From positions 264,567 through 328,566 of the forward strand of contig BGKB01000064.1 of NCBI GenBank assembly GCA_003116975.1: a stretch of DNA of 64,000 nucleotides. The letters run 5' to 3'. The notes below the pieces were generated by a model. It did not search any database, was not told the DNA's origin, and saw only the letters and a list, made by a program, of their open reading frames with translations. The DNA is from Aurantiochytrium sp. KH105 (lineage: Eukaryota; Sar; Bigyra; Thraustochytrida; Thraustochytriidae). Made by a program: the position numbers and the translations under genes. Below, in pieces: positions 1-64,000 of this stretch; within the stretch, counting starts at the first letter, position 1; every line of letters begins with the position of its first letter.

Positions 1-1611
1 GGTCGGATGACGAGACGTCAGCAGGAGCGGACTATGGCCCGTTTGCACACGGGGCGGGGCTTGCTGACCCAGCGATTTGAGAACGAAGACTCTGCAGCAG
101 CAAGTCGGGAGGAAACCCCAACAATGACAAGGCGACAGCAGCAGGAATCCACAATGCGTCTCTATGCCGCGGGAGGCATGATGACGCAGCGTTCTGGCAA
201 TGCCAATGATGGCCAGAGCGGGGATGATGAAGCCAAACCGCGGGAGGATCGAATCACGCGTCTCCAGCGCATGAGAACACAGCGCGAAACAATGGCACGG
301 CTTGCTTCGCAAAAGTCAACAAAGTCGCAGCTCCTGGGCGACAATTCCGGAGGCATGTCGCGCATGAGCTGGTCCGACAAGCAAAGGTCCAGTCGTGTGA
401 TGGGACATCCACCGCCGATGCGCCCGCAATCGTCTAAACTTCGCTTCAAGAAACCACCTCTCGTGCACCAGCAATCGTGGCCTCCACGCGAGGACACGAC
501 ACCAAGTGGAAGACCGCAAAGCGCGCCCCGAGATTCACGATTCTCACGATCGCGCGAAACGGCCGGCACAAAGGTTAAGTTGACGCGGCTAAGCACCAGA
601 TTAACGCAAGAAGAGTCCCTTGCAAGTTTGCATATGGACGACGCATCGCGCAGCACCCGCCGTCTGCAAACTCATGCAGAGCATGAGGATGCCAAGGTTG
701 TTGACTCTGGCTTGGAGGAGTTTTGCAAGGGTGATAAAGATAAAGACGGAGCCCAGGTCGCCCCCGTCCAAGGTATCGATCTCTCGCGGCTTCTCCAAAA
801 CGGGCCGGCGCCCGTTGTGCCGAGCTCGCGAGCCGTATCGGAACGAACGAATAGCACGGCAGCAGCCGCCTCGGAGTCGGATGGCGCAGAGATTGTTGAA
901 GAACTTGCAACCTCGATATTCGAGCCGGAAGAAGAAGGCGAGACGCCAGGTTCGGAGCCCGAGGATCTTGTTGACGATGCGGCGAAAAATTCAGACAAGG
1001 AGGGTAATATGAGCGTTGTTGAAGAGGAGTTGTCGGGCGAGAGCGAGGCTGCAGCGCAGTCACAAAATGGAGAGGGGTCAATTTCTTCGAGCGACGGCAT
1101 CAAAAAGGAGGACGAAGGAGAAGGGAAAGAGGTACGGCGAGAAAGTTTGGAGCCCCCTGACGAGTCGGGCACCACTTCGTCGCCTCAAGCGCAGGGACAG
1201 GTGAAGAGGCTCTCGCAAGTTCAAACTCTTGACGACGTGCGAGCCGTAAGCGTGGTGGACCCGGTTGGATCCGTGCGCGCACTCTTGAATTTGATAGAGA
1301 TTGAGGATCAAAGTGAGCGCGCGAAGCGCACCTACTCGAGTCTCAGTAGCAGCAAGACCAGCCGGCCCCGAACTACAGCATCATTGAGTGACAAACCGAT
1401 GGAGCCTGTGGCAGAGGCAGTTGGAGAAACGGAAGATATGGAGACAAAGGCCGTTGATTCATTGGGGCCCCCAACTACGAAGCCGGTAAATCCCGTGGAG
1501 GCTGCCGAGGCGCTGCTGAGTTTGATTGCGGACGAATTCTCTGAAAGCGAGGACGAGGACCAGCACCTGGACCAGGACCTCGACTCGGATGACAGCGAGG
1601 TGCTCTTTTGA
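1..1611 (+). CDS. Disordered low-complexity protein, 5' partial
   Basis: I do not recognise this protein. The frame is open from the window edge and the first ATG is at 7, so the true start may lie upstream. From that ATG it is 534 residues, rich in Arg/Gln at the N-terminus and in Glu/Asp/Ser in the second half, and so probably largely disordered. An N-terminal motif of the form MTRRQQ..TM.RL...G...TQR occurs twice (residues 1-23 and 40-62), with a weaker third copy near residue 90. Two related short helices, VDPVGSVRALLNLIEIED and VNPVEAAEALLSLIADE, lie in the C-terminal third, each followed by acidic sequence; they resemble repeated short linear interaction motifs. It ends in an acidic tail. 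No enzymatic domain is visible. A scaffold or cytoskeletal role is possible but unsupported. Confidence 0.6.
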   Translation, partial: GRMTRRQQERTMARLHTGRGLLTQRFENEDSAAASREETPTMTRRQQQESTMRLYAAGGMMTQRSGNANDGQSGDDEAKPREDRITRLQRMRTQRETMARLASQKSTKSQLLGDNSGGMSRMSWSDKQRSSRVMGHPPPMRPQSSKLRFKKPPLVHQQSWPPREDTTPSGRPQSAPRDSRFSRSRETAGTKVKLTRLSTRLTQEESLASLHMDDASRSTRRLQTHAEHEDAKVVDSGLEEFCKGDKDKDGAQVAPVQGIDLSRLLQNGPAPVVPSSRAVSERTNSTAAAASESDGAEIVEELATSIFEPEEEGETPGSEPEDLVDDAAKNSDKEGNMSVVEEELSGESEAAAQSQNGEGSISSSDGIKKEDEGEGKEVRRESLEPPDESGTTSSPQAQGQVKRLSQVQTLDDVRAVSVVDPVGSVRALLNLIEIEDQSERAKRTYSSLSSSKTSRPRTTASLSDKPMEPVAEAVGETEDMETKAVDSLGPPTTKPVNPVEAAEALLSLIADEFSESEDEDQHLDQDLDSDDSEVLF

Positions 1612-1687
1612 TGATTGTGAAAGACCAAAAGAAAAAGGAGAAGCAAGCTGTGCACGTTCGTTCTTTTGTAGCAAGCATGAATGCATG

Positions 1688-1709
1688 CTAGGCCTAGGCC
1701 TAGGCCTAG
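1688..1709. repeat. CTAGGC hexamer tandem repeat
   Basis: The unit CTAGGC is repeated about 3.7 times without error, about 75 bases after the stop codon of the first gene. Each junction creates the palindrome CCTAGG, which recurs in other intergenic regions of the window. Confidence 0.85.
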
Positions 1710-3139
1710 AGGTAGTGATAGAATGTATAATTCCGAAGAGGCTGGTGTGAACATGAATGTGACGTTGGCGTTTTCGAGTCGGTGCGAGAAGTTGCAACGC
1801 GGCGCGATTGCCTTTTGGACCTCGCAAAGCATGACTCCGATGCGCGATTTGCCACACGGCTCCACTCACGGCTCGGCACGCGACACGACTCGAGGGCCAC
1901 GCGACCACGATTGGCATTTTTTACGAGGTGGTGATTCTTGTGGTGCAAATTTCCCGGACGAGAAACGGCAAATTGTCCACATGGAAATAGAACTGGCCGT
2001 CGTCGGTGCGCGTTGAGCTTCCTCTTCCCTGCGCGGCGCCTTCGTCTTGATTCGCTTCCCTTTGCCCCCTCTCGCCTTCTCTCCTCCGCCGGGAACGGGC
2101 TCCCCTCACCGCACTTGAGGCCGCGAGGTCTCCAAGTTGCCTGGTTTGCGCCCGCCATCGCCAGCTTCAATCCCACGAACGAACTGTACATGGGCCGGCG
2201 CCGCGGAGTCGCTCTCTGCGTCCTTTTCGCCGCCGCCGCCTGGCATCGTCTCGGCCTCTTCGTCGCCTTTTCAAGCCAAGCTAAACCATGCCAAGCCTGT
2301 CCCAGGCCAAAGGGCCAAGCCAAGCGCCAGCAGGTGGCGCCTTTCCCCCACCTAGGCCGGACTAGTCATCCACTAGTGGAGCGCAACGCTACACCTTTGG
2401 CTCCACAGTGTTCTCACGTAAGCCCCCCGCAGCCGGGTCCGGCGGCGGGCCTTTCCACCCCCTCCTTCCCCGCGGCCTTTCCCCTTATTATGTATAATCA
2501 GCCTCCTCGCGTTTGTTGCTGCTTCTCGCGCTCGACCTCGAACCCGCGCCCGCACGGCGGTCCGTGATTGGGCCCGCGCGGGGCGCCCCGAGGTCAGGTG
2601 GCGCTCGCCCCGCGCTCCCGGCGACCGGCTCGCGGTGCAGCTGCAGCTGGCTGCTGGCGAGGGAAAGCGGTAGGGAAGGGAGGCGGGCGGCGGTATCGAG
2701 GCGGTGAGATTGTGGCGCGCGGCGCGAGGTGCGGGGAAGCTAGCGAGGAGCAGCGGCAAAGCTAGCGAGAAGCAGCGAGCTCTGGAGGCGGCCCGGCGTT
2801 GGTCCACAGAAGTACCGCAGCTGCGGATCACGGTGTGGTCTGCGGGGGCGGGGCCAAGAAGGCGGTGACGAAAGTCGCAGCGCGCAGCGAGGCTGCGTGC
2901 GAAGAGGCGCACCGCCGCCGCGCAGAGAAGCGGCCGGCGCCAGACGGGCAACGAGTGCGCCGCGAGGAGCAGCGGCGCGGCAGCGGAGCAGAGCTTGGCA
3001 GAGCGGCGAGGGCGCGAGCGAGGGCGGCCTGCTTCGTTTGAGTGGCCGGAGCTCAGCGCGGCGCCAGAACTGGAACGGGCCACCCCTGCCCAGACCGCGA
3101 TCGCGAGAGACCCTAACAGACCACCACCGCTCCACGCCG

Positions 3140-3245
3140 AGGCGAGGCGAGGCGAGCGAGGCAAGGCAAGGCAAGGCAAGCTGCGACGTCACGGCAAGCA
3201 ACAAACGCACGCTCGGACGGTCGGTCGGTCGGTCGACCGGTCGCT
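3140..3245. repeat. GGCGA/GGCAA pentamers and GGTC tetramers
   Basis: Three GGCGA units run into four GGCAA units (about 3140-3180), followed by four GGTC units. They lie 200-300 bases upstream of the HAD-like gene start. Confidence 0.75.
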
Positions 3246-3454
3246 CGCTCGCTCCTACGGGGGAGCAAGCAGGCAGACCAGAGCAGACTAGCATTGGTGT
3301 TGGCCTCTGGAAAGGCGCTGATTGCGAAAGGGCACCAGCAAACAAGGCGACGCTAAGCAAAGCGACGCAAAGAAAAGCAAAGCAAGGTGACGCCCCAGCT
3401 TCGTGCGCAAGGCAACTTCGTGCGCAGGACAGAGTCGAGACCTTCGAAGCAACC

Positions 3455-4534
3455 ATGTGCGACTTTCACATGCACGTCTCGCTGCTCGCAGCGGGCCTCA
3501 AGCGATCGCACGTACGACTGCTGGCAATCGACTTTGATGACACCCTGCTCAGCCTGCACACGCACTCGACATGGGAGCTCGGGCCCAGCAAACTTGCCGC
3601 GGCGGTGCGCCCCTTCTTTATGGAGCTCTTGCCAGCGGTCCTTCGCAAAGGAATCATCGTGAGCATTGTCACCTTTTCATCACAACGCAGACTTATTCAA
3701 CAGACGCTTCGAGAGGCTTTCGGCCAGACCGTCGCGCGACAAATCTTGATACGTGGTATGGACGGATCATGGACGCCCACCCCAAACCAGTGCGCGCCCA
3801 AGTCCTGGCACTCGTGCTCGAGGAGAGGCAAGACGGACCATGTTCTGAATATCGTGTCCAAAATCTACGCCGACTCAGACGTTGAAGTCACGCCAGAACA
3901 AGTTCTCCTCCTTGACGACTCCCGATTGAATGTTATGCAGGCACGCTACGACGGCATCAACGCCTTTCAGTACGACTCTTCCGACCCAGCGTGTGGCGAA
4001 GCCGACGAGTCGAACCCGCTCTTTCAGCTCCTTATGAGCACCTTTCGTAGCCATCCTCGCAAGGCTGGTCCCTACAACGTACCCGCATGGGCGACTGATG
4101 CCAATCAATCACCTGTCGCACCCAACAAGCGCAAAGTACATAGCGATATCCATGAGGCTTTTCCTAGTGGAAAACCAGGACTGCCCCGCACCGGCGACGA
4201 TATTCCGGCAAGTGTGGATGATACCGTATCTCTGAATTCGGCCGAGTTGCGCGACTGCTGGGACACTGAGGAGCTGGCCATCATGGATGTGCCATCGGGC
4301 GCCTCCTCTGCTTCCAGTGGCCGCAGCAACGAGTCCAACTATTCTGACTCGCATCGGCAGCAAAGTGCCCACAGCGGGTCAATCTATGCTCAAAGAGTGC
4401 GCGGCATGAAGCAGCAGCATGCTTGTGCCGCGTCGGAGCCCGCTCAAGCAGAGGAATGGCACGACAATCCCTTTGCTCGCAAGAATTCTCGTCGGCAATG
4501 CGTGCCACGGCCCGATTCGTGCACTTTGATGTAA
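3455..4534 (+). CDS. HAD-superfamily phosphatase-like protein
   Basis: The 359-residue product has a haloacid-dehalogenase fold in its first 170 residues. Motif I is IDFDDTLL, with nucleophile Asp26 and acid/base Asp28. Motif II is IVTFSS (Thr73). A basic residue follows (Lys126 in RGKTDHV), and motif IV is LLLDDSRLN (Asp154/Asp155). The spacing fits a Mg-dependent phosphotransferase; the substrate cannot be told. Residues 190-359 are Ser/Gln-rich and probably disordered. I chose the ATG at 3455 because the context (AACCATG) is good and the HAD domain begins about 20 residues later; the frame is open upstream but its translation is repeat-like. It converges with the purine gene downstream. 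All catalytic motifs are intact. Confidence 0.8.
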   Translation: MCDFHMHVSLLAAGLKRSHVRLLAIDFDDTLLSLHTHSTWELGPSKLAAAVRPFFMELLPAVLRKGIIVSIVTFSSQRRLIQQTLREAFGQTVARQILIRGMDGSWTPTPNQCAPKSWHSCSRRGKTDHVLNIVSKIYADSDVEVTPEQVLLLDDSRLNVMQARYDGINAFQYDSSDPACGEADESNPLFQLLMSTFRSHPRKAGPYNVPAWATDANQSPVAPNKRKVHSDIHEAFPSGKPGLPRTGDDIPASVDDTVSLNSAELRDCWDTEELAIMDVPSGASSASSGRSNESNYSDSHRQQSAHSGSIYAQRVRGMKQQHACAASEPAQAEEWHDNPFARKNSRRQCVPRPDSCTLM

Positions 4535-4944
4535 AGTGCATGTATAACACTCGCATAAGTGCGAAGTGTTATGCTTGGTGTTGTGGTAGATGAACTGTAA
4601 ACTGAATTGATCAATGTTGTTGTCTTTTTTTGTTGAGACAAGTATAAGATGCTATGATATCACTCGTGCTCGCGCTCTTCGCCATGGGTCTGGCTCTACT
4701 AGTCTTGTGTGCCATTTGGCTTGTTTACACGGCGACGACCATTGCACGAGGGCGCTCATCTCACGTGTAGGGAGGATGGACTGGGGTTGGCATTTGCCAA
4801 AATTTCGTGGGTGCCATCGGGATGAATACACTTCATGTGCTGTTGTGGCTAGCATGTGTCGAGTTCAGGTAAAATGGAACCCGTAATTGTTTGTTCATCA
4901 TGCAAGGGGTCAATTGTTTTGAGATTATGTGATCGAAAACGTTT
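4535..4944. other. Intergenic, between convergent genes
   Basis: This AT-richer stretch separates two convergent genes. It must hold both 3' ends, but I see no defined signal or gene. Confidence 0.5.
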
Positions 4945-7716
4945 TTAGTACAGCGCGGCGTCGAGAGCCCGCTGCATCGAGGCGTTGGCATCGCCACCGT
5001 CCCGCGCAGGAAAGGGAAAAGGCTCGCCGGTAATCTTCTCGTACAACATGATGTAGCGACGCGAGAGCTCGGCGACGAGATGAGCAGGGGCCTCAGGAAG
5101 TACCTCGTCCTTGTAAGGGTCGCAGCGCTCTGTGTACCAGAGACGCACAAACTCCTTATCGATGTGCTGTGGGGACCGGCCAGCTTCGACATTGGCACGA
5201 TGCGTCTTGTCATCGCCCACCCAGTATCGCGAGCAGTCCGGCGTGTGGATTTCGTCAATGAGAAGAATCTCGCCAGTTTCAAGGTCACGACCAAACTCGT
5301 ACTTGGTGTCGACGAGGATGAGACCATGCTCGCTAGCCACCTTTTGGCCAAAGGCAAAGAGTGCCTGGGCCTTTTCGTGGCAAAAGTCCCAGTCTTCCTT
5401 GCTCATCCAGCCATCACGCACAATGGTGTCGGCAGAAATGAGCTCATCGTGCTCGTCGCTCTTGGTCGTAGGCGTGCACAGGTTCTTCTCGAGCTTCTCG
5501 TTCTTACGCAGACCGTCTGGAAGGGAGTGTCCGCAGTACTCGCGCACGCCCTTATTGTAGTGCGTCCACATGGAGGTACCCGAGCTTCCCGCAATGTACC
5601 CGCGCATGACAAACTCAATGGGAAAGGTCTTGCAGCGGCGCGCAAGAGTCAGGTTCGGATGCAGCGGGTTCGCCGAAGAGTTCGAGGCGTGCAGCTGGTT
5701 CTTGATGATGTGCTCCGTCTTGGAGAACCACCACAGCGAAACGAGGTTGAGCACGGCACCCTTGAAAGGAATACGGGCAAGAGGCCTGTCAAAGGCCGTC
5801 AGGCGGTCCGTGGTGACGAGGACCACGTTGCGGCCGTCGTCGTAGCGATCACGGACCTTGCCAACGTACTTGGCCACCTCGGTCTGGCCCTCGCAAGGCG
5901 TGAGCTTGAGATCCGTGGCATCGACTGTGCAGTTGATGTTGGCGCGAATGCGGGGCAGGTAGAGGTGCGTCTTGTCCTTGTTCGTATACTCGCTGAGATA
6001 CTGCTCGTACTTGACGTTCTCAAGGTGCGCCGCCTTCTCGTGCACGGAATCGCGCTGGTCCGCGTGGTAAGCATCGAGCTCGCCGCGGAGACGCGCGCCC
6101 ATGGCGCCCTCTGAGGCAGCCAACATGCGCACGGCCAAGAGGCCGGCATTCATCGAGTTGCCGATGGCGACCGTGGCCACGGGGACGCCGCGGGGCATCT
6201 GCACAATGGAGAGGAGAGAATCCTGACCATTGAGGGTCGAGGTCTTGACCGGAACGCCAATGACCGGAAGCGGCGTGAGCGCCGCAACCATGCCGGGCAG
6301 GTGCGCGGCACCGCCAGCGCCAGCCACAATTACGCGGATTCCGCGGCCCTGGGCCGCCTTGGCGTACTCGTACATGCGGTCGGGCGTGCGGTGCGCAGAG
6401 ACCACAGAGAGTTCAAAGGGGACGCGAAACTGCGTGAGCATATCAGCGCAGGCGCGCATCGTGGGCAGATCCGAGTCGCTGCCCATGATGATGCCAACAA
6501 CGGGACTGGCCGCAGCGGCGCCGTCCTTTCCGCCCATTGTCTCAACGTCAGTTTCGTCGAGAGGCTCGCCAAGCTGCACGAGACGGCGGCGCAGCTCGGG
6601 CATGTCGGGCGCGGTGACGGTGATGTGTCCAAGCTTGCGACCGGGGCGCGAATCCTTGCCATACCAGTGGACCTTGGCGCCCGGAACGGTAAGAGCAGGG
6701 CGCAAGGCCTCGAGGGTTTCCTCTTCCGAGGCGGCGCCAAGGATGTTGATCATGGCGGCCGCGCCAACGCGAAGGCTCGGATCGCCGAGGGGCAGCCCAG
6801 AGACGGCGCGAAGATGCTGCTCGAACTGACTGGTCACGCACGCCTCAATGGTCAGGTGGCCCGAGTTGTGGGGACGCGGGGCCATCTCGTTGTACAGCAC
6901 GCGGTCGCCGCCCATCCAGAACATTTCGATGGCGAAAACACCGGCGCCCTCGATGGCACGCACGGCGCACTCTGCGACGCGCTGGGCCTCGATACGCGCA
7001 CTTTCGGGGAGTGGGAAAGACGGCGGGACCACAACGACACGGCAAATGTTGTCGGCTTGGCGGGTTTCGACGACGTCGTAGCAAGAGGTATTGCCCTTGC
7101 GGTCGCGCGCCACGATGCACGCGAGCTCGGCCTTGAAGGGGGCCCAGCGCTCCAGGTAGACACCACCAGCCTCGACAGCCTTGCCAAGGGACTGGAGGGC
7201 CGCTTCAATGCCGTCGGCAGACTGAATGACCGCGTTGCCTTTGCCATCATAGGCCATGCACCGACTCTTGAGCATCACGGGGAAGCCGCCAAGACGCTCC
7301 TCCGTGGCTTCGCGGATGGCACTCACCGTGGGCTCTACCTTTTCGTAGTCGCCGATGGGGACTCCGCGCTTCGCCATGACATCCTTTTGCACGGCCTTGT
7401 CGGCGATGATGCGCAGAGCAGATGGGGCCGGGTGTACGGGGCGGCCCTGCTCGGCCAGCTTTTCGAGCCCGTCAACGTTAACGTGTTCGATTTCCACGGT
7501 GGTCACGTCGCCCTCGAGGTTCACGACGTTGTCAAAGTCGGTAAAGCTTCCCTCCACGACCCTGCACACCGGCGCGGCGGAGCTCTTCTGGCCCGCCGGG
7601 TCCAGGCACACGATGTCGAGGCCAAGCCGCGCTCCGTCGAGCGCCATCATGCGGCCCAGCTGCCCGCCGCCCAGCACGCTCACGGTGCGGGCCACGCCGT
7701 CCAGTCGGTTGGCCAT
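4945..7716 (-). CDS. Trifunctional purine enzyme PurK-PurE-PurC
   Basis: The 923-residue protein joins three consecutive activities of de novo purine synthesis in one chain. Residues 10-390 are PurK-type N5-CAIR synthetase (ATP-grasp): GGGQLGRMM nucleotide-binding loop, EIEHVN, and [12 protein letters not shown]. Residues 406-560 are PurE-type mutase, with GSDSDLPTM and SAHRTPDRM at the active site and [12 protein letters not shown]. Residues 600-910 are PurC-type SAICAR synthetase, with [18 protein letters not shown] and RGYIAGS. Fungi have PurK-PurE (ADE2) with a separate ADE1; animals have PurC-PurE (PAICS) and no PurK. All three domains look complete. The start at 7716 (MANRLDG) is chosen because the PurK Rossmann strand follows at once; the in-frame extension upstream is Arg/Glu-rich leader. 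No targeting peptide is evident, so a cytosolic location is inferred. Confidence 0.95.
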
Positions 7717-8354
7717 CGTGCCTTTTTCTCCAAGTTCTCTCCTCTCCGCCGCCTGCGCTCGCTCCTCCTCTCCTCCTCGCTCTGCGCGCTCTCTCCCGCG
7801 CCCGGCGCGTCTCGAGTCTGTCAGTCGCTTCGAGGCTGGATCCAACAACTGCATCCAACGGGTGGCTCCGGGGCACCGTTTCGCCGTCATCGCCTGTAGT
7901 CAAAAGCCAGAGTGCGCGCACCAGCTGCACCTGCACCTGCAACTGATAGGATAGTGTGCCTGGCTGAGGCTGCAGACAAGCAAGCCTACATGTGCATGTT
8001 GCACGAGTAGGAGCCAGAATGTGTGCAGTGCAGGCAGTGTATACAAAATGGAGCTTGGCAAAGACGAAGACCGAATTAAACATCGGGAAAGGGGGGGGGG
8101 GGGTGGTCCTTATTTGATGTTGGTGGCGTGGCGGTGGAGGTGATGAAGTTTGTCGCAGGTATAGAGCCCAAGCGCGAGAGACCATCAGGAAAAGAACAAA
8201 GTTTTTTCGGGGTGTTTTCTTGTTTGCTTGTCTATGTGTTTGTCTTTTTTGTTTGTTTGCTTATTTGTTTGTATGTTTGTTTGCTCGGGGACTTACCAGC
8301 GCAATCGATAGGACCCCCCATTTAAAAAAAAAAAAATCGAGGTGATAAGCCTGA
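7717..8354. other. Purine gene leader and 3' end of the exchanger gene
   Basis: No gene. It holds the pyrimidine-rich leader (as read on +) of the minus-strand purine gene, a run of 13 G at 8091-8103, a TTTG-type T/G-rich tract at 8218-8285 and a 12-13 A run near 8325. Confidence 0.55.
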
Positions 8355-10325
8355 CTATAAGCGCTTCGAAGAATTTGCGGCGCCAGAGCCATTTTCTGGC
8401 TTCATGGCGGCGGCGCTCGGTGAGTGTCCATTTCCAAAAGGGTTGTAAGGACCTTCATCGTCAAAAGGGTTACCCGCACCACCATTCTCGATCAAGATAT
8501 CCCGATCGTCGTCCGCAATAGCAGCAGCGTGATCAGCCGAGCCGCGCAAACCAAGCTCTTCAAGTGTAGGGCGTTTAAAAGCTTGCTCGCTGGACGAAAG
8601 ACCAACATCCCGAGAGCTGCCTCCAAAAACAGGCTTCATGATGCGCTCATCAAAGTTTCGCCACGCACGCGTAAAGGTACCATAGCCCCCGCTTCCTTCT
8701 ACGGTTGCGGACGCAAGAGCCTCTTCCTCTTCGATGGAGAGCGCGCGCTCGAGCACTGTTTGATTTAGCATTGCCGTGTGCGGGCTCGCGCCAAAATGCA
8801 ATATTGCACTCGGGGATCGCATGCGCGACAACATGCGCGCTCTTTGCCGATTGTGATATTCCAGCTGGGAGGCCTCGTCGGCGACCATCCCTAGGTACTC
8901 GGCAATGTAATAAACGCTTCCGCCCATGATGATATAAGTAAATAGGACCACCGAGACTGTTGTGGTAAGCATTTCTCCCTCTTGATTGAGCACTGGGGCG
9001 TGGAGCGCCAGCGCAAAGGCAACGGCGCCTCGAAGTCCCGACCATGAGATGACGAGCTGGGTCTCGAGAGAGATATAGGCCACAAGCGCTTCCCTGCGGA
9101 TTTTTGCAACGACCCACTTGCCTGCATTGACAAACCCGCCGAGAATAAAAATGTGAACGAAGCGTGAAAGAACACAAAGAACAATGAGGACGCCCGCCAA
9201 ATCGGGGCGCCACTCGTTCTCACGAACCTCGGCAAGTGTGGTGCCGATAAAGACAAACACAAAGGTCTCGGCCACATGGCCGATGCTCTTGAACCAGGTC
9301 GCCGTGGCCACCTGAGACATGTGCGAAATATTGTAAAAGCTGTAGTGGGCCATGGTCGCGCCGCACAGAAAGAGACTCACTACCGGAGACAATCCGGCCT
9401 GTCGCGGCACCAGGTACGAGAGATATGCAAAGAGGAAGAGCACGGCCTGCTCCTTGCCTGGACTGTCCCGAAGCACAGCATGCTTGAGAATCAGGGCGCT
9501 AAGCAAACCAACAGCAATGCCCACTGCCATGGAGATGAGTGTAATGACGAGGAAACGAAGTGCTAGCAGCCGCACGTCAGCCATGGTGACGTCGTCAATA
9601 TCCACGTCGCCTCGGGCGACGAGAGTGTTGTGGTACAAGCGGAATCCATTGTACAAAACAATGGCGATTGCGCTGTTGAGGACGCTCTCTCCAAAGAGGA
9701 GCGCGTAGAGCTGGCGGTCTACATTTCCAGGAAGGACAGTCAACACGGCTCCGGGATCCACCGCAGACATCATTGAGCCTAAAATAAAGCAATCGACCAG
9801 AGGCATGTCATCGTCCGTCTCCACCGTCGGCGAAGTGTGAAGATGCGTGGCGATGTCACCACCCCGTACCCAGTTAAAGCGATACGCATAAAATACGCCA
9901 TAACCAATGAGGAGCGTGGACAGAATTGTTCCAAGGAGTGAGAAACACAGAATGCCCGAGAGGTTCCGGAAAAAACTCTTGTGCTTGACGCTGTAGGCGT
10001 TACTGAAGATGATGGCAGGCAGGAAAAATTCGAAAAAGACACCTGAAAATCCACTCGTGACGTCTTCTGTAAGTTCATCGTAATGCATGGCGTCGGCCAC
10101 GAGACCGAGGACAACGCCAACGGCAACAGCCATGAGCTGTTCAGGCAACCGACGAAGGATTGGGATGGATGTCCGCCAATACATGGTCACCAGGCAAAAG
10201 AGATTGGCCGTTGTGAGCATGACTAGCTCCATGACCGGCGGCGCGCCGTTCCCTGAAAAGTCGTCTGGCGTGCCCAGCACCGAGAGCTCCTCCGCCGTGC
10301 CACTCGGCGAGAGCAGAGACGTCAT
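8355..10325 (-). CDS. Na+/H+ exchanger (CPA1/NHE family), altered ion-site motif
   Basis: The 656-residue protein has about a dozen hydrophobic segments between residues 33 and 470, then a hydrophilic cytosolic tail. Family signatures are visible: FFEFFLPAIIFSNAY (as in NHE/NHX TM4), GSMMSAVDPGAVL with Asp190, LLFGES with Glu213, and SWSGLRGAVAFALAL with the conserved Arg. At the position where NHE, NHX and NhaP proteins have Asn-Asp, this protein has Asn217-Ser218 (codon AGC at 9672-9674). The Asp there is the essential ion-coordinating carboxylate of the family, so transport may be lost, altered or made electroneutral differently. The first ATG is at 10325; the frame is open a little further upstream but only from a GTG. 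It is transcribed away from MsrA across a shared 0.7-kb region. Confidence 0.9.
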   Translation of the reverse strand: MTSLLSPSGTAEELSVLGTPDDFSGNGAPPVMELVMLTTANLFCLVTMYWRTSIPILRRLPEQLMAVAVGVVLGLVADAMHYDELTEDVTSGFSGVFFEFFLPAIIFSNAYSVKHKSFFRNLSGILCFSLLGTILSTLLIGYGVFYAYRFNWVRGGDIATHLHTSPTVETDDDMPLVDCFILGSMMSAVDPGAVLTVLPGNVDRQLYALLFGESVLNSAIAIVLYNGFRLYHNTLVARGDVDIDDVTMADVRLLALRFLVITLISMAVGIAVGLLSALILKHAVLRDSPGKEQAVLFLFAYLSYLVPRQAGLSPVVSLFLCGATMAHYSFYNISHMSQVATATWFKSIGHVAETFVFVFIGTTLAEVRENEWRPDLAGVLIVLCVLSRFVHIFILGGFVNAGKWVVAKIRREALVAYISLETQLVISWSGLRGAVAFALALHAPVLNQEGEMLTTTVSVVLFTYIIMGGSVYYIAEYLGMVADEASQLEYHNRQRARMLSRMRSPSAILHFGASPHTAMLNQTVLERALSIEEEEALASATVEGSGGYGTFTRAWRNFDERIMKPVFGGSSRDVGLSSSEQAFKRPTLEELGLRGSADHAAAIADDDRDILIENGGAGNPFDDEGPYNPFGNGHSPSAAAMKPENGSGAANSSKRL

Positions 10326-11033
10326 GGCGTAGCTCTGTCGCTCGCCGTCCTTGCTTGCTCGACGCCTCTGCACCGGGGCCGCTCACGATAGTCTCACGCC
10401 CTCGCGTTTGCCGCCGAACGCTCGCGGCAAAGCTCGAGGTCGTTCGGTTCGGCCGCGGCCCGGGATGGACCCTGTGCGTCGCCGCCGCCGCCGCCGCCGC
10501 GCGTTCAACCAAAACGCGGTCTGGCCTCCCGGCTGCTCACCTCGATTACCGGTTGAAGGTGGTGAGATTCGAGGTCAGGGCAGGACAGGATAGGTCGCTT
10601 CGCATTACGTACAAAGGCGAGTTTTCGTAGCTGCAGCTGTTTGGTGGATACGTACGAGACTGCTACTGAGGAGATGCGAGGAGGGGATCGTGCTGTCATC
10701 GTGAATGGTACACGTGCGGCATACAAGCTGCTCGCTCGCGGGAGGTCCTCGATCTTTGATGCAGCGTGGGCTCAGAATAGAAGCAATCTTCCGTTCTTTG
10801 CGTTTTTTTTGTTTTGGCGATTCTGCGAAGAAGATGGTGAACACGCTCGTATCATTCAATGGTCAGAAGCGATATGGTTTTGCCACCTTGCGGCTTTGAG
10901 TTTTGGCGTAAAGGAGCAACGTGCGTTGAGTTTCATCACAGAGACAGATCGATTATCTTACTGGTCACAGCACAAAGGTCTTTGATTTTGCATTCTACGC
11001 AGTTCTTGTTCATCAATTCTCCACGGTGCCACG
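10326..11033. promoter_or_regulatory. Shared upstream region of exchanger and MsrA genes
   Basis: This is the only DNA between two divergent starts, so it should contain both promoters. A GCC trinucleotide run lies at 10480-10502. No clear TATA box or gene is seen. Confidence 0.45.
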
Positions 11034-11657
11034 ATGCGTGGCATGCTCGGAGGCCTGTTAGGCCTGCTGCCAGCGGCGCTGGGCGGGGCCACGAAAGCTG
11101 GGCCACGTATGCAGGCGCTTCTGCAGCGCGAGGTGCCGAGCTCGGGAACGTGCGCGCTACAAGAGGCACAGACTGCGACCTTTGCAGCGGGATGCTTTTG
11201 GGGCGTGGAGCTCCGCTTCCAGCGAATCCCCGGCGTCGTGGAGACGCAAGTGGGATACACAGGAGGGCACATGGCGCATCCCACGTACGATGACGTCCTC
11301 TCCGACGAGACGGGTCACGCTGAGGCGGTAGAGGTGGCGTTTGATCCGGAGGTGGTCAGCTTCCGAGAGCTCGCCGATGTCTTTTTCGAGATGCACGATC
11401 CGACGACCTTGAATCGCCAAGGAAATGACCACGGCAGACAATATCGCAGCGCCATTTTTTTCCACAGCAAGGCACAGGAGACTGAGGCCAAGGAGGCCTT
11501 GGCAGACGCCCAAAAGCTTTATTCAAATAGTATCAAAACGCAAATCGTGCCTGCCTCGGAGTGGTGGCCCGCTGAAGAATATCATCAGCGCTACCTGTCC
11601 AAGGGCGGGCAGAGCGCCTCGAAGGGGGACCTCTCTCCAGTTCGCTGTTATGGATGA
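11034..11657 (+). CDS. msrA: Peptide methionine-(S)-S-oxide reductase MsrA
   Basis: The 207-residue protein reduces methionine-S-sulfoxide in free or protein-bound form, using thioredoxin as the final reductant. The catalytic motif GCFWG is present (Cys54), followed by QVGYTGG, HAEAVEV, DPTTLNRQGND and QYRSAIFF, all typical of MsrA. The C-terminus ends RCYG with Cys205, in the position of the resolving cysteine of plant/fungal-type MsrA (ending IRCYG). Those proteins usually have a further Cys shortly before it (KGC); here the matching place reads KGD. The first 40 residues are hydrophobic and basic and may be an organelle or secretory targeting peptide, which would explain the extra length. 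It is divergent from the exchanger gene and converges with the VIT transporter gene only 115 bases downstream. Confidence 0.93.
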   Translation: MRGMLGGLLGLLPAALGGATKAGPRMQALLQREVPSSGTCALQEAQTATFAAGCFWGVELRFQRIPGVVETQVGYTGGHMAHPTYDDVLSDETGHAEAVEVAFDPEVVSFRELADVFFEMHDPTTLNRQGNDHGRQYRSAIFFHSKAQETEAKEALADAQKLYSNSIKTQIVPASEWWPAEEYHQRYLSKGGQSASKGDLSPVRCYG

Positions 11658-11772
11658 GCATGGGCTGCCTTCTTTTCTCCGCATAATCAGCATTATGAAT
11701 CTCAAAAAGCATATAAAAAAAATTGGTCGCATTCTTTACTCCTGTCCAAAAGCTGGCAGCCTCTACATTTGA

Positions 11773-12630
11773 TCATTTGGGGTTCTGAAAGAAATCGTGA
11801 GCAAGATCCTCGACGATCATGGCAATGCCGTACGAGGTAGACGCCACCGCAGAGCCAAGCAAGAGGAACTCGAGACCGCTGTACCACCAAGAAGACGCCG
11901 AAAAGGCCGACTTGAAGGATCCCAAAATGAAGAGGACCAGCATGGTAACAACAACGGCTGTGATGAAGAGCACCGAGCTCGAAACGTCAGGAACGACAAG
12001 TGGAACGATCAGGTAGCCAAGAAGTGGCATGGTGCCAAAGATGAGAAAGGAAAAAAAGGTGACCACGCCGTCCTTGTACGGGTTCTCATCCGGGCCAGGG
12101 ACCTTGAGCTGCAGCTCCTCGCACATCATAATGTCGATAAAGAATTCCTTGTACTTGGCCATGGTCTTGACGACCACCTGGGCCTTGTCACGCGGGAGAC
12201 CACGCTGTTCGTAAAGGTCAACCATCTCGGTAATCTCGCCGTCTTCGAAGTTGTCAAACTCCCAGACCTCGCGCTTGCGCTCCTGCATGACATGCTCGTG
12301 GTAGGCAATCGTACTCACGCAGTCACCCACGCCCATGGAAAAGGCGTCAGCAACAATGTTGGACACGCCCAAAATGAGCACAGTGGATGGGCCGAGGTTG
12401 CCGCCGGCAGCACCGCTGATGATGGCAAAGCACGTCAGCACGCCGTCCAGTCCGCCGTACACGACAGACTTGATGGAGTCGCCGAGCGTGCGATGTCCCT
12501 CTTCGGCAGCGTGCGACTTGTGGGCCTCGATGGATGCGCTCACGTTGTTTTCATAGTAGGCTTGCCTCGCCTTTTCCATGTGCCGGGTCGGCCCTCCGTT
12601 GCCGTTTCCGTTCGTCGCGCCGTACATCAT
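11773..12630 (-). CDS. VIT1/CCC1-family iron/manganese transporter
   Basis: The 285-residue protein belongs to the vacuolar iron transporter family, which moves Fe2+ or Mn2+ into vacuoles in exchange for protons. Residues 48-67 form the first helix with the signature SVVYGGLDGVLTCFAI, followed by SGAAGG and the second helix ILGVSNIVADAFSMGVGDCVS. An acidic/Glu-rich cytosolic metal-binding domain follows (HEHVMQERKREVWEF, EDGEITEM, EELQL). Three further hydrophobic segments lie in the last 110 residues, giving the expected five helices. The N-terminal 40 residues are Gly/Asn-rich and hydrophilic. The start at 12630 is the first ATG of the frame. Vacuolar localisation is inferred from the family. 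Confidence 0.92.
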   Translation of the reverse strand: MMYGATNGNGNGGPTRHMEKARQAYYENNVSASIEAHKSHAAEEGHRTLGDSIKSVVYGGLDGVLTCFAIISGAAGGNLGPSTVLILGVSNIVADAFSMGVGDCVSTIAYHEHVMQERKREVWEFDNFEDGEITEMVDLYEQRGLPRDKAQVVVKTMAKYKEFFIDIMMCEELQLKVPGPDENPYKDGVVTFFSFLIFGTMPLLGYLIVPLVVPDVSSSVLFITAVVVTMLVLFILGSFKSAFSASSWWYSGLEFLLLGSAVASTSYGIAMIVEDLAHDFFQNPK

Positions 12631-14854
12631 CTTGGCCTATCGTCTGTGTGCAACGTCGCAGCAGCGTCTGCTGCCTCGCGCCTCTCTGCAGCCTCGCTCG
12701 CGTCGCGCGCGCGGGGCAAAGGGCTCGGCCTCGCGGGTCTCGGCGCCACTGCTCTTCGCCGGCCGACCAGTGCTGCTTCCTCGCCGCTCCTGCGCCTCGC
12801 GCGGGCGGCGCAGCGTCTGGCAACTATGCGCCGGCGCCGGCGTCTGTCTGCCGTGGCGAAGGCGGCCCCGCTTCGGTCTGCCGCGGCTGCTCACGCGCCC
12901 GCTCGCATGCGCCGTCGCGCTCTCGCCACCCGTGCAGACTCGAAGGCAGGCGTTTTTGCTTTTATTTGGATGCCTCCTGCTTGTCGCCTCTTGGACAGGA
13001 AGATAGCCTAGCTTCGTGAGAAGCAGGTCCAGCGATGTATCGTTACGATGGAGCACATGTCATCTCAGCCAGCCACTAGGAACAACTGAATGATTGGGAT
13101 GATTTGATCGGAAGCGACGCTCGCGTCAAGCTGGAGTTTCTTGCGCAAGACACAACGGCAAGCAATGCCAAAACCGTGCGAAATCAGCCTGAGGAGATTT
13201 ATTGTCGGTCTCCCAAATCCGACAGCCTGTTTCTTGTTCTGTCACACTCTGCTACTCTTCACTCTGGCGAATTGGTTCCCAATCAGAGAAGCTCTAGGCA
13301 TAATTCACTCTGACACACTGCTTTTTCAATTCAACGCGTATGCGAGTTCCCTCTGAAGAAGCATTCTTTGTGCAAATTGGCGCTTCGAATGGCATCAGGA
13401 TCTCAGGGAGCTAATAAGACAAAAGTCGAGAGTGCGAAGCAAATGAACGTTATCAAGTCTATACAAGCAAAGCTCAGGTGCTACCATGCTATGACAATGA
13501 GATGGGAATTACAGGCAGTGAGCGAAGAGAAGAATGTAGAACCAGCGAGCCCGGTCAGCATGTAGATTCGAATTCGAAGCGGGACGACTGCGCTCGGGGA
13601 TGATAAAGTATCAGAGGATCTCGAAAAATGAGCACCAAGTTCACGTTGAGAAAAGCCCAAGATGTCCTGAATCTAAAAGAAGAAAAGGCAGGATTGGTCT
13701 TACTATGCAAGTTGAATGAAACGTTATCCCCACGTATCGAGGGATAGACGGGGGATAAAACGAGCAAGGGACAACAATTGACGCCATCGAGCACTGTGCC
13801 TCTGCTCCCTAACGACGTTAGCGACGTCGAGCAGTACATTTCGAGCCTCTCATCAACTCCGTCCGCGGGTGGTTACCTATGTAAAAGTAAGTAGTGTATG
13901 ATTCGGCGTGGAACTTGAATTCACCGTCAATGCTCCAGAGTTGAAAAGGATACGATAGCACGGTATAATCAAGCCATTCCTTCGTAGGAAAGGACTATAC
14001 CGACGAAGCCGGAGCCTTAGCGCTCTACGCTCGCTTCACGCGCGTCTCCTTCATTCCCCGTAATTGCATCGTCGGTATCCGCCTATGCACACCGCGTTGG
14101 CATCGCAGTGTACAGAGCAAGGCTCTGTTCTCCCCGTCGCGCCGTTACCGCCAGCACTGCTGCCACCGCCGCTCTTGTCGCGCCTCTGTCGCATGCGTCC
14201 CAGTCAATCTTGGCCAGGCTTTCCCTTTCCTCACCTACTGATCTCGATAGAGTTCGCCTGTAAGCGGGTCCAGAGTGACCCCATCTCGAACCCGCTTGCG
14301 CTGCGCGTACCAGACCCGGTATAAACTTCTCATTTTAAAAAATTGTAAATTCTCTGTGTTTTGTGCGACAAAACCACGTGTGGACGGCGTCCACTTCCCT
14401 AGGGTACAAGCAAGCCCTGTTTAGGGCGGTACTTCACCGCCGATGGATGGAGAGAGCTAGCTACCTGCAGCAGCAGCTACTGGAGACACGAGCGAGCGAT
14501 AGCGTGCACGTGGCGGCCGCGGCAACCGTACGTACTGCGCGCGTCCACGGAGGAATACCGTACTCGCGCGCCGCAGCCGGTGCAGACGGTCGATGTGTGA
14601 GGCGAGATTGGCTGCCACGCTTGCGCTCGAAGTGCGCACATGGTGCTGCTAAAATAGTGGTATTCTTTTGTAAGGGTTGCGAGGGTTGGACTTTCTTCCG
14701 CTTCGGGCAGAGGAGCGGGAGCGCGTCCAGACCCAAAGTAGACTCCGCCAAGGCAGCTGTAAACTCGCAACGAGGGTGCCTTCTCGCCCCGAGGAGTGGA
14801 GAGGAGAGGAGAGGAGAGCACGCGGGCACGGAGCGAAGCCAGGGCAGCTGGAGA
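12631..14854. other. 2.2-kb gap, no gene supported
   Basis: The first 400 bases are GC-rich leader of the transporter gene. From about 13,050 to 14,350 the DNA is clearly richer in A+T than its surroundings and has only short, unconvincing frames. An inverted repeat (AAGCGGGT at 14262-14269, ACCCGCTT at 14290-14297) can form a hairpin. From 14363 the frame of the next gene is open, but that part looks like 5' leader. I found no tRNA or snRNA signature. Confidence 0.55.
14262..14297. repeat. Inverted repeat, 8-bp arms
   Basis: Perfect 8-base arms separated by 20 bases could form a hairpin in RNA. It lies in the gene-free gap; it does not fold as a tRNA. Confidence 0.5.
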
Positions 14855-15952
14855 ATGATGCGCGTGTCGAGATGGGTAGCAACAATGGTTGTGGCCACTG
14901 GCGTCGGCATTGTAAATGCGCAGACCCCGTACCCAACGATGCGCGATACGACCCCGACGCCAACCATGGCGCCCATTGCGCTCGTAGACCTGTGCTCGCC
15001 GGGAGACAAGGTCAACTTCGAGCTGAATGAGGAGTATTTTGACTTTGACCTCGGCGTCTGTGGCCTTGAGTGCTCGCTCGACATTCTTCGCGAGCAGGAC
15101 GAGATCAACACATGCGTGCGCAATTGCTTTTCCGTCGAGAACGGAAGGTCCAAGAGTCTGCAGAGCGAGCCTTACTCGCTCAACTGCGGCGAATGCTTTG
15201 GCGCCTATGCAGCCTGCATGGTCCTGGACTGCGAGTGCTCCGCGGCGCGCGAGACCTCGGCGCGCTGCCGGGCCTGCTCGCTGGCCAGCTGCGAGCCGGA
15301 CTTTACGAACTGCACGGGGGGGCTCGTCGTGCCCGAGTACTATGAAGGCCCAGAAGAAGAGCTCGACATGCAGCGCGTAATCATTTATGCAAGCGCCGGT
15401 GGCGCAGGGGCTTTTCTCGCCATGGGCGGCGTGCTCTTCTTGCGTTACCGAAGAGTCTTGAAGAGGCGGACCAGGAACCTTACCAAGGACGAGAAGGAGT
15501 CGATGAAGACGGCGCGTTTTGATGCCAAGTTGTCAGCTGGCCAGGCCCCGCCTCCGGCGAGCGCTTGTCGACCAGATATGGAAACTTCGCAGGCCCCAGG
15601 GGCGGGCGGGCCTCGTGTTTACCTACCTTCCATGTCATCGGCTGCCGCTGCGCCTGCTAAGCTGGCATCTCGGGTGAGCGCGCGTGTAAGCGCCAATTTT
15701 GGCCGCAAAGCGCCCCCACAAGTGCCTACGCGCAACTTTGCCCAGGGCTTTCAAACGAGGCACGCAAACCCAGTGGGCCACTCCTTTCGTGTCACCATGC
15801 CCTTTGTTAGCACCCACGAGGACGAGATCACGCTCCGGACCAATGCGATTGTCACAATTCTCGAGATCCTAAGCGACGACTGGGTCATGGTTCGCGAGAA
15901 CTCCACGGGGAAGGAAGGCATGACGCTCTCCGGCAATCTCGTGGATGTATAA
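14855..15952 (+). CDS. Type I membrane protein, Cys-rich outside, SH3-like inside
   Basis: The 365-residue product has a signal peptide (residues 1-23, hydrophobic core VATMVVATGVGIVNA), a Thr/Pro-rich spacer and a Cys-rich outer domain at residues 47-153 with about 17 cysteines, several as CxxC or CxC. A single hydrophobic segment (about 175-196) is followed by the basic stop-transfer sequence RYRRVLKRRTR. A disordered cytosolic stretch with PPP and PQVP runs follows. The last 55 residues (310-364) read as an SH3 domain: an ALYDY-like strand, a DE-containing RT loop, an ILSDDWVMVREN core and a G..GM.LSGNLVDV end. I chose the ATG at 14855 because it directly precedes the signal peptide; the frame is open to 14363 but the upstream part is not protein-like. 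I know no named family with this layout; a receptor-like or adhesion role is inference. Confidence 0.75.
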   Translation: MMRVSRWVATMVVATGVGIVNAQTPYPTMRDTTPTPTMAPIALVDLCSPGDKVNFELNEEYFDFDLGVCGLECSLDILREQDEINTCVRNCFSVENGRSKSLQSEPYSLNCGECFGAYAACMVLDCECSAARETSARCRACSLASCEPDFTNCTGGLVVPEYYEGPEEELDMQRVIIYASAGGAGAFLAMGGVLFLRYRRVLKRRTRNLTKDEKESMKTARFDAKLSAGQAPPPASACRPDMETSQAPGAGGPRVYLPSMSSAAAAPAKLASRVSARVSANFGRKAPPQVPTRNFAQGFQTRHANPVGHSFRVTMPFVSTHEDEITLRTNAIVTILEILSDDWVMVRENSTGKEGMTLSGNLVDV

Positions 15953-16344
15953 GCTGTCTGTCCATTCGGCCTCCGGTCACGCTCCGCTCCGCTCCACTCC
16001 GTCCCGCTGTCCCCTTGGCCGGTCCGGCGGACCACGAAAATGGGTTGCGCAGTGTCCGTTGGAACGTCATTTTTTAAAGTTTCACAAGCGACTTGGCGGC
16101 CTTCTGTCTTCATTTCTTCTTTCCTTTCTTATCCTTTCGTCTTTCTTTCTTTCTTTTTTTCTTCCGTCTACTTTCCAGCTTCAGCTTTTTAGTATAGCCA
16201 CCGTCAGTCTCTGTGCCAATTATGGCTGGCGCGACCCCAAAAGGACAACGAAAACACCCAAGGAGCTCACAGCATTTTACTTTTTGTCAATCGGCCAGCG
16301 AGAGAAAGCCAGAGAAAGGGAGTGCACAAGCGCGTACGACGACC
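15953..16344. other. Intergenic with GCTCC and pyrimidine tracts
   Basis: No gene. It contains GCTCC-like pentamers near 15980-16005 and a long CTTT-rich pyrimidine tract at about 16102-16190 upstream of the next gene. Confidence 0.5.
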
Positions 16345-17880
16345 ATGGCGACATCCTTTGCGTGCCGCGTGCTTTCCTGGCGCCTCGACGTTCCTCAAAA
16401 ACGCGCCTGGGTCCAGGCTCATGTGGAAACCGACCAGCAAAGTCCAGGGCACTGCCGAATTGTCGTGAGCGCAGAGCGAAAGGCTCGCCTTGGCGACGAG
16501 CTCGCAAAGCTTCTCGCTGCGGACAACGATATTGCACGAATCAGGGCTGCCGCGCTGGTCGACGCAGATGACAGCACGGACGCTTGCACTGCCCTTCTCG
16601 TATCTGAAGAAAAAGCTGACGCTTGTGTTTTTGTACTCCGTAGCACCAAAAGCGAGACCATGGCTCATTTGCTGGAGAGTCTTGACGTTCCTGCCCTAGC
16701 GTCTAGCCTCGTTGACGCGGTTCGCAGCGAGATCGAGGCTTGGACACGTGCCATTAGTGACCTTGACGAGGCGCGCGCATCACCTGGGAATATTCTCAAG
16801 GTCTGTCCGCTCGCGCAACCCTCGACAAGACTCCAAGGAAATCTCCTTTGGACACCGCTGGCAGATTCGTCGCCAACAGCGCTCGGGCGCAAATATTTTG
16901 CTGTGACGCCGACTCATCTGTGTATGTTTGGGCGCGATGCAAGCGGTGCCCCTGTATCAAGTCTTCCTCTCAGTCAGGCGGAAGTGGAGCTCACTGACGC
17001 GGTAGAAAACGCGGGAACTTACTCGTGGCGTGTGCAAACGCCTGCTCGTCGGTGGACACTTGTCGCAGGACATGGCACAGTCGCGCAGCAATGGATCGAA
17101 GCCTTGGCAGCCAGTGGCGCAAAGGCCACGGCGGCACAGGAGCGCTTACAGCGCGCACGGAGTAATGCACTTGCGTCGATCCAGACTCTCGAGGCCATTC
17201 TGGCTCGTGAGGATGTTCTCGCAGCGTTTTGCCGCTTCGCCAACGCGCAGAACCGCGCGGAGGCCGTTCAACTTTTCTTGGCGATGCGTTCGACGGATGG
17301 ATTCGATGAATCCGACTTTGAAGCCCTCGCCGACCAGTGTTCGCAACCAGATCTGGACAACTTCCTCGCCATTTTTCAGCCGCATTGCGAAGCATGGCAA
17401 AGCATGGTAGAGGAAGGCGAAGCAGCACGCGTGGTCGAGCTTGCTCGCGGCGTGCTGCAGGATGACCTTGAAAGCGATCTCGTGTCACGATTTCTAAACG
17501 ATTTTGCATTCACGAGCATGCGTGATGCCGCCGAAGGTGAACTCAAACGGCGCGCCGAGGTCTTTTTCGGGGACAAGGTTCTCTATATAGACAACGAGTC
17601 AAGCAAAGCAAGCACGGTACGTCGCTGCCCATTGCCACAGGATCGTGCGCGTGTCCTCATTGGCCGTGATGAATCCTGCGATGTAGTACTTTCGTGTCCA
17701 AAGGTTTCACGCTTCCACTGTCTTTTGAACATCAATATGGACGACACCATCACGGTCACTGACCTCGGCTCTTCACAAGGAACTTTCGTCAACGGCACGC
17801 AGATTGAGGCAATTGGGCTTCGTTCGCAAGATCGCGTTCATGTCGGAACATTTTCGCTCTATGTGGGAACAGAAATATGA
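16345..17880 (+). CDS. PH-RGS-FHA domain signalling protein
   Basis: The 511-residue product appears to carry three signalling domains. Residues about 162-255 look like a PH domain: a GNLLWTPL first strand, GRKYFAVTPTHLCMF, and the invariant C-terminal Trp in QQWIEAL. Residues about 279-395 look like an RGS domain: TLEAILAREDVLAAFCRFA at the start and LQDDLESDLVSRFLNDFAF at the end, as in regulators of G-protein signalling. Residues 427-509 are a clear FHA domain, with GRDESCDVVL, VSRFHC and DLGSSQGTFVNG, the residues that bind phosphothreonine. The first 150 residues are unassigned. The FHA call is firm; PH and RGS rest on pattern recognition. The start at 16345 follows a good context (ACCATGG). 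It converges with the M50 protease gene. Confidence 0.8.
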   Translation: MATSFACRVLSWRLDVPQKRAWVQAHVETDQQSPGHCRIVVSAERKARLGDELAKLLAADNDIARIRAAALVDADDSTDACTALLVSEEKADACVFVLRSTKSETMAHLLESLDVPALASSLVDAVRSEIEAWTRAISDLDEARASPGNILKVCPLAQPSTRLQGNLLWTPLADSSPTALGRKYFAVTPTHLCMFGRDASGAPVSSLPLSQAEVELTDAVENAGTYSWRVQTPARRWTLVAGHGTVAQQWIEALAASGAKATAAQERLQRARSNALASIQTLEAILAREDVLAAFCRFANAQNRAEAVQLFLAMRSTDGFDESDFEALADQCSQPDLDNFLAIFQPHCEAWQSMVEEGEAARVVELARGVLQDDLESDLVSRFLNDFAFTSMRDAAEGELKRRAEVFFGDKVLYIDNESSKASTVRRCPLPQDRARVLIGRDESCDVVLSCPKVSRFHCLLNINMDDTITVTDLGSSQGTFVNGTQIEAIGLRSQDRVHVGTFSLYVGTEI

Positions 17881-18085
17881 GTAAACGTGAAAAAAGACAT
17901 TGTTGTTGTTGTTATTGTTGATATTCTTTTTGTCCCTAAGTTTGTCTCTTCTTTTTGGGGTTGAAATTCCTGTTGATGCTGATAAAGAAAAGGGGTTCCA
18001 AAGAGGTGAAAGAACAATACCTATTTTATTTCTAATTCCTTTTTGCAAAGCCCTGCCTGACGAGCAAGAAGATTCAGCAAAAGGA

Positions 18086-19378
18086 TTAGTCCCGAAAGTA
18101 CCTGTTGATAAAGTCCTGCTCAGTTTGATCAGGCGTATCGTCAGCCCATTCGTGAGCGAAACCCTCAAGACGGCGCTCCATGTCTGAGGTTCTAGAGGCA
18201 CGTTCGGGATCCTCGGCGCGAAGTTGAGCAAGAGACTTGCGGTGTTTTTGGTTGTATGCCATGGCAGCGAGAAGCGCAACAATGAGAGCCACATAGGCAG
18301 CAGAAAGGACAAACTTTTGACCCGGGGGAATGAAGTGGTACGTGGGGTGCGTACCCGATCCGAAGAATCGATCGTATGTGGAAAAGGCGCCAGAAAGCAT
18401 GACGAGGTAAAAGATGGGGTTGCCCACCATGCCCTGATATATCATAGCGCCGCCACCCGCGAGACCTGCAACGAGGAACCATGGCGAAATGGCGCCGCCG
18501 ATGCGCCCGCCGTCGAGCTGACCGATGGGCAAGAGATTGAAAAGGTTGATCATGATACCAAAATCGGCCAGCGAAATGAGCATTTGAGATTCCATGGAGA
18601 TGCCAACAAGACTCGTGGCGACGGCCGCGGCGCCGCCAACAACGGGCCCCCCAAAAGCCACGAGAGCCTCCTCACGCACATCTTTGGGTCGGTCCTTCAT
18701 CTCGACAAAAGCGCCCATGAATGGGATAAAGATGGCAGGGCCAGCCGGAATGCCGAGACGCTTCATGACCATTAAGTGTCCTGACTCGTGGATGCCAATC
18801 AGACCAACCATTCCTACAGCAAACGGCCATCCATAAAAGAGAGCGTAGGCGCCCGTTGTTGCGAGCATTGACATGGCCGGCATAAGTTTGGTAAACTTGA
18901 GCGCGCCCAGCACCCACTTCATTTTACCTCCAAGAATGACGAATGCCGTGGCAGTGGCGCCAAGGCCGCGCGAGAGAAGACCACCTTGCTTCTGTCTCGG
19001 CTCTTCCTGCTCTTGTTGCTGCTGTTGCTGTTGTTGACGCATCCAGGCTTCTTCTTCCTCATCACGCCGCGGAGGACGACCTGGGGGCGGGGGCGCACCC
19101 GTGCTCAGCATACGAACCTGGAAGCCCTTGGACCAGGCTGGAAGAAGGGAGTTGACGTCCCGGGGCTCAGTTTTGTGCGTGTCTTGCTTGTCCTCAGAAA
19201 GTTGGACACCCAAGGAGACAGCAGCGGGCCAGCGATGGTTCATGACATTTCCTTTTTCAAAGGTGCCTGCAAGCGCATTTCGTTGGCGTAGCCCAGCCGT
19301 TGGTCCGCAAAGCCATCGTTTGTGCTGTGCAGTCGGGCGCACAGCAAGTCTTCTCGCGGCGACAATCTTGGCGAGCAT
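18086..19378 (-). CDS. M50 site-2-protease-like metalloprotease, probably organellar
   Basis: The 430-residue protein has the zinc-protease motif HESGH at residues 197-201 inside a hydrophobic helix and the second M50 motif, NLLPIGQLDGGR, at 281-292 supplying the third zinc ligand. About six hydrophobic segments lie between residues 165 and 395, so it is an intramembrane or membrane-bound protease of the site-2 protease type. The first 40 residues are rich in Arg/Ala and poor in acidic residues (MLAKIVAARRLAVRP), like a mitochondrial or plastid presequence. Residues 107-130 contain a Gln tract. The frame is open to 19408, but the first ATG is at 19378. There is no PDZ domain. Substrates are unknown. 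It is divergent from the desulfurase/TtcA-like gene. Confidence 0.9.
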   Translation of the reverse strand: MLAKIVAARRLAVRPTAQHKRWLCGPTAGLRQRNALAGTFEKGNVMNHRWPAAVSLGVQLSEDKQDTHKTEPRDVNSLLPAWSKGFQVRMLSTGAPPPPGRPPRRDEEEEAWMRQQQQQQQQEQEEPRQKQGGLLSRGLGATATAFVILGGKMKWVLGALKFTKLMPAMSMLATTGAYALFYGWPFAVGMVGLIGIHESGHLMVMKRLGIPAGPAIFIPFMGAFVEMKDRPKDVREEALVAFGGPVVGGAAAVATSLVGISMESQMLISLADFGIMINLFNLLPIGQLDGGRIGGAISPWFLVAGLAGGGAMIYQGMVGNPIFYLVMLSGAFSTYDRFFGSGTHPTYHFIPPGQKFVLSAAYVALIVALLAAMAYNQKHRKSLAQLRAEDPERASRTSDMERRLEGFAHEWADDTPDQTEQDFINRYFRD

Positions 19379-20063
19379 GGCTCTTTTTGGCGCTTGATGT
19401 GAGTCCAATCAAGGTATGTGTACGCTTCGTTGAGATTTGACTTCTCGCTCCCCAAAACTTCTTGGGCGTCCGGATAAAGTAAGCTAGCAAGTTCACGAGC
19501 GCAAAGAGAGAGAGTGTCTCTGTGCCTGCACGATAAGCCAGCGTGCTCGAAGACAGACGTGACGTGACGTGACGGTCGGCGCTCTCGCTCCCCAAAGAAG
19601 AATCTTTCTCGGTTCCACCCGCCTGGCGGCAGCGCGCAGGTAGCGACGCTGCTCTTGCGCAGCCTTCTCCTCCTCCTCCTCCTCGCTCGCCCTGGCCACA
19701 GCTCGAGCGGCAGGGATCGGCGTCTGCTGCTCGATCAATCCTTGTTCCTCCTGCATCATGAAGACGCCCACGGAGAGCGAGCGAAGCCCAGGGGCAGAAG
19801 CGAAACCGCCGCCTCCAACGTCCTGTGAGGCGTTACGAACATAGCGGTTTCGAGGCCACGCGCTGCCAGTCAGCATTCGCGCGAGAAGAGGACCAGACCA
19901 TCCACGCTCGGCGCTCGGCGGGAGCTCGCGCAGCGCTCGAGCCTGCGACGCGCGGGAAGGCAGCTTGCTTCGCTTCTGGGTCGCGCAGGAATCCGGCCGC
20001 CGCCGCGAGACCGGCGAGCGCGGCGCCCGAAGAAGGGCGGCCGGCGACGAGGACTCACTCACC
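19379..20063. promoter_or_regulatory. Shared upstream region with GACGT repeats
   Basis: This is the only DNA between two divergent starts. It contains a GACGT pentamer run at 19556-19575, whose junctions give three TGACGT half-sites of the CREB/bZIP type, and a CCT run near 19667-19684. Binding by a bZIP factor is inference. Confidence 0.5.
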
Positions 20064-23000
20064 ATGGCGCCCAACGAAAAGGCGGCCAAGACCCCGACCC
20101 CTCCGGGCGCAAGGGCCAAGACGTCGGAGGAGGAGGCAGAGGAAGACGGGGACGCCTTTCGCGAGTTTGTGGACGTGGGCGAGGCAACAGACGATCGCAA
20201 GACACAAGATGCGTTGCCCGCGGAAAAGGCCTTTGAGAGACTTCGCGCTGGCGTGGTCGGCACGCTCGACCCCGTGGACACGCCCTTTGGCGTGAAGCCG
20301 CTCGTGTACGCAGACTGGACTGCGAGCGGTCGCGCTTTTGGACCCATCGAAACCTATGTGCGCGAAAAGGTGTACCCGTTTTACGCCAATACGCACACGT
20401 CCTCGTCAATTACGGGATTGCAGTCGACTTGTTTCCGCGCTGAAGCGCGGCAAATCATCCAGCAGGCCGTCAATGCCAACACACGGACTGACGTCGTCCT
20501 TTTCGCGGGAACAGGCGCTACGGGCGCTGTAAACAAGCTCGTAAGCGTGCTCGGTCTCGACGTCCCGCTCCGGGCCGACGAAGTCTCTCGCCCGCGCCCC
20601 GTCGTCTTTGTCGGGCCCTTTGAGCACCATAGCAACCTTTTGCCTTGGCGCGAGTCAAGCGCAGAAGTTGTCTGCGTGCCCGAACGCCAGGATGGGCTTG
20701 GGATTGACCGGGACGCCTTGGCAGAGCTCTTGCGAACGTACGCGGACCGCCCTCTCTTGGTCGGCGCTTTTTCGGCTGGGTCGAACGTCTCTGGCGTCCT
20801 CGAGGATGTCGATCGCATTTCTGCGCTCCTGCACCGCCACGGGGCCCTCGCGTGCTGGGACTATGCTGCGGCTGGACCTTATGCGCGCATCGACATGAAC
20901 CCCGTTCTTGCGGGTGAGGACCCCGATCGTCCCTTTGCGTACAAGGACGCAGTCTTTCTCTCCACGCACAAGTTTGTGGGAGGCATTAATACTCCGGGTG
21001 TCCTGGTTGCCAAAAAGAAGCTCTTTGGCAATGCCGTACCTGGAACGGGTAGTGTCGGTGGCGGCACGGTTTACTTTGTGCGCGAGGACGGCCACAGATA
21101 TCTCTCGAACCGCGTCGAGCGGGAGGAAGGGGGCACCCCAGATGTGGTGGGCGCCATTCGCGCGGGCCTTGCTTTCCAGCTCAAACAGAGCGTGGGCTGG
21201 GCGAATATCGAGGCCCGTGACAAGGTGATTGGTCGCAAAATCGCGGCCAAGCTCGGTTCGGAGCCCAAGCTGGTCCTGCTCGGTCCCAAGTGGGGCGACG
21301 CGGAAAGTAGCCGGCTGCCCATCGTGTCTTTCCTGGTTCGTCACGGTGCCCGCTTCTTGCATTACAATTTTGTGTCTGCAGTTCTCAACGACGTCTTTGG
21401 AATTCAGACGCGAGGCGGATGCATGTGCGCCGGACTTTACGCGCAGCGTCTTTTGGGCATGTCTCGCGAGTCTGTCGAAGCCATCGAGGACGAGCTCTTG
21501 CGAAACCCCAAGCACTCGGAGTATCTGCGCCCAGGCTTTAGCCGTTTGAGTCTCGCCTATTTTGCGAGCGACGAAGAGCTCGACTACGTCCTCGACGCAG
21601 TGTGCGCTGTGGCGCAGCTGGGCTGGAAACTTTTGCCGCAGTATCGTTTCAACACGCGGACCGGTGAATGGAAGCACAAATCGCGTTTCACCAAGTTTCC
21701 GGGGCGCCTTTGGCTCGGCGACGCCAATCTCTTGGGCGCGACGCCCTCGGAACCGGAGAACGAGGATCGTGCTCGGCCCGACTCTTTTGCGTTTCCTGAT
21801 CTCCTACAGCAAGGCATTCAACAGATGGACGCCGCCGCAGAAGAGTCGGCCAAAGAGACGCTTGGAGACCAGACGCAGCTCTTTACGCCCGAGGCTGCGC
21901 CGCTCCGGTGGTTTGCCGTGCCTTCAGAGGTTCATGCAGAGCTCAGCGCTGGCAGCAACAAGTGGGCCGCAGCTTCCACGGAGGCGCGCGCCTCGGAGGG
22001 GAAAGAAGGAGAAGAAGACAAATCTGCGGTCACTTCGAATCCGGTGACCGGGCCTTTGGACCCCTTTAAGTATTGGGCGATGGTGCGCGAGAGCATGCCA
22101 GTAGCACCTGCACTGACTGCGTCGGATGAATCAGATAATGCAGCAGACCGCGCGCGTAAGCGTGGGCCCGAGGCCAAGGAAGAGCCCGCGAAGCGAGCCA
22201 AAGCGAAGACGGAAAAGTCCTCAACTGTGGTGGTGTGCGAAGACAACTCGTGCTTTCGCGTGCGCAAGCGTGACAAGTACCCACTCAGGACGGCGGAGGT
22301 AATTCGTAGCGATCAAGCGGCGCAGAATCTTGCACAACCGCAAGCAGATGCCGCGGTGGTGGCGCCGAAAGCGCCGCCCAAGGCACTCCGTCCTCGGATT
22401 CCCAAGGGCATCTTGAAGAATGTCGGCAAGGCATTGGCACAATGGGAAATGATCCAAGAAGGGGATCGACTCTTGCTTGGACTGTCTGGCGGCAAGGATT
22501 CGCTGGCCCTTTTGCACGTCTTGCTGCACGTGCAAGCCAAGTCGCCCGTCAAGTTCGAACTCGCTGCCTGCACCGTGGACCCGATGACTGAGGCTTTTGA
22601 TCCGAGCCCTCTGATCCCGTATATGGCCTCGCTAGGCGTAACGTACCACTACTTGAAGGAGCCAATATTTGATCGTGCCAAGTCTGGCTCGTTGCAAGGA
22701 ACATCGATCTGTAGCTTTTGCGCCCGTATGAAGCGCGGAGCGCTTTACGGCTGTGCCCGGGAACACGGCTACAACAAGCTTGTGCTTGCGCAGCACTTGG
22801 ACGATTCGGCAGAGACGCTCATGATGGGTCTTTTCCATAATGGCATTGCCCGCGCCATGATGGCGAATTACGAGGAGAAGAAGGGCGACGTCCGTGTAAT
22901 TCGTCCGTTGGCATACGTGCGTGAGCATGAGACCAAGGCGTTTTCTTATGCGGCCAAGCTCCCTGTGATTAACGAGAATTGTCCGGCGTGCTTTGAGGCA

Positions 23001-23279
23001 CCGCAGGAACGCCAGCGCATCAAGCGAATGCTTGCCAAGGAGGAGGCCACGTGCCCACGGATGTTTCACAGTTTGCGCCGTGCGCTCTTGCCGCTCATGG
23101 ACGCAGACCTTCTCAACGAGATGTCAGCCATCACGAGTCGAAGGACGGATCTGGCAAATATGGAGCAGCGGCGTGTCCGGGCTGCGGACCACAAGCAGCG
23201 GAAGCAAGAGAAAGAGCAGGCGAAGGACAAGGAGAAGGAAAAGGAGCACGAGGAGGTCGCCGCAGAAATCAAGGCTTAG
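20064..23279 (+). CDS. Cysteine-desulfurase-like / TtcA-like PP-loop thiolase fusion
   Basis: The 1071-residue protein joins two sulfur-handling enzymes. Residues about 50-570 form a class V aminotransferase fold: EHHSNLLPW, CWDYAAAGPYA, the PLP-lysine motif STHKFVGG (about residue 301) and a Cys loop TRGGCMCAGLYAQRLLG (about 451) where desulfurases carry the persulfide cysteine. After a charged linker with a nuclear-signal-like RKR/KRAK stretch, residues about 785-1020 form an N-type ATP pyrophosphatase of the TtcA/Ncs6 superfamily: LLLGLSGGKDS (PP-loop, about 807), CSFCARMKRGALY, QHLDDSAETL and NCPACFEAPQERQR, with Cys pairs that could hold an Fe-S cluster. TtcA makes 2-thiocytidine in tRNA. 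The fusion would let the desulfurase hand sulfur to the thiolase in cis; this is inference. The start at 20064 has the context ACCATGG. A Lys/Glu-rich tail ends the protein. Confidence 0.9.
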   Translation: MAPNEKAAKTPTPPGARAKTSEEEAEEDGDAFREFVDVGEATDDRKTQDALPAEKAFERLRAGVVGTLDPVDTPFGVKPLVYADWTASGRAFGPIETYVREKVYPFYANTHTSSSITGLQSTCFRAEARQIIQQAVNANTRTDVVLFAGTGATGAVNKLVSVLGLDVPLRADEVSRPRPVVFVGPFEHHSNLLPWRESSAEVVCVPERQDGLGIDRDALAELLRTYADRPLLVGAFSAGSNVSGVLEDVDRISALLHRHGALACWDYAAAGPYARIDMNPVLAGEDPDRPFAYKDAVFLSTHKFVGGINTPGVLVAKKKLFGNAVPGTGSVGGGTVYFVREDGHRYLSNRVEREEGGTPDVVGAIRAGLAFQLKQSVGWANIEARDKVIGRKIAAKLGSEPKLVLLGPKWGDAESSRLPIVSFLVRHGARFLHYNFVSAVLNDVFGIQTRGGCMCAGLYAQRLLGMSRESVEAIEDELLRNPKHSEYLRPGFSRLSLAYFASDEELDYVLDAVCAVAQLGWKLLPQYRFNTRTGEWKHKSRFTKFPGRLWLGDANLLGATPSEPENEDRARPDSFAFPDLLQQGIQQMDAAAEESAKETLGDQTQLFTPEAAPLRWFAVPSEVHAELSAGSNKWAAASTEARASEGKEGEEDKSAVTSNPVTGPLDPFKYWAMVRESMPVAPALTASDESDNAADRARKRGPEAKEEPAKRAKAKTEKSSTVVVCEDNSCFRVRKRDKYPLRTAEVIRSDQAAQNLAQPQADAAVVAPKAPPKALRPRIPKGILKNVGKALAQWEMIQEGDRLLLGLSGGKDSLALLHVLLHVQAKSPVKFELAACTVDPMTEAFDPSPLIPYMASLGVTYHYLKEPIFDRAKSGSLQGTSICSFCARMKRGALYGCAREHGYNKLVLAQHLDDSAETLMMGLFHNGIARAMMANYEEKKGDVRVIRPLAYVREHETKAFSYAAKLPVINENCPACFEAPQERQRIKRMLAKEEATCPRMFHSLRRALLPLMDADLLNEMSAITSRRTDLANMEQRRVRAADHKQRKQEKEQAKDKEKEKEHEEVAAEIKA

Positions 23280-23577
23280 TGATCTGGCAAGTAAAACATG
23301 TTGATACTAAATTTCTAGAAGAGAAACGTGGCGGAAACAACCGAATGAAGACAGTCACTGCGCTATTTGCGGCTCGACGAGTACGAAGAAGATCTCTCTT
23401 TTCTTGGTTGCGTCGATGCATTGGTCGGGAAAGCCGACTGACTTGCTCTCTTACAAAAAAAGTTGGTCGTGTACTTGGGATTAGCAGATCGTTGTCAATT
23501 TGGTTTGATCTCGCTCCCACTTTGACAGATTGTCTTCTACTATTTCAAAAATCAATGCTTTGAACCTGGCCAAGATT

Positions 23578-25731
23578 CTAGGATCCCGTTCCCGTGGGAG
23601 GCGCGAGCGCGACCGAAATGGAGAGGATTTTGACCGGAATAAGAGGCTTGTCGTTTCGATCGACCTTGACGCTCTCAATCTCCCGCGCCACATCCATGCC
23701 CTTGACGACGCGTCCAAAGATGGTATGCTTACCATCGAGCCATGGCGTCTCCTTGGTGGTGATGAAAAATTGGCTTCCGTTGGTGCTCGGACCAGCGTTC
23801 GCCATGGAAAGCGTGAATGGACGATCATGGCGGAGACGTTTGGTATCAAATTCATCTGCAAAAGTCCCGCCCCAAATCGATTCTCCTCCCGTGCCGTTGC
23901 CCTTGGGGTCACCGCCCTGGATCATGAAATCCTTGATGATGCGATGAAAGGTGAGGTTATCATAGTAGCCGCGTTTCGCGTGCGTCGAAAAGTTCTCCAC
24001 TGTGAGCGGCGCTACATCCGGAAAGAGTTCGGCAACGAGATCGCCCATGGACGTGTGAATGGTCGCAGACCGTGCGAGGACTTGCGTGACTTGAAGTCCG
24101 GCGTCACGGTCTCCGCCTGCGCCGCTGCCGCCGAGAAGATTGATTGGTTTTTCGTTGAAAACGTCGCGGCCCGCGCTCGAGTGACTGGGAGCATCATCAT
24201 CGGCCGCGGGCTCGCGGCGTGAAAAGAGATAGAAACGCTGCTTATCAAAAGCAGCGCTCACGATGATGGGATCCACAGCGTTTGCGGCGTTCGCAGAGGA
24301 CTTGTTTTTGAGTGCCGAGGTATCAGCACCATGAAGCGCTCGTTGCATTTGATAGTTGCGATCTGGGACCCCTTGGTGAAGTGCAATGCCCGCGAATCGC
24401 TCGGAGCTCTCGAGTCGACCGAGAACGCGTGTAGTCGCGCCCGTTTCGACGTTGATAAGCTTGATGCCTTCCATGGTTGGTAGCACAAGAAAGGCGCCTG
24501 CCTCGTCAAAGAGAGCTACGGATGGAGGCGCAGCCCCGGTTGCGGCCTTTGCTGCGTATTTGCGTTCGATGGCAACGCGGCGGCCAAAATCAACGGGATC
24601 AATGCCCTGTGCTGCTCCTGCTGCGCCGTCATCGAGGTCCTTGCGCGCCAAGGATTCAGTGATGACGAGCTTTAGTTTTCCGGTTGCAAAGCGAAAGACA
24701 ATAACCTCTCCATTGGCGCAGCTCAGCGCTAGGAGCTTGCCATCTGCGCTTGCGCTCGCTCCAAGCGCAAAGGTCTTGCGCTTGTTCAATTCAAAGAGAT
24801 CAGTTTCGATTTTGCGCGAGAAGCGGACGGTGCCAACCCCAGCATGCGCACGATCCGGAAACTGAAAAGAGGACGTATCTCCCGACGTTCCGTTTGTCCA
24901 ATATTCCACAAAGCCTTGCGCATCAGCGCTGACGACACAGTGGCGTTCGGGAAGAAAGCAAAGAGCCGTGACGGGCGCGCGATGGAGATCGATCTTGGCC
25001 AGAGGGTGCGCTCCGTCTGTCGACTCATGGTCAAAGATTGCAATTGTGCCGTTGTCGCGATGCGCTACGGCAATAAGATGTCGGTTCGTTGCCACGCTGC
25101 GCGGGTGACTCCGAAGCCATGTGACTGGCCCAGGTGCAAAGTCAAGGGCAATGATGTTGGTCATGTCGAAACCTGCAACATCAAATACCTTGAGTGTGTT
25201 ATCAAGACCCGCACTGCAGAGCCTTTTGCCGTCGAGGCTCATGCTCAATGCGGTGAGCGCTTCGGCATGAGCTTGATAGGTTTTCACAAACTCTACTCGA
25301 GCGGGCATAATTTTCCAGAATCGAACTTGGCCGTCGTCACTGCCAGTCACGATAAAGCTGCAGGCAGCAGAGACGGCTGTGTGTGTCACCTGCGTCTTGT
25401 GCATGTAGCTCTTTTCGTAGAGGTCCGCGCAAGGGAGCCTGTCCAGGTAAACTTTTTCAAGAGCTGCGGAACGCTTGCGTTTCTTGCCTCTGCCGCTGCT
25501 GATTGCTTCCGGGGCTTCATCCTTGTCGTGCGTCGCGTCTTGAGACGCGGCGCCGCTCTTTGCGCTTTCCTCGTTTGCCACAGCGCCGTTTTGTTGGTCG
25601 CTCGCCGCTGCAGCGTTGTGGTTTTTCGCCGCGTGACCTTGATCTCCTCCGCTGGGGGCGCTGGCCTTGGTCTTTACAGGCTGCGGCAGCCGCGGGCCTT
25701 CGTCGTCGCTACTTTCGTCGCCGCTACCCAT
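23578..25731 (-). CDS. PPWD1: PPWD1: WD40-repeat cyclophilin
   Basis: The 717-residue protein matches peptidylprolyl isomerase domain and WD repeat-containing protein 1, a spliceosome-associated cyclophilin. An acidic/Lys-rich tail (residues 1-90, with KKRKR as a likely nuclear signal) precedes a WD40 region (about 95-540), where VTGSDDGQVRFWKI and SLDGKRLCSAGLDNTLKVFD are clear blades. Residues about 555-710 are a cyclophilin-type cis-trans isomerase: FHRIIKDFMIQGGDP, GTGGESIWGG, FTLSMANAGPSTNGSQFFI and LDGKHTIFGRVV, with the catalytic Arg and the FFI residues present. Length fits the family (human about 646) with a few longer loops. The start at 25731 is the first ATG. It is divergent from the lipase gene. 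Confidence 0.95.
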   Translation of the reverse strand: MGSGDESSDDEGPRLPQPVKTKASAPSGGDQGHAAKNHNAAAASDQQNGAVANEESAKSGAASQDATHDKDEAPEAISSGRGKKRKRSAALEKVYLDRLPCADLYEKSYMHKTQVTHTAVSAACSFIVTGSDDGQVRFWKIMPARVEFVKTYQAHAEALTALSMSLDGKRLCSAGLDNTLKVFDVAGFDMTNIIALDFAPGPVTWLRSHPRSVATNRHLIAVAHRDNGTIAIFDHESTDGAHPLAKIDLHRAPVTALCFLPERHCVVSADAQGFVEYWTNGTSGDTSSFQFPDRAHAGVGTVRFSRKIETDLFELNKRKTFALGASASADGKLLALSCANGEVIVFRFATGKLKLVITESLARKDLDDGAAGAAQGIDPVDFGRRVAIERKYAAKAATGAAPPSVALFDEAGAFLVLPTMEGIKLINVETGATTRVLGRLESSERFAGIALHQGVPDRNYQMQRALHGADTSALKNKSSANAANAVDPIIVSAAFDKQRFYLFSRREPAADDDAPSHSSAGRDVFNEKPINLLGGSGAGGDRDAGLQVTQVLARSATIHTSMGDLVAELFPDVAPLTVENFSTHAKRGYYDNLTFHRIIKDFMIQGGDPKGNGTGGESIWGGTFADEFDTKRLRHDRPFTLSMANAGPSTNGSQFFITTKETPWLDGKHTIFGRVVKGMDVAREIESVKVDRNDKPLIPVKILSISVALAPPTGTGS

Positions 25732-26183
25732 GGTCCTGTCCCTGGGTCCGCGGCGCAGCTCCGCTCCTCTGTGCTTGCTCTTTGCGCGATTCGTGTTTCT
25801 GTTTTGTTGCTTCTACAAGTTGCATAAGCCGGGCTCCACACCACTGGTGAAGAGAGAGGAAGGGGAAAAAAGGCCATCTTCATCATCATGATCATCGTCA
25901 TCATGTTCATGGTCATCATGAGCGTCATGACGATCATCATTAGCAGCAGCAACACAAGCACCAAACACCAGCGGCCTAGACCTTGCTTTCGCTTTCGCTT
26001 CGCAAACGTCGACATGGTTTTTGCAAGCCTCGATGGCGAGAATTTTCACCTGCCTTGTATTCGCAAAAGCCAAGCCGCAGCTGGCGAGCGCAGAGCAAAC
26101 AAGCATCGTGGATCTTGGGCATCGTGGATCTTGGAGCTTGAGCGAACCCGATTCTCGCGTGCACCGGAGGGAGGAAAGCAAGG
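25732..26183. promoter_or_regulatory. Shared upstream region of PPWD1 and lipase genes
   Basis: A CATCAT/ATGATC-like simple repeat lies at 25878-25942. A perfect 16-base tandem duplication (GCATCGTGGATCTTGG) lies at 26103-26134, about 50 bases before the lipase start. Confidence 0.5.
26103..26134. repeat. Perfect 16-bp tandem duplication
   Basis: Two identical adjacent copies of a 16-base unit sit just upstream of the lipase ATG. It could be a recent duplication or a paired binding site. Confidence 0.8.
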
Positions 26184-27149
26184 ATGACGAAGCTCGTGCA
26201 GGCGGTGCTTGCGGTGGCGGCAATGACGAGCTGCGAGACGCTGGGCTCTGTGCAAGGCTCCTCGGAAACAGTGAGGGCGTTGTCATCGTGGACTCAGGTG
26301 AGCGAGGCCCTGGTGTCCGGGGTGGCGGACGTAGACGAGCTGCGCGAGGCGCTGCTGCCGCTGGCAAAGGCATCGCATGCGTCGTACGCCGGCGATGTCG
26401 GTGAAGATATTGGTCAGGATTTCGCGTTGGTGGCAAGGGAAACACCAGAGGATGGCATGAATGCGTTGGCATATCTTGCTCCTGATGCACGGGTGATTGT
26501 GGCTTTCCGCGGCACCACGAGCGAGTCCGATGACTGCGCCGATGTCTTGCTCTTTACGCCAGAGAAACCTCTGCCAGAATCATGTGAAAAGTACTCTAAT
26601 TACACCCTCGACTATGTGTCGCGGGCTTCGGAATTCGTTCACGAGGCGATATCGGCAGCTGCAACATCACCAGCAGCTGAGGCCAGTGACAAGGATGAGA
26701 AGGAAGCGCTGGACGTGGTGTTCACGGGCCACAGTCTGGGTGCCTCATTGGCACAGCTCATGGCGCTTTCATACCATGCGTCGGGAATGGACAATGTTCA
26801 ATTTCGGGCAATTGCATTTGCACCCGCGGGCGTGAAGGAGATCGCCGAACGCGACGGCTTTCCGACGGATGATGCCAAGAAGGTGGCCGCAGTCATTGTA
26901 AACCCCTTTGATCCTGTGTACACAACGACGGAGCGCACGGAGATTGGAAGAGTTTGCAAGTTTCAAAGCATTTCGGAGCCATTGATGTGTCGTTGCTGCA
27001 AGTCACTGGAGGATAAAAGGCGATTGCTCGAGGGGCAACAAGCAATTTCGATGAGCCTATGCTGTCGTGTGTGTTTTGCGAAGGCGCATCGATTTCCAAA
27101 TTACATGGAAGCCCTGACGGCCATGGAGGAAGATCCGGACTGCAAGTAA
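26184..27149 (+). CDS. Secreted class 3 lipase
   Basis: The 321-residue protein is a fungal-type (class 3) triacylglycerol lipase-like alpha/beta hydrolase. The N-terminus (residues 1-24, LVQAVLAVAAMTSC) looks like a signal peptide, or a lipobox-like sequence by chance. VIVAFRGTTSESD holds the oxyanion-hole strand, and VVFTGHSLGASLAQLMAL carries nucleophile Ser184. Asp243 (NPFDPVYT) and His302 (AHRFPNY) complete a plausible triad. Between the Asp and the His lies a cysteine-dense stretch (CRCC at 269-272, CCRVC at 293-297), which is unusual for this family and may form local disulfides or bind metal. Length is normal for the family. The exact lipid substrate cannot be told. Confidence 0.88.
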   Translation: MTKLVQAVLAVAAMTSCETLGSVQGSSETVRALSSWTQVSEALVSGVADVDELREALLPLAKASHASYAGDVGEDIGQDFALVARETPEDGMNALAYLAPDARVIVAFRGTTSESDDCADVLLFTPEKPLPESCEKYSNYTLDYVSRASEFVHEAISAAATSPAAEASDKDEKEALDVVFTGHSLGASLAQLMALSYHASGMDNVQFRAIAFAPAGVKEIAERDGFPTDDAKKVAAVIVNPFDPVYTTTERTEIGRVCKFQSISEPLMCRCCKSLEDKRRLLEGQQAISMSLCCRVCFAKAHRFPNYMEALTAMEEDPDCK

Positions 27150-27648
27150 TCTTGTCGCTTTTCAACTTGCTCTTCTTGCCCCTTCCCTCCTCGAAACCGA
27201 ACAGCCGCCAAGCGTGAGCGCGAGGGCTTTAGTAAGCAAAAAAACAATCTTTCTTTTTTTTCATAAAAATTGACCACGAATGATTGAGCATGTTGTCAAA
27301 TGACCATCAGGTTGGTTGCGCAAAGGAAAGGGAGGATGCGAGGCGCGCTCGGCATTTCGCCTTGCGATGGTTCTTCTTCATCTTCTTTTTTCCTTCTCTT
27401 TGTTCAAAGTCGCTCGCTTTGAGAGAGGATTATGAATTTGCAACCTTTTGATGTGACTCGATGGAATCTCAAAAGCAGATAGCACAAAGGAAACATGAGC
27501 CAGCCGCGGTGGCGGGCATGCTGAGAGATGGCTGCGAACTTGCGAGACGGAGACGAAAATCCGAGGTAGACGCAGCACCGCAGCAAAGGCGGCAGGTTGT
27601 GAAATGAATGAATGGAGCAGTAACGGGCATTGAAGAGACCCGCTTTAC
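27150..27648. other. Intergenic between convergent genes
   Basis: No gene is seen. T-rich and A-rich tracts near 27238-27270 and a pyrimidine-rich tract near 27365-27405 may mark 3' ends. Confidence 0.5.
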
Positions 27649-29223
27649 TTACTCGACGAGGTCCTTGAGGTCCTCGTCCTCGTCACCTTCGTCCTCGCGC
27701 TTCTCGAAGGTGAGGACCTTGATCATGTTGGACTGACCGGAGACGGCGTCGCGCATGCCGTGGAGGGCGACAAGCTGCTCACCAGGTTGGATCCAGCCGA
27801 GCTCGTGGCTGATCTCGGCGGCGCGGAGCAGGATCGAGTGCGTGCCGATCATGCTGCCCATGACGCGAGCGCGGCAGCCGCGGAGAAGACCCTCGCACTG
27901 GCGCGCGGCCTCCGGGTCGGCGGTGAGGACGAGAACGGGGACAACGGGGCGGTACTTGGCAACGAGGCGAGCCGTGGTACCGGTCTCGGTGAGAACGACA
28001 ATGACCTTGGCGGACATGTCCATGGCCGTCTTGACGGCAGAGCTGGCGACGGCCTCGGGGGTGTCGAGGGGCTTGCCGTTCTGAATGATGTTGACGGTGG
28101 TGCGGGTGGCGTTGTAGAGTTTAGGGTGGTTGATGGCGGACTCGGCCTCGCGGCAGATGGAAGCCATGATGCTGACGGCCTCGAGCGGGTACGAGCCACC
28201 GGCGGACTCGCCACTGAGCATGACGGCATCAGAGCCGTCGAGAACGGCGTTGGCGACGTCAGTGCACTCGGCACGGGTGGGGCGCGGGGCCTGGATCATG
28301 GATTCGAGCATCTGGGTGGCGGTAATGACGGGCTTGCCGACGACGTTGCAGCGGCGGATCATCCACTTTTGCGCGAGGAAGACGGCCTGGGAGCGGATCT
28401 CCATGCCGAGATCACCGCGGGCGACCATGATACCGTCGGAGGCCTCGAGGATCTCGTCAAAGTTGTGAAGGCCGGCCTCGTTCTCGATCTTGGAGATGAT
28501 CTTGATGTGGCGGCCGCGCGCGCCAAGGACGTCGCGGATCTTGTGGACATCGGAGGCGCGCTGGACGAAGGAGGCGGCGACGAAGTCGACGTTGTGGACG
28601 ACGCCAAAGTTGACGAGATCGTTCTCGTCCTTCTCGCCGATGGTGGGGAGGTCGACCTCGACACCGGGGAGGTTCATGTTCTTGCGCTCGGAGAGCTTGC
28701 CGGTGTTGAGCATCTCAACGACGACGGAGGTCTCGCGGATCTCGACGACCTTCATGGTGAGCGAGCCGTCAGCGGCGAGGATGGTGCCGCCGACCTGCAC
28801 GGAGCTGCAGAGGCCCTTGTACGAGCATGCGAACTTGGTTTCATCGCCCTTGAAGTCGTAGTCAGTGGTGATTTCGACCTTGGAGCCCTTTTCGAGCATG
28901 ACGTGGTCGCCGTTGGCGAGGAAGCCCGTGCGGACCTCGGGGCCCTTGGTGTCGAGGAGGACGGCAACCTGGCGGTCCGGTCGTTCGGCGGCGGCGGCGC
29001 GAATGTTGGCGAGCGTGTTGGCGTGGGTGGGGTGGTCGCCGTGGGAGAAGTTGAGGCGGCACACGTTCATGCCGGCGTCAATCATCTTGACGAGGGTCTC
29101 CTTGTCCCAGCTCGCGGGGCCGATCGTGCAGACGATCTTGGTCTTGCGCTCGCCCTCGGCGGGCGTCAGGATCGAGTCCAGCGTGATGCCGCTGTTGCGG
29201 AGCGTGTTCGAGTTGTCGCCCAT
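27649..29223 (-). CDS. Pyruvate kinase
   Basis: The 524-residue enzyme transfers phosphate from phosphoenolpyruvate to ADP, the last step of glycolysis. KIVCTIGPAS near the start, GMNVCRLNFSHGDH, the DTKGPEVRTG segment, the ISKIENEAG strand with the catalytic Lys and Glu, MVARGDLGMEI, the NVVGKPVITATQMLESM helix and DAVMLSGESAGG are all present, so the A, B and C domains are complete. The C-terminal domain ends in an acidic tail. The start at 29223 (MGDNSN) is chosen because the domain begins about 25 residues later and the upstream in-frame extension to 29454 is Arg/Glu-rich leader. No targeting peptide is evident, so it is probably cytosolic. Codon use is strongly GC-ending, consistent with high expression. 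Confidence 0.97.
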   Translation of the reverse strand: MGDNSNTLRNSGITLDSILTPAEGERKTKIVCTIGPASWDKETLVKMIDAGMNVCRLNFSHGDHPTHANTLANIRAAAAERPDRQVAVLLDTKGPEVRTGFLANGDHVMLEKGSKVEITTDYDFKGDETKFACSYKGLCSSVQVGGTILAADGSLTMKVVEIRETSVVVEMLNTGKLSERKNMNLPGVEVDLPTIGEKDENDLVNFGVVHNVDFVAASFVQRASDVHKIRDVLGARGRHIKIISKIENEAGLHNFDEILEASDGIMVARGDLGMEIRSQAVFLAQKWMIRRCNVVGKPVITATQMLESMIQAPRPTRAECTDVANAVLDGSDAVMLSGESAGGSYPLEAVSIMASICREAESAINHPKLYNATRTTVNIIQNGKPLDTPEAVASSAVKTAMDMSAKVIVVLTETGTTARLVAKYRPVVPVLVLTADPEAARQCEGLLRGCRARVMGSMIGTHSILLRAAEISHELGWIQPGEQLVALHGMRDAVSGQSNMIKVLTFEKREDEGDEDEDLKDLVE

Positions 29224-29784
29224 GGTGCTCGGCTGTGTCTTCTTCTCTCCTTCTCCTTCTCCTTCTTTTTCTTCTTCTGCTGCGGCTGCTGCTGCTTCGG
29301 GCCTGCCTCTGCGCGTGGGGTTGGCTGAGGTCCGACGGGCTGGCGGCTGATGCGGTTCTGCCGCCAGGCTTCTCTCCCTCCTCTCTCCTTTCTCTCTCCC
29401 TCTCTGCGGCTCCAGATCAGACCAGATCACAAGAATGAACGGGCGCTCGATCACTGCGGCCGCGTCAATGGACGAATCGCCCCGTGAATGAACAAAAGCC
29501 TCGACAAAGTGGGTGAACGACGGACGAACAAACCGACATTGACAGAGAGTGTTTTCGATTGATCGCCCACGCTTGCAGGAAGACGGGCGCGCACGCTTCC
29601 TTGCTTCCTCCCTCCCTCCCTCCGTAGCTAGCTAGCTTGCTTGTTTGTTTGTTTGTTCCCCTTGCATCGACCGAGCGCCGCGGCGTGCATCATCATCGCC
29701 GCCGATCGCCGCGCATCATCGCCGCCGCCGCCGCCGCCGCCCTCGTCCTCCGACCCGACGCGGCGATGTCGCAGCCGCGGCGTG

Positions 29785-29895
29785 GCCTGGCCTGGCCAGG
29801 CCAGGCTCGGCTCGGCTCGGCTGCGCTGGGCTTGGACCCCGGTGGACTGGACCGGAGTGGAGCGGAGCGGAGCGGGATGGAGTGGAATGAAGGTG
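29785..29895. repeat. GGCCT/GGCTC and GGAGC pentamer repeats
   Basis: Degenerate five-base units follow each other: GGCCT, GGCTC, then GGAGC/GGAGT. Confidence 0.7.
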
Positions 29896-30019
29896 AACGG
29901 GTCGGGCGATATTCGTCCAGCCAGGGCGCACAGTGCGCCGGGGCGCGGGCTGTTTGTGCTGGCGGGGCGCGTCGCGACGCAGGAGGCCTCGGCGCGCACG
30001 TCGCACCGCACGGAGGCAG

Positions 30020-30046
30020 CCTGGCTGGCTGGCTGGCTGGCTGGCT
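30020..30046. repeat. TGGC tetramer run
   Basis: About six perfect TGGC units. Confidence 0.85.
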
Positions 30047-30336
30047 GACTGTGGCGCGAGCGGCGGCGCGGGACGCGCTATGATGCGCTGGGACGAATGA
30101 TGATGGCGATGATGATGATGAAGAAGATTGAGCTGGGCTGCGAGGCCGCGTGCGAGCGCGCGGGCGGCAGGGCGGCAGCGTGCGGCAGCGCGGTGCTGCG
30201 TGCGCTCTGTAGGGCGGCCTCCCAGAAGGAGTGGGAGAGAAGTGAAGTGGAGACGGGCCTGCTCGCAAGCGCATGGGACGCGGGGTCCGGCAGAACCCCT
30301 GTGACGGGTCCCTCTCGGCACAAAAGGCCCCCGGCA

Positions 30337-30410
30337 CAAGACAAGACAAGGCAAGACGAGACAAGTCGAGACAAGACAAGACATGACAAGACAAAACACT
30401 TCAAGACACA
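30337..30410. repeat. AAGAC-type pentamer repeat
   Basis: Roughly fourteen five-base units, mostly ACAAG/GACAA with point variants (AGGCA, ACGAG). Confidence 0.8.
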
Positions 30411-30834
30411 ATCATTCGTATACGCTACTCGTCAACAAACCGACCACGCAAGCAAGCGATGGCAAGCACACCATTGGCCGCTCTCCATCATCATCATCAT
30501 CTTCTGCATCATCCGTCATGATTGTCCACTGCCACAGTGGCCAGCCGCCGCAGCAGCTGGCCGCTGCCGGCCGGAAGAAAAGCTTGCGAATGTTGGCAAG
30601 CGCTGGCAAGTGCTATCTATACCGGCACCAGACGCTGACGCACGCAAGGCATGGAATAGGCCTAGCCATGAAGAAAAAAGCGATCCGATCTGCGGACGGA
30701 CGCTCCCGTGGCTTGCGTTGACGGGATATTATCGAACTGGAGCTGGCGCGGCACGGATGGATGAATGGATGGATGGATGACCGGCGGCGTCGCGTCGACT
30801 GACGATAGCGACAGCGGCCTTGCGCACGAGCTGT

Positions 30835-30883
30835 CGCATCGCATCGCATCGCATCGCATCGCACCGCACCGCACCGCATCGCG
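30835..30883. repeat. GCATC/GCACC pentamer repeat
   Basis: About nine units of GCATC or GCACC in register. Confidence 0.85.
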
Positions 30884-32225
30884 AGTTTTTCATCATGATG
30901 ATCAGCAGCGGGACAGTTTGCTAGGTATCGGCTAGGCTTGGCCTAGGAGGCGCGGGACTGGAGCTTGGGCTCGTAACATCCCGGTCCTCGATGGATTCGA
31001 AGATGGGCGAAAGATTCACGCATACTATACAGTGCTCTCACGCTACAGATGATATCTCTCTCTCAGAGCCGCCGCCCGCGCGGCCCCGACGAGTCGGCGA
31101 GGCCGGCGCAGCCTGCGCTGGTCTGGCCTGCAGCAGCAGCTGCAGCTGCATGCGTGTCGCAGTTGCTTGCGTCTGCGTGCAGCGCAGAGCCGCTGCTGCG
31201 GGTCGAGATCGCAGAAGGCAGCGAGCGGAGCGGCCGGAGGAGGTCGGCCGCTGCCGCGCCCCTAGTCGTGGTCACTGCCAGTCTCAAGCGCTGACTTGGG
31301 TTCTCTCGCGTTCGTTCTCTTCCCGCGCGGGTCTGTCAGCAGCTGCACTGATCTCGGAGAGCGTTGCATCGGCGGGTCGGCCGATCACATCCATCGAATG
31401 CGAGAGGCTTTGTCGTAGTCGTTGTCATCGTCACTGTCCCTGTCATTGCTGTGGCGCACGGAGCCCATCGATCAGGGTAGCAAGCCCAAGGCCAGGCAAG
31501 ACCGAGCCGACTGTGATGAACTTGGGACCCTCGCCTTCCTTCGTCCCTCTTCCGCCCCGAAGGCGTCATCATCGTCGATGGCGCCATCCGTAGCACAGAG
31601 GCCAGGACCCCCATCCATCCTGACAAATCATCCGACCAATCGCATCGATCAAGCGAGCCCGAGACGGATGGGTCTGCCGTGCGTGCGTGCGTGCGTCCAT
31701 CCAAGCAAGCATCCACACGCGCACATGCCACACCGCCGCCTCGACGATCGCAGGTCTCCCGCGGCACAGCAGGCATGGGAATCTTGCGCTCCGTCTCATG
31801 ATAAGATAATCCGCAACGAACAAAGGCTCCCTCCCTCCATCCTGAGCGCGGCAGCCCGCGGCGTGGCCACATCTCGCATCCCGAGTCCGCGCCCACGTCG
31901 CACGCGCTCGCTCGCCCGCCCGTCGCGAGTTCGTGGCCGCGATGCCATCGCCCGATGCCATCGCGGCGGTGAGTGACGACGCAGGCGCGGCAGGGCCCGC
32001 CGCCGCGCTCTCGGACGATTGCCGGGCCGCGCCCGCCCGACGCGCCCGCCCGAGGCGACGCGCACACCTGCCGCCACGCACGCGCCCTCCCTCTCTCTGC
32101 GCCTGGCTGCCTGCCAGCCAGCCACTGCAGCCAGAGGCCGGCCGGCGAGCCGCGCCATGCCGCGCCGGGTACGCCTCGAGCGGCTCGCGCGCCGTGTTCG
32201 CGCTGCCGGAGGCGGGGGAGGCGGC

Positions 32226-32264
32226 GTGGTACCGTGCACGGTAGGGAGGTGGTACCGTGCACGG
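32226..32264. promoter_or_regulatory. Paired 16-bp palindromic elements upstream of Esf2/ABT1 gene
   Basis: GTGGTACCGTGCACGG occurs at 32226-32241 and again at 32249-32264. Each copy contains the palindrome CCGTGCACGG; in the first copy this extends to the perfect 14-base palindrome TACCGTGCACGGTA. The pair ends about 95 bases before the ATG of a ribosome-biogenesis gene. A dimeric transcription factor site is a plausible reading. Confidence 0.55.
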
Positions 32265-32357
32265 AGTGGCGGCGGGGCGAGGACCAGTGGCGGGCGGCTG
32301 GCGCAGAACTATTTCTCCGAGGGCGAGGACGCGGGCGAGGACGCGGGCGAGGACGCG

Positions 32358-33392
32358 ATGGCGAGGAAGCGAGACACGGAGGCCGCGGCGGCGGCGGAGG
32401 CGGCGGCCGCGGAAGAAGCGATCACCGAGGTCAAGACGCGTAAGAGACCCCGTCGGGCGGAGGTCGACGACGAGGAGGACCGCGTGGACGCCGAGGACCT
32501 AGAACAAGAAGAAGAAGAAGAAGAAGAAGAGGTTGAAGAGGAGGAACTGGAAAAGACGCAGGAAGAAGGAGACAGTCTCGAGGACGAGGAGCAGCGCGAC
32601 CTTGCCACAGAGAAGAAGAAGAAGAAGAGCAAAAAGGACAAAAGAAAAAAGCCGAAAAAGGGCATCATCTACATCGCCCATCCCCCGGCCTTCATGAAAC
32701 CAGCCAAAGTGCGCCACCTCATGAGCCAGTACGGCACCGTCACAAAGCTTTACCTCGTGCCCGAAGACGAAGATACGCGCTTGCGAAGGTCGCGCGGGGG
32801 CGGTAGTAACAAGGTCAAGTACAACGAGGGCTGGATCGAGTTCGCTGACCGCAAGGTGGCCAAGCTGGTGGCACTCTCTCTCAACGGCAAGCCGATCGGA
32901 GGGAACCGCAGAAGCTTCCACTATGAGTCGCTCTGGACACTCAAATATCTCTCTGGATTTGAATGGACCCATCTCTCCGAAAAGCAAGCGTACGAGCGCC
33001 GCACCAAAAAGGCTCGTCTGCGGCAGGAGATCTCTCAAGCCAAACGCGAGAACGAGCTCTATCTCGAAAAGTTTGCCGTCGAGAAACACATTCAGCGCAG
33101 TATACAGCGCGAAGCCGCTGCTGCTACTGATGGACATGACGAAAAGCAAGCTGAAGAGGACGATGTTGATGCGAATGGCGTCCAAGACAACGAGGACGCT
33201 GCTGCTTCTACTTCTGCCAAGAAGAACAACAAAAACATGAAGAATACAACTAAGCAGCGCAGCAAACAGCGGTCTTTCAAGCAGCTGCAGTCGCGCAGTG
33301 AATACAAGGCCACTCGTCGTGCCGAGGCTGGCGATGCAGAACCGGAAAAGGAAGCGCAGAATTCGTCGTTTTTGAATAGCATTTTCACTTGA
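32358..33392 (+). CDS. Esf2/ABT1-like pre-rRNA processing factor
   Basis: The 344-residue protein matches the Esf2 (yeast)/ABT1 (animal) family, a nucleolar RRM protein needed for 18S rRNA processing in the small-subunit processome. A highly acidic, Lys-rich N-terminus (residues 1-105) is followed by the RRM-like domain: KKGIIYIAHPPAFMKPAKVRHL, then SQYGTVTKLYLVPED, a VKYNEGWIEFADRKVAKLVA helix and GGNRRSFHYESLWTLKYLSGF, the characteristic family end. A coiled, basic segment (AYERRTKKARLRQEISQAKRENE) follows, also conserved. The tail is Lys/Gln-rich. The start at 32358 (MARKRD) is chosen because the upstream open frame back to 32019 reads as Arg/Gly-rich leader. It converges with the STAND gene. 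Confidence 0.92.
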   Translation: MARKRDTEAAAAAEAAAAEEAITEVKTRKRPRRAEVDDEEDRVDAEDLEQEEEEEEEEVEEEELEKTQEEGDSLEDEEQRDLATEKKKKKSKKDKRKKPKKGIIYIAHPPAFMKPAKVRHLMSQYGTVTKLYLVPEDEDTRLRRSRGGGSNKVKYNEGWIEFADRKVAKLVALSLNGKPIGGNRRSFHYESLWTLKYLSGFEWTHLSEKQAYERRTKKARLRQEISQAKRENELYLEKFAVEKHIQRSIQREAAAATDGHDEKQAEEDDVDANGVQDNEDAAASTSAKKNNKNMKNTTKQRSKQRSFKQLQSRSEYKATRRAEAGDAEPEKEAQNSSFLNSIFT

Positions 33393-33715
33393 CCAAACAA
33401 TTTTAAACATCAAACGTTTTTTTTTTTTTCCTTTTTCCTTCTTCTTGAAACACACATAATTTGAACGGAATGCGTCGGTCGGATAAGTGAGTGCGTGAAC
33501 GAGCGAGCGAGTAACTAACTAGGCCGGTCGAAAGAAAGCGAAACTGGTGCATAAAGGCATGGTCAGGTCCAGCTCCGCTCCTGCAAATCGATCTAAAAAA
33601 TAAGAAAAAAGAATGTCGCCCTCGACACCCCATCTTCACCATCTCCCTCTCTTCCTCCCTTTCTCCCTCCCCACACGCGCACACATACATACAGAGAGAG
33701 AGAAAAGGATCAGAA
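33393..33715. other. Intergenic between convergent genes
   Basis: No gene. It contains a T run at 33417-33429 and a CTCCCT-rich tract at 33635-33670. Confidence 0.5.
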
Positions 33716-36700
33716 TCATGCATCGGCCGTCGCCGAGGAGCCGCGCACCGACTTGCGGTTGTTCGTGTATTGCTTGTACAAGTTCGACCACGTCCGCATC
33801 GTCCGCGTCATTTTACGAACCTGAGACAAAACCTCCGAGGCCTCGTCGCGATCGCCAGCGCGCGCTAGCACGTCGGCGAGTGCCCTTTGGCGCGCGGCAT
33901 TGACCGGAGAAGGCACAAGGCCACCAAAAAGCTCGTCCGAGTGGGCGATACTCTGCTGAATTGCGCTCGCAGCCTGCTCGAACTTTTGTTGCGACTCGTA
34001 AATGGCGCCCAAATTCAGGTACACGCGCGCAATGTGGTGCTCACTCGGAGCATCCGCTGCCGTAAAAACAGAGAGCGCTTCTTCGGCGTGCGTTAGCGCA
34101 GCCGGCGCGTCGCCGTCCTGCAGAGCCACGGAAGCCATGAGGCCTTCCGTCTCCGCCAAAACAAGGCTCATGGGACTCGCCGATTCCTGAATGTCGAGCG
34201 CGCGCTGAAAAGCCGAACGACTGTCGTCGAGCTGATCCGCGAGCAAATACACGTAGCCCATCACAGTCCACGTGCGCGCCGCCATCAAGGACGAGTCGCC
34301 CGCAGCGTGCGATGCGTCTGAGAGCGCAGAGAGAGCAAGACCCACTTCGCCCTGCTCAGCGAGGGCCAGCGCCGAGGAGCTCTTTGCAAAGTTCTTGGCC
34401 GCTGCATCGTGAGCGAGCTCCTCCGCAGCGATCCAAGCATCCACCGCAGCAGGCAGACGACCGCTGCGAAAGTGCACATGACCAAGCATGTAGTGCATTG
34501 AGGCTTCGCCCGCTCGGTCGTCCAGCTGTTGGTACGCGACAAGAGCGTCCTGTGCAAACACCTGTGCGCGGCGCAAGCGGAAATCTCCCAGAGGGATGAG
34601 CAGCAGCATGAAGGCCTGCATCGCAGTCAGATCTGCGAGCAAGAGCGTCATGATACCACGCTTCGACCTTTGCGTGAAGCGACGCGTCAGCGAACGCAAG
34701 AGTGGCTTCGCGGCAATCTGCTTTCCACCATTGCCTTCCGACGAAGACCCTCGCGACGTCGTGAGGGAGTCCGATTGCAACGAGCCAACACTGCTCGCAC
34801 TAATTGAACTGCGGGGCGATTTGGCAGACACGGATGACGCACCCGAGGCAACAGAAAACAGCGAGTGGCGCCGCTGCAGTCGCATGAGCGCAAAATCCTC
34901 CTTGGTCGAGCTCTGGCTCTCATGGTTACGAAGCCTGCTGCCGGTGCTCGCTGAGGAAGATCCACGCGTCAATGTCTCCGGAAGCGGGTCTTCCTCGGTA
35001 GCATCGTCGTCGTCCTCTTCGTCGTCGAGCTCAGCATCCTCTTCTTGGGGCTTTTTCGAGCCTTTAAATGAGCGCGAAGATCGCGAGCTGGCGGTTGCCC
35101 CCGAAAGACCACGCCGGGACCGCGTACGTGCCGAGGTGCCACCTGGTACCGAAACCTCCTCCTTGAGCTGCTCGTCGAGAAGCTCCCGGCACATGCCGAC
35201 GGCCATAAAGAGATGCGGAAGCATTGACATGACGGCGTTCAACATGTTCGGGTCCGCAGCACCAACGCCACGGTGCAAAGGAAACACGTTGTCCATGCAG
35301 TACGTGTGGAGCGAGGTGAGCACTCGACGCGCGCATGTACGGTTCGACTCGGTCCCCTTTTCGTGAATGCTGCGCACAGCGTCCAAAAGCGTCGGGTGGA
35401 TGCAAATCGTCCCGTCCTTGGTACGGTACACAAGATCCTCCTCAAGAGGGGAGGGCAAAAGCGAATCGGTAAAGCCAGACGCAGCCATTTCCGCAGCAAT
35501 GAGTTCGGCGGGAATGTACGTGGCGTTAAAAAACGAGCAAGCGCGAAGGATCTCCCACATGTGCCGACCGCGCATCTCCTGCGGGTCCTTCAGAAGGTCG
35601 CGCCATATTTTGCAGAGAAGCTTGAGCGAAAGACGATTCCGCGAACGAAAAAGGTTCTCCTGAATCTTTTCGAACTGGTACGACTCCTTGGTAGACAACG
35701 ACTTGAGTGCAGTCCACGGCCGGCCGCGCAAAAAGTCCGCCGTGTCAATGACGCCCACATTGCGAAGCGACGACATGTGATGCCGCAACTTGTAGCGCGT
35801 GAGGATGGCCTTGAGGTCCGGCATGATGGTTCGTGACATGAGAAAATCGTAGCGTTCAAGAAGCGACGCAAAGGTAATGTCAAACTCGCGCACGATGTAG
35901 CCCGCGACACGCATGCTCAGGACACTGCGGCAAAGATGAGCCTGGTCGCTGAGCTGAAGGAGAGCCTGTTCTTCGAGACGACGCGTCGACGAGCGGGCCA
36001 CGCTCTTTCGAAGACGTTTACCCGCAGCTCGCTTCATCAAGTCAACCGTACTGCGCGCATCCAAGAGGGGCAATTCCACGCGCAGTGCTTCGTCGCGGCC
36101 TGACTTGGCTTTGCTCGTAATCAGCACGACGCCTTTGCCCGTGGACAACTTTGTAGGAGGTACCCACTCGAGCGCATCATCCGAGGCGTCGTCAATAACC
36201 ACGAGCCACCGTTGCTCGTTCTGGAAAAGGAAACGCCAGAGATTTTCCCGCAGATCGTCAAGACCAAGGTGATCGGTAAGTTCGAACTGCCGCGCCTCTT
36301 CCACGAGAAAGTGGTGTACGTCCCACACCATAAAGGATCCATTGAGCCAGACAACGCCACCGGGGAACTTATCTCTGTGCATGGCGACAAACTCCGTCGC
36401 GACCGAGGTCTTGCCGGAGCCTTCGGGGCCGTACAACTTGATCTGCGATTCGTTTCTCTCAAAGACAAGTTTGGCCAGGCGTTTCACGATCTTGTCTCTT
36501 CCCAGCAGCTCGGTGCAGACGGTGGGCGGCATGCGGTCCACTGCAGCTTCCGCGACCCCGTCCTTGGTGCTCGTGAGACGCACCAGGTCCTCGGGTGTCA
36601 CGGCGCTGCGGCCTCCACGGGACTTGAAGGGGCGGAACACATCATTGAAGAGCAAGAGATCGTGTCTCTCCATGACGCCCAACAACAGTCCATGTTGCTG

Positions 36701-36934
36701 TCTTTGCCGAAGCTGTTCCTCTGCGAGACGACCGCCTTCTTGCCGGTGCTGTTGTTGGTGCGTGTCTCGGAGCTCACCGCGCTCCTTGGACCTCCGCGAT
36801 CTCCTCGCCGAGGTTCTGCGCGCGGACGACCTCTGCGCAACGCCATTCTCCTCCTCCACCTCGAGCACATCCACGTTCTTGGCGACCTCGCCTGGCCGTC
36901 CGCGCCTGCTCGCGCGGAGGCTGTCTCGCGTCAT
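33716..36934 (-). CDS. NLR-like STAND NTPase with TPR-like repeats
   Basis: The 1072-residue protein has a P-loop NTPase of the STAND type (as in NB-ARC and NACHT proteins): LYGPEGSGKTSVATEF is Walker A (about residues 169-176), RWLVVIDDASD is Walker B (about 242-252) and GVVLITSKAK is the sensor strand seen in NB-ARC proteins. A helical region with FDITFASLLERYD and winged-helix-like sequence follows to about residue 590. After an acidic and Ser-rich linker (about 610-760), the last 280 residues are alpha-helical repeats of TPR type (AGEASMHYMLGHVHFRSGRLPAA, ARVYLNLGAIYESQQKFEQAA). The N-terminal 100 residues are Arg/Gln-rich with no recognised effector domain. STAND proteins act as ligand-triggered switches, often in immunity or cell death; the role here is not known. 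The start at 36934 is the first ATG after repeat-derived leader sequence. Confidence 0.85.
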   Translation of the reverse strand: MTRDSLRASRRGRPGEVAKNVDVLEVEEENGVAQRSSARRTSARRSRRSKERGELRDTHQQQHRQEGGRLAEEQLRQRQQHGLLLGVMERHDLLLFNDVFRPFKSRGGRSAVTPEDLVRLTSTKDGVAEAAVDRMPPTVCTELLGRDKIVKRLAKLVFERNESQIKLYGPEGSGKTSVATEFVAMHRDKFPGGVVWLNGSFMVWDVHHFLVEEARQFELTDHLGLDDLRENLWRFLFQNEQRWLVVIDDASDDALEWVPPTKLSTGKGVVLITSKAKSGRDEALRVELPLLDARSTVDLMKRAAGKRLRKSVARSSTRRLEEQALLQLSDQAHLCRSVLSMRVAGYIVREFDITFASLLERYDFLMSRTIMPDLKAILTRYKLRHHMSSLRNVGVIDTADFLRGRPWTALKSLSTKESYQFEKIQENLFRSRNRLSLKLLCKIWRDLLKDPQEMRGRHMWEILRACSFFNATYIPAELIAAEMAASGFTDSLLPSPLEEDLVYRTKDGTICIHPTLLDAVRSIHEKGTESNRTCARRVLTSLHTYCMDNVFPLHRGVGAADPNMLNAVMSMLPHLFMAVGMCRELLDEQLKEEVSVPGGTSARTRSRRGLSGATASSRSSRSFKGSKKPQEEDAELDDEEDDDDATEEDPLPETLTRGSSSASTGSRLRNHESQSSTKEDFALMRLQRRHSLFSVASGASSVSAKSPRSSISASSVGSLQSDSLTTSRGSSSEGNGGKQIAAKPLLRSLTRRFTQRSKRGIMTLLLADLTAMQAFMLLLIPLGDFRLRRAQVFAQDALVAYQQLDDRAGEASMHYMLGHVHFRSGRLPAAVDAWIAAEELAHDAAAKNFAKSSSALALAEQGEVGLALSALSDASHAAGDSSLMAARTWTVMGYVYLLADQLDDSRSAFQRALDIQESASPMSLVLAETEGLMASVALQDGDAPAALTHAEEALSVFTAADAPSEHHIARVYLNLGAIYESQQKFEQAASAIQQSIAHSDELFGGLVPSPVNAARQRALADVLARAGDRDEASEVLSQVRKMTRTMRTWSNLYKQYTNNRKSVRGSSATADA

Positions 36935-36954
36935 GGTCGCCAGGGGGAGCGCCG

Positions 36955-36986
<32 letters not shown>

Positions 36987-38507
36987 TGGAATCCGTGTCT
37001 GTCTCTCTGTCTGTCGGTACGCGCGTACGAGCGCACGCGCGTGCGTCGAGACGAAGAGCGAGTTGGCTCGTCGGCCTTTCCTTCCTTTCTGTTGTGTGGA
37101 TGTACTCGCCAAGGTCGTGGCCGTCGGGCGCGGGGTTCCGGCCCGTGGCCCCCTCGCGCTCTCTCCGGCTGGGGTTCTATCGCCCGCTCGCCCTCTGGCA
37201 GGCGGGCTGGCCGCCGGGCGGCTGCCGGGGCGGGGCGGGGCGGGGCCCGTGCAGGCCGACTCCCGCGCTCGGCGCGAGTCCAGGCGGAGTCGGAGTCGGT
37301 CTCGCGCGAGGCCGCCTCTTCTCCCCCTGCTTGCGCGCCTTCTTTTCAAAACAGCCGGAGCGGCCGATCTCCCTCTCTCGCGAGCGAGGGACCTCGCCCG
37401 CGCCGCGGAGGCTGAGCGTGCACGCGCAGCCGGCGCTCGAGGGCGCGTGCGAGGGAGTGGGGGGGGGGGGCGGGTGCGGCGCGAAACGCCGCGGCGATCG
37501 GCGGCGGCGGCGGCGGACGCGGCTCCGGGGCTGCTCCGGCAATCGAGCTTTAGCTTTCTTTTCTCTCTCCCGTTCAAACCTCTTCTGCGTCCGCGGGCCG
37601 AGCCAAAGGAAAGCGGACTTCCCGCCGCGCAGCGCAAGTGCGGAATGCGCGCGCCGCAAGTGGACGTCGCGCGCGCCAAGTCGCCTATCTCGCCAGGCCT
37701 TCTTTCCTTTTTTTTTCTTTTCTGCGCTTCTCGCCCACCCCGCGCGTGCACGGCCCACGGCCCACCTTAACCGCGCCTTCGCCCCTGCCTTGCGCTTTAG
37801 GGCCGCGCCCCTGCGCAGTACCTTCTTTTTAAGGCGGGTCTGCCGCCGGCCCCCTCTGCGGCAGCGAGAAGCAGGTTAATAAAAAGAACGAGGGTGCACA
37901 CTGGGGGGCGTAGGTGGTCCTAGGCCATCTCTACCGCGGTGGGACCGCCAGTTTAGCCTACTTTGTGTGTGTTATTGGCCAATTGGAAAAAGGGAAAACC
38001 TCGGTAATGCAGGCGGCAACGAACTGCCGGGAAAAGGGGAAAAAGAAGAGGCATCAAGAGGCGCGCGCCATGTTTTCTGCACGTGCTGCACGTGCTGCGC
38101 GGAGAAGCAGCAGCAGAAGCTGCCGCCACCTACCACTACCGCTGCTGCTGCTGCTGCTGCTGCTGCTGCAGCGCGGGCCGGGCCGCGTCGAGTTCGGGGC
38201 GAGAAGAGGCCCGGGTCACGTCACGTCGCGCCGCGCTCGCAACCAACCAAGCGACGGCGAGCAGCTGCAGCGCCTGGATGCTCCAAGGAAGCGCGCGTCG
38301 AGCGTCGTCGCGGCGTGGCCCGGGTGCAGACTGTGCGGGCGGGGCACACGCCCTCGGCGCGAGGCTGGCGGAGGCTGGTCCGTGGCAGGGGTGGGGAGAG
38401 CAGCCGCAGCCGGGTGCAAGGCAAGATACTAGGTTCGGCCCCGGGAACCTGCCTCCAAGCCCGGGCAAAAGCACGCAAGCAAAAGCGAGCGAGCGAGGAT
38501 TATGAGT
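36935..38507. other. GC-rich leader and intergenic DNA
   Basis: No gene is supported although long frames exist on both strands; they are Arg/Pro/Ala-rich. It holds a GTGC run (36955-36989), a 10-G run near 37461 and a GCT trinucleotide run (38141-38168). It lies upstream of the STAND gene and downstream of FolD. Confidence 0.55.
36955..36989. repeat. GTGC tetramer run
   Basis: About eight perfect GTGC units, just upstream of the STAND gene start. Confidence 0.85.
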
Positions 38508-39713
38508 TTATTGCTGAGCGCGGTAGCGGCGGAGGGGGATCCGCTCCAGACCGAGCGCATGACGCGCGAGGTTGAGTGTGTTCTTGCAGAGCATGGCGAT
38601 GGTCATGGGTCCGACGCCGCCTGGCACCGGAGTGATCAGACCTGCGATCGGCTGAACCTCATCAAAGGCGACGTCGCCGACAAGTCTGTAGCCCGCCTTC
38701 TTGCTGGCGTCTGGGCGGGAATTGATGCCCACGTCAATCACCACAGCGCCCGGCTTGATCCACGAGCCGCGGATGAACTCGATGCGTCCAACCGCCGCGA
38801 TGACAATCTTCACAAGAGAACAAAAAAAGGGGGGGGGGGAGAGGAAAGAGTCACGAAAAGAAAATGTGACCGTCGCGCTCGGTCAAAAGAGCAGTCAGTC
38901 AGTCAGTCAGTCAGTCAGTGTAAAGCTCAGACAACAAATGGCAGTCCAAAGACTGCCGATCAAACTTACGTCGGCCTGGCGCACAATGTCTTCAATGTTA
39001 CGCGTCTTGGAATGCACCACCGTGACCGTGGCATCCATGGAAAGAAGCATCTGGGCAGCCGGCATGCCCACAATGTTGCTGCGACCCACGACCACTGCAT
39101 GCTTGCCCGTGCAGTCCACGTTCGAACGCTGCAAAAGCTCCACACAGCCCGCAGGCGTACACGGGAGCGCAAGAGGAGGATCCCCTCCGCGCAAGCACAG
39201 GTTGCCAATGTTCTCGGCCAAGAATCCATCCACATCCTTTTCGAGCTTGATACGCTTCAGCACCGTGCTCTCGTCGACATGATCAGGCAAAGGAAGCTGC
39301 ACGAGGATGCCGTGCACGTCATCACGCGCATTGAGCTCGTCAACAGCCTTGATAATTTCTTCTTGCGTTGCAGACTCCTCGAGTTCGATATTCACTGACA
39401 AGAAACCCACTTCGGCCGCGGCCTTCTTCTTCATACGTACATACGTACTCGAGTCCGGCCGGTTGCCCACGAGCACGACCGCCAAGCCAGGCTGCACATT
39501 ATGTTCGGCCATGAGCTCCTCCACGGCGAGGCGAACTTCATTGCGAATCTCTGCGCTCAACTTCTTGCCGTCAATGAGGTTCGTCATGGACGCGCGGTCG
39601 CGCGGCTTGGCCTCGCCCCCCTTGTCTGCGCCCGTTGCCGTGCCTGCGGCAAGCGCTTTCGTGGCCTCCGAGGAAGCGTCGGCGTTGGTGCTCTCGACGC
39701 CTTGGGATCCCAT
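38508..39713 (-). CDS. folD: Bifunctional methylene-THF dehydrogenase/cyclohydrolase (FolD), two exons
   Basis: The coding sequence is the complement of 38970-39713 joined to 38508-38807, giving 347 residues. It interconverts 5,10-methylene-, methenyl- and 10-formyl-tetrahydrofolate, supplying one-carbon units. Exon 1 has the active-site stretch [42 protein letters not shown] and the Rossmann motif [17 protein letters not shown]. The splice joins RQAD to IVIAAVGR, restoring the family sequence, and exon 2 continues [20 protein letters not shown] and [11 protein letters not shown]. Residues 1-42 are Ala/Thr-rich; a second ATG at residue 43 ([11 protein letters not shown]) is an alternative start, so an N-terminal targeting or regulatory extension is uncertain. 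It is the only gene in the window with a clear intron. Confidence 0.93.
38808..38969 (-). other. Spliceosomal intron in the FolD gene
   Basis: On the minus strand the intron begins GTAAGT and ends in AG, is 162 bases long and is phase 0. It contains a CTGA tandem repeat (38892-38920) that offers several CTGAC branch-point-like sequences, and a long pyrimidine tract (C run at 38829-38839 read as G on +) before the acceptor. Retention would add a stop after about 20 codons. Confidence 0.93.
38892..38920. repeat. TCAG tetramer repeat inside the FolD intron
   Basis: About seven perfect units, read as CTGA on the transcribed strand. Confidence 0.9.
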
Positions 39714-40129
39714 CGTCTTGTCCGCTCTGCTCCGATCTCGCTCCACTCTAGCGCTTCGCTCTTTCGCTTCGCTTGGCTTGACTTGGCTTTACTTTGCTTG
39801 CGCGAGCGATAGACCCTGAGGCGACCGCAGATGCTCTGCCCGAGAGGCCTGCGCGCCTGCGCGATCGATGTTTCTGCTCTCGCAAGCTTTTCTGGCTTTG
39901 AAGTAAATGTCGTAGTCTCTCACTCACGCCCTGGGATACTTTCCAAGATGCATGATGAAGTTGCTGGCCGCAAAACGACACGGATGTACGAGGCTGATTT
40001 GTCGCACACGTGCGCCATGATCGTCTTGCCATCTAGTACGAGCGGCCAGAGGCCGAAAGGTAAAATGAGAGCAAATCTATTTTGTGCTTTGGCCTAGGCC
40101 TACCTTCCAGAGTGACATCATGATGATGA
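39714..40129. other. Intergenic, FolD upstream region
   Basis: No gene. It has GGCTT-like pentamers near 39770-39800 upstream of FolD and a GGCCTAGGCC palindrome near 40091-40100, just past the peptidase stop codon. Confidence 0.5.
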
Positions 40130-42547
40130 TCATGATGAAGAAGAGGATGACGATGACAATGGCAACAAGTGCTCGTGCAGAAAGAGCAAGAGCTCAAAGA
40201 CCGCGTTGAGGTTCTGCTCCGTCGGTGCAATGGCATGACCGCTGTCTGGAAACATGTAAAGCTTCGAGGGCACGCCGCGCTCGCGAAGACTATAATGGAA
40301 ATAAACGCCCTGGTGCGGCGGCACGCGCAAGTCCGAACTGCCCAGCAACGTCAGACACGGGATGCTCACGTTGGCTGCCACGCTCACAGGCGAACGCTCA
40401 TACAACAACTGCGTGCGCTCCGCCGTGACAACATGTTCGAGTGGTTTGCCCTCTGCCGACCCAAGAACCCAATCTGGAATGTCTGTTGCCACTAAATTGT
40501 AGTTGAGATTGAGAACTGGGTTCCAAAGCGCTGCGGCGCAAAAGAGGTCCTTGTACTGCGGATGGCCCGCCAGCCAGCCCGTGAGAAAACCGCCATGCGA
40601 TCCGCCATAGACGGCCACGCGTTTCGGGTCAAGCACATTTGCGTGCTCCTCAAGTGCGCGTTGCACAAGTTGGCCGCAGTCATCAACGTCGGCCACCCCG
40701 ATCTCGCCCACAAGTGCATTCAAAAGGTCCTCGCCAAAGCCCACCGAGCCACGGTAGTTCAATACAAAGACAGCAACACCTTGCTGGAAAAGAAAACTTT
40801 TCAACAACGAGAACGCGTCTCGTGGTGACGCGCTGAACGGGCCGCCATGAATAATCACTACACATGGCAAGTCGCCTTTGCTCACCGTCGATGACGCGTC
40901 CTTCATGTACGCGAGGTAACCCTCTGCGCCGCTTGGGATGCTCACGCGGTGTTCGTGCAGAGACGCGCGTGTGAAAAGCCAATCGCACGGAGCCTCCTTG
41001 TCGGCAATGCTTCTTGACACTTTCAAGTGTGGCTTGTTCCCATCGAGACGATCGTAAAGAGTTATGGCCACAATGCCACGAGAAGGTTTCTCGCGATCTG
41101 TAAAGCGCAAGAGCAGTATCTTTCCTGGGTGCGTGGTGGACGTGAAACGGATGAGAGCGCAGGCATCACGGATCTTGATTAGCTCGTATTCGCCTTCATT
41201 GAGGCTTTCGCTGCTCTCGTCGCACGAGATTTCCAAGGCAGTTGCCTCATCTGTAGCGTCGAGGTCTACGAGAAACACAAGGTTCTGTCCTTGCGAAGGG
41301 GATTGCATCAAAAACCAGCGCGACGAAGGATCCCGGGCAAAGAGAAAGTTTGCCGCGCGAAGCGACCCATGGTAGCCGTAAATACCGGCAAATGCGCCCT
41401 TGGTTCCGGGTTCGGGTCTCTCGCGCTTGCGATTCACCACGACGCGCAAGTTCTCCAGCGCCGACCCAGAGAGTGTTGCCGCGTAAAGCTCAAAGCATGT
41501 CGTATGGCTGACAAATTCATCTTCGCGTCCGAAAAACACGAGCTGCCCACTACAACGCGCATACTGGGCTGCATAGGCAAGAGCCAGATGAGGCGTGAGA
41601 CAGGTGCACGCGTCCTTGCCTTTGTCGTCACCTGTTGCTTTGAGAGCATCGAGTGGCAAAAAGTAGAGCCGCGTCGTACGGTTGAGACAAAAGTTGAGAC
41701 CCAATTTCCGTACAGGAGTCTCCACGCCGCTAAAGATGAGACCGTCTCCAGCGAATTGTGGATCCGTCGGAACAAGGTTCTCGGGAATGCATTCAATCTT
41801 TTGCACTGGATCAGAACCTTCAAAATCCCAAAGAAAAATACTCGCCCGCGTCTTGCCCTCGAGCGTTTCGCCAAAGCTATCTTCATATTCGTACTTTGCT
41901 TCCCAAAAGGGCTTGTCTTCTTTGACTTTATTCGCAGCTGTCTCATCTTCTGTGTTCGTCTCTTTCGTTCCTTCCTTGTTGTCAGGCGCAAAGGCGTTCG
42001 CATAACCTTTGGGTTTCGCCTCCTCGCCCACAAAGACGACCTTGTTTCCATCCGGACTCCACCGAATGCCACCAAACACAGCGTCATTGTAGAGTTTTGA
42101 GGCCACCTCGGAAAGTTTTACGGCTTTCACAAGTCCGTGGCCAGGTGCCCAGAGCTCAAGCCAGAGCTCCTTGTCGTCCTTGGCCCCTTTGCGGACGCGA
42201 ACACTACGCGGAGACACTTTAGGATCAGCCTCGGCAGAATCCTGAAAACGACTCTCGAGCACCAAGGATCCACCGCTGCGCGCATCTTCCGGCACAGTAT
42301 CCAGACAGATAGCCTTTGTCTGGCTCGCTCCGGGCGCGAGGGCCTCGCTCGGCACGAGGTAGCGCTCGCGAGAGCCAACGTCTTGCATACGCACCGGGTC
42401 CACCTGCGAGAGCCGCAGGGTCACCACGCACGGCGCGCCGTCGACGCTGCCGGGCAGAGGGTCAATGTCCCCGCCTGCGATGCCGGGCCCCGCGCCCTCG
42501 CGCAGCGCCTGCAGGCCCGCTGCCACGCGCGCGCGCCGTGCCGCCAT
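40130..42547 (-). CDS. Acylaminoacyl-peptidase (APEH-like serine peptidase)
   Basis: The 805-residue protein is an S9C-type prolyl-oligopeptidase relative that removes N-acylated amino acids from blocked peptides. An N-terminal beta-propeller (about residues 25-520, with FGGIRWSPDGNKVVFVGE) is followed by the alpha/beta hydrolase domain: VVIIHGGPFSASPRDAFS, LNYRGSVGFGEDLL, and the nucleophile elbow AVYGGSHGGFL (Ser near residue 650). LLGSSDLRVPPHQG carries the Asp and PDSGHAI the His, so the triad is complete. Length slightly exceeds the usual 730. The first ATG is at 42547; the open frame beyond starts from GTG. The last nine residues are a Ser run encoded by a CAT/CTT-like simple repeat in which the stop codon lies. 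Cytosolic location is inferred. Confidence 0.94.
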   Translation of the reverse strand: MAARRARVAAGLQALREGAGPGIAGGDIDPLPGSVDGAPCVVTLRLSQVDPVRMQDVGSRERYLVPSEALAPGASQTKAICLDTVPEDARSGGSLVLESRFQDSAEADPKVSPRSVRVRKGAKDDKELWLELWAPGHGLVKAVKLSEVASKLYNDAVFGGIRWSPDGNKVVFVGEEAKPKGYANAFAPDNKEGTKETNTEDETAANKVKEDKPFWEAKYEYEDSFGETLEGKTRASIFLWDFEGSDPVQKIECIPENLVPTDPQFAGDGLIFSGVETPVRKLGLNFCLNRTTRLYFLPLDALKATGDDKGKDACTCLTPHLALAYAAQYARCSGQLVFFGREDEFVSHTTCFELYAATLSGSALENLRVVVNRKRERPEPGTKGAFAGIYGYHGSLRAANFLFARDPSSRWFLMQSPSQGQNLVFLVDLDATDEATALEISCDESSESLNEGEYELIKIRDACALIRFTSTTHPGKILLLRFTDREKPSRGIVAITLYDRLDGNKPHLKVSRSIADKEAPCDWLFTRASLHEHRVSIPSGAEGYLAYMKDASSTVSKGDLPCVVIIHGGPFSASPRDAFSLLKSFLFQQGVAVFVLNYRGSVGFGEDLLNALVGEIGVADVDDCGQLVQRALEEHANVLDPKRVAVYGGSHGGFLTGWLAGHPQYKDLFCAAALWNPVLNLNYNLVATDIPDWVLGSAEGKPLEHVVTAERTQLLYERSPVSVAANVSIPCLTLLGSSDLRVPPHQGVYFHYSLRERGVPSKLYMFPDSGHAIAPTEQNLNAVFELLLFLHEHLLPLSSSSSSSS

Positions 42548-42809
42548 TCTTCTTGCGGGCTTTAGATTGCTGGTTCGATCTTTGCTCTGCTTCGTCGCTT
42601 TGCTTCGATCCACGAAAGAAAGACGAACTCTGGGCTCCGTAACGGTGCATGAAACCGCGGCAAACGTAACCTACGCAACCTAACGACCACGCGCGCTCTC
42701 TCTCTCTCGCTCTCCAACTCGCTCTTTCGTCTCGTCCAAGCCACGCGCGCACGACCCGCCAGGTCCCTTTCGCCTGCGCGAGGCGAGCGGACTCCGGGCC
42801 CGAGACGCC

Positions 42810-43943
42810 ATGGCAGGGGAGCCAAGGCCGAGCCCTGCCGCGTCTCCGCGTGGTGACGCGGCCGAGGGGGCTGCCGAGGCAATAGGCCGGGGCGACGAGG
42901 CCAGCGGCAAGAGTGGCGGCCAAGACGATGCCGCCGAGGACAAGAAGAGGGGCTCGGAAGACGCTGCCTCGACGACAGAGCCAACGAAGCAGGCCGAGAA
43001 ACAGGTTGCCGTCAGCGGAGAAAACGCAGCGGCCTCTGCCAAGGCGACAAGGGCTCGAGGAGGCGGCCTGGCTCCGAATGGGAGCGCCAAGTTTGTGCGC
43101 GTCGGGATCTCAGGACGATCAAAAGCAACTGAAGCTCACGAACGCCTTCGGCCATCCATCATGCTTGTGCCACCCGAAAAGTCGATCAGCGCCGAGATTC
43201 CAGTGCCCAGGTCCTCTGTGCCCTCAGATGTTGCCACGCAAAGCTCGACAACTCCCGCTCCATTCGCATCTTCTCCGGGTGCAAATGGCATGGCTCTTTC
43301 ACATTCCAATGCTCCGACACAAACACAGCGACCAGGAAAACGCCCGAGACCCTTGAATTCGCTGGCATCGACCTCTTCTGTAATGTCTTCGGTCCTGCAA
43401 CACCATCAGCAACAGGCTCAACAAGCACAGAGACAAGCGCAAGGAGCAGCGGGTCGTGAAGGTCAGCAGCCCTCGCAAGTCATCAAAGCAAGGGATCCAA
43501 AAGTCAAGGCCGTCATTGCCAAGCTGGCAAAGCAACGAAAACAACAACAACAACAACAACAACAACAGCTGCATACGCCGGGCCAAGAGGGACAAAATGC
43601 AAAGCAGCGAAAGCAGAAACAAAAACATCGGCAAAAGCCACGAGTTGCTCACATGCAAACGCAATCCCCAATATCAGCAAACACCAGCTCGCTTCGACGG
43701 AACGGTGCCAACTCTCGAGTCTACAGTGGAGAGAATTCAGATCAAAGGCTCTCGTTTTCTTCAGTACCTTCAGCTGCGGAGTCCTGGCTGACGTTCGCGC
43801 CTGGTAACGAGAATCCTGGAGAGATAGCATCCAATACAAACGTTGGCTCATGGCCGGCATGGACCAAGGATATTTCTCGAGAAGCAAGCTTTCTCCTTCC
43901 TCTTCTCAAGCAAGCTCGCGAGCGCAGGGGGCAGCATCCTTGA
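42810..43943 (+). CDS. Disordered polyQ protein of unknown function
   Basis: I do not recognise this 377-residue protein. It starts in a strong context (GCCATGG) 262 bases from the divergent peptidase gene. It is Ala/Ser/Gln-rich throughout, with a Gln tract near residue 200-215 and a nine-Gln run near residue 245 encoded by a CAA repeat (43541-43567). A basic KQRKQKQKHRQKPR stretch near residue 270 may be a nuclear or RNA-binding signal. A short conserved-looking segment (AKFVRVGISGRSKATEAHERLRPSI) lies near residue 95. The C-terminus (WPAWTKDISREASFLLPLL) is amphipathic. No enzymatic domain is visible. The frame, context and biased composition support a real gene, but a spurious frame cannot be excluded. 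Confidence 0.55.
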   Translation: MAGEPRPSPAASPRGDAAEGAAEAIGRGDEASGKSGGQDDAAEDKKRGSEDAASTTEPTKQAEKQVAVSGENAAASAKATRARGGGLAPNGSAKFVRVGISGRSKATEAHERLRPSIMLVPPEKSISAEIPVPRSSVPSDVATQSSTTPAPFASSPGANGMALSHSNAPTQTQRPGKRPRPLNSLASTSSVMSSVLQHHQQQAQQAQRQAQGAAGREGQQPSQVIKARDPKVKAVIAKLAKQRKQQQQQQQQQLHTPGQEGQNAKQRKQKQKHRQKPRVAHMQTQSPISANTSSLRRNGANSRVYSGENSDQRLSFSSVPSAAESWLTFAPGNENPGEIASNTNVGSWPAWTKDISREASFLLPLLKQARERRGQHP

Positions 43944-44280
43944 TTTCTTTATGACCACTCACACTCCTCTTAGGTATGTGAAAATTTTTTACGAAACTGA
44001 CCCGAGTACACACGTCGCTCGCTAGCCGTTTCACTATGTCCCGAACTTGTTGAAGCTGCCGGGGGACATGCATCGCCAGCAGCAGCCAGCCGGCCGGCGA
44101 GCGAGCCAGACAGAGGCGGCTGAAGCAAGCGCGGCGAATCAGGGCGTTTCGTGTAGAGAATGGATGATCGCGCTGCTTGACCTCCGCTGCCGCAGCCGCG
44201 TCGCCTCGGCCACGCGCTTCATGCTTTCTTTCGTTTCACGATTCTTTCTTTTTTCCTTTTCTTCTTTTCTTTGCGAGACG

Positions 44281-44281
44281 G

Positions 44282-44376
<95 letters not shown>

Positions 44377-44378
44377 AA
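44281..44378. repeat. GAAA microsatellite, about 24 units
   Basis: A nearly perfect GAAA tetramer run of 98 bases, the longest simple repeat in the window. Confidence 0.97.
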
Positions 44379-44493
44379 CGGGAAATCATGTGCCAGGCAA
44401 ATAGCCAGAACAGAAGTCGATCGATCGGTTGGGCGCCGCGGAATTCTGAGGCGGCCTGACGTGAGTTCCAAGGACAGAAACCGAGTGCGGCCG

Positions 44494-44535
44494 CCTTGCC
44501 TTGCCTTGCCTTGCTTTGCCTTGCCTTGCCTTGCC
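44494..44535. repeat. CCTTG pentamer repeat
   Basis: About eight CCTTG units with one CTTTG variant. Confidence 0.9.
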
Positions 44536-44734
44536 TTCTCTGCCGCCGGGTGCCACGGTGTAGAACCGAGGCTTTGGGGGGCGACTGCTCTCGAGCAAGC
44601 AACAGCAAGCAGCAAAAGGGTAACATAACGCCTTTGAGCGCACAGCCAGGGGCGCCGCGCAGCCGGTGTTGCTGAGGCGTAGGTAGAGGTCGGCGGCGAT
44701 TGGCGAAGGTAAAGGACGTTCATAGTTCTGCACC

Positions 44735-44805
44735 GCTCGGCTCGGCTCGGCTCGGCTCGGCTCGGCTCGGCTCGGCTCGGCTCGGCTCGGCTCGGCACGG
44801 CACGG
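44735..44805. repeat. CTCGG pentamer repeat
   Basis: About fourteen CTCGG units, the last ones CACGG, ending about 100 bases before a start codon. Confidence 0.95.
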
Positions 44806-44907
44806 GTACAGCTCGGCACAGCAAACCCGAGCCTCGCGAAACAATCCCGTGCGCAGGAACCGCTGCAAGACCAGATAAGAAAATAGTATAAAGAACAGGA
44901 AACAAGG

Positions 44908-46275
44908 ATGCAGCACTACGAGCCTCAAGTGATCCGACAGCAGCGGCCTGTGCTCGTCAACACGCACGTTGTTGGCGACAAACGCGTGCAGCTCTGGCAC
45001 GAGCAGCGTCCCGCCTTCGATGGCCATACCACCTCGCGCGACGTCTACCACGCGCATCCTCTTGAAGCCGGCAAGCGTGGCGTCGCGCCCCCAGGCAACT
45101 TGTGCACCGACAAGAACAGCAAGTTCTACGGCTCGACCACGAGCAAGGAGTCCTACATTGAGCATCGAATTGAGGCTCCCGCGCGCAGCTGCACGGAAGA
45201 GAAATTCCAACCGAGCAACGCACGCTTCTATGGAACCACAACTTCGGCAGAAGCCTACATCCCTCATAGTGTAGGGCCCGCCAAATCGCTTGCGCCTGTG
45301 CCTGCAGAACGGTCAAACTTGCCTTTTTACGGAACAACCACTTCGCGAGAAACCTACCAACCCCATGCAGCGACCGCGCCGTCCGTGCCGAGCTCATCGG
45401 CGCGCGATACACACATTTCCGTCGGGACTGGCTCGCAATTTTACGGCGATACGACTGCGAAGAATGCATACGGTGCCCCGGGGGCTCACGACCCGACCAA
45501 ACCGATTGTACCTGCAGGCAAATCTCTCGAGGGCGTGCTCTCGACAAACGATGGAACGCGCTTTCAGGGTGAGTCCACGTCGCGAGGAACTTTTGTTGCT
45601 CATGACATCCAGCCTCGCGTCCTTCCGGCGTCCATTGCGTGGGAACCCAACAAGGCCTACTTTTACGGAACCACGACCAACGCTGACTCGTACCCAGCGC
45701 ACCTCGTGCAGCCCATGGAACGCAATCGCGGCCCCTCGCATTCTGCCGTCACTAATGCTCCATTCCAGAGCGCCACGGAATCCCGCGAACGTTTCATGGC
45801 GCCTGGCAACGTCGAGCCTGTGCGAGCCACCCACCCGGTGGGCAACCTCCACGTCGACCATGCGCACTTCCAGGGTACTTCGACGTCGCAAGACACCTTT
45901 CGAGGCTGGCAACTTCCTGTGCAGAGGCTTCCCGTTGGACTCGAGACCGTGAATGATGTTTTCCATGTAATGATTCCGGAGCGCCAGCGTCTTCCTGCCG
46001 AGCATGCACAGGTCTTTACGACTGTCACTGACGGCCAGACTTCTGTTCAGATCACCGTTCGTCAGGGAATCTCGGGACGGGCCTCTGAGAACACCGTGCT
46101 CGCCTCCTTTGAGCTTGTAGGCATCGATCCCGCGGCGTGTGGCTCGCCGCAGATCCTCGTCACCTTCTCCATCAACGAGCATTCGCGTCTCCACATTGAC
46201 GCTGTCGACAAAATCACCGGCAAGGCCCAGCACATTGCCATTGACCGCGACATCAACGCTTCTGCGTTTAACTAA
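44908..46275 (+). CDS. SAXO/MAP6-like repeat protein fused to an Hsp70 substrate-binding domain
   Basis: The 455-residue product has two parts. Residues 37-334 hold nine copies of a 14-residue motif of the form F.G.TTSR..Y..H, at residues 37, 73, 107, 140, 178, 219, 252, 286 and 321, spaced 33-41 residues apart. This resembles the microtubule-binding modules of SAXO/MAP6 (STOP) proteins, which line ciliary doublets. Residues 342-448 match the beta-sandwich substrate-binding domain of Hsp70: PVGLETVNDVFHVMIP, HAQVFTTVTDGQTSVQI, ASFELVGIDPA, SPQILVTFSIN and IDAVDKITGKA follow the Hsp70 order exactly. There is no ATPase domain and no helical lid. The Hsp70 match is strong; the SAXO assignment is by pattern. 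A flagellar microtubule-bound chaperone-like role is inference. It is in tandem with the kinesin gene. Confidence 0.85.
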   Translation: MQHYEPQVIRQQRPVLVNTHVVGDKRVQLWHEQRPAFDGHTTSRDVYHAHPLEAGKRGVAPPGNLCTDKNSKFYGSTTSKESYIEHRIEAPARSCTEEKFQPSNARFYGTTTSAEAYIPHSVGPAKSLAPVPAERSNLPFYGTTTSRETYQPHAATAPSVPSSSARDTHISVGTGSQFYGDTTAKNAYGAPGAHDPTKPIVPAGKSLEGVLSTNDGTRFQGESTSRGTFVAHDIQPRVLPASIAWEPNKAYFYGTTTNADSYPAHLVQPMERNRGPSHSAVTNAPFQSATESRERFMAPGNVEPVRATHPVGNLHVDHAHFQGTSTSQDTFRGWQLPVQRLPVGLETVNDVFHVMIPERQRLPAEHAQVFTTVTDGQTSVQITVRQGISGRASENTVLASFELVGIDPAACGSPQILVTFSINEHSRLHIDAVDKITGKAQHIAIDRDINASAFN

Positions 46276-46779
46276 GCTCTCCGCGCTTCCTTGCATGTCA
46301 CATCATCTTGCCTTTGTCTTGTAGACCCTGCAGAAATTAATCATCGAAAAGTTTCCCCCTCACCCAATTAGGTTTTGGTTTTTTCACAAATGATGCGAAG
46401 CCACACGAGTCTTTGGTCTAAACAACTAGCTAGGGCTAGGAGACACGTCTTCCCCTTGGTGAATGTACTCCATACGGCATGGAGTCCATATTATTTCTTA
46501 TCATATTCATCTTTCCGCGTCATGTCAATGGTGTGGCTCATGGTGCCTCCCTCCATCATGATCGTGCGACTCCGTCGTGTTCCCTGCATTCCCCAATAAC
46601 CGTCTCTCTCTCTCTCTGTGTCTTTCGCTTTGGGAGTCGGGACGGAGAGAGAGAGAGGGGGAGGGGGGGGGTTGTTGAAGGAGAGAAGGGAACAAACCAC
46701 CATCACTCAGGAGCGCGCACGGCCAAGCGAGCTCCAGTCGGCCGACCGCTTGTGGAGAGACTGACCGCTCGACGGGACC
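46276..46779. other. Intergenic, kinesin upstream region
   Basis: No gene. It contains CT-rich and GA-rich dinucleotide tracts near 46605-46660 and a G-rich run near 46656-46671. Confidence 0.5.
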
Positions 46780-49700
46780 ATGTTTATTAACAGGCTGGCC
46801 TTTGGGTCCTTCAAAACGGGCCTCGAGGACAACCTGCGACGCGCCGTGGAAAGCATGGAAAACGTCGTCAAAAACAACTTTGGTGACGAGGACGAAGAGG
46901 CTTCCGACCACTATCGGCAGATTGAAGTGTACAAGCAGCTTCTCGTCGAGATGGAGCTCGGCCAGCTCAAGGTCCTACGCGAATATCAAAAGCTCTTCGC
47001 GGAGAAAGAAGCCAGGATCGCCGACCTCACCTCAAAGCAAGACATCGACAGCAACAACATCGATAACAACACCACCAACCCTGTAGCGTCCGACAATAAA
47101 AAAGGTAGCGCTGATCATGAGAGTGGCGAAGGTGACACAGACGAGACCGATCGGACGCGTCAGGAAGAGGCCAAGGATGACGCCGAGTGGGTCCGCGACT
47201 GGGAGGCGCAAATGAAGACCAATATTTCCGAGAAAATGGACGCCCTCGTGCAGGCTCGCGAACACCGGGAAACCGCACGCATTCTCCGTGAACAGCTCGA
47301 CTCTCTCAAGGACCACGTGCGTGCCCAAGACGCCAAGGTTGATCAACTCGAACGTCTCGAAAACTTGCGCAAGGACAAGGAGCAAGGCGATGAAAACGCC
47401 TTGGACACGCTGGCGCTAGAGTACTCAAAGCTCTCACAAGAGGCGGAAGAGGCAAGTCAGCGTGCGAACGAAACGGCACGCGAACGCGACGAACTTCGCA
47501 AACAGTGCGAGAGACAGCGTGAACAGCTCACTGTTCTGGTACAGACTGGCGCTGGAGGTCCTGATGCATCTGCTGCGGCAGCAGCACTCGCAGAGAATTC
47601 TACTGCACTCGAGAATATGGCGCGTATGGAGTCTAAGCTGGAAGATCGTGAGCGCGAACTTGAGCAGCTCCGCGCAAGACTTGCCGAGTACACGACATCG
47701 GAGGCCAAGGCTAAGGAGGACATTGCGCAGGAACGAGATGCAAATACCAAGGCCCTCGAAGCGCAGCTTGAAACTCTGCGCATTAGTGAAATTAAACTAC
47801 AAGAGCAGCTCGCGAGCGCCCAAGCCATCTCGGAGGCGAACCAAGCCGAGGATCAGACCGAGGAAATGCGCACCCTCCGCGAAACCTTGGAGAATAAGAC
47901 AACAGAGATTGCCTCGCTCAAGGCGTTGCAGGAGAAACTTGAAGGGGAAGCAGAGTCCTTGCGCGAGAAGTCGAGCACTCTGCAAAAAGAACTCGATACG
48001 GCAGGGGTAAATGCGGCAAGCTCGGTAGAGGAGCAACAGAAGGAAATCTCGTCTCTCCGTCAAGATCTCGACGCCAAGACGGCTGCGCTCCAAAAAGCAG
48101 AATGTGCGCGAAAGGAGATTGAAGATGATTTCAAAGCGCGAATTGCGACACTTCAGGAAAGAGAGACTGACTTGGTCCAAAAAATCTCCGCGCTCGAAGA
48201 AAAGTCTCTGGAAATGCAACAGGCTTTCGAGGCAAAAGAAACGCAACTCGAGGCCCTTCGCGGCGAAATGAAGACTTTGCGAGAGTCCTTCGAGTCTCAA
48301 GTGGAGCGTCTCGAATCCGAGGTGCAATCTGCGCGCGCAAGTGAGACAGAAGCAAATGAACGGCTGGGCGCTGCCGAAAAGCACGCCAACGCACTCCGCG
48401 ACGAAGTTGCTTCGCGAGAAGCTGCTCTTGAAGAGAAATCAAGGGCACTTGACGAGTCCGAACAGGCCATGGCAACTGCTCGCGAGAGCCATGAGACCGC
48501 TATGACCTCGGTTCAAGCAAAGCTTCAACAGAGCGTGCAGCAGCTCAAGGAGTCGAGCACGGCGCTCGCCGACCTCGAGAAACTTAAGGAAGAAATGGAA
48601 CGCGAGCACGAGGAGGAGCGCGAAGAGGCAGCAAAGATTCGTGCTGAGATCGAGGACACCTTTCACTCCACGGTGGAACGTCTCGAGGAGGAAATGGAGC
48701 GGCGAGAGCAAGAGTCGCTGGCCGGCTTGGCTCAATTCAAACAAGAGTTCGAAGAGCGAATTGCCAGTATTAAAGCGGAGCGCGATGCAGCGCTGGCCGC
48801 GACGGAGGAGGTGAAAAGACAGGCAGAGGCTGCCCAAGCAGCAGCGCTTGCTGCACTTGAAGATGAGCTCATGGGTCAGGTCGACGAGTACCGGCAACGG
48901 TATATCCGCGAGAGCTCGCTTCGAAAGCGCGTTCACAACGAACTCATGGACCTCAAGGGCAACATTCGCGTCTATTGTCGCGTACGTCCGGTGTTACCTA
49001 TGGAGCGCAAAAGGTCTTCCACAGATGCTCTCGATGTCACGTCCTTCCCTGTCGAGAACGAGATTGAAATTACACGCGATGAGGCATCGACGAACCGATT
49101 TGAGTTCGACGCCGTCTTTGCACAAAAGTCAACGCAAGAGCAAGTCTTTGAGGACATAAGTCCGCTTGTCACGAGCACACTCGATGGCTACGATGTTTGC
49201 ATCTTTGCATATGGGCAGACGGGCAGTGGTAAGACGTTCACCATGGAGGGCAGCCGCGAGAACCCAGGTGTGAATCTTCGCGCTCTGCAGCGTCTCTTTC
49301 AGCTGCGGCACGATCGTCGCGAAGAGGAGACGTTTGCGTTTTCTGTGAGCATTTTGGAAATTTACAATGAGTCTGTGCGGGATCTCTTGGCACGAAGCGA
49401 TGCGGGGCCCGGGCCGCGCGCCAAGCTCGATCTTCGTGTCGCTAGTAATGGCACGGTCTTTGTGCAGGACTTGCAGTCTGTGCAAGTCGACTGTATGGAG
49501 GATGTGGAGGTGGCCATGCGCAGGGCTCAGGGCAACCGAGCCGTGGGGGCACACAGTATGAACGAGCACTCTTCGCGGTCGCACCTCGTGTTTATGCTGA
49601 GTATTGAAGGTCGCAATCACATTACGGGTCTCAAGACGCGATCAAAGCTGAATCTCATCGATCTTGCAGGCAGCGAACGGGTGTCCAAGACGGATGCCTC

Positions 49701-50163
49701 GGGGGACCGCCTCAAGGAAGCACAAAACATCAACAAGAGTCTCTCGGCCCTGGGCGATGTCATCGCTGCCCTTGGAGATGCCAAGGCGCGGCAGCAGCAC
49801 GTCCCCTATCGGAACTCGAAGCTGACACACCTTTTGCAGAATTCGCTTGGGGGCGGATCCAAGGTTGCCATGTTTGTGAACATTTCCCCGGTGCAGATCA
49901 ATGCGCCAGAGTCGATTTGCTCTCTTAATTTTGCGGCGCGATGCCGCAAAGTGCAACTTGGTCAGGCCAAGCGCAAGGGCGGTGACTCTGCAGAGCTGAA
50001 AAAGTATAAGCGCATTGTAGAGGATCTTCGCGCCCAGATTGCAGGAAGCCAGACACGCTCGCTCAGCGCCTCCACGTCTTCGTTGTCATCGCTCACGGGC
50101 TCTTCAGCAGGTACTCCCCGCAAGTCTCGCAAACTCGTAACGCCTGCGTCTGCGAGCAAGTAA
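46780..50163 (+). CDS. Kinesin-14, C-terminal motor
   Basis: The 1127-residue protein has an N-terminal globular segment (1-70), a long coiled coil rich in Glu/Gln/Lys/Arg (about 110-720) and a motor domain at the C-terminus (about 726-1057). The motor directly follows the neck sequence KRVHNELMDLKGNIRVYCRVRP, which is typical of minus-end-directed kinesin-14. P-loop GQTGSGKT (about 811), switch I NEHSSRSH, switch II DLAGSE and the NINKSLSALGDVI and YRNSKLTHLL helices are intact. The tail after the motor is Ser-rich and basic. It probably acts in spindle organisation or other microtubule transport; a flagellar role is possible given its neighbour. The first ATG, in context ACCATGT, is used. 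Confidence 0.95.
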   Translation: MFINRLAFGSFKTGLEDNLRRAVESMENVVKNNFGDEDEEASDHYRQIEVYKQLLVEMELGQLKVLREYQKLFAEKEARIADLTSKQDIDSNNIDNNTTNPVASDNKKGSADHESGEGDTDETDRTRQEEAKDDAEWVRDWEAQMKTNISEKMDALVQAREHRETARILREQLDSLKDHVRAQDAKVDQLERLENLRKDKEQGDENALDTLALEYSKLSQEAEEASQRANETARERDELRKQCERQREQLTVLVQTGAGGPDASAAAAALAENSTALENMARMESKLEDRERELEQLRARLAEYTTSEAKAKEDIAQERDANTKALEAQLETLRISEIKLQEQLASAQAISEANQAEDQTEEMRTLRETLENKTTEIASLKALQEKLEGEAESLREKSSTLQKELDTAGVNAASSVEEQQKEISSLRQDLDAKTAALQKAECARKEIEDDFKARIATLQERETDLVQKISALEEKSLEMQQAFEAKETQLEALRGEMKTLRESFESQVERLESEVQSARASETEANERLGAAEKHANALRDEVASREAALEEKSRALDESEQAMATARESHETAMTSVQAKLQQSVQQLKESSTALADLEKLKEEMEREHEEEREEAAKIRAEIEDTFHSTVERLEEEMERREQESLAGLAQFKQEFEERIASIKAERDAALAATEEVKRQAEAAQAAALAALEDELMGQVDEYRQRYIRESSLRKRVHNELMDLKGNIRVYCRVRPVLPMERKRSSTDALDVTSFPVENEIEITRDEASTNRFEFDAVFAQKSTQEQVFEDISPLVTSTLDGYDVCIFAYGQTGSGKTFTMEGSRENPGVNLRALQRLFQLRHDRREEETFAFSVSILEIYNESVRDLLARSDAGPGPRAKLDLRVASNGTVFVQDLQSVQVDCMEDVEVAMRRAQGNRAVGAHSMNEHSSRSHLVFMLSIEGRNHITGLKTRSKLNLIDLAGSERVSKTDASGDRLKEAQNINKSLSALGDVIAALGDAKARQQHVPYRNSKLTHLLQNSLGGGSKVAMFVNISPVQINAPESICSLNFAARCRKVQLGQAKRKGGDSAELKKYKRIVEDLRAQIAGSQTRSLSASTSSLSSLTGSSAGTPRKSRKLVTPASASK

Positions 50164-50436
50164 GCATTCGATTTTGCCTGCAGCATGTGTATGATAGAAG
50201 CGAAATGTAAAAGGTGATGGTGTGATTTATGTTTGTGGGTTTGTGTCGTTTTGCGCGCTAGATTTGATCGTACAGGGCCACCATAGCTTGAACCTTTTTT
50301 TTTTGATAGAGAAGAAGATGAAGAAGGAGAGCGAGGCCAACGACAGATTGGTCGCTTGATTGGAGCTTTGCAGGAGTTGCCCTTGTTTTGTTCTTTTCCT
50401 GTCTCTCTTGTGCGCAGTCTTGCGCTACAAATTCGT

Positions 50437-50673
50437 CTAGTTGCTATTGCTGCCAACAAAGGTCTCAAGACCAAGATCGACCCACTTCTCCTCTTCTTCG
50501 TCCTTGTGCAGCGCCGTAGGCGGCAACGTGGGGTCCACTTCTTGGTCCTCAAGGGCGAGGTCGTTTTCTGGGGCAAGCTCAATCTCGTCGTCCGACAGCG
50601 CGTCCATGGTCCACTCCTCGTCGATGAGGTCCAGGTTGTCCTGCTTCGGAATGTACGTGCTGTCCGACTCCAT
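50437..50673 (-). CDS. APC13: Anaphase-promoting complex subunit 13
   Basis: This 78-residue acidic protein matches APC13 (ANAPC13), a small subunit that stabilises the TPR arm of the anaphase-promoting complex. The family's two conserved pieces are both present in the right order: LDLIDEEW followed by DALSDDEIEL near the N-terminus, and EKWVDLGLETF near the C-terminus, joined by a Pro/Glu-rich linker. Human APC13 is 74 residues, so the length fits. The ATG at 50673 is the only reasonable start. The gene converges with kinesin-14, whose stop is 273 bases away. Such a small gene is easily missed in annotation. Confidence 0.85.
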   Translation of the reverse strand: MESDSTYIPKQDNLDLIDEEWTMDALSDDEIELAPENDLALEDQEVDPTLPPTALHKDEEEEKWVDLGLETFVGSNSN

Positions 50674-51103
50674 CGTGGCGCTGTCTTCTGCGTCCGTGCG
50701 TCGATGCTATTCTTGTCTGGACGCAAAGCCCATCATCGCGTTGTCGCGCGCAACGTTGCAAGCGCTCGTGAAACAGAAACAGACAGTTACAAACACGTTT
50801 TGTGAAACGGACCGTTTCACTACCACCGGACCGACCGACCGACCGACCGACGTTTTGCGATCCTCGCGTTTGTCATCTTTCTTTGCAAAAACGATTCTTC
50901 TCTACGTATTGTCTGTCAGCTGGTTAACTTTAATTTTTTGTCTTGCAGTTGACATCGTCACTCCCTCTTTTGTCTGACGGGTCTTGCAGTAACTTTTTCT
51001 TGCGAGCTGCTGACAAGCTGCGAGCGGTGAACCCTGTGATACAATCTTCTGCAATGCACAACATTAACTGGCAGTACAAAACTGAAATATGCGATGACTG
51101 TTT
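50674..51103. other. Intergenic, APC13 upstream region
   Basis: No gene. A CCGA tetramer run lies at 50826-50851, about 150 bases upstream of APC13. Confidence 0.5.
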
Positions 51104-52219
51104 CTAAAGATGTGCACGCGACGCTGCAGTATCCACAGGAGCACTCGGAAGCTTCTTTGCCCACAAAACAAACAACGCCCGAAGCGCAGTGACAAAGGCA
51201 ATCGGTTCGTCGAGAAGCAAATGATGCTCGGCGTGTGGAATCGCAAAAACTGGAAAGAGCTTGGCGACCTTTTCATCGATGGTCTCCTTGATCCGCCGAA
51301 AGGTCATGAAAAAGCTGCGCTCGCCATACACCATAGCCATCGGCACCTTTTGGTTCGCAACGCGCATGTCGTCGAGGCTCATGTTGGGCTTGTGCGTGAT
51401 GAGGTCAAGCTTTCGAAAACGGTTTGGATCACCCTTCCAGCGCCAGCCCTTGTCCTCGAAATTTGCAGACATGCGAGCAATATAGTCAAGGACGAATGGG
51501 GTGGTGTCCTGAGGCGGCGCCAGCTTGAATCGCGATGCCGGAGAGACCGTGTGAGGATGCAGCTTGAACTCGTCTCGTGGCTTGAAGAGAGGGCTCGCTG
51601 CACGTTCGCGCATGCTTCGTGCCTTATTCTTTTCAAAATACTCGGGCGGGCGGTCTTCGACACGAATGTCGCAAAGTACAATACCGTGAAATCGCTCGCC
51701 GTGGTCGAGGGCGAGCCGTGTGCACGCAATGGCTCCGAGGGAATGGCCAACAAGAATCGGCCGCAGGCGTCGCGAGAACAGCTTGAGAGAGTCGCACACG
51801 GCAAGGATCTCGTTGGCAAAGTGCCCAATGTTGTACGAGTCTGGACGGAGTCCTGAGTCGCCGCAACCGCTCGAGCTGATGGCAATCACATCGAAATCCT
51901 CTCTAAAAAAGGGCGCAGTCGGGCAGTACCAGAACGCGTTGGCCCCGTTCCCATGCACGAAGACGAGGGCCTGCAGGTCCTCGTCGCGGGTCTTGTCGTC
52001 CTTGTGAGTCCGAAGCGGCCTCCAGCGCAAGTACTGGAGCTCGATGCCGTCCGGGGTCGTGACGCGGCCCTCTTCGCGGTCGTCCGCGTCGACGGCCTCC
52101 GTGAACCACTCCGGTGCGTCCTGCTCGCTCATCGCGCCTCGCTGCGTCCTCCCGCGCGCTGTCTTGGCCTGGAGCTCCCTTGTTCGCGTTTTGCCAGCGC
52201 AGCGCGCTCCGTCCGCCAT
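51104..52219 (-). CDS. Alpha/beta hydrolase
   Basis: The 371-residue protein is an alpha/beta-fold hydrolase of unknown substrate. LVFVHGNGANAFWYCP carries the HG oxyanion motif, LVGHSLGAIACTRLAL holds the nucleophile Ser, and HAEHHLLLDEP the probable catalytic His; the acid is probably an Asp before the GERSFFM strand. It resembles the epoxide hydrolase/esterase group, but nothing fixes the reaction. Two starts are possible: 52219 (MADGARC, basic leader) or 52132 (MSEQDAPEW), the second giving 342 residues; the domain begins after both. There is no signal peptide or membrane segment. It is divergent from the CrtC/polyprenyl synthase gene. Confidence 0.85.
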   Translation of the reverse strand: MADGARCAGKTRTRELQAKTARGRTQRGAMSEQDAPEWFTEAVDADDREEGRVTTPDGIELQYLRWRPLRTHKDDKTRDEDLQALVFVHGNGANAFWYCPTAPFFREDFDVIAISSSGCGDSGLRPDSYNIGHFANEILAVCDSLKLFSRRLRPILVGHSLGAIACTRLALDHGERFHGIVLCDIRVEDRPPEYFEKNKARSMRERAASPLFKPRDEFKLHPHTVSPASRFKLAPPQDTTPFVLDYIARMSANFEDKGWRWKGDPNRFRKLDLITHKPNMSLDDMRVANQKVPMAMVYGERSFFMTFRRIKETIDEKVAKLFPVFAIPHAEHHLLLDEPIAFVTALRALFVLWAKKLPSAPVDTAASRAHL

Positions 52220-53046
52220 CGCCGTTCAGGGACTTCCGCTCCTCCCGGCCTTCCTTCCTTGCGGAGTCCCAGCACGTGTCTGCGTCTCTCTTCTTGCAAA
52301 AGAGGGTCGATCGGGGCGGCCGTGCAGCACGGAGACCACAGCTTTGGCTCCGGGCTCGGCCGCACAGTCGTGTTGTCTCTTGATGGGCACGATGTATCGA
52401 AACGAATGATCGAAATCACATCGATCGAGATCGTGGCGAAGAGGTGATGGACGGTGTCCTCATCGGTGTTTTCCCATGTGTTGCAAGGGAGAAAGTCATC
52501 GCATGTGCTGCCATCATGGACGCCATGGAGGCGAAAACGGCAACGGGTGCCATCAGGTCTAGTAGACAAAGATGCCTCGCTCATTTTACGCATGTGCATA
52601 CTAGTTGTCAATTCAGAATCCGGGAGCGTCTGCATCCATGTCGCCATTCCATCACAAGAACAACCCAGTGGCACGGCACATCTTTCCGTTCAGGCAAGGC
52701 AGAAAAGGCTGCTGCTCTACTTCGGCGCAGGCAGCAGCTTCCCTGGCTACGATGCAAGGCAAGGCAAGGGAATGCAAGGCATGTTGAAAGACACCAAGGT
52801 CGACGGCTGCAAGCGCTCCTCGTTTTGACCTTGCAAGCTAAGCTCGCGATCTGACGGAGCAAAGTGCGAACGGCCAGGCAAGCCAGCCAGCCAGCCGCCC
52901 GCCCGCCCCTCTGGACGGACGGCGGCCCGGAGGCGCGCAGCAGAGGCCGCTCGCTCCCCGAGGCTCGCTAGCCGGCGACGTTAGACCGCGCGCCTGCGCG
53001 TTCTCAGGGTCTTCGTCTTGGCGCCCTGGTCGGAGCCATCAACATC
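52220..53046. promoter_or_regulatory. Shared upstream region, alpha/beta hydrolase and CrtC/PPS genes
   Basis: No gene. It contains GGCAA pentamers near 52752-52770 and CCAG/CCCG tetramers near 52880-52910. Confidence 0.45.
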
Positions 53047-56000
53047 ATGGCGCGAGATGACGACGCAACGCCAAAGATATCACCGTCGCCTGCGACGGTG
53101 CGTTGCCGCGAGACGAAACCCATGCAATCGAGACAAGGCCGCGAGACGACCGGCTTCTGCCTCGAGGTGCAACGGAAGACTGATTGTCTCGATACCGACG
53201 TTCCCAGCATCAGCATTGTGCGAAGCGAGGCAGATTTGGCTGCTTTTCACCGCCAACTCCTGAGTTTACAAGCCGTCGAGAGCGAGGACAATGCCAAAGA
53301 CATCGACACCTCCCTCGACTTTCCCGGGTCCAGCAAAAGACGAAGCGAACGTCTAGGTCGTTCATTTCCCTTGGCTGGCGCCATCGTAGTTTCGGTATGC
53401 GCGTTGGCGGATGCGGCGCTCTTGCATCGAGGTGATTTCGATGTGCTCCGCGGAACAAAGCAAGCCGCACTCGTCGCCGCGCTGATCTTAGCGCAAATGT
53501 TTGCGGCAGTGCTCATAGATCGATGGGTCCGCACGCCACCGTGTCTTGACAGCAGCGATTGCAGCGCAATTGAATCCTATCTACAAAGAGCACTTGCCTT
53601 GCGCGGCAAACAGACACAGGATGCCGTGCAGGCCCTCTTGGAGCCGCCGTTGCGCCCGGATTGGCCCGGTCGCATGGGCCCCATCGATCTTGTGATTCAT
53701 GACCTGCCGCACCCACGCAGCCAAACGGAGTGGTGGTACTTTAATGCACACCTGGAGTGTCAACCTCGGGAGGGAGGTCCGCGCAGCGCGCCGCCGCGCA
53801 AATTTAGCGTTTTTGTGTGCTTTTTCCGTTTTTTCAAGTATTACGATCGTCGGTCCAAGACACGATACTTTAGTCATGCGCTCACTTGGGCCGTGAGCGA
53901 CGTGGAGAACTCCAAGTACTATTCTGACGTTTTGCTCGAGCGCGACGCGCCTCGCAGTATCCTTAAAGCGCTAGAGCAGGGTCACGGGGTTCAGGATCGA
54001 ATTTTGCAGCGAGCCTTGCGGGAGATCCTCGAAAAGGACAGTGTTCCTTTGCCCGATCGTCTCTTGTCTCGCGATGCCGTCGTAGAAACGGTCGAGGAGA
54101 CGGGCGAGCTCCGCCTCAATTATGAGGGCGCAAGTCTAGAAAAGTCCAAGGATGGAGTCTATCGCGTGCGTGCCTCGCATTACAAGCTGCCCTGCGCGCT
54201 GGATCTGAGCTTTTCGCCGGAAAAAGCGCCCATTCGACATGGCGACCATGGTGTCGTCAAGGGCCGGGAGGGCGACGACATGTTTTACTACTGCATCTCG
54301 CGTTGCAAGGTCGAAGGTTCTGTGAGTGTCCCGCGGCCCGCTGAACGCGGTGCGGCCGTAGATGTCGAGGCGAAGGATCATCTCAAGGTGCAGAAAGGCA
54401 GCGGCTGGTTCGATCACGAGTTCGGAGGCGCGCCAGAGGAGGAGCGCCTCGGAAAGGACACAGACGCGTCATCTGCCAAGGAAGGCAAGTCAAGTCAAGC
54501 GGGTTCAAGCGAGTCCTCTGAAGACCCTTCCGAGCCAGAGCTCGAAGGCAAGGGTTGCACAGAACGCATCGGTGAGCATCATACAGGGCGTTACGCCTGG
54601 AATTGGCTCGCAGCCCAGCTTGACGACGGAACGGAGGTTTCTGCTGCACTGTTAGTGAATCCTGTGGCAGGCGAGGTCATGGAGGTCAAGGCCATCATTG
54701 TGGACGCTCAAGGCGAGCGAACGCAGTTTGACGGCTCGCACGGGGTGCTCTTTACTGCTGACTCGGCGCCGGACGCAGTCTGGACCTCGGTGCGAACCTT
54801 TGTCTCGTACCCAGTCAAATACCGACTGTGCGTTCCTGGCGCAGGTCTCGATCTTGCGGTAGAGGCTAGTTTTGCAGACCAAGAGTTTATGACCCTCATC
54901 GCGAAGCCCGCCTTTTGGGAAGGCAGGTGCGAGGTGAGCGGCACACGATGCGGACACGCAGTCCGTGGCACAGCATTTGTGGAGCGTAATGGTTTTAGCG
55001 AAGGCGAGACGGTGAATCGCTTCTTCAAAAACGTTGGCAAGAAAGTACGAGCAAGCGTTCGCGCCATGTACCCGTTGCAACCTACGTTTGAGGAATCTCT
55101 TGAGCTCGTTGCCACCAAAGACACACCGCACCATGTGCGTGGTGTCCCTCTGGACGTTCTCGCTCAGACGTTGATCGCCCCGGTTCGTGCTGTGGCCGAC
55201 CGCGGCGGCAAGTCATGGCGATCCTATGGCGCGCTGGCATGCGTAGACTGTGTAGGAGGCGACTCGCGCGACTTTGTCGACTGGGTGGCCATGCCCGAGT
55301 TTCTGCACGTGGGTTCGCTCATTGTCGACGATATCCAGGATGGGTCCGAGACGCGTCGTGGTGGACCAGCCGCTCACATGGAGTATGGCGTGCCGCTCTG
55401 CATCAACGCCGGTACGGCGGCTTACTTTCAGTGCGAGCAAATGATTCGCGCGCCGGGGCTTACTCCTGAGGAGCTGAACCGGTGCTATGCGCTCTACTTT
55501 TCCGCGCTCCGAGGCGGGCACGCTGGACAAGCGCTCGACATTCACGGCCTAGACTATATGATGGACGCGGTTGTGGCGTCAGGGGACGCAGCTCTGCTCG
55601 AAGAGCGCATTCTCGGAATCCACATGCTCAAGACGGCAGTACCCGCGGGCACCTTGGCACGCATGGGGGCTCTCGTGGGCAAGGGCTCTGAAGAGCAGGT
55701 AGAGGCCATGGGGCGTTACTTTGAAAGTGTGGGTGTAGCCTTTCAGATCATGGACGACGTCCTGAATCTGCGCGGGCTCTTCGCCAACGAGACGGACAAG
55801 CTCAAACCGGGGACCTCGCTCAAGCGTCTGGGCGAGGACATCGTCGACGGCAAGGTCACCTTCCCGGTTGCCAAGGCCATGGGAGTCTTGGACTCGCAGG
55901 AGGAGCGACGCGCGCTCTGGGACAGCATTCGGGCCAAGCCGCAGGATCAAGGCAAAGTGGATGCGATCATCGCACAGCTCGAGGCGCTCGGCGCCATCGA

Positions 56001-56130
56001 GGCCTGCGTTCGACAAGCCGAGAACGAGGTCGAGCAGGCGTGGGACAAGCTTGATCGCGTCATTCCAGACTCTTTTCCAAAGATGATGCTGCGCGCCTTT
56101 GGCTGGTTCGTCATTGACAGAATCTGCTAA
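53047..56130 (+). CDS. CrtC/AttH lipocalin-like domain fused to a polyprenyl diphosphate synthase
   Basis: The 1027-residue protein joins two unrelated domains. Two hydrophobic segments (about 107-127 and 138-157) suggest a membrane anchor. Residues about 215-655 match the CrtC/AttH lipocalin-like family (hydroxyneurosporene synthase relatives): TEWWYFNAHL, GSGWFDHEFG and YAWNWLAAQLDDGTEV are its signature strands, interrupted by an acidic loop. Residues about 690-1020 are a trans-isoprenyl diphosphate synthase: DRGGKSWRSY, the first Asp-rich motif DDIQD at 761-765 followed by SETRRGGPAAH, the KT pair in HMLKTAVP, the second motif FQIMDDVLNL at 899-908 and DGKVTFP. Motif two is DDxxN, as in many geranylgeranyl synthases. 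The product is probably GGPP or similar; coupling to carotenoid or terpenoid hydration is inference. The start has context ATCATGG. Confidence 0.88.
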   Translation: MARDDDATPKISPSPATVRCRETKPMQSRQGRETTGFCLEVQRKTDCLDTDVPSISIVRSEADLAAFHRQLLSLQAVESEDNAKDIDTSLDFPGSSKRRSERLGRSFPLAGAIVVSVCALADAALLHRGDFDVLRGTKQAALVAALILAQMFAAVLIDRWVRTPPCLDSSDCSAIESYLQRALALRGKQTQDAVQALLEPPLRPDWPGRMGPIDLVIHDLPHPRSQTEWWYFNAHLECQPREGGPRSAPPRKFSVFVCFFRFFKYYDRRSKTRYFSHALTWAVSDVENSKYYSDVLLERDAPRSILKALEQGHGVQDRILQRALREILEKDSVPLPDRLLSRDAVVETVEETGELRLNYEGASLEKSKDGVYRVRASHYKLPCALDLSFSPEKAPIRHGDHGVVKGREGDDMFYYCISRCKVEGSVSVPRPAERGAAVDVEAKDHLKVQKGSGWFDHEFGGAPEEERLGKDTDASSAKEGKSSQAGSSESSEDPSEPELEGKGCTERIGEHHTGRYAWNWLAAQLDDGTEVSAALLVNPVAGEVMEVKAIIVDAQGERTQFDGSHGVLFTADSAPDAVWTSVRTFVSYPVKYRLCVPGAGLDLAVEASFADQEFMTLIAKPAFWEGRCEVSGTRCGHAVRGTAFVERNGFSEGETVNRFFKNVGKKVRASVRAMYPLQPTFEESLELVATKDTPHHVRGVPLDVLAQTLIAPVRAVADRGGKSWRSYGALACVDCVGGDSRDFVDWVAMPEFLHVGSLIVDDIQDGSETRRGGPAAHMEYGVPLCINAGTAAYFQCEQMIRAPGLTPEELNRCYALYFSALRGGHAGQALDIHGLDYMMDAVVASGDAALLEERILGIHMLKTAVPAGTLARMGALVGKGSEEQVEAMGRYFESVGVAFQIMDDVLNLRGLFANETDKLKPGTSLKRLGEDIVDGKVTFPVAKAMGVLDSQEERRALWDSIRAKPQDQGKVDAIIAQLEALGAIEACVRQAENEVEQAWDKLDRVIPDSFPKMMLRAFGWFVIDRIC

Positions 56131-57222
56131 AGAGCGGGCGAGCTCCCATTTTTCGATCAGGATATGGTCTGGGCAAGAGAAAGAACGAACGGTCGATCTC
56201 CGATCGCCGGTTCATCGAGTGTAGTGTAGACCTCCGAGGCGCCGCACAGAAGAGTGTTCTGTGCAGGCTCTTCGGCGCAATGCGTAGTCAGACATACGTT
56301 CGCAACGTGCTGCAAAACATAGACAACGAGGCAGTGTTTTTTTGTGTGTGTGATGTGTTTGTGTTTGTGTGTTGTGTAGTGTGGGGTTGTAAAAGTGTTC
56401 TGTCTTGTCGTTGTGGGTGTAGGTGTTGGTGTTATTGTTGTGTGTGTATTGTGTGGTTGATTGTGGGTCAGGAGAGCTACGGATGAACGCGGTAATGTAG
56501 CGAGTGGAATGCCACTGGCAGACAGGCCGATAGACAGACTGCTTGGTAAGAGAGCAGAGCCAGCATCGGGAGCACGGTGCACGAGAGTGGTAAAGAAAGA
56601 AAAGAAGAAAAAGAAGCCGCCCACTTCTTCTTCTACTTCTTCTTCATCTCCTCGCTCCGCTCTTCCCGATGACTCTCCTCCCTGCATGTTTGTCTCCTAC
56701 TTGCTCGCGTAATAACCAATCTTCATGTTCTTTTCTTTATAACTCTTCCTCTTGCTCTTCTCCTTTCTCTCTGTCTCATCCTCTCGCTCTTCTCCCCACA
56801 GTTTTTTTTCTCCCCAAATCTGGATCTGTGCGCGGATGCAAGTCGACGCATCAGATTGTAGTGTGTAGTGTGTTGTGTGTGTAAAACTGTTAGACAGTTG
56901 TAATGTGTTTGGGCAGTAATGCATGGCCCAGCGCGGACGCATTGACAGTCACGCCATCATTCTCAAGCCGAGCCCGACCAACCTCTCAGATCTCTCCACC
57001 ATCCCCTTTCTTTCTCTTACCTCTCTCACTTTGTCTTGCGACAACCACATTCCATTGTCCTCACCCGATGATCGGGTTCTGCCGGCTCACAAAATCCCGA
57101 CTTCTACTCCTCCACGGCCAAGAAGTCGAGTGGTTATAGAGAGTGGAAACCAGCAGACGGACACTTCAGCCAACTGGCCCTTCGCCGCGACGGTCAGCCA
57201 GGTTTTCTCGAAGTGCGCAAAC
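56131..57222. other. 1.1-kb region between convergent genes
   Basis: No gene is supported. It is notable for a GT-rich stretch (56338-56465, TGTG and GTTG units), a TTC tract (56625-56655) and CT-rich DNA (56740-56800). Confidence 0.55.
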
Positions 57223-59934
57223 CTATGCCGAAATTTGCTTGGCCGCGTAGTCCGCAGCTTCGACGAGATCCTGGTTCGGGTGCTGCTTCGCATACTGAAC
57301 AAGAGGCGCGATGTTGTTCATGTTGTTGCGCAGAGGCTCGCGAAATGGCTGTCCAACCGTCTTGGCAACATCGCCGAGGATGTTGAGTACGCTCTTGACC
57401 ACCGGGTCCGCAACCTTGTAAGGAATGTCCGTGAGCGAGGCCAGATCAGGAGGAATGATGGACGGATCCTTGTTCTGGTAATAATTGCGCGCGTCGCGAA
57501 GCTCCAAGGAGACGGAGCAGGCGAGATTGTAAATCTGCTCAAGAAAGGGGTGCAATGCAGTAGCGTCAACATCGAGGAGCATGAGCTCCATGGCCTCAAG
57601 AGCCGCCTCGCGCAGGTTGTTAAGATCATCCGCAAATTCGGCTTCAGTGACATCGAGCGAAACATTGCAGGCGCTGATCGCCGTGTGCATGGCAGTCGGA
57701 AAGTAAGGCTGAAAGTTCTTGGGGCCCACGGCATCGGCAATGTCGCCGAGAATGGTGAGGTGGGGCGGCTTGACTTCGCTCTGCAGATCGTCCGAGCCGA
57801 GGTTATCGTAGACGTATTGCATGAGCTGGGGGGTGAGCTGCACAAGCTGGGGCTGGTCCTTGAGGGCGGTGCACACATCGGCGCAGAGACGGACAGCTGC
57901 GATACAAACCTGCGAGTTCTCGCGCGTCTGAAGACCGCGGAAGACGAGCGGGACGACGGCCTCCAAGTAGCGAGTGAAGCTGGGTCCGACGATGCGCGTG
58001 ACTTCGCCAATGGCGCCGAGCGCATCAGCATGCGCGTTCGAGCCCGGGCGGTTGAGAACGGCAATCATGGTCTTCATGATCTCGTCCGGCACGGCATGCG
58101 GCGAAGCCTCGCCTTGGGCGGCGCCGGCCACAGGGAGCTGCAGCAGGTAATCTTCGAGTTTGACGATGCACATGCTGACAACGCCGCAAAGCTCGACCTC
58201 TTGAAATCCGGTCTGGTCGTGGACCTTGCCGTCGCGAATTTCGCCGAGACGCACGAGACTGGTGTGCAAGAGTACGCGGCCGACAAAGTCGCGCATGTCC
58301 TTGGCGCTGACTTCAATAAGGCGCATAAGTGCCTCGTAGGCATCCTCCATGAGCTGCCACTGATGGCTGTCCTGGCGACGGGCAGCGTCCCAAAGAGCGC
58401 GTCCAAACTTTTGCATCATATCGCCACTGAGGGCGTTCGTCTGCTGATTGGCCTGATCCTGGAAGGCGCCCGCAAAGGCGTAGACAGCGGCGGCGGCCAT
58501 GTGGGCCACGCGCGGCTTGTCGTTGAGGGCATCAAAGATGGTGCCGACCATGAGTCGAACGTTGTCCGAGGTGACGCCGGCAATGTGCGAGGAGCAAATG
58601 AGAGAGACGGCCCAGGCTGCCGTCTCGCGCACGGTGGCGACGGGCTCTGGCTCCTGGTTGGTGTTCATGGACGTCGGGAGCATGCGCTGCAAAAGCGTGA
58701 CCATGATCTCGTTAATGGCAGAGCTCATGTCGCTGCTCGACGCATCGCGGAGCACAGCGCCAAAGGCGAAGATGGCGGCCTGGCGGCGGCGCCAGTCCGG
58801 ATTGACAATGTTCTGCGAGGTGAACTGCATGGCGTATTGACGGATGGAAGGACCGAGACAGGTGCAGAGGTTGACGAAGCAATGCTCGGCCGCGCCATAG
58901 AGCGTGTTCTCAGAGGACTCATCCTCATCGGGCTCTTCGTCCTGCTGCAAGAGGCAAAAGTCGAGCACGAGCTTGCACAAGGGCTCCTGGACGGTAACCA
59001 CAAAATCGTAGCAGGGCGAGCCCGGGTCGTTCTCGCGCTTGCGCTCCGTCTCCTCGTAGGCCATCTCGGACCAAAAGTTGAGAGCCTGCTGCGCGACACT
59101 CTCCTCGTCAACATTGCGGATGGCCTCGGTGGTGCGCTCCCAAATCTCCTGCATGTGCTCCTTCAGGTGGTCGTAGTAAAGCTCGAGCACGGTCGTGAGG
59201 CACTGGAAGGCATGTTCGCGGGCCTCGGGGTGTGGAGATTGGGTCATGCGCAGGATCATCTCCATGATGACGCGGCGCTCCTGCTCGTTCTCCATGTTGT
59301 GCTTGGCAAAGTCAAGGGTGTCGGAAAGGGCCTCGGTGGCGGCCACCTGGACGTCCTTTGGCATCTGGGCGGACATGCCTACGGAGATCTTGCTGAGCAA
59401 TTGGTTGATGGCATCTTCGCCGACACCGAAGCCGACGTCGACAGCGACGGAGGAAAAGTAGCCGAGACCGAGGAGAGGTCCGACGATCTGACTTGCGTCA
59501 CGGCTGTGAGCCTGGTCAAAGGCCTGGACGAGCTGAGCGGGGAGTTCGTTCCAGGCATCGGCAGGAAGCTCAAACTTGGCGACGGCCTCGACGACCTGAG
59601 CGGCCTGCTTGGCGACGTTGACGGTGGCGGTTGCGAGGACCTGGAGAATGATCTGCTTCACCATGGCCTTGGCTTCGGGCGCGAGCGCCGACCACTGCTC
59701 GTGCTTTCGGCGCGCGCTGAGGTCGTCATTGCCGGTCAAGATGCGCTTCATTTGCAGGGCTGCGATGGTACGCGAGTTTTCTGGCTTGCCATCGTTGCCG
59801 AGCTCCTTGGCGAGCTCGACGAGGTACTGCGGAAAGTTGTTCTGCTCAAAGTCAGCCAGCGACTTCTCCGCGGGGCCGCGCACGTTGACGTCATTCTCCT
59901 GCGTCGCGAGCAGGATCTGCGTGAGGTTGTCCAT
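57223..59934 (-). CDS. Importin subunit beta-1
   Basis: The 903-residue all-helical protein matches importin beta-1 (karyopherin beta-1), the receptor that carries importin-alpha/cargo through the nuclear pore. It starts with an importin-N-type HEAT repeat (EKSLADFEQNNFPQYLVELAKEL, then SRTIAALQMKRIL). Further HEAT repeats run the whole length, with the acidic loop DEEPDEDESSENTL near residue 340, as in animal and yeast proteins, and WRRRQAAIFAFGAVL, a highly conserved segment. Length (876 in human) fits. The first ATG gives the expected N-terminus MDNLTQILLATQ. A 1126-codon frame on the opposite strand covers the gene but is a shadow. It is divergent from PRPP synthetase. Confidence 0.95.
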   Translation of the reverse strand: MDNLTQILLATQENDVNVRGPAEKSLADFEQNNFPQYLVELAKELGNDGKPENSRTIAALQMKRILTGNDDLSARRKHEQWSALAPEAKAMVKQIILQVLATATVNVAKQAAQVVEAVAKFELPADAWNELPAQLVQAFDQAHSRDASQIVGPLLGLGYFSSVAVDVGFGVGEDAINQLLSKISVGMSAQMPKDVQVAATEALSDTLDFAKHNMENEQERRVIMEMILRMTQSPHPEAREHAFQCLTTVLELYYDHLKEHMQEIWERTTEAIRNVDEESVAQQALNFWSEMAYEETERKRENDPGSPCYDFVVTVQEPLCKLVLDFCLLQQDEEPDEDESSENTLYGAAEHCFVNLCTCLGPSIRQYAMQFTSQNIVNPDWRRRQAAIFAFGAVLRDASSSDMSSAINEIMVTLLQRMLPTSMNTNQEPEPVATVRETAAWAVSLICSSHIAGVTSDNVRLMVGTIFDALNDKPRVAHMAAAAVYAFAGAFQDQANQQTNALSGDMMQKFGRALWDAARRQDSHQWQLMEDAYEALMRLIEVSAKDMRDFVGRVLLHTSLVRLGEIRDGKVHDQTGFQEVELCGVVSMCIVKLEDYLLQLPVAGAAQGEASPHAVPDEIMKTMIAVLNRPGSNAHADALGAIGEVTRIVGPSFTRYLEAVVPLVFRGLQTRENSQVCIAAVRLCADVCTALKDQPQLVQLTPQLMQYVYDNLGSDDLQSEVKPPHLTILGDIADAVGPKNFQPYFPTAMHTAISACNVSLDVTEAEFADDLNNLREAALEAMELMLLDVDATALHPFLEQIYNLACSVSLELRDARNYYQNKDPSIIPPDLASLTDIPYKVADPVVKSVLNILGDVAKTVGQPFREPLRNNMNNIAPLVQYAKQHPNQDLVEAADYAAKQISA

Positions 59935-61734
59935 GCTGTCGACGGCGGCCGGTCCTGCGCTCGCTCGCTCACCCGCTGCGTACGTGCGTGCGTGTGCTGC
60001 GCGCGCTGCGAGAGCGTCTTGTGCTTGCGGATCGAGAACGAAGACGTCGCGTTCGTTCGGTCAGTCGCTCGGCCGCTGCGAAACGCCTCCCCGGCGGCGC
60101 GGCGCGGGCGCGGGCCTGCGGCTGCGCGGCGGCGGCGGCGCGCGCGACCGGCGGGCGGGCGTGCGGGCGCGCGTGCGTGCGGGCGGGCGTGCGGGCGGGC
60201 GTGCGGGCGGGCGCGCGGGCGAGGCGGTGGCGACGGCAGCGGCGGTTGTGCTTTTTTGGTCTGCAACTCCACGTCGCGCTGCCGCGGCTGTAGCCGACTG
60301 TGAGCCGGACATGATACTCCACTTGGGCCGCGGTTTTCTTCACTTGCGCCTCGCGCCTCCGAAGTGCTGGCAAACTGGATAGCGCGCCTTCTTTCTTTCA
60401 TGGATGTTTACTAGATGGGCAGGCAAAGGTAGGCAGGGCCTATAGGTTGTGTAAGTAGGGAAGGAAGGTAGCTGCTGCTGCAGCTGGCTGATGTGAACCC
60501 GGTTTAAGATGCCGCAACAAGGAGTTCCTCGTCATCACGCCTTTGGGCGTGTACGACGCGAGCTTTAGCAGCTCTCTAGAACGTAGGAAAAGCAAATCTA
60601 GTTGCAAGAAGTCCAAATTCAAAGAGGTGTATAGAATACTAAACTTGATTGAACTCGCTGCTAGCGGATACGGACAGCGTTGGCAGCCCACACCACTGTT
60701 TGGCTAGAGCTTGATCTCTGTCTGGATCTCGTGACCCAATCTTGCCTAGACCTAGGCATCAAAGTTAACCTGAATGGGTCGCCCAAAGTTTGGCCCAAAT
60801 TGTCCCTGATGTGAAACCGGTGAACAAGTAGTTACTTTTCTCCATCTCAAGGGCAACGCACACTCGAAGCCATTGGTCCTGGGCGTCCTCGTCGTGCTGC
60901 AGGCCCTCGTGTCTTCCCCAAAAGTCCTTCTCGCGCCTCGCAAGCGAGCACTTTTCCTCCCGTCCCCGCGCGGACGCCGCTGGCAGCCAGCCATGTCCCC
61001 CTTTCATCCTCTCCTTCTCCATCCTTGGTCCCGAGACAGAGAGACAGAGAGAGGGGGGCCTCCGCGCCAGCCATTCCACTCCAAGCCGCGCGTATGTTCC
61101 ACTTGCGCCGCGCGGCGCCAAAGCGCATCTTGTGTTTTGTTCCACTTGCCGCCGCCGCCTGCCTGGCCGCTGTGCAGCCTCTCGCGCCCGCGCGCCCGCC
61201 CGCCCGCCCGCCTCGCCGCCACACCCCGGCGCCGCCCGCGAGAACCACTGAGTGCTCGCCCGGCCGGGCTCCCGCTTGCTGGCCGCGGCCCGGCCGGGCT
61301 TGCTGGCCGTGGCCCCGCCTGGCGCGGCGCCGGCAGCGGGTCGCGGCGGCTGGCCGCGCCGCTGCCGCGCGAAAGATAGGATGGAGAGCTAGCTAGTCAG
61401 GCCAGGCCAGACAGAATGAAGAAGGCGGCCAACGCAGACTGCACAGTGAATCTCTCCTGGCTGGCCATTGGAACAGACGGGTATAGAGGGTAGAATACTG
61501 CATTTTATGAGACAGTTAGGCTGGTACGGGCGGCGCGAAGGACCAGTGAGTGGGAGGAGAGAGAAAGCGCGCAGGGCGAAACGAAGGGTGGCTGGGCAGC
61601 GCGGCAAACAGCGAAAGCGCAGCGAGCGAGCCCGCAAGGCCAACGCCCGGTGGACCGCTCGCGCGCGCGGGCGCCCGAGCGCAGCGCGAGAGCAGCGCGC
61701 GGCGAAGCGGGACGGAGGCAGGCAGACCGCGAGG
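59935..61734. promoter_or_regulatory. 1.8-kb shared upstream region of importin and PRPP synthetase genes
   Basis: No gene is supported. It contains alternating GTGC/GGGC tetramers at about 60165-60215, AT-richer DNA at 60400-60780, a CCTAGG near 60752 and a CCCG run near 61195-61212. Both promoters must lie here. Confidence 0.5.
60165..60215. repeat. GTGC/GGGC tetramer repeat
   Basis: Regular four-base units alternating between GTGC and GGGC, probably a mutated GTGC run. Confidence 0.75.
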
Positions 61735-63084
61735 ATGGCGCTCCTGCAGCATGTGGTGGCGGCGCGCCGCCTGGCGCAGGGCGCGGCGCGGGCAACCGTG
61801 CAGCGCTCGCGCACGAGCGGGCTGCGAGAGGCGCCCGCCGTCCAGGCGGCGGCGCCCGCGTGGCGCTCGTCGGTGCGCGCGATGAGCTCTGCCAAGGCGG
61901 CGGAGAGCATCTCGGCAACGTCGACGACGTCCCGTCGTTTCATCATGGGCGGAGGGGCGATTTTGGCTGCCGCGGGCGTCGTGGCCTCGGTGTCCTCGTA
62001 CGCCGCGATGGAGCAGGCTGCGGCTGAGCCCAAGGCCGAGGTGAAGAAGCTCGAAGCCGCGACGGAAGCAGAAGACGGCGAGGCGCCGCAGCAGGTGACC
62101 AAGGCGACCAACACGCTCAAGCTGTTTTGCGGCAACGCCAACAAGGAACTGGCCGAGGAGGTGGCCAGCCAGCTGGGCTGCGAGATGGGCAAGGTCACCG
62201 TGTCCAAGTTCGAGGACGGCGAGGTGAACGTGATGGTCCACGAAAACGTGCGCGGAAAGGACGTGTACATTATCCAGCCGACGTGCACGCCGGTGAACGA
62301 GAACCTGATGGAGCTCATGCTCATGATCAGCACCATGAGGAGAGCCTCGGCCCGGCGCATCACCGCCGTCATTCCTTACTACGGCTACGCTCGCCAGGAC
62401 CGCAAGATGACGGCCCGCGTCCCGATCTCTGCGGCCGATGTGGCCCGTCTTCTCGAGGCCATGGGCGTCGACCGCGTCGTCGCCGTGGACCTGCACTGTG
62501 GCCAGATCCAGGGCTTTTTCGGCCCGCGTGTCCCCGTGGATAACCTCGATGGCGGCACCGTGGGCGTCAAGCACTTTGGCAAGCTCGGTCTCGAGAACCC
62601 TGTGATTGTTTCCCCTGATGCCGGTGGTGTCTACCGCGCCAAGAAGTTCCGCGAGGGCCTGGCCAAGCACTACGGCATTGAGGCTGGCCTCGCCATGATC
62701 ATCAAGCAGCGCCACAAGCCCGGTGAGATCGAGCGCATGGATCTGGTCGGCTCGGTGCAGGACGCCGACGTGATCATTGTGGACGATATGATTGACACGG
62801 CCGGCACGCTTTGCAAGGCCGCCAACGAGCTCTCCTCGCATGGCGCCAAGCGCGTCTACGCCTTTGCTTCGCACGGCATCTTTTCCGGCCCTGCGTCTTC
62901 GCGCATTGCTGCCTCTGCGCTCGAGGAGGTCTGCATCACCAACACCATTCCTCTCAGCGAGGAGGCTGCCCAGAACGAGAAGATCCGTACTCTTTCCGTG
63001 GGCAAGCTCATTGCTGGCGCCATTCGCCGCATCCACGAGAAGAAGTCTGTGTCGGCGCTCTTTAGCGACGAGTCTGCGTACTAA
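61735..63084 (+). CDS. Ribose-phosphate pyrophosphokinase with organelle-type leader
   Basis: The 449-residue enzyme makes PRPP from ribose 5-phosphate and ATP for purine, pyrimidine, His and NAD synthesis. Residues 128-440 form the two-domain catalytic unit: SKFEDGEVNV, PYYGYARQDRK, DLHCGQIQGFF, SPDAGGVYRAKKF and the PRPP-binding loop DADVIIVDDMIDTAGTL. The first 127 residues are extra compared with cytosolic enzymes (about 318). They comprise an Ala/Arg-rich, acid-poor stretch like a mitochondrial presequence (1-50), a hydrophobic segment (69-90, RRFIMGGGAILAAAGVVASV) and an acidic linker. The leader suggests import and possible anchoring in an organelle membrane; this is inference. The start at 61735 (AGGATGG) begins the presequence. 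Confidence 0.94.
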   Translation: MALLQHVVAARRLAQGAARATVQRSRTSGLREAPAVQAAAPAWRSSVRAMSSAKAAESISATSTTSRRFIMGGGAILAAAGVVASVSSYAAMEQAAAEPKAEVKKLEAATEAEDGEAPQQVTKATNTLKLFCGNANKELAEEVASQLGCEMGKVTVSKFEDGEVNVMVHENVRGKDVYIIQPTCTPVNENLMELMLMISTMRRASARRITAVIPYYGYARQDRKMTARVPISAADVARLLEAMGVDRVVAVDLHCGQIQGFFGPRVPVDNLDGGTVGVKHFGKLGLENPVIVSPDAGGVYRAKKFREGLAKHYGIEAGLAMIIKQRHKPGEIERMDLVGSVQDADVIIVDDMIDTAGTLCKAANELSSHGAKRVYAFASHGIFSGPASSRIAASALEEVCITNTIPLSEEAAQNEKIRTLSVGKLIAGAIRRIHEKKSVSALFSDESAY

Positions 63085-63154
63085 AAAAGTTCGCGTAAGA
63101 GCGCGTGCGCCCTCTTAGCAGGACGAGTAGAGTTATCATGTAGAGGCTTCTTGC

Positions 63155-63190
63155 GTTGCGTTTGCGTTTGCGTTTGCATTGCATTGCATT
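63155..63190. repeat. GCGTTT hexamers passing into GCATT pentamers
   Basis: Three to four GCGTTT units followed by three GCATT units in the 3' region of the PRPP synthetase gene. Confidence 0.75.
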
Positions 63191-63841
63191 GTTTTTTGTT
63201 TTTTGTTTTTCGTACTTATACCTTGCTTTGTGCCGTTTGTAGGATGCATTGTTTTGGAGAACAATCTTTGGTGTTGCTCTGGACATTTTCACTTATAAAA
63301 GCGTGTACGTGGTTGCACTCTTGGTGTCGTTTTTGAGAATAGCCTTTTATTGCAGTACGCCAGAGACGAACATCTGTTGTTGTCTTTGAGAACGGCCTTT
63401 TGACAAATTTGTTGCGAGGTGACAGCCCAATAGGTCCTCGATTGGCCTAGCTGCTGCTAGATTTCCGCAACCCAATTCCCATGTGTGCATGACAGTTATC
63501 GACAGCTCAAGCCAGAAGATTCGATCCATTGTCTGTAATTCCAAAGCTTTGCTGGCAGGTACAGTTCCTAGCGGCGGAGCGGAGCAGCATCATCGCCAGT
63601 ACAGCCTTGCGGGAGAGGTTGGATGCTGAAGGCTGGTGGCGGTGTTGTCGTTTTCAAAGGGGGGAAGGAGCGCAGCCAAGGGGAGGAAACGAAACGAATA
63701 AAGTGGATACTCACCACTGCATGTGGACCTCTTACGAAAAAGTGAGTTCTGCCGAGGACCTTGTGCCTCCCGGCAAAAGAATCGAAAGATGAACGAACGC
63801 ATTGCATGCAATGGCGCTCACGGTTGCGAGGCGCGGTAGAT

Positions 63842-63870
63842 AACCAGCCAGCCAGCCAGCCAGCCAGCCA
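63842..63870. repeat. CCAG tetramer run
   Basis: About seven perfect CCAG units. Confidence 0.9.
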
Positions 63871-64000
63871 TGCGGGCGTCTCGTAGCCTCCCGCCGCGGC
63901 TGCCTTTATGAGCACGCCGGAAGGCGCATGAAAAAGAACGTTCCCCGGTGCTGCGGGCCGCAGAGGGAGAGCACGGAGAACAGGTCTTAGGCGGCGTCTC

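Follow-up and report, generated by a model that had tools for sequence, protein, structure and literature searches.

Microtubule-type Mn repeats joined to an Hsp70 substrate-binding domain in a thraustochytrid

The locus and its second copy

The window analysed here, a stretch of 64,000 nucleotides from Aurantiochytrium sp. KH105 (contig BGKB01000064.1), contains on its forward strand an uninterrupted open reading frame of 455 residues (44908-46275) in which an array of Mn repeats is fused to the beta-sandwich of an Hsp70 substrate-binding domain (SBD-beta; Table 1). An intron, or a division into two separate genes, was considered and rejected: six residues part the last Mn motif from the Pfam match to the SBD, in one frame and in both copies of the gene. 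The GC content at third codon positions (GC3) is nearly equal in the repeats (0.659) and the SBD (0.661). Upstream of the gene (44282-44817) lie tandem arrays of AGAA (x24), GCCTT (x9) and GCTCG (x16), and 504 bases downstream, on the same strand, a kinesin with a C-terminal motor and a Microtub_bd domain (46780-50163), which from its layout we take to be kinesin-14-like. Elsewhere in the window, single frames combine CrtC/lipocalin domains with a polyprenyl synthetase (53047-56130; a possible carotenoid-pathway fusion), a PurK-type ATP-grasp domain with AIR carboxylase and SAICAR synthetase of purine synthesis (4945-7890, reverse strand), and a class-V aminotransferase with a PP-loop ATPase domain (20064-23279).

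Table 1. Features of the fusion gene, in window coordinates
Feature	Coordinates	Strand	Evidence
Whole ORF, 455 aa, Mn array and SBD-beta	44908..46275	+	ORF translation; same frame in second copy
N-terminal segment, residues 1-36, ahead of Mn motif 1, cysteine-free	44908..45015	+	
Mn motif 1, residue 37	45016..45048	+	motif scan
Mn motif 2, residue 73	45124..45156	+	motif scan
Mn motif 3, residue 107	45226..45258	+	motif scan
Mn motif 4, residue 140	45325..45357	+	motif scan
Mn motif 5, residue 178	45439..45471	+	motif scan
Mn motif 6, residue 219	45562..45594	+	motif scan
Mn motif 7, residue 252	45661..45693	+	motif scan
Mn motif 8, degenerate, residue 286	45763..45795	+	motif scan
Mn motif 9, residue 321	45868..45900	+	motif scan
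Junction, residues 332-337, replacing the Hsp70 interdomain linker; P337 at the DnaK D393 position	45901..45918	+	
Hsp70 SBD-beta, residues 338-450	45919..46257	+	Pfam HSP70; PDB sequence matches; AlphaFold2 model; Foldseek/VIA-align
Final 5 residues and stop; an Hsp70 lid would start where the frame ends	46258..46275	+	

A second copy of the gene, with the same uninterrupted frame, lies on contig C295 (29161-30525), and the surroundings of the two copies align in four BLAST pieces of 91-96% identity, the gene being contained in one of them. The two are probably alleles; Hsp70, dynein and DM10 matches are likewise paired on different contigs, as if both haplotypes had been kept in the assembly. 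The copies differ at 23 codons, 21 of them synonymous and two nonsynonymous (S136P and N283D, both in the repeats), and all 12 differences within the SBD are synonymous. For this single sequence pair, given without a significance test, dN and dS are 0.0019 and 0.0653 over the whole frame, 0.0026 and 0.0371 in the repeats, and 0 and 0.1518 in the SBD. These codon differences argue strongly that the frame is neither spurious nor in decay and that the SBD is kept as protein. An artefact in the form of a wrong gene model, an assembly chimera or a decaying copy could be suspected of a gene known from one genome and from DNA alone, but it is very improbable given a frame that crosses the join unbroken on two contigs with such similar surroundings, equal GC3 in both parts, and the excess of synonymous over nonsynonymous differences.

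The two parts of the fusion protein

The repeats comprise nine sites of the form F-x-[GS]-x-[TSA][TSE]-x4-[YF], with successive spacings of 36, 34, 33, 38, 41, 33, 34 and 35 residues (mean 35.5). This strict pattern, which was defined after the sites had been seen, occurs at most once in any of 10,000 shuffles of residues 1-337. A preliminary description of the sequence had reported nine F.G.TTSR..Y..H motifs at 33-41-residue spacing; its coordinates, frame and length proved exact and its motif holds as a consensus, except for the trailing histidine, which is present in only six of the nine. The published minimal Mn signature [TS][TS]x4[YF] (PMC10973386) matches eight of the nine sites, compared with a mean of 0.88 and a maximum of six in shuffled sequences; the exception is the degenerate site 8 at residue 286. 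Spacing in Mn proteins has been described as about 33-35 residues, made up of a 15-residue motif and 18-20 inter-repeat residues (PMC3280300), and five of the eight intervals in the fusion protein fall within 33-35, the rest being 36, 38 and 41.

Kinship with SAXO/MAP6 proteins, also anticipated in the preliminary description, is borne out by the Pfam SAXO1-2 family, which matches residues 32-161 (E 9e-8, 32.0 bits against a curated cut-off of 26.5). In the genome search the same family gives 25.3 bits for the best stretch and 26.6 with its frame neighbours, barely passing the cut-off. With E values of up to 10 admitted, the repeats match three different PDB sequences, namely SAXO1, a DMIP1/STOP family protein and a Flagellar associated protein, the best being SAXO1 (8ou0). 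SAXO1/SAXO2, MAP6 and TbSAXO share with the fusion protein the repeated Mn motif and a matching spacing; the fusion protein differs from them in its added C-terminal SBD-beta and in the absence of the N-terminal cysteine cluster (SAXO motif 1), its only cysteines being at positions 66, 95 and 411. According to Dacheux 2012 (PMC3280300), this cluster is a criterion for SAXO proteins in the strict sense, Map6-1 and Map6d1 also do without motif 1, and a SAXO orthologue was not found in Phytophthora. By its sequence, the protein has the features of Mn-repeat, MAP6/SAXO-related proteins and is not a strict-sense SAXO.

In the C-terminal part, residues 338-450 match Pfam HSP70 (E 1.3e-23; 83.5 bits, the cut-off being 20.6) over profile positions 389-501 of 599, which correspond to the beta-sandwich only. 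An AlphaFold2 model of this part compared by Foldseek/VIA-align has the predicted fold of DnaK SBD-beta, in agreement with the PDB sequence matches; a full-length model made without an alignment was unusable (mean pLDDT 32.5). The SBD is identical to DnaK at 46 of 104 residues and to the mitochondrial-type Hsp70 of the same genome at 47 of 105. Separate profiles for the ATPase domain (NBD), SBD-beta and lid were built from the 41 of 80 fetched DnaK loci that had a full-length frame, and were run over the six-frame translation of the window, in 1,326 segments of at least 25 residues. Only the SBD profile had a significant match, which was the fusion frame (4.4e-29); the NBD and lid profiles reached a best E of 1.9 each, so that the idea of an ATPase or lid exon concealed elsewhere in the window was rejected. 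Three Hsp70 signature patterns had no match in six frames. The interdomain linker with its conserved leucines and D393 is absent, DnaK positions 390-394 reading W Q L P V. All seven NCBIfam DnaK/HscA equivalogs match the SBD stretch alone, the best with 93.1 bits against a whole-protein cut-off of 648. The preliminary description had placed a complete SBD beta-sandwich after the repeats and had seen neither nucleotide-binding domain nor lid, and profiles and predicted structure agree with it on each of these points.

Since searches for the ATPase, the linker and the lid came back negative, the fusion protein, as far as its sequence indicates, is not an Hsp70. It shares the predicted SBD-beta fold with DnaK and mitochondrial Hsp70 (HSPA9), but unlike them it has no NBD, linker or lid, and its ATPase-facing positions are eroded. 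In a tree the SBD falls amid bacterial DnaKs, near mitochondrial ones, on a branch of 2.15 with support of 22-56 at the nearest nodes; the tree took 23 of 46 bacterial rows, themselves fetched by similarity to the query. Because of the long branch, the low support and the choice of rows, no conclusion is drawn on the origin of the SBD. Two scans of viral contigs returned no relatives.

Across the assembly (76.0 Mb, 367 contigs), PF00012 has 22 matches that pair into 11, of which only those to the fusion gene and its copy on C295 are confined to SBD-beta (profile positions 389-502). PF05217 (SAXO1-2) has exactly two matches, again the gene and its copy, and an exon-by-exon search with the repeats alone returned just these two loci, a search that divergent Mn proteins would escape. 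Judged by these searches, the fusion protein is the only recognisable SAXO of the organism. Axonemal families are present, with 40 Dynein_heavy, 16 DM10 and four Radial_spoke matches, from which it can be supposed that motile flagella are probably built. A six-frame search that ignored introns gave no genome match for tektin; a search for SPACA9 gave none either, and its control also matched nowhere. Among the other Hsp70s, a 562-residue protein found at two loci (G000:C207:37774-39294 and C202:24277-25797; L087/L088) has an ATPase domain and SBD-beta, with a PF00012 match that ends at position 495; it is apparently lidless and has a hydrophobic tail resembling a membrane anchor.

Conservation on the faces of the substrate-binding domain

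Positions at least 85% conserved in 46 bacterial DnaKs were sorted by DnaK numbering into groove, NBD-facing and remaining positions, with residue lists for the first two that follow published descriptions in part (PMC8215388, PMC4595643) and are otherwise presumed. At the conserved positions, the fusion SBD keeps 7/10 in the groove, 6/19 facing the NBD and 26/32 of the rest. Positions not facing the NBD are together kept at 33 of 42, and the difference between these and the NBD-facing ones is significant (Fisher p 0.001); for the groove against the NBD-facing positions alone, p is 0.06. When only residues common to DnaK, HSPA9 and HSPA1A are considered, the groove retains 8/9, the NBD-facing surface 6/18 and other positions 23/33. 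Among the Hsp70s compared, the organism's own mitochondrial-type protein keeps every position (10/10, 19/19 and 32/32), as does HSPA9, while the same three classes are kept at 8, 18 and 25 positions in the cytosolic (EEVD) Hsp70, at 9, 14 and 28 in BiP (HDEL) and at 8, 18 and 28 in HSPA1A. The divergent 562-residue Hsp70, which has its ATPase domain, is evenly eroded (5/10, 9/19 and 12/28). No SBD row was obtained in the alignment for the Hsp110-like and KDEL-ended relatives, which stand outside these counts, and the erosion counts describe one protein.

Sites described for DnaK include the arch M404/A429, the pocket V436, I438, the clamps D481, K414 and N415, the signal residues V440 and L484, and the latch D431/R467 (PMC8215388, PMC4595643). 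The fusion SBD retains V436 of the pocket as well as I438; its arch loop carries G405 -> N and G406 -> D, and it has substitutions at I401 and A429. HSPA1A and HSPA9 both have R at K414 and N at D481, so variation at these two sites also occurs among complete Hsp70s. The residues that relay the substrate signal towards the NBD, V440 and L484, are retained while the NBD-facing surface is eroded, so that what appears to be lost is docking contacts and not all allosteric residues. As read from these counts, ATPase-facing positions are preferentially lost and the substrate groove is largely kept.

A candidate docking module in the microtubule lumen

Mn motifs have been described as short helices at the alpha-beta intradimer site of the luminal wall with 8-nm spacing, one repeat per tubulin dimer, in FAP363, SPM1 and SAXO proteins, and small globular partners sit on them: Toxoplasma SPM1 recruits TrxL1/2, which are thioredoxin folds without the catalytic CXXC, and in human cilia SPACA9 lies on Mn motifs (PMC8144581, PMC9564825, PMC10973386). 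For MAP6d1, stabilisation and assembly of doublets are reported to depend on the Mn motifs (PMC12228683). Because these published relatives bind the luminal wall, the fusion protein is probably located inside the microtubule; the preliminary description had it anchored to microtubules, of which the microtubule type of the repeats stands and the site is refined to a probably luminal one. The repeats would follow a protofilament inside flagellar microtubules, against the luminal wall and with roughly one motif to each tubulin dimer, and next to them the beta-sandwich at the C-terminus would form a luminal knob. Retention of the groove suggests that this knob holds a single fixed partner by an extended peptide; that partner may be another inner protein or a neighbouring copy. 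The lack of ATPase and lid points to an uncycled grip, since without them there would be no release cycle and the hold would come from local concentration. The protein would then belong with the MAP6/SAXO-related Mn-repeat proteins of microtubules and carry a peptide-docking module of its own that works without ATP, a reading that we consider about evenly poised between right and wrong. Head-to-tail self-binding through the N-terminal RPVLVN was rejected, the best score for Hsp70-type segments in the repeats, on a rough home-made scale, having been reached by 1,622 of 2,000 shuffles.

Known systems resemble parts of this arrangement. In Toxoplasma (SPM1 and TrxL1/TrxL2) and in human cilia (SAXO and SPACA9), a small globular protein accompanies an Mn array that lines the luminal wall, but there the partner is a separate protein of another kind, whereas here an Hsp70 SBD stands in the same chain, at a luminal position that is a probable one. 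HscA, a one-client Hsp70, is a precedent for an SBD devoted to a single peptide; it has, however, both NBD and lid, and M at the V436 position where the fusion protein, lacking both domains, has V. HSP70A of the Chlamydomonas C1b projection is an Hsp70 built into the axoneme, as a separate, complete chaperone on a central-pair projection and not as an SBD on Mn repeats.

Several considerations weigh against luminal docking. The groove differs from the NBD-facing positions at only p 0.06, K414 and D481 are variable sites in complete Hsp70s, V440 and L484 are retained, and the erosion is counted in one protein. Nine motifs at 8 nm would span 72 nm, which is no multiple of the 48-nm doublet repeat, and SBDs with a truncated lid can bind weakly, as with the human SBD (KD 1.3 mM) and with the fast exchange of the lidless DnaK SBD (kon 2e4 and koff 12.5, per M per s and per s respectively; PMC6017645). 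Millimolar affinity and fast exchange would fit a fixed docking site helped by avidity better than the passive peptide holder of the preliminary description, which would sit on microtubules and keep axonemal proteins that are still unfolded in solution while the flagellum is assembled. A DnaK SBD whose lid contact is broken by mutation stays high-affinity (PMC6017645), which counts against this comparison. Such a holder would agree with the mostly retained groove, with the affinity of the lid-contact mutant, and with the place of HSP70A in the Chlamydomonas central apparatus C1b arm. It is nevertheless improbable, given the weak binding or fast exchange expected without lid and ATPase and the absence of any link found from the fusion protein to unfolded clients; HSP70A is moreover reported as missing from the central apparatus of mouse sperm, so that axonemal Hsp70 is not general.

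The beta-sandwich might instead be an inert structural knob, a brace for the lattice whose groove binds nothing. TrxL1/2, thioredoxin folds retained without their catalytic motif, provide a precedent, and the changes at G405 and G406 in the arch loop and at I401 and A429 would fit a disused groove. Against this stand the unchanged V436 and I438 and the better retention of the groove than of NBD-facing and other positions among residues common to the three reference Hsp70s, and we consider the inert knob unlikely. From the sequence evidence, the fixed docking socket is preferred over the inert knob, and the inert knob over the client holder. In a more specific form of the docking reading, the Hsp70 clamp on the organism's only recognisable SAXO has escaped ATP control, its ATPase-facing surface having been lost while the groove remains under selection. 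The domain would then be a permanent peptide socket inside flagellar microtubules, by which one particular inner protein is plugged into the lattice; this is put forward tentatively and leans towards the doubtful.

Both parts of the protein are already known, and their union has no description among the literature matches listed (open-licence PubMed Central, titles and abstract starts). If the proposed reading is true, an Hsp70 substrate domain can persist as a fixed socket for a peptide once its engine is gone, and different lineages place unrelated globular folds on Mn repeats, namely thioredoxin-like proteins, SPACA9 and an Hsp70 SBD. The fusion protein is a small, expressible test case for both questions, that of an engine-free SBD and that of the folds carried on Mn repeats.
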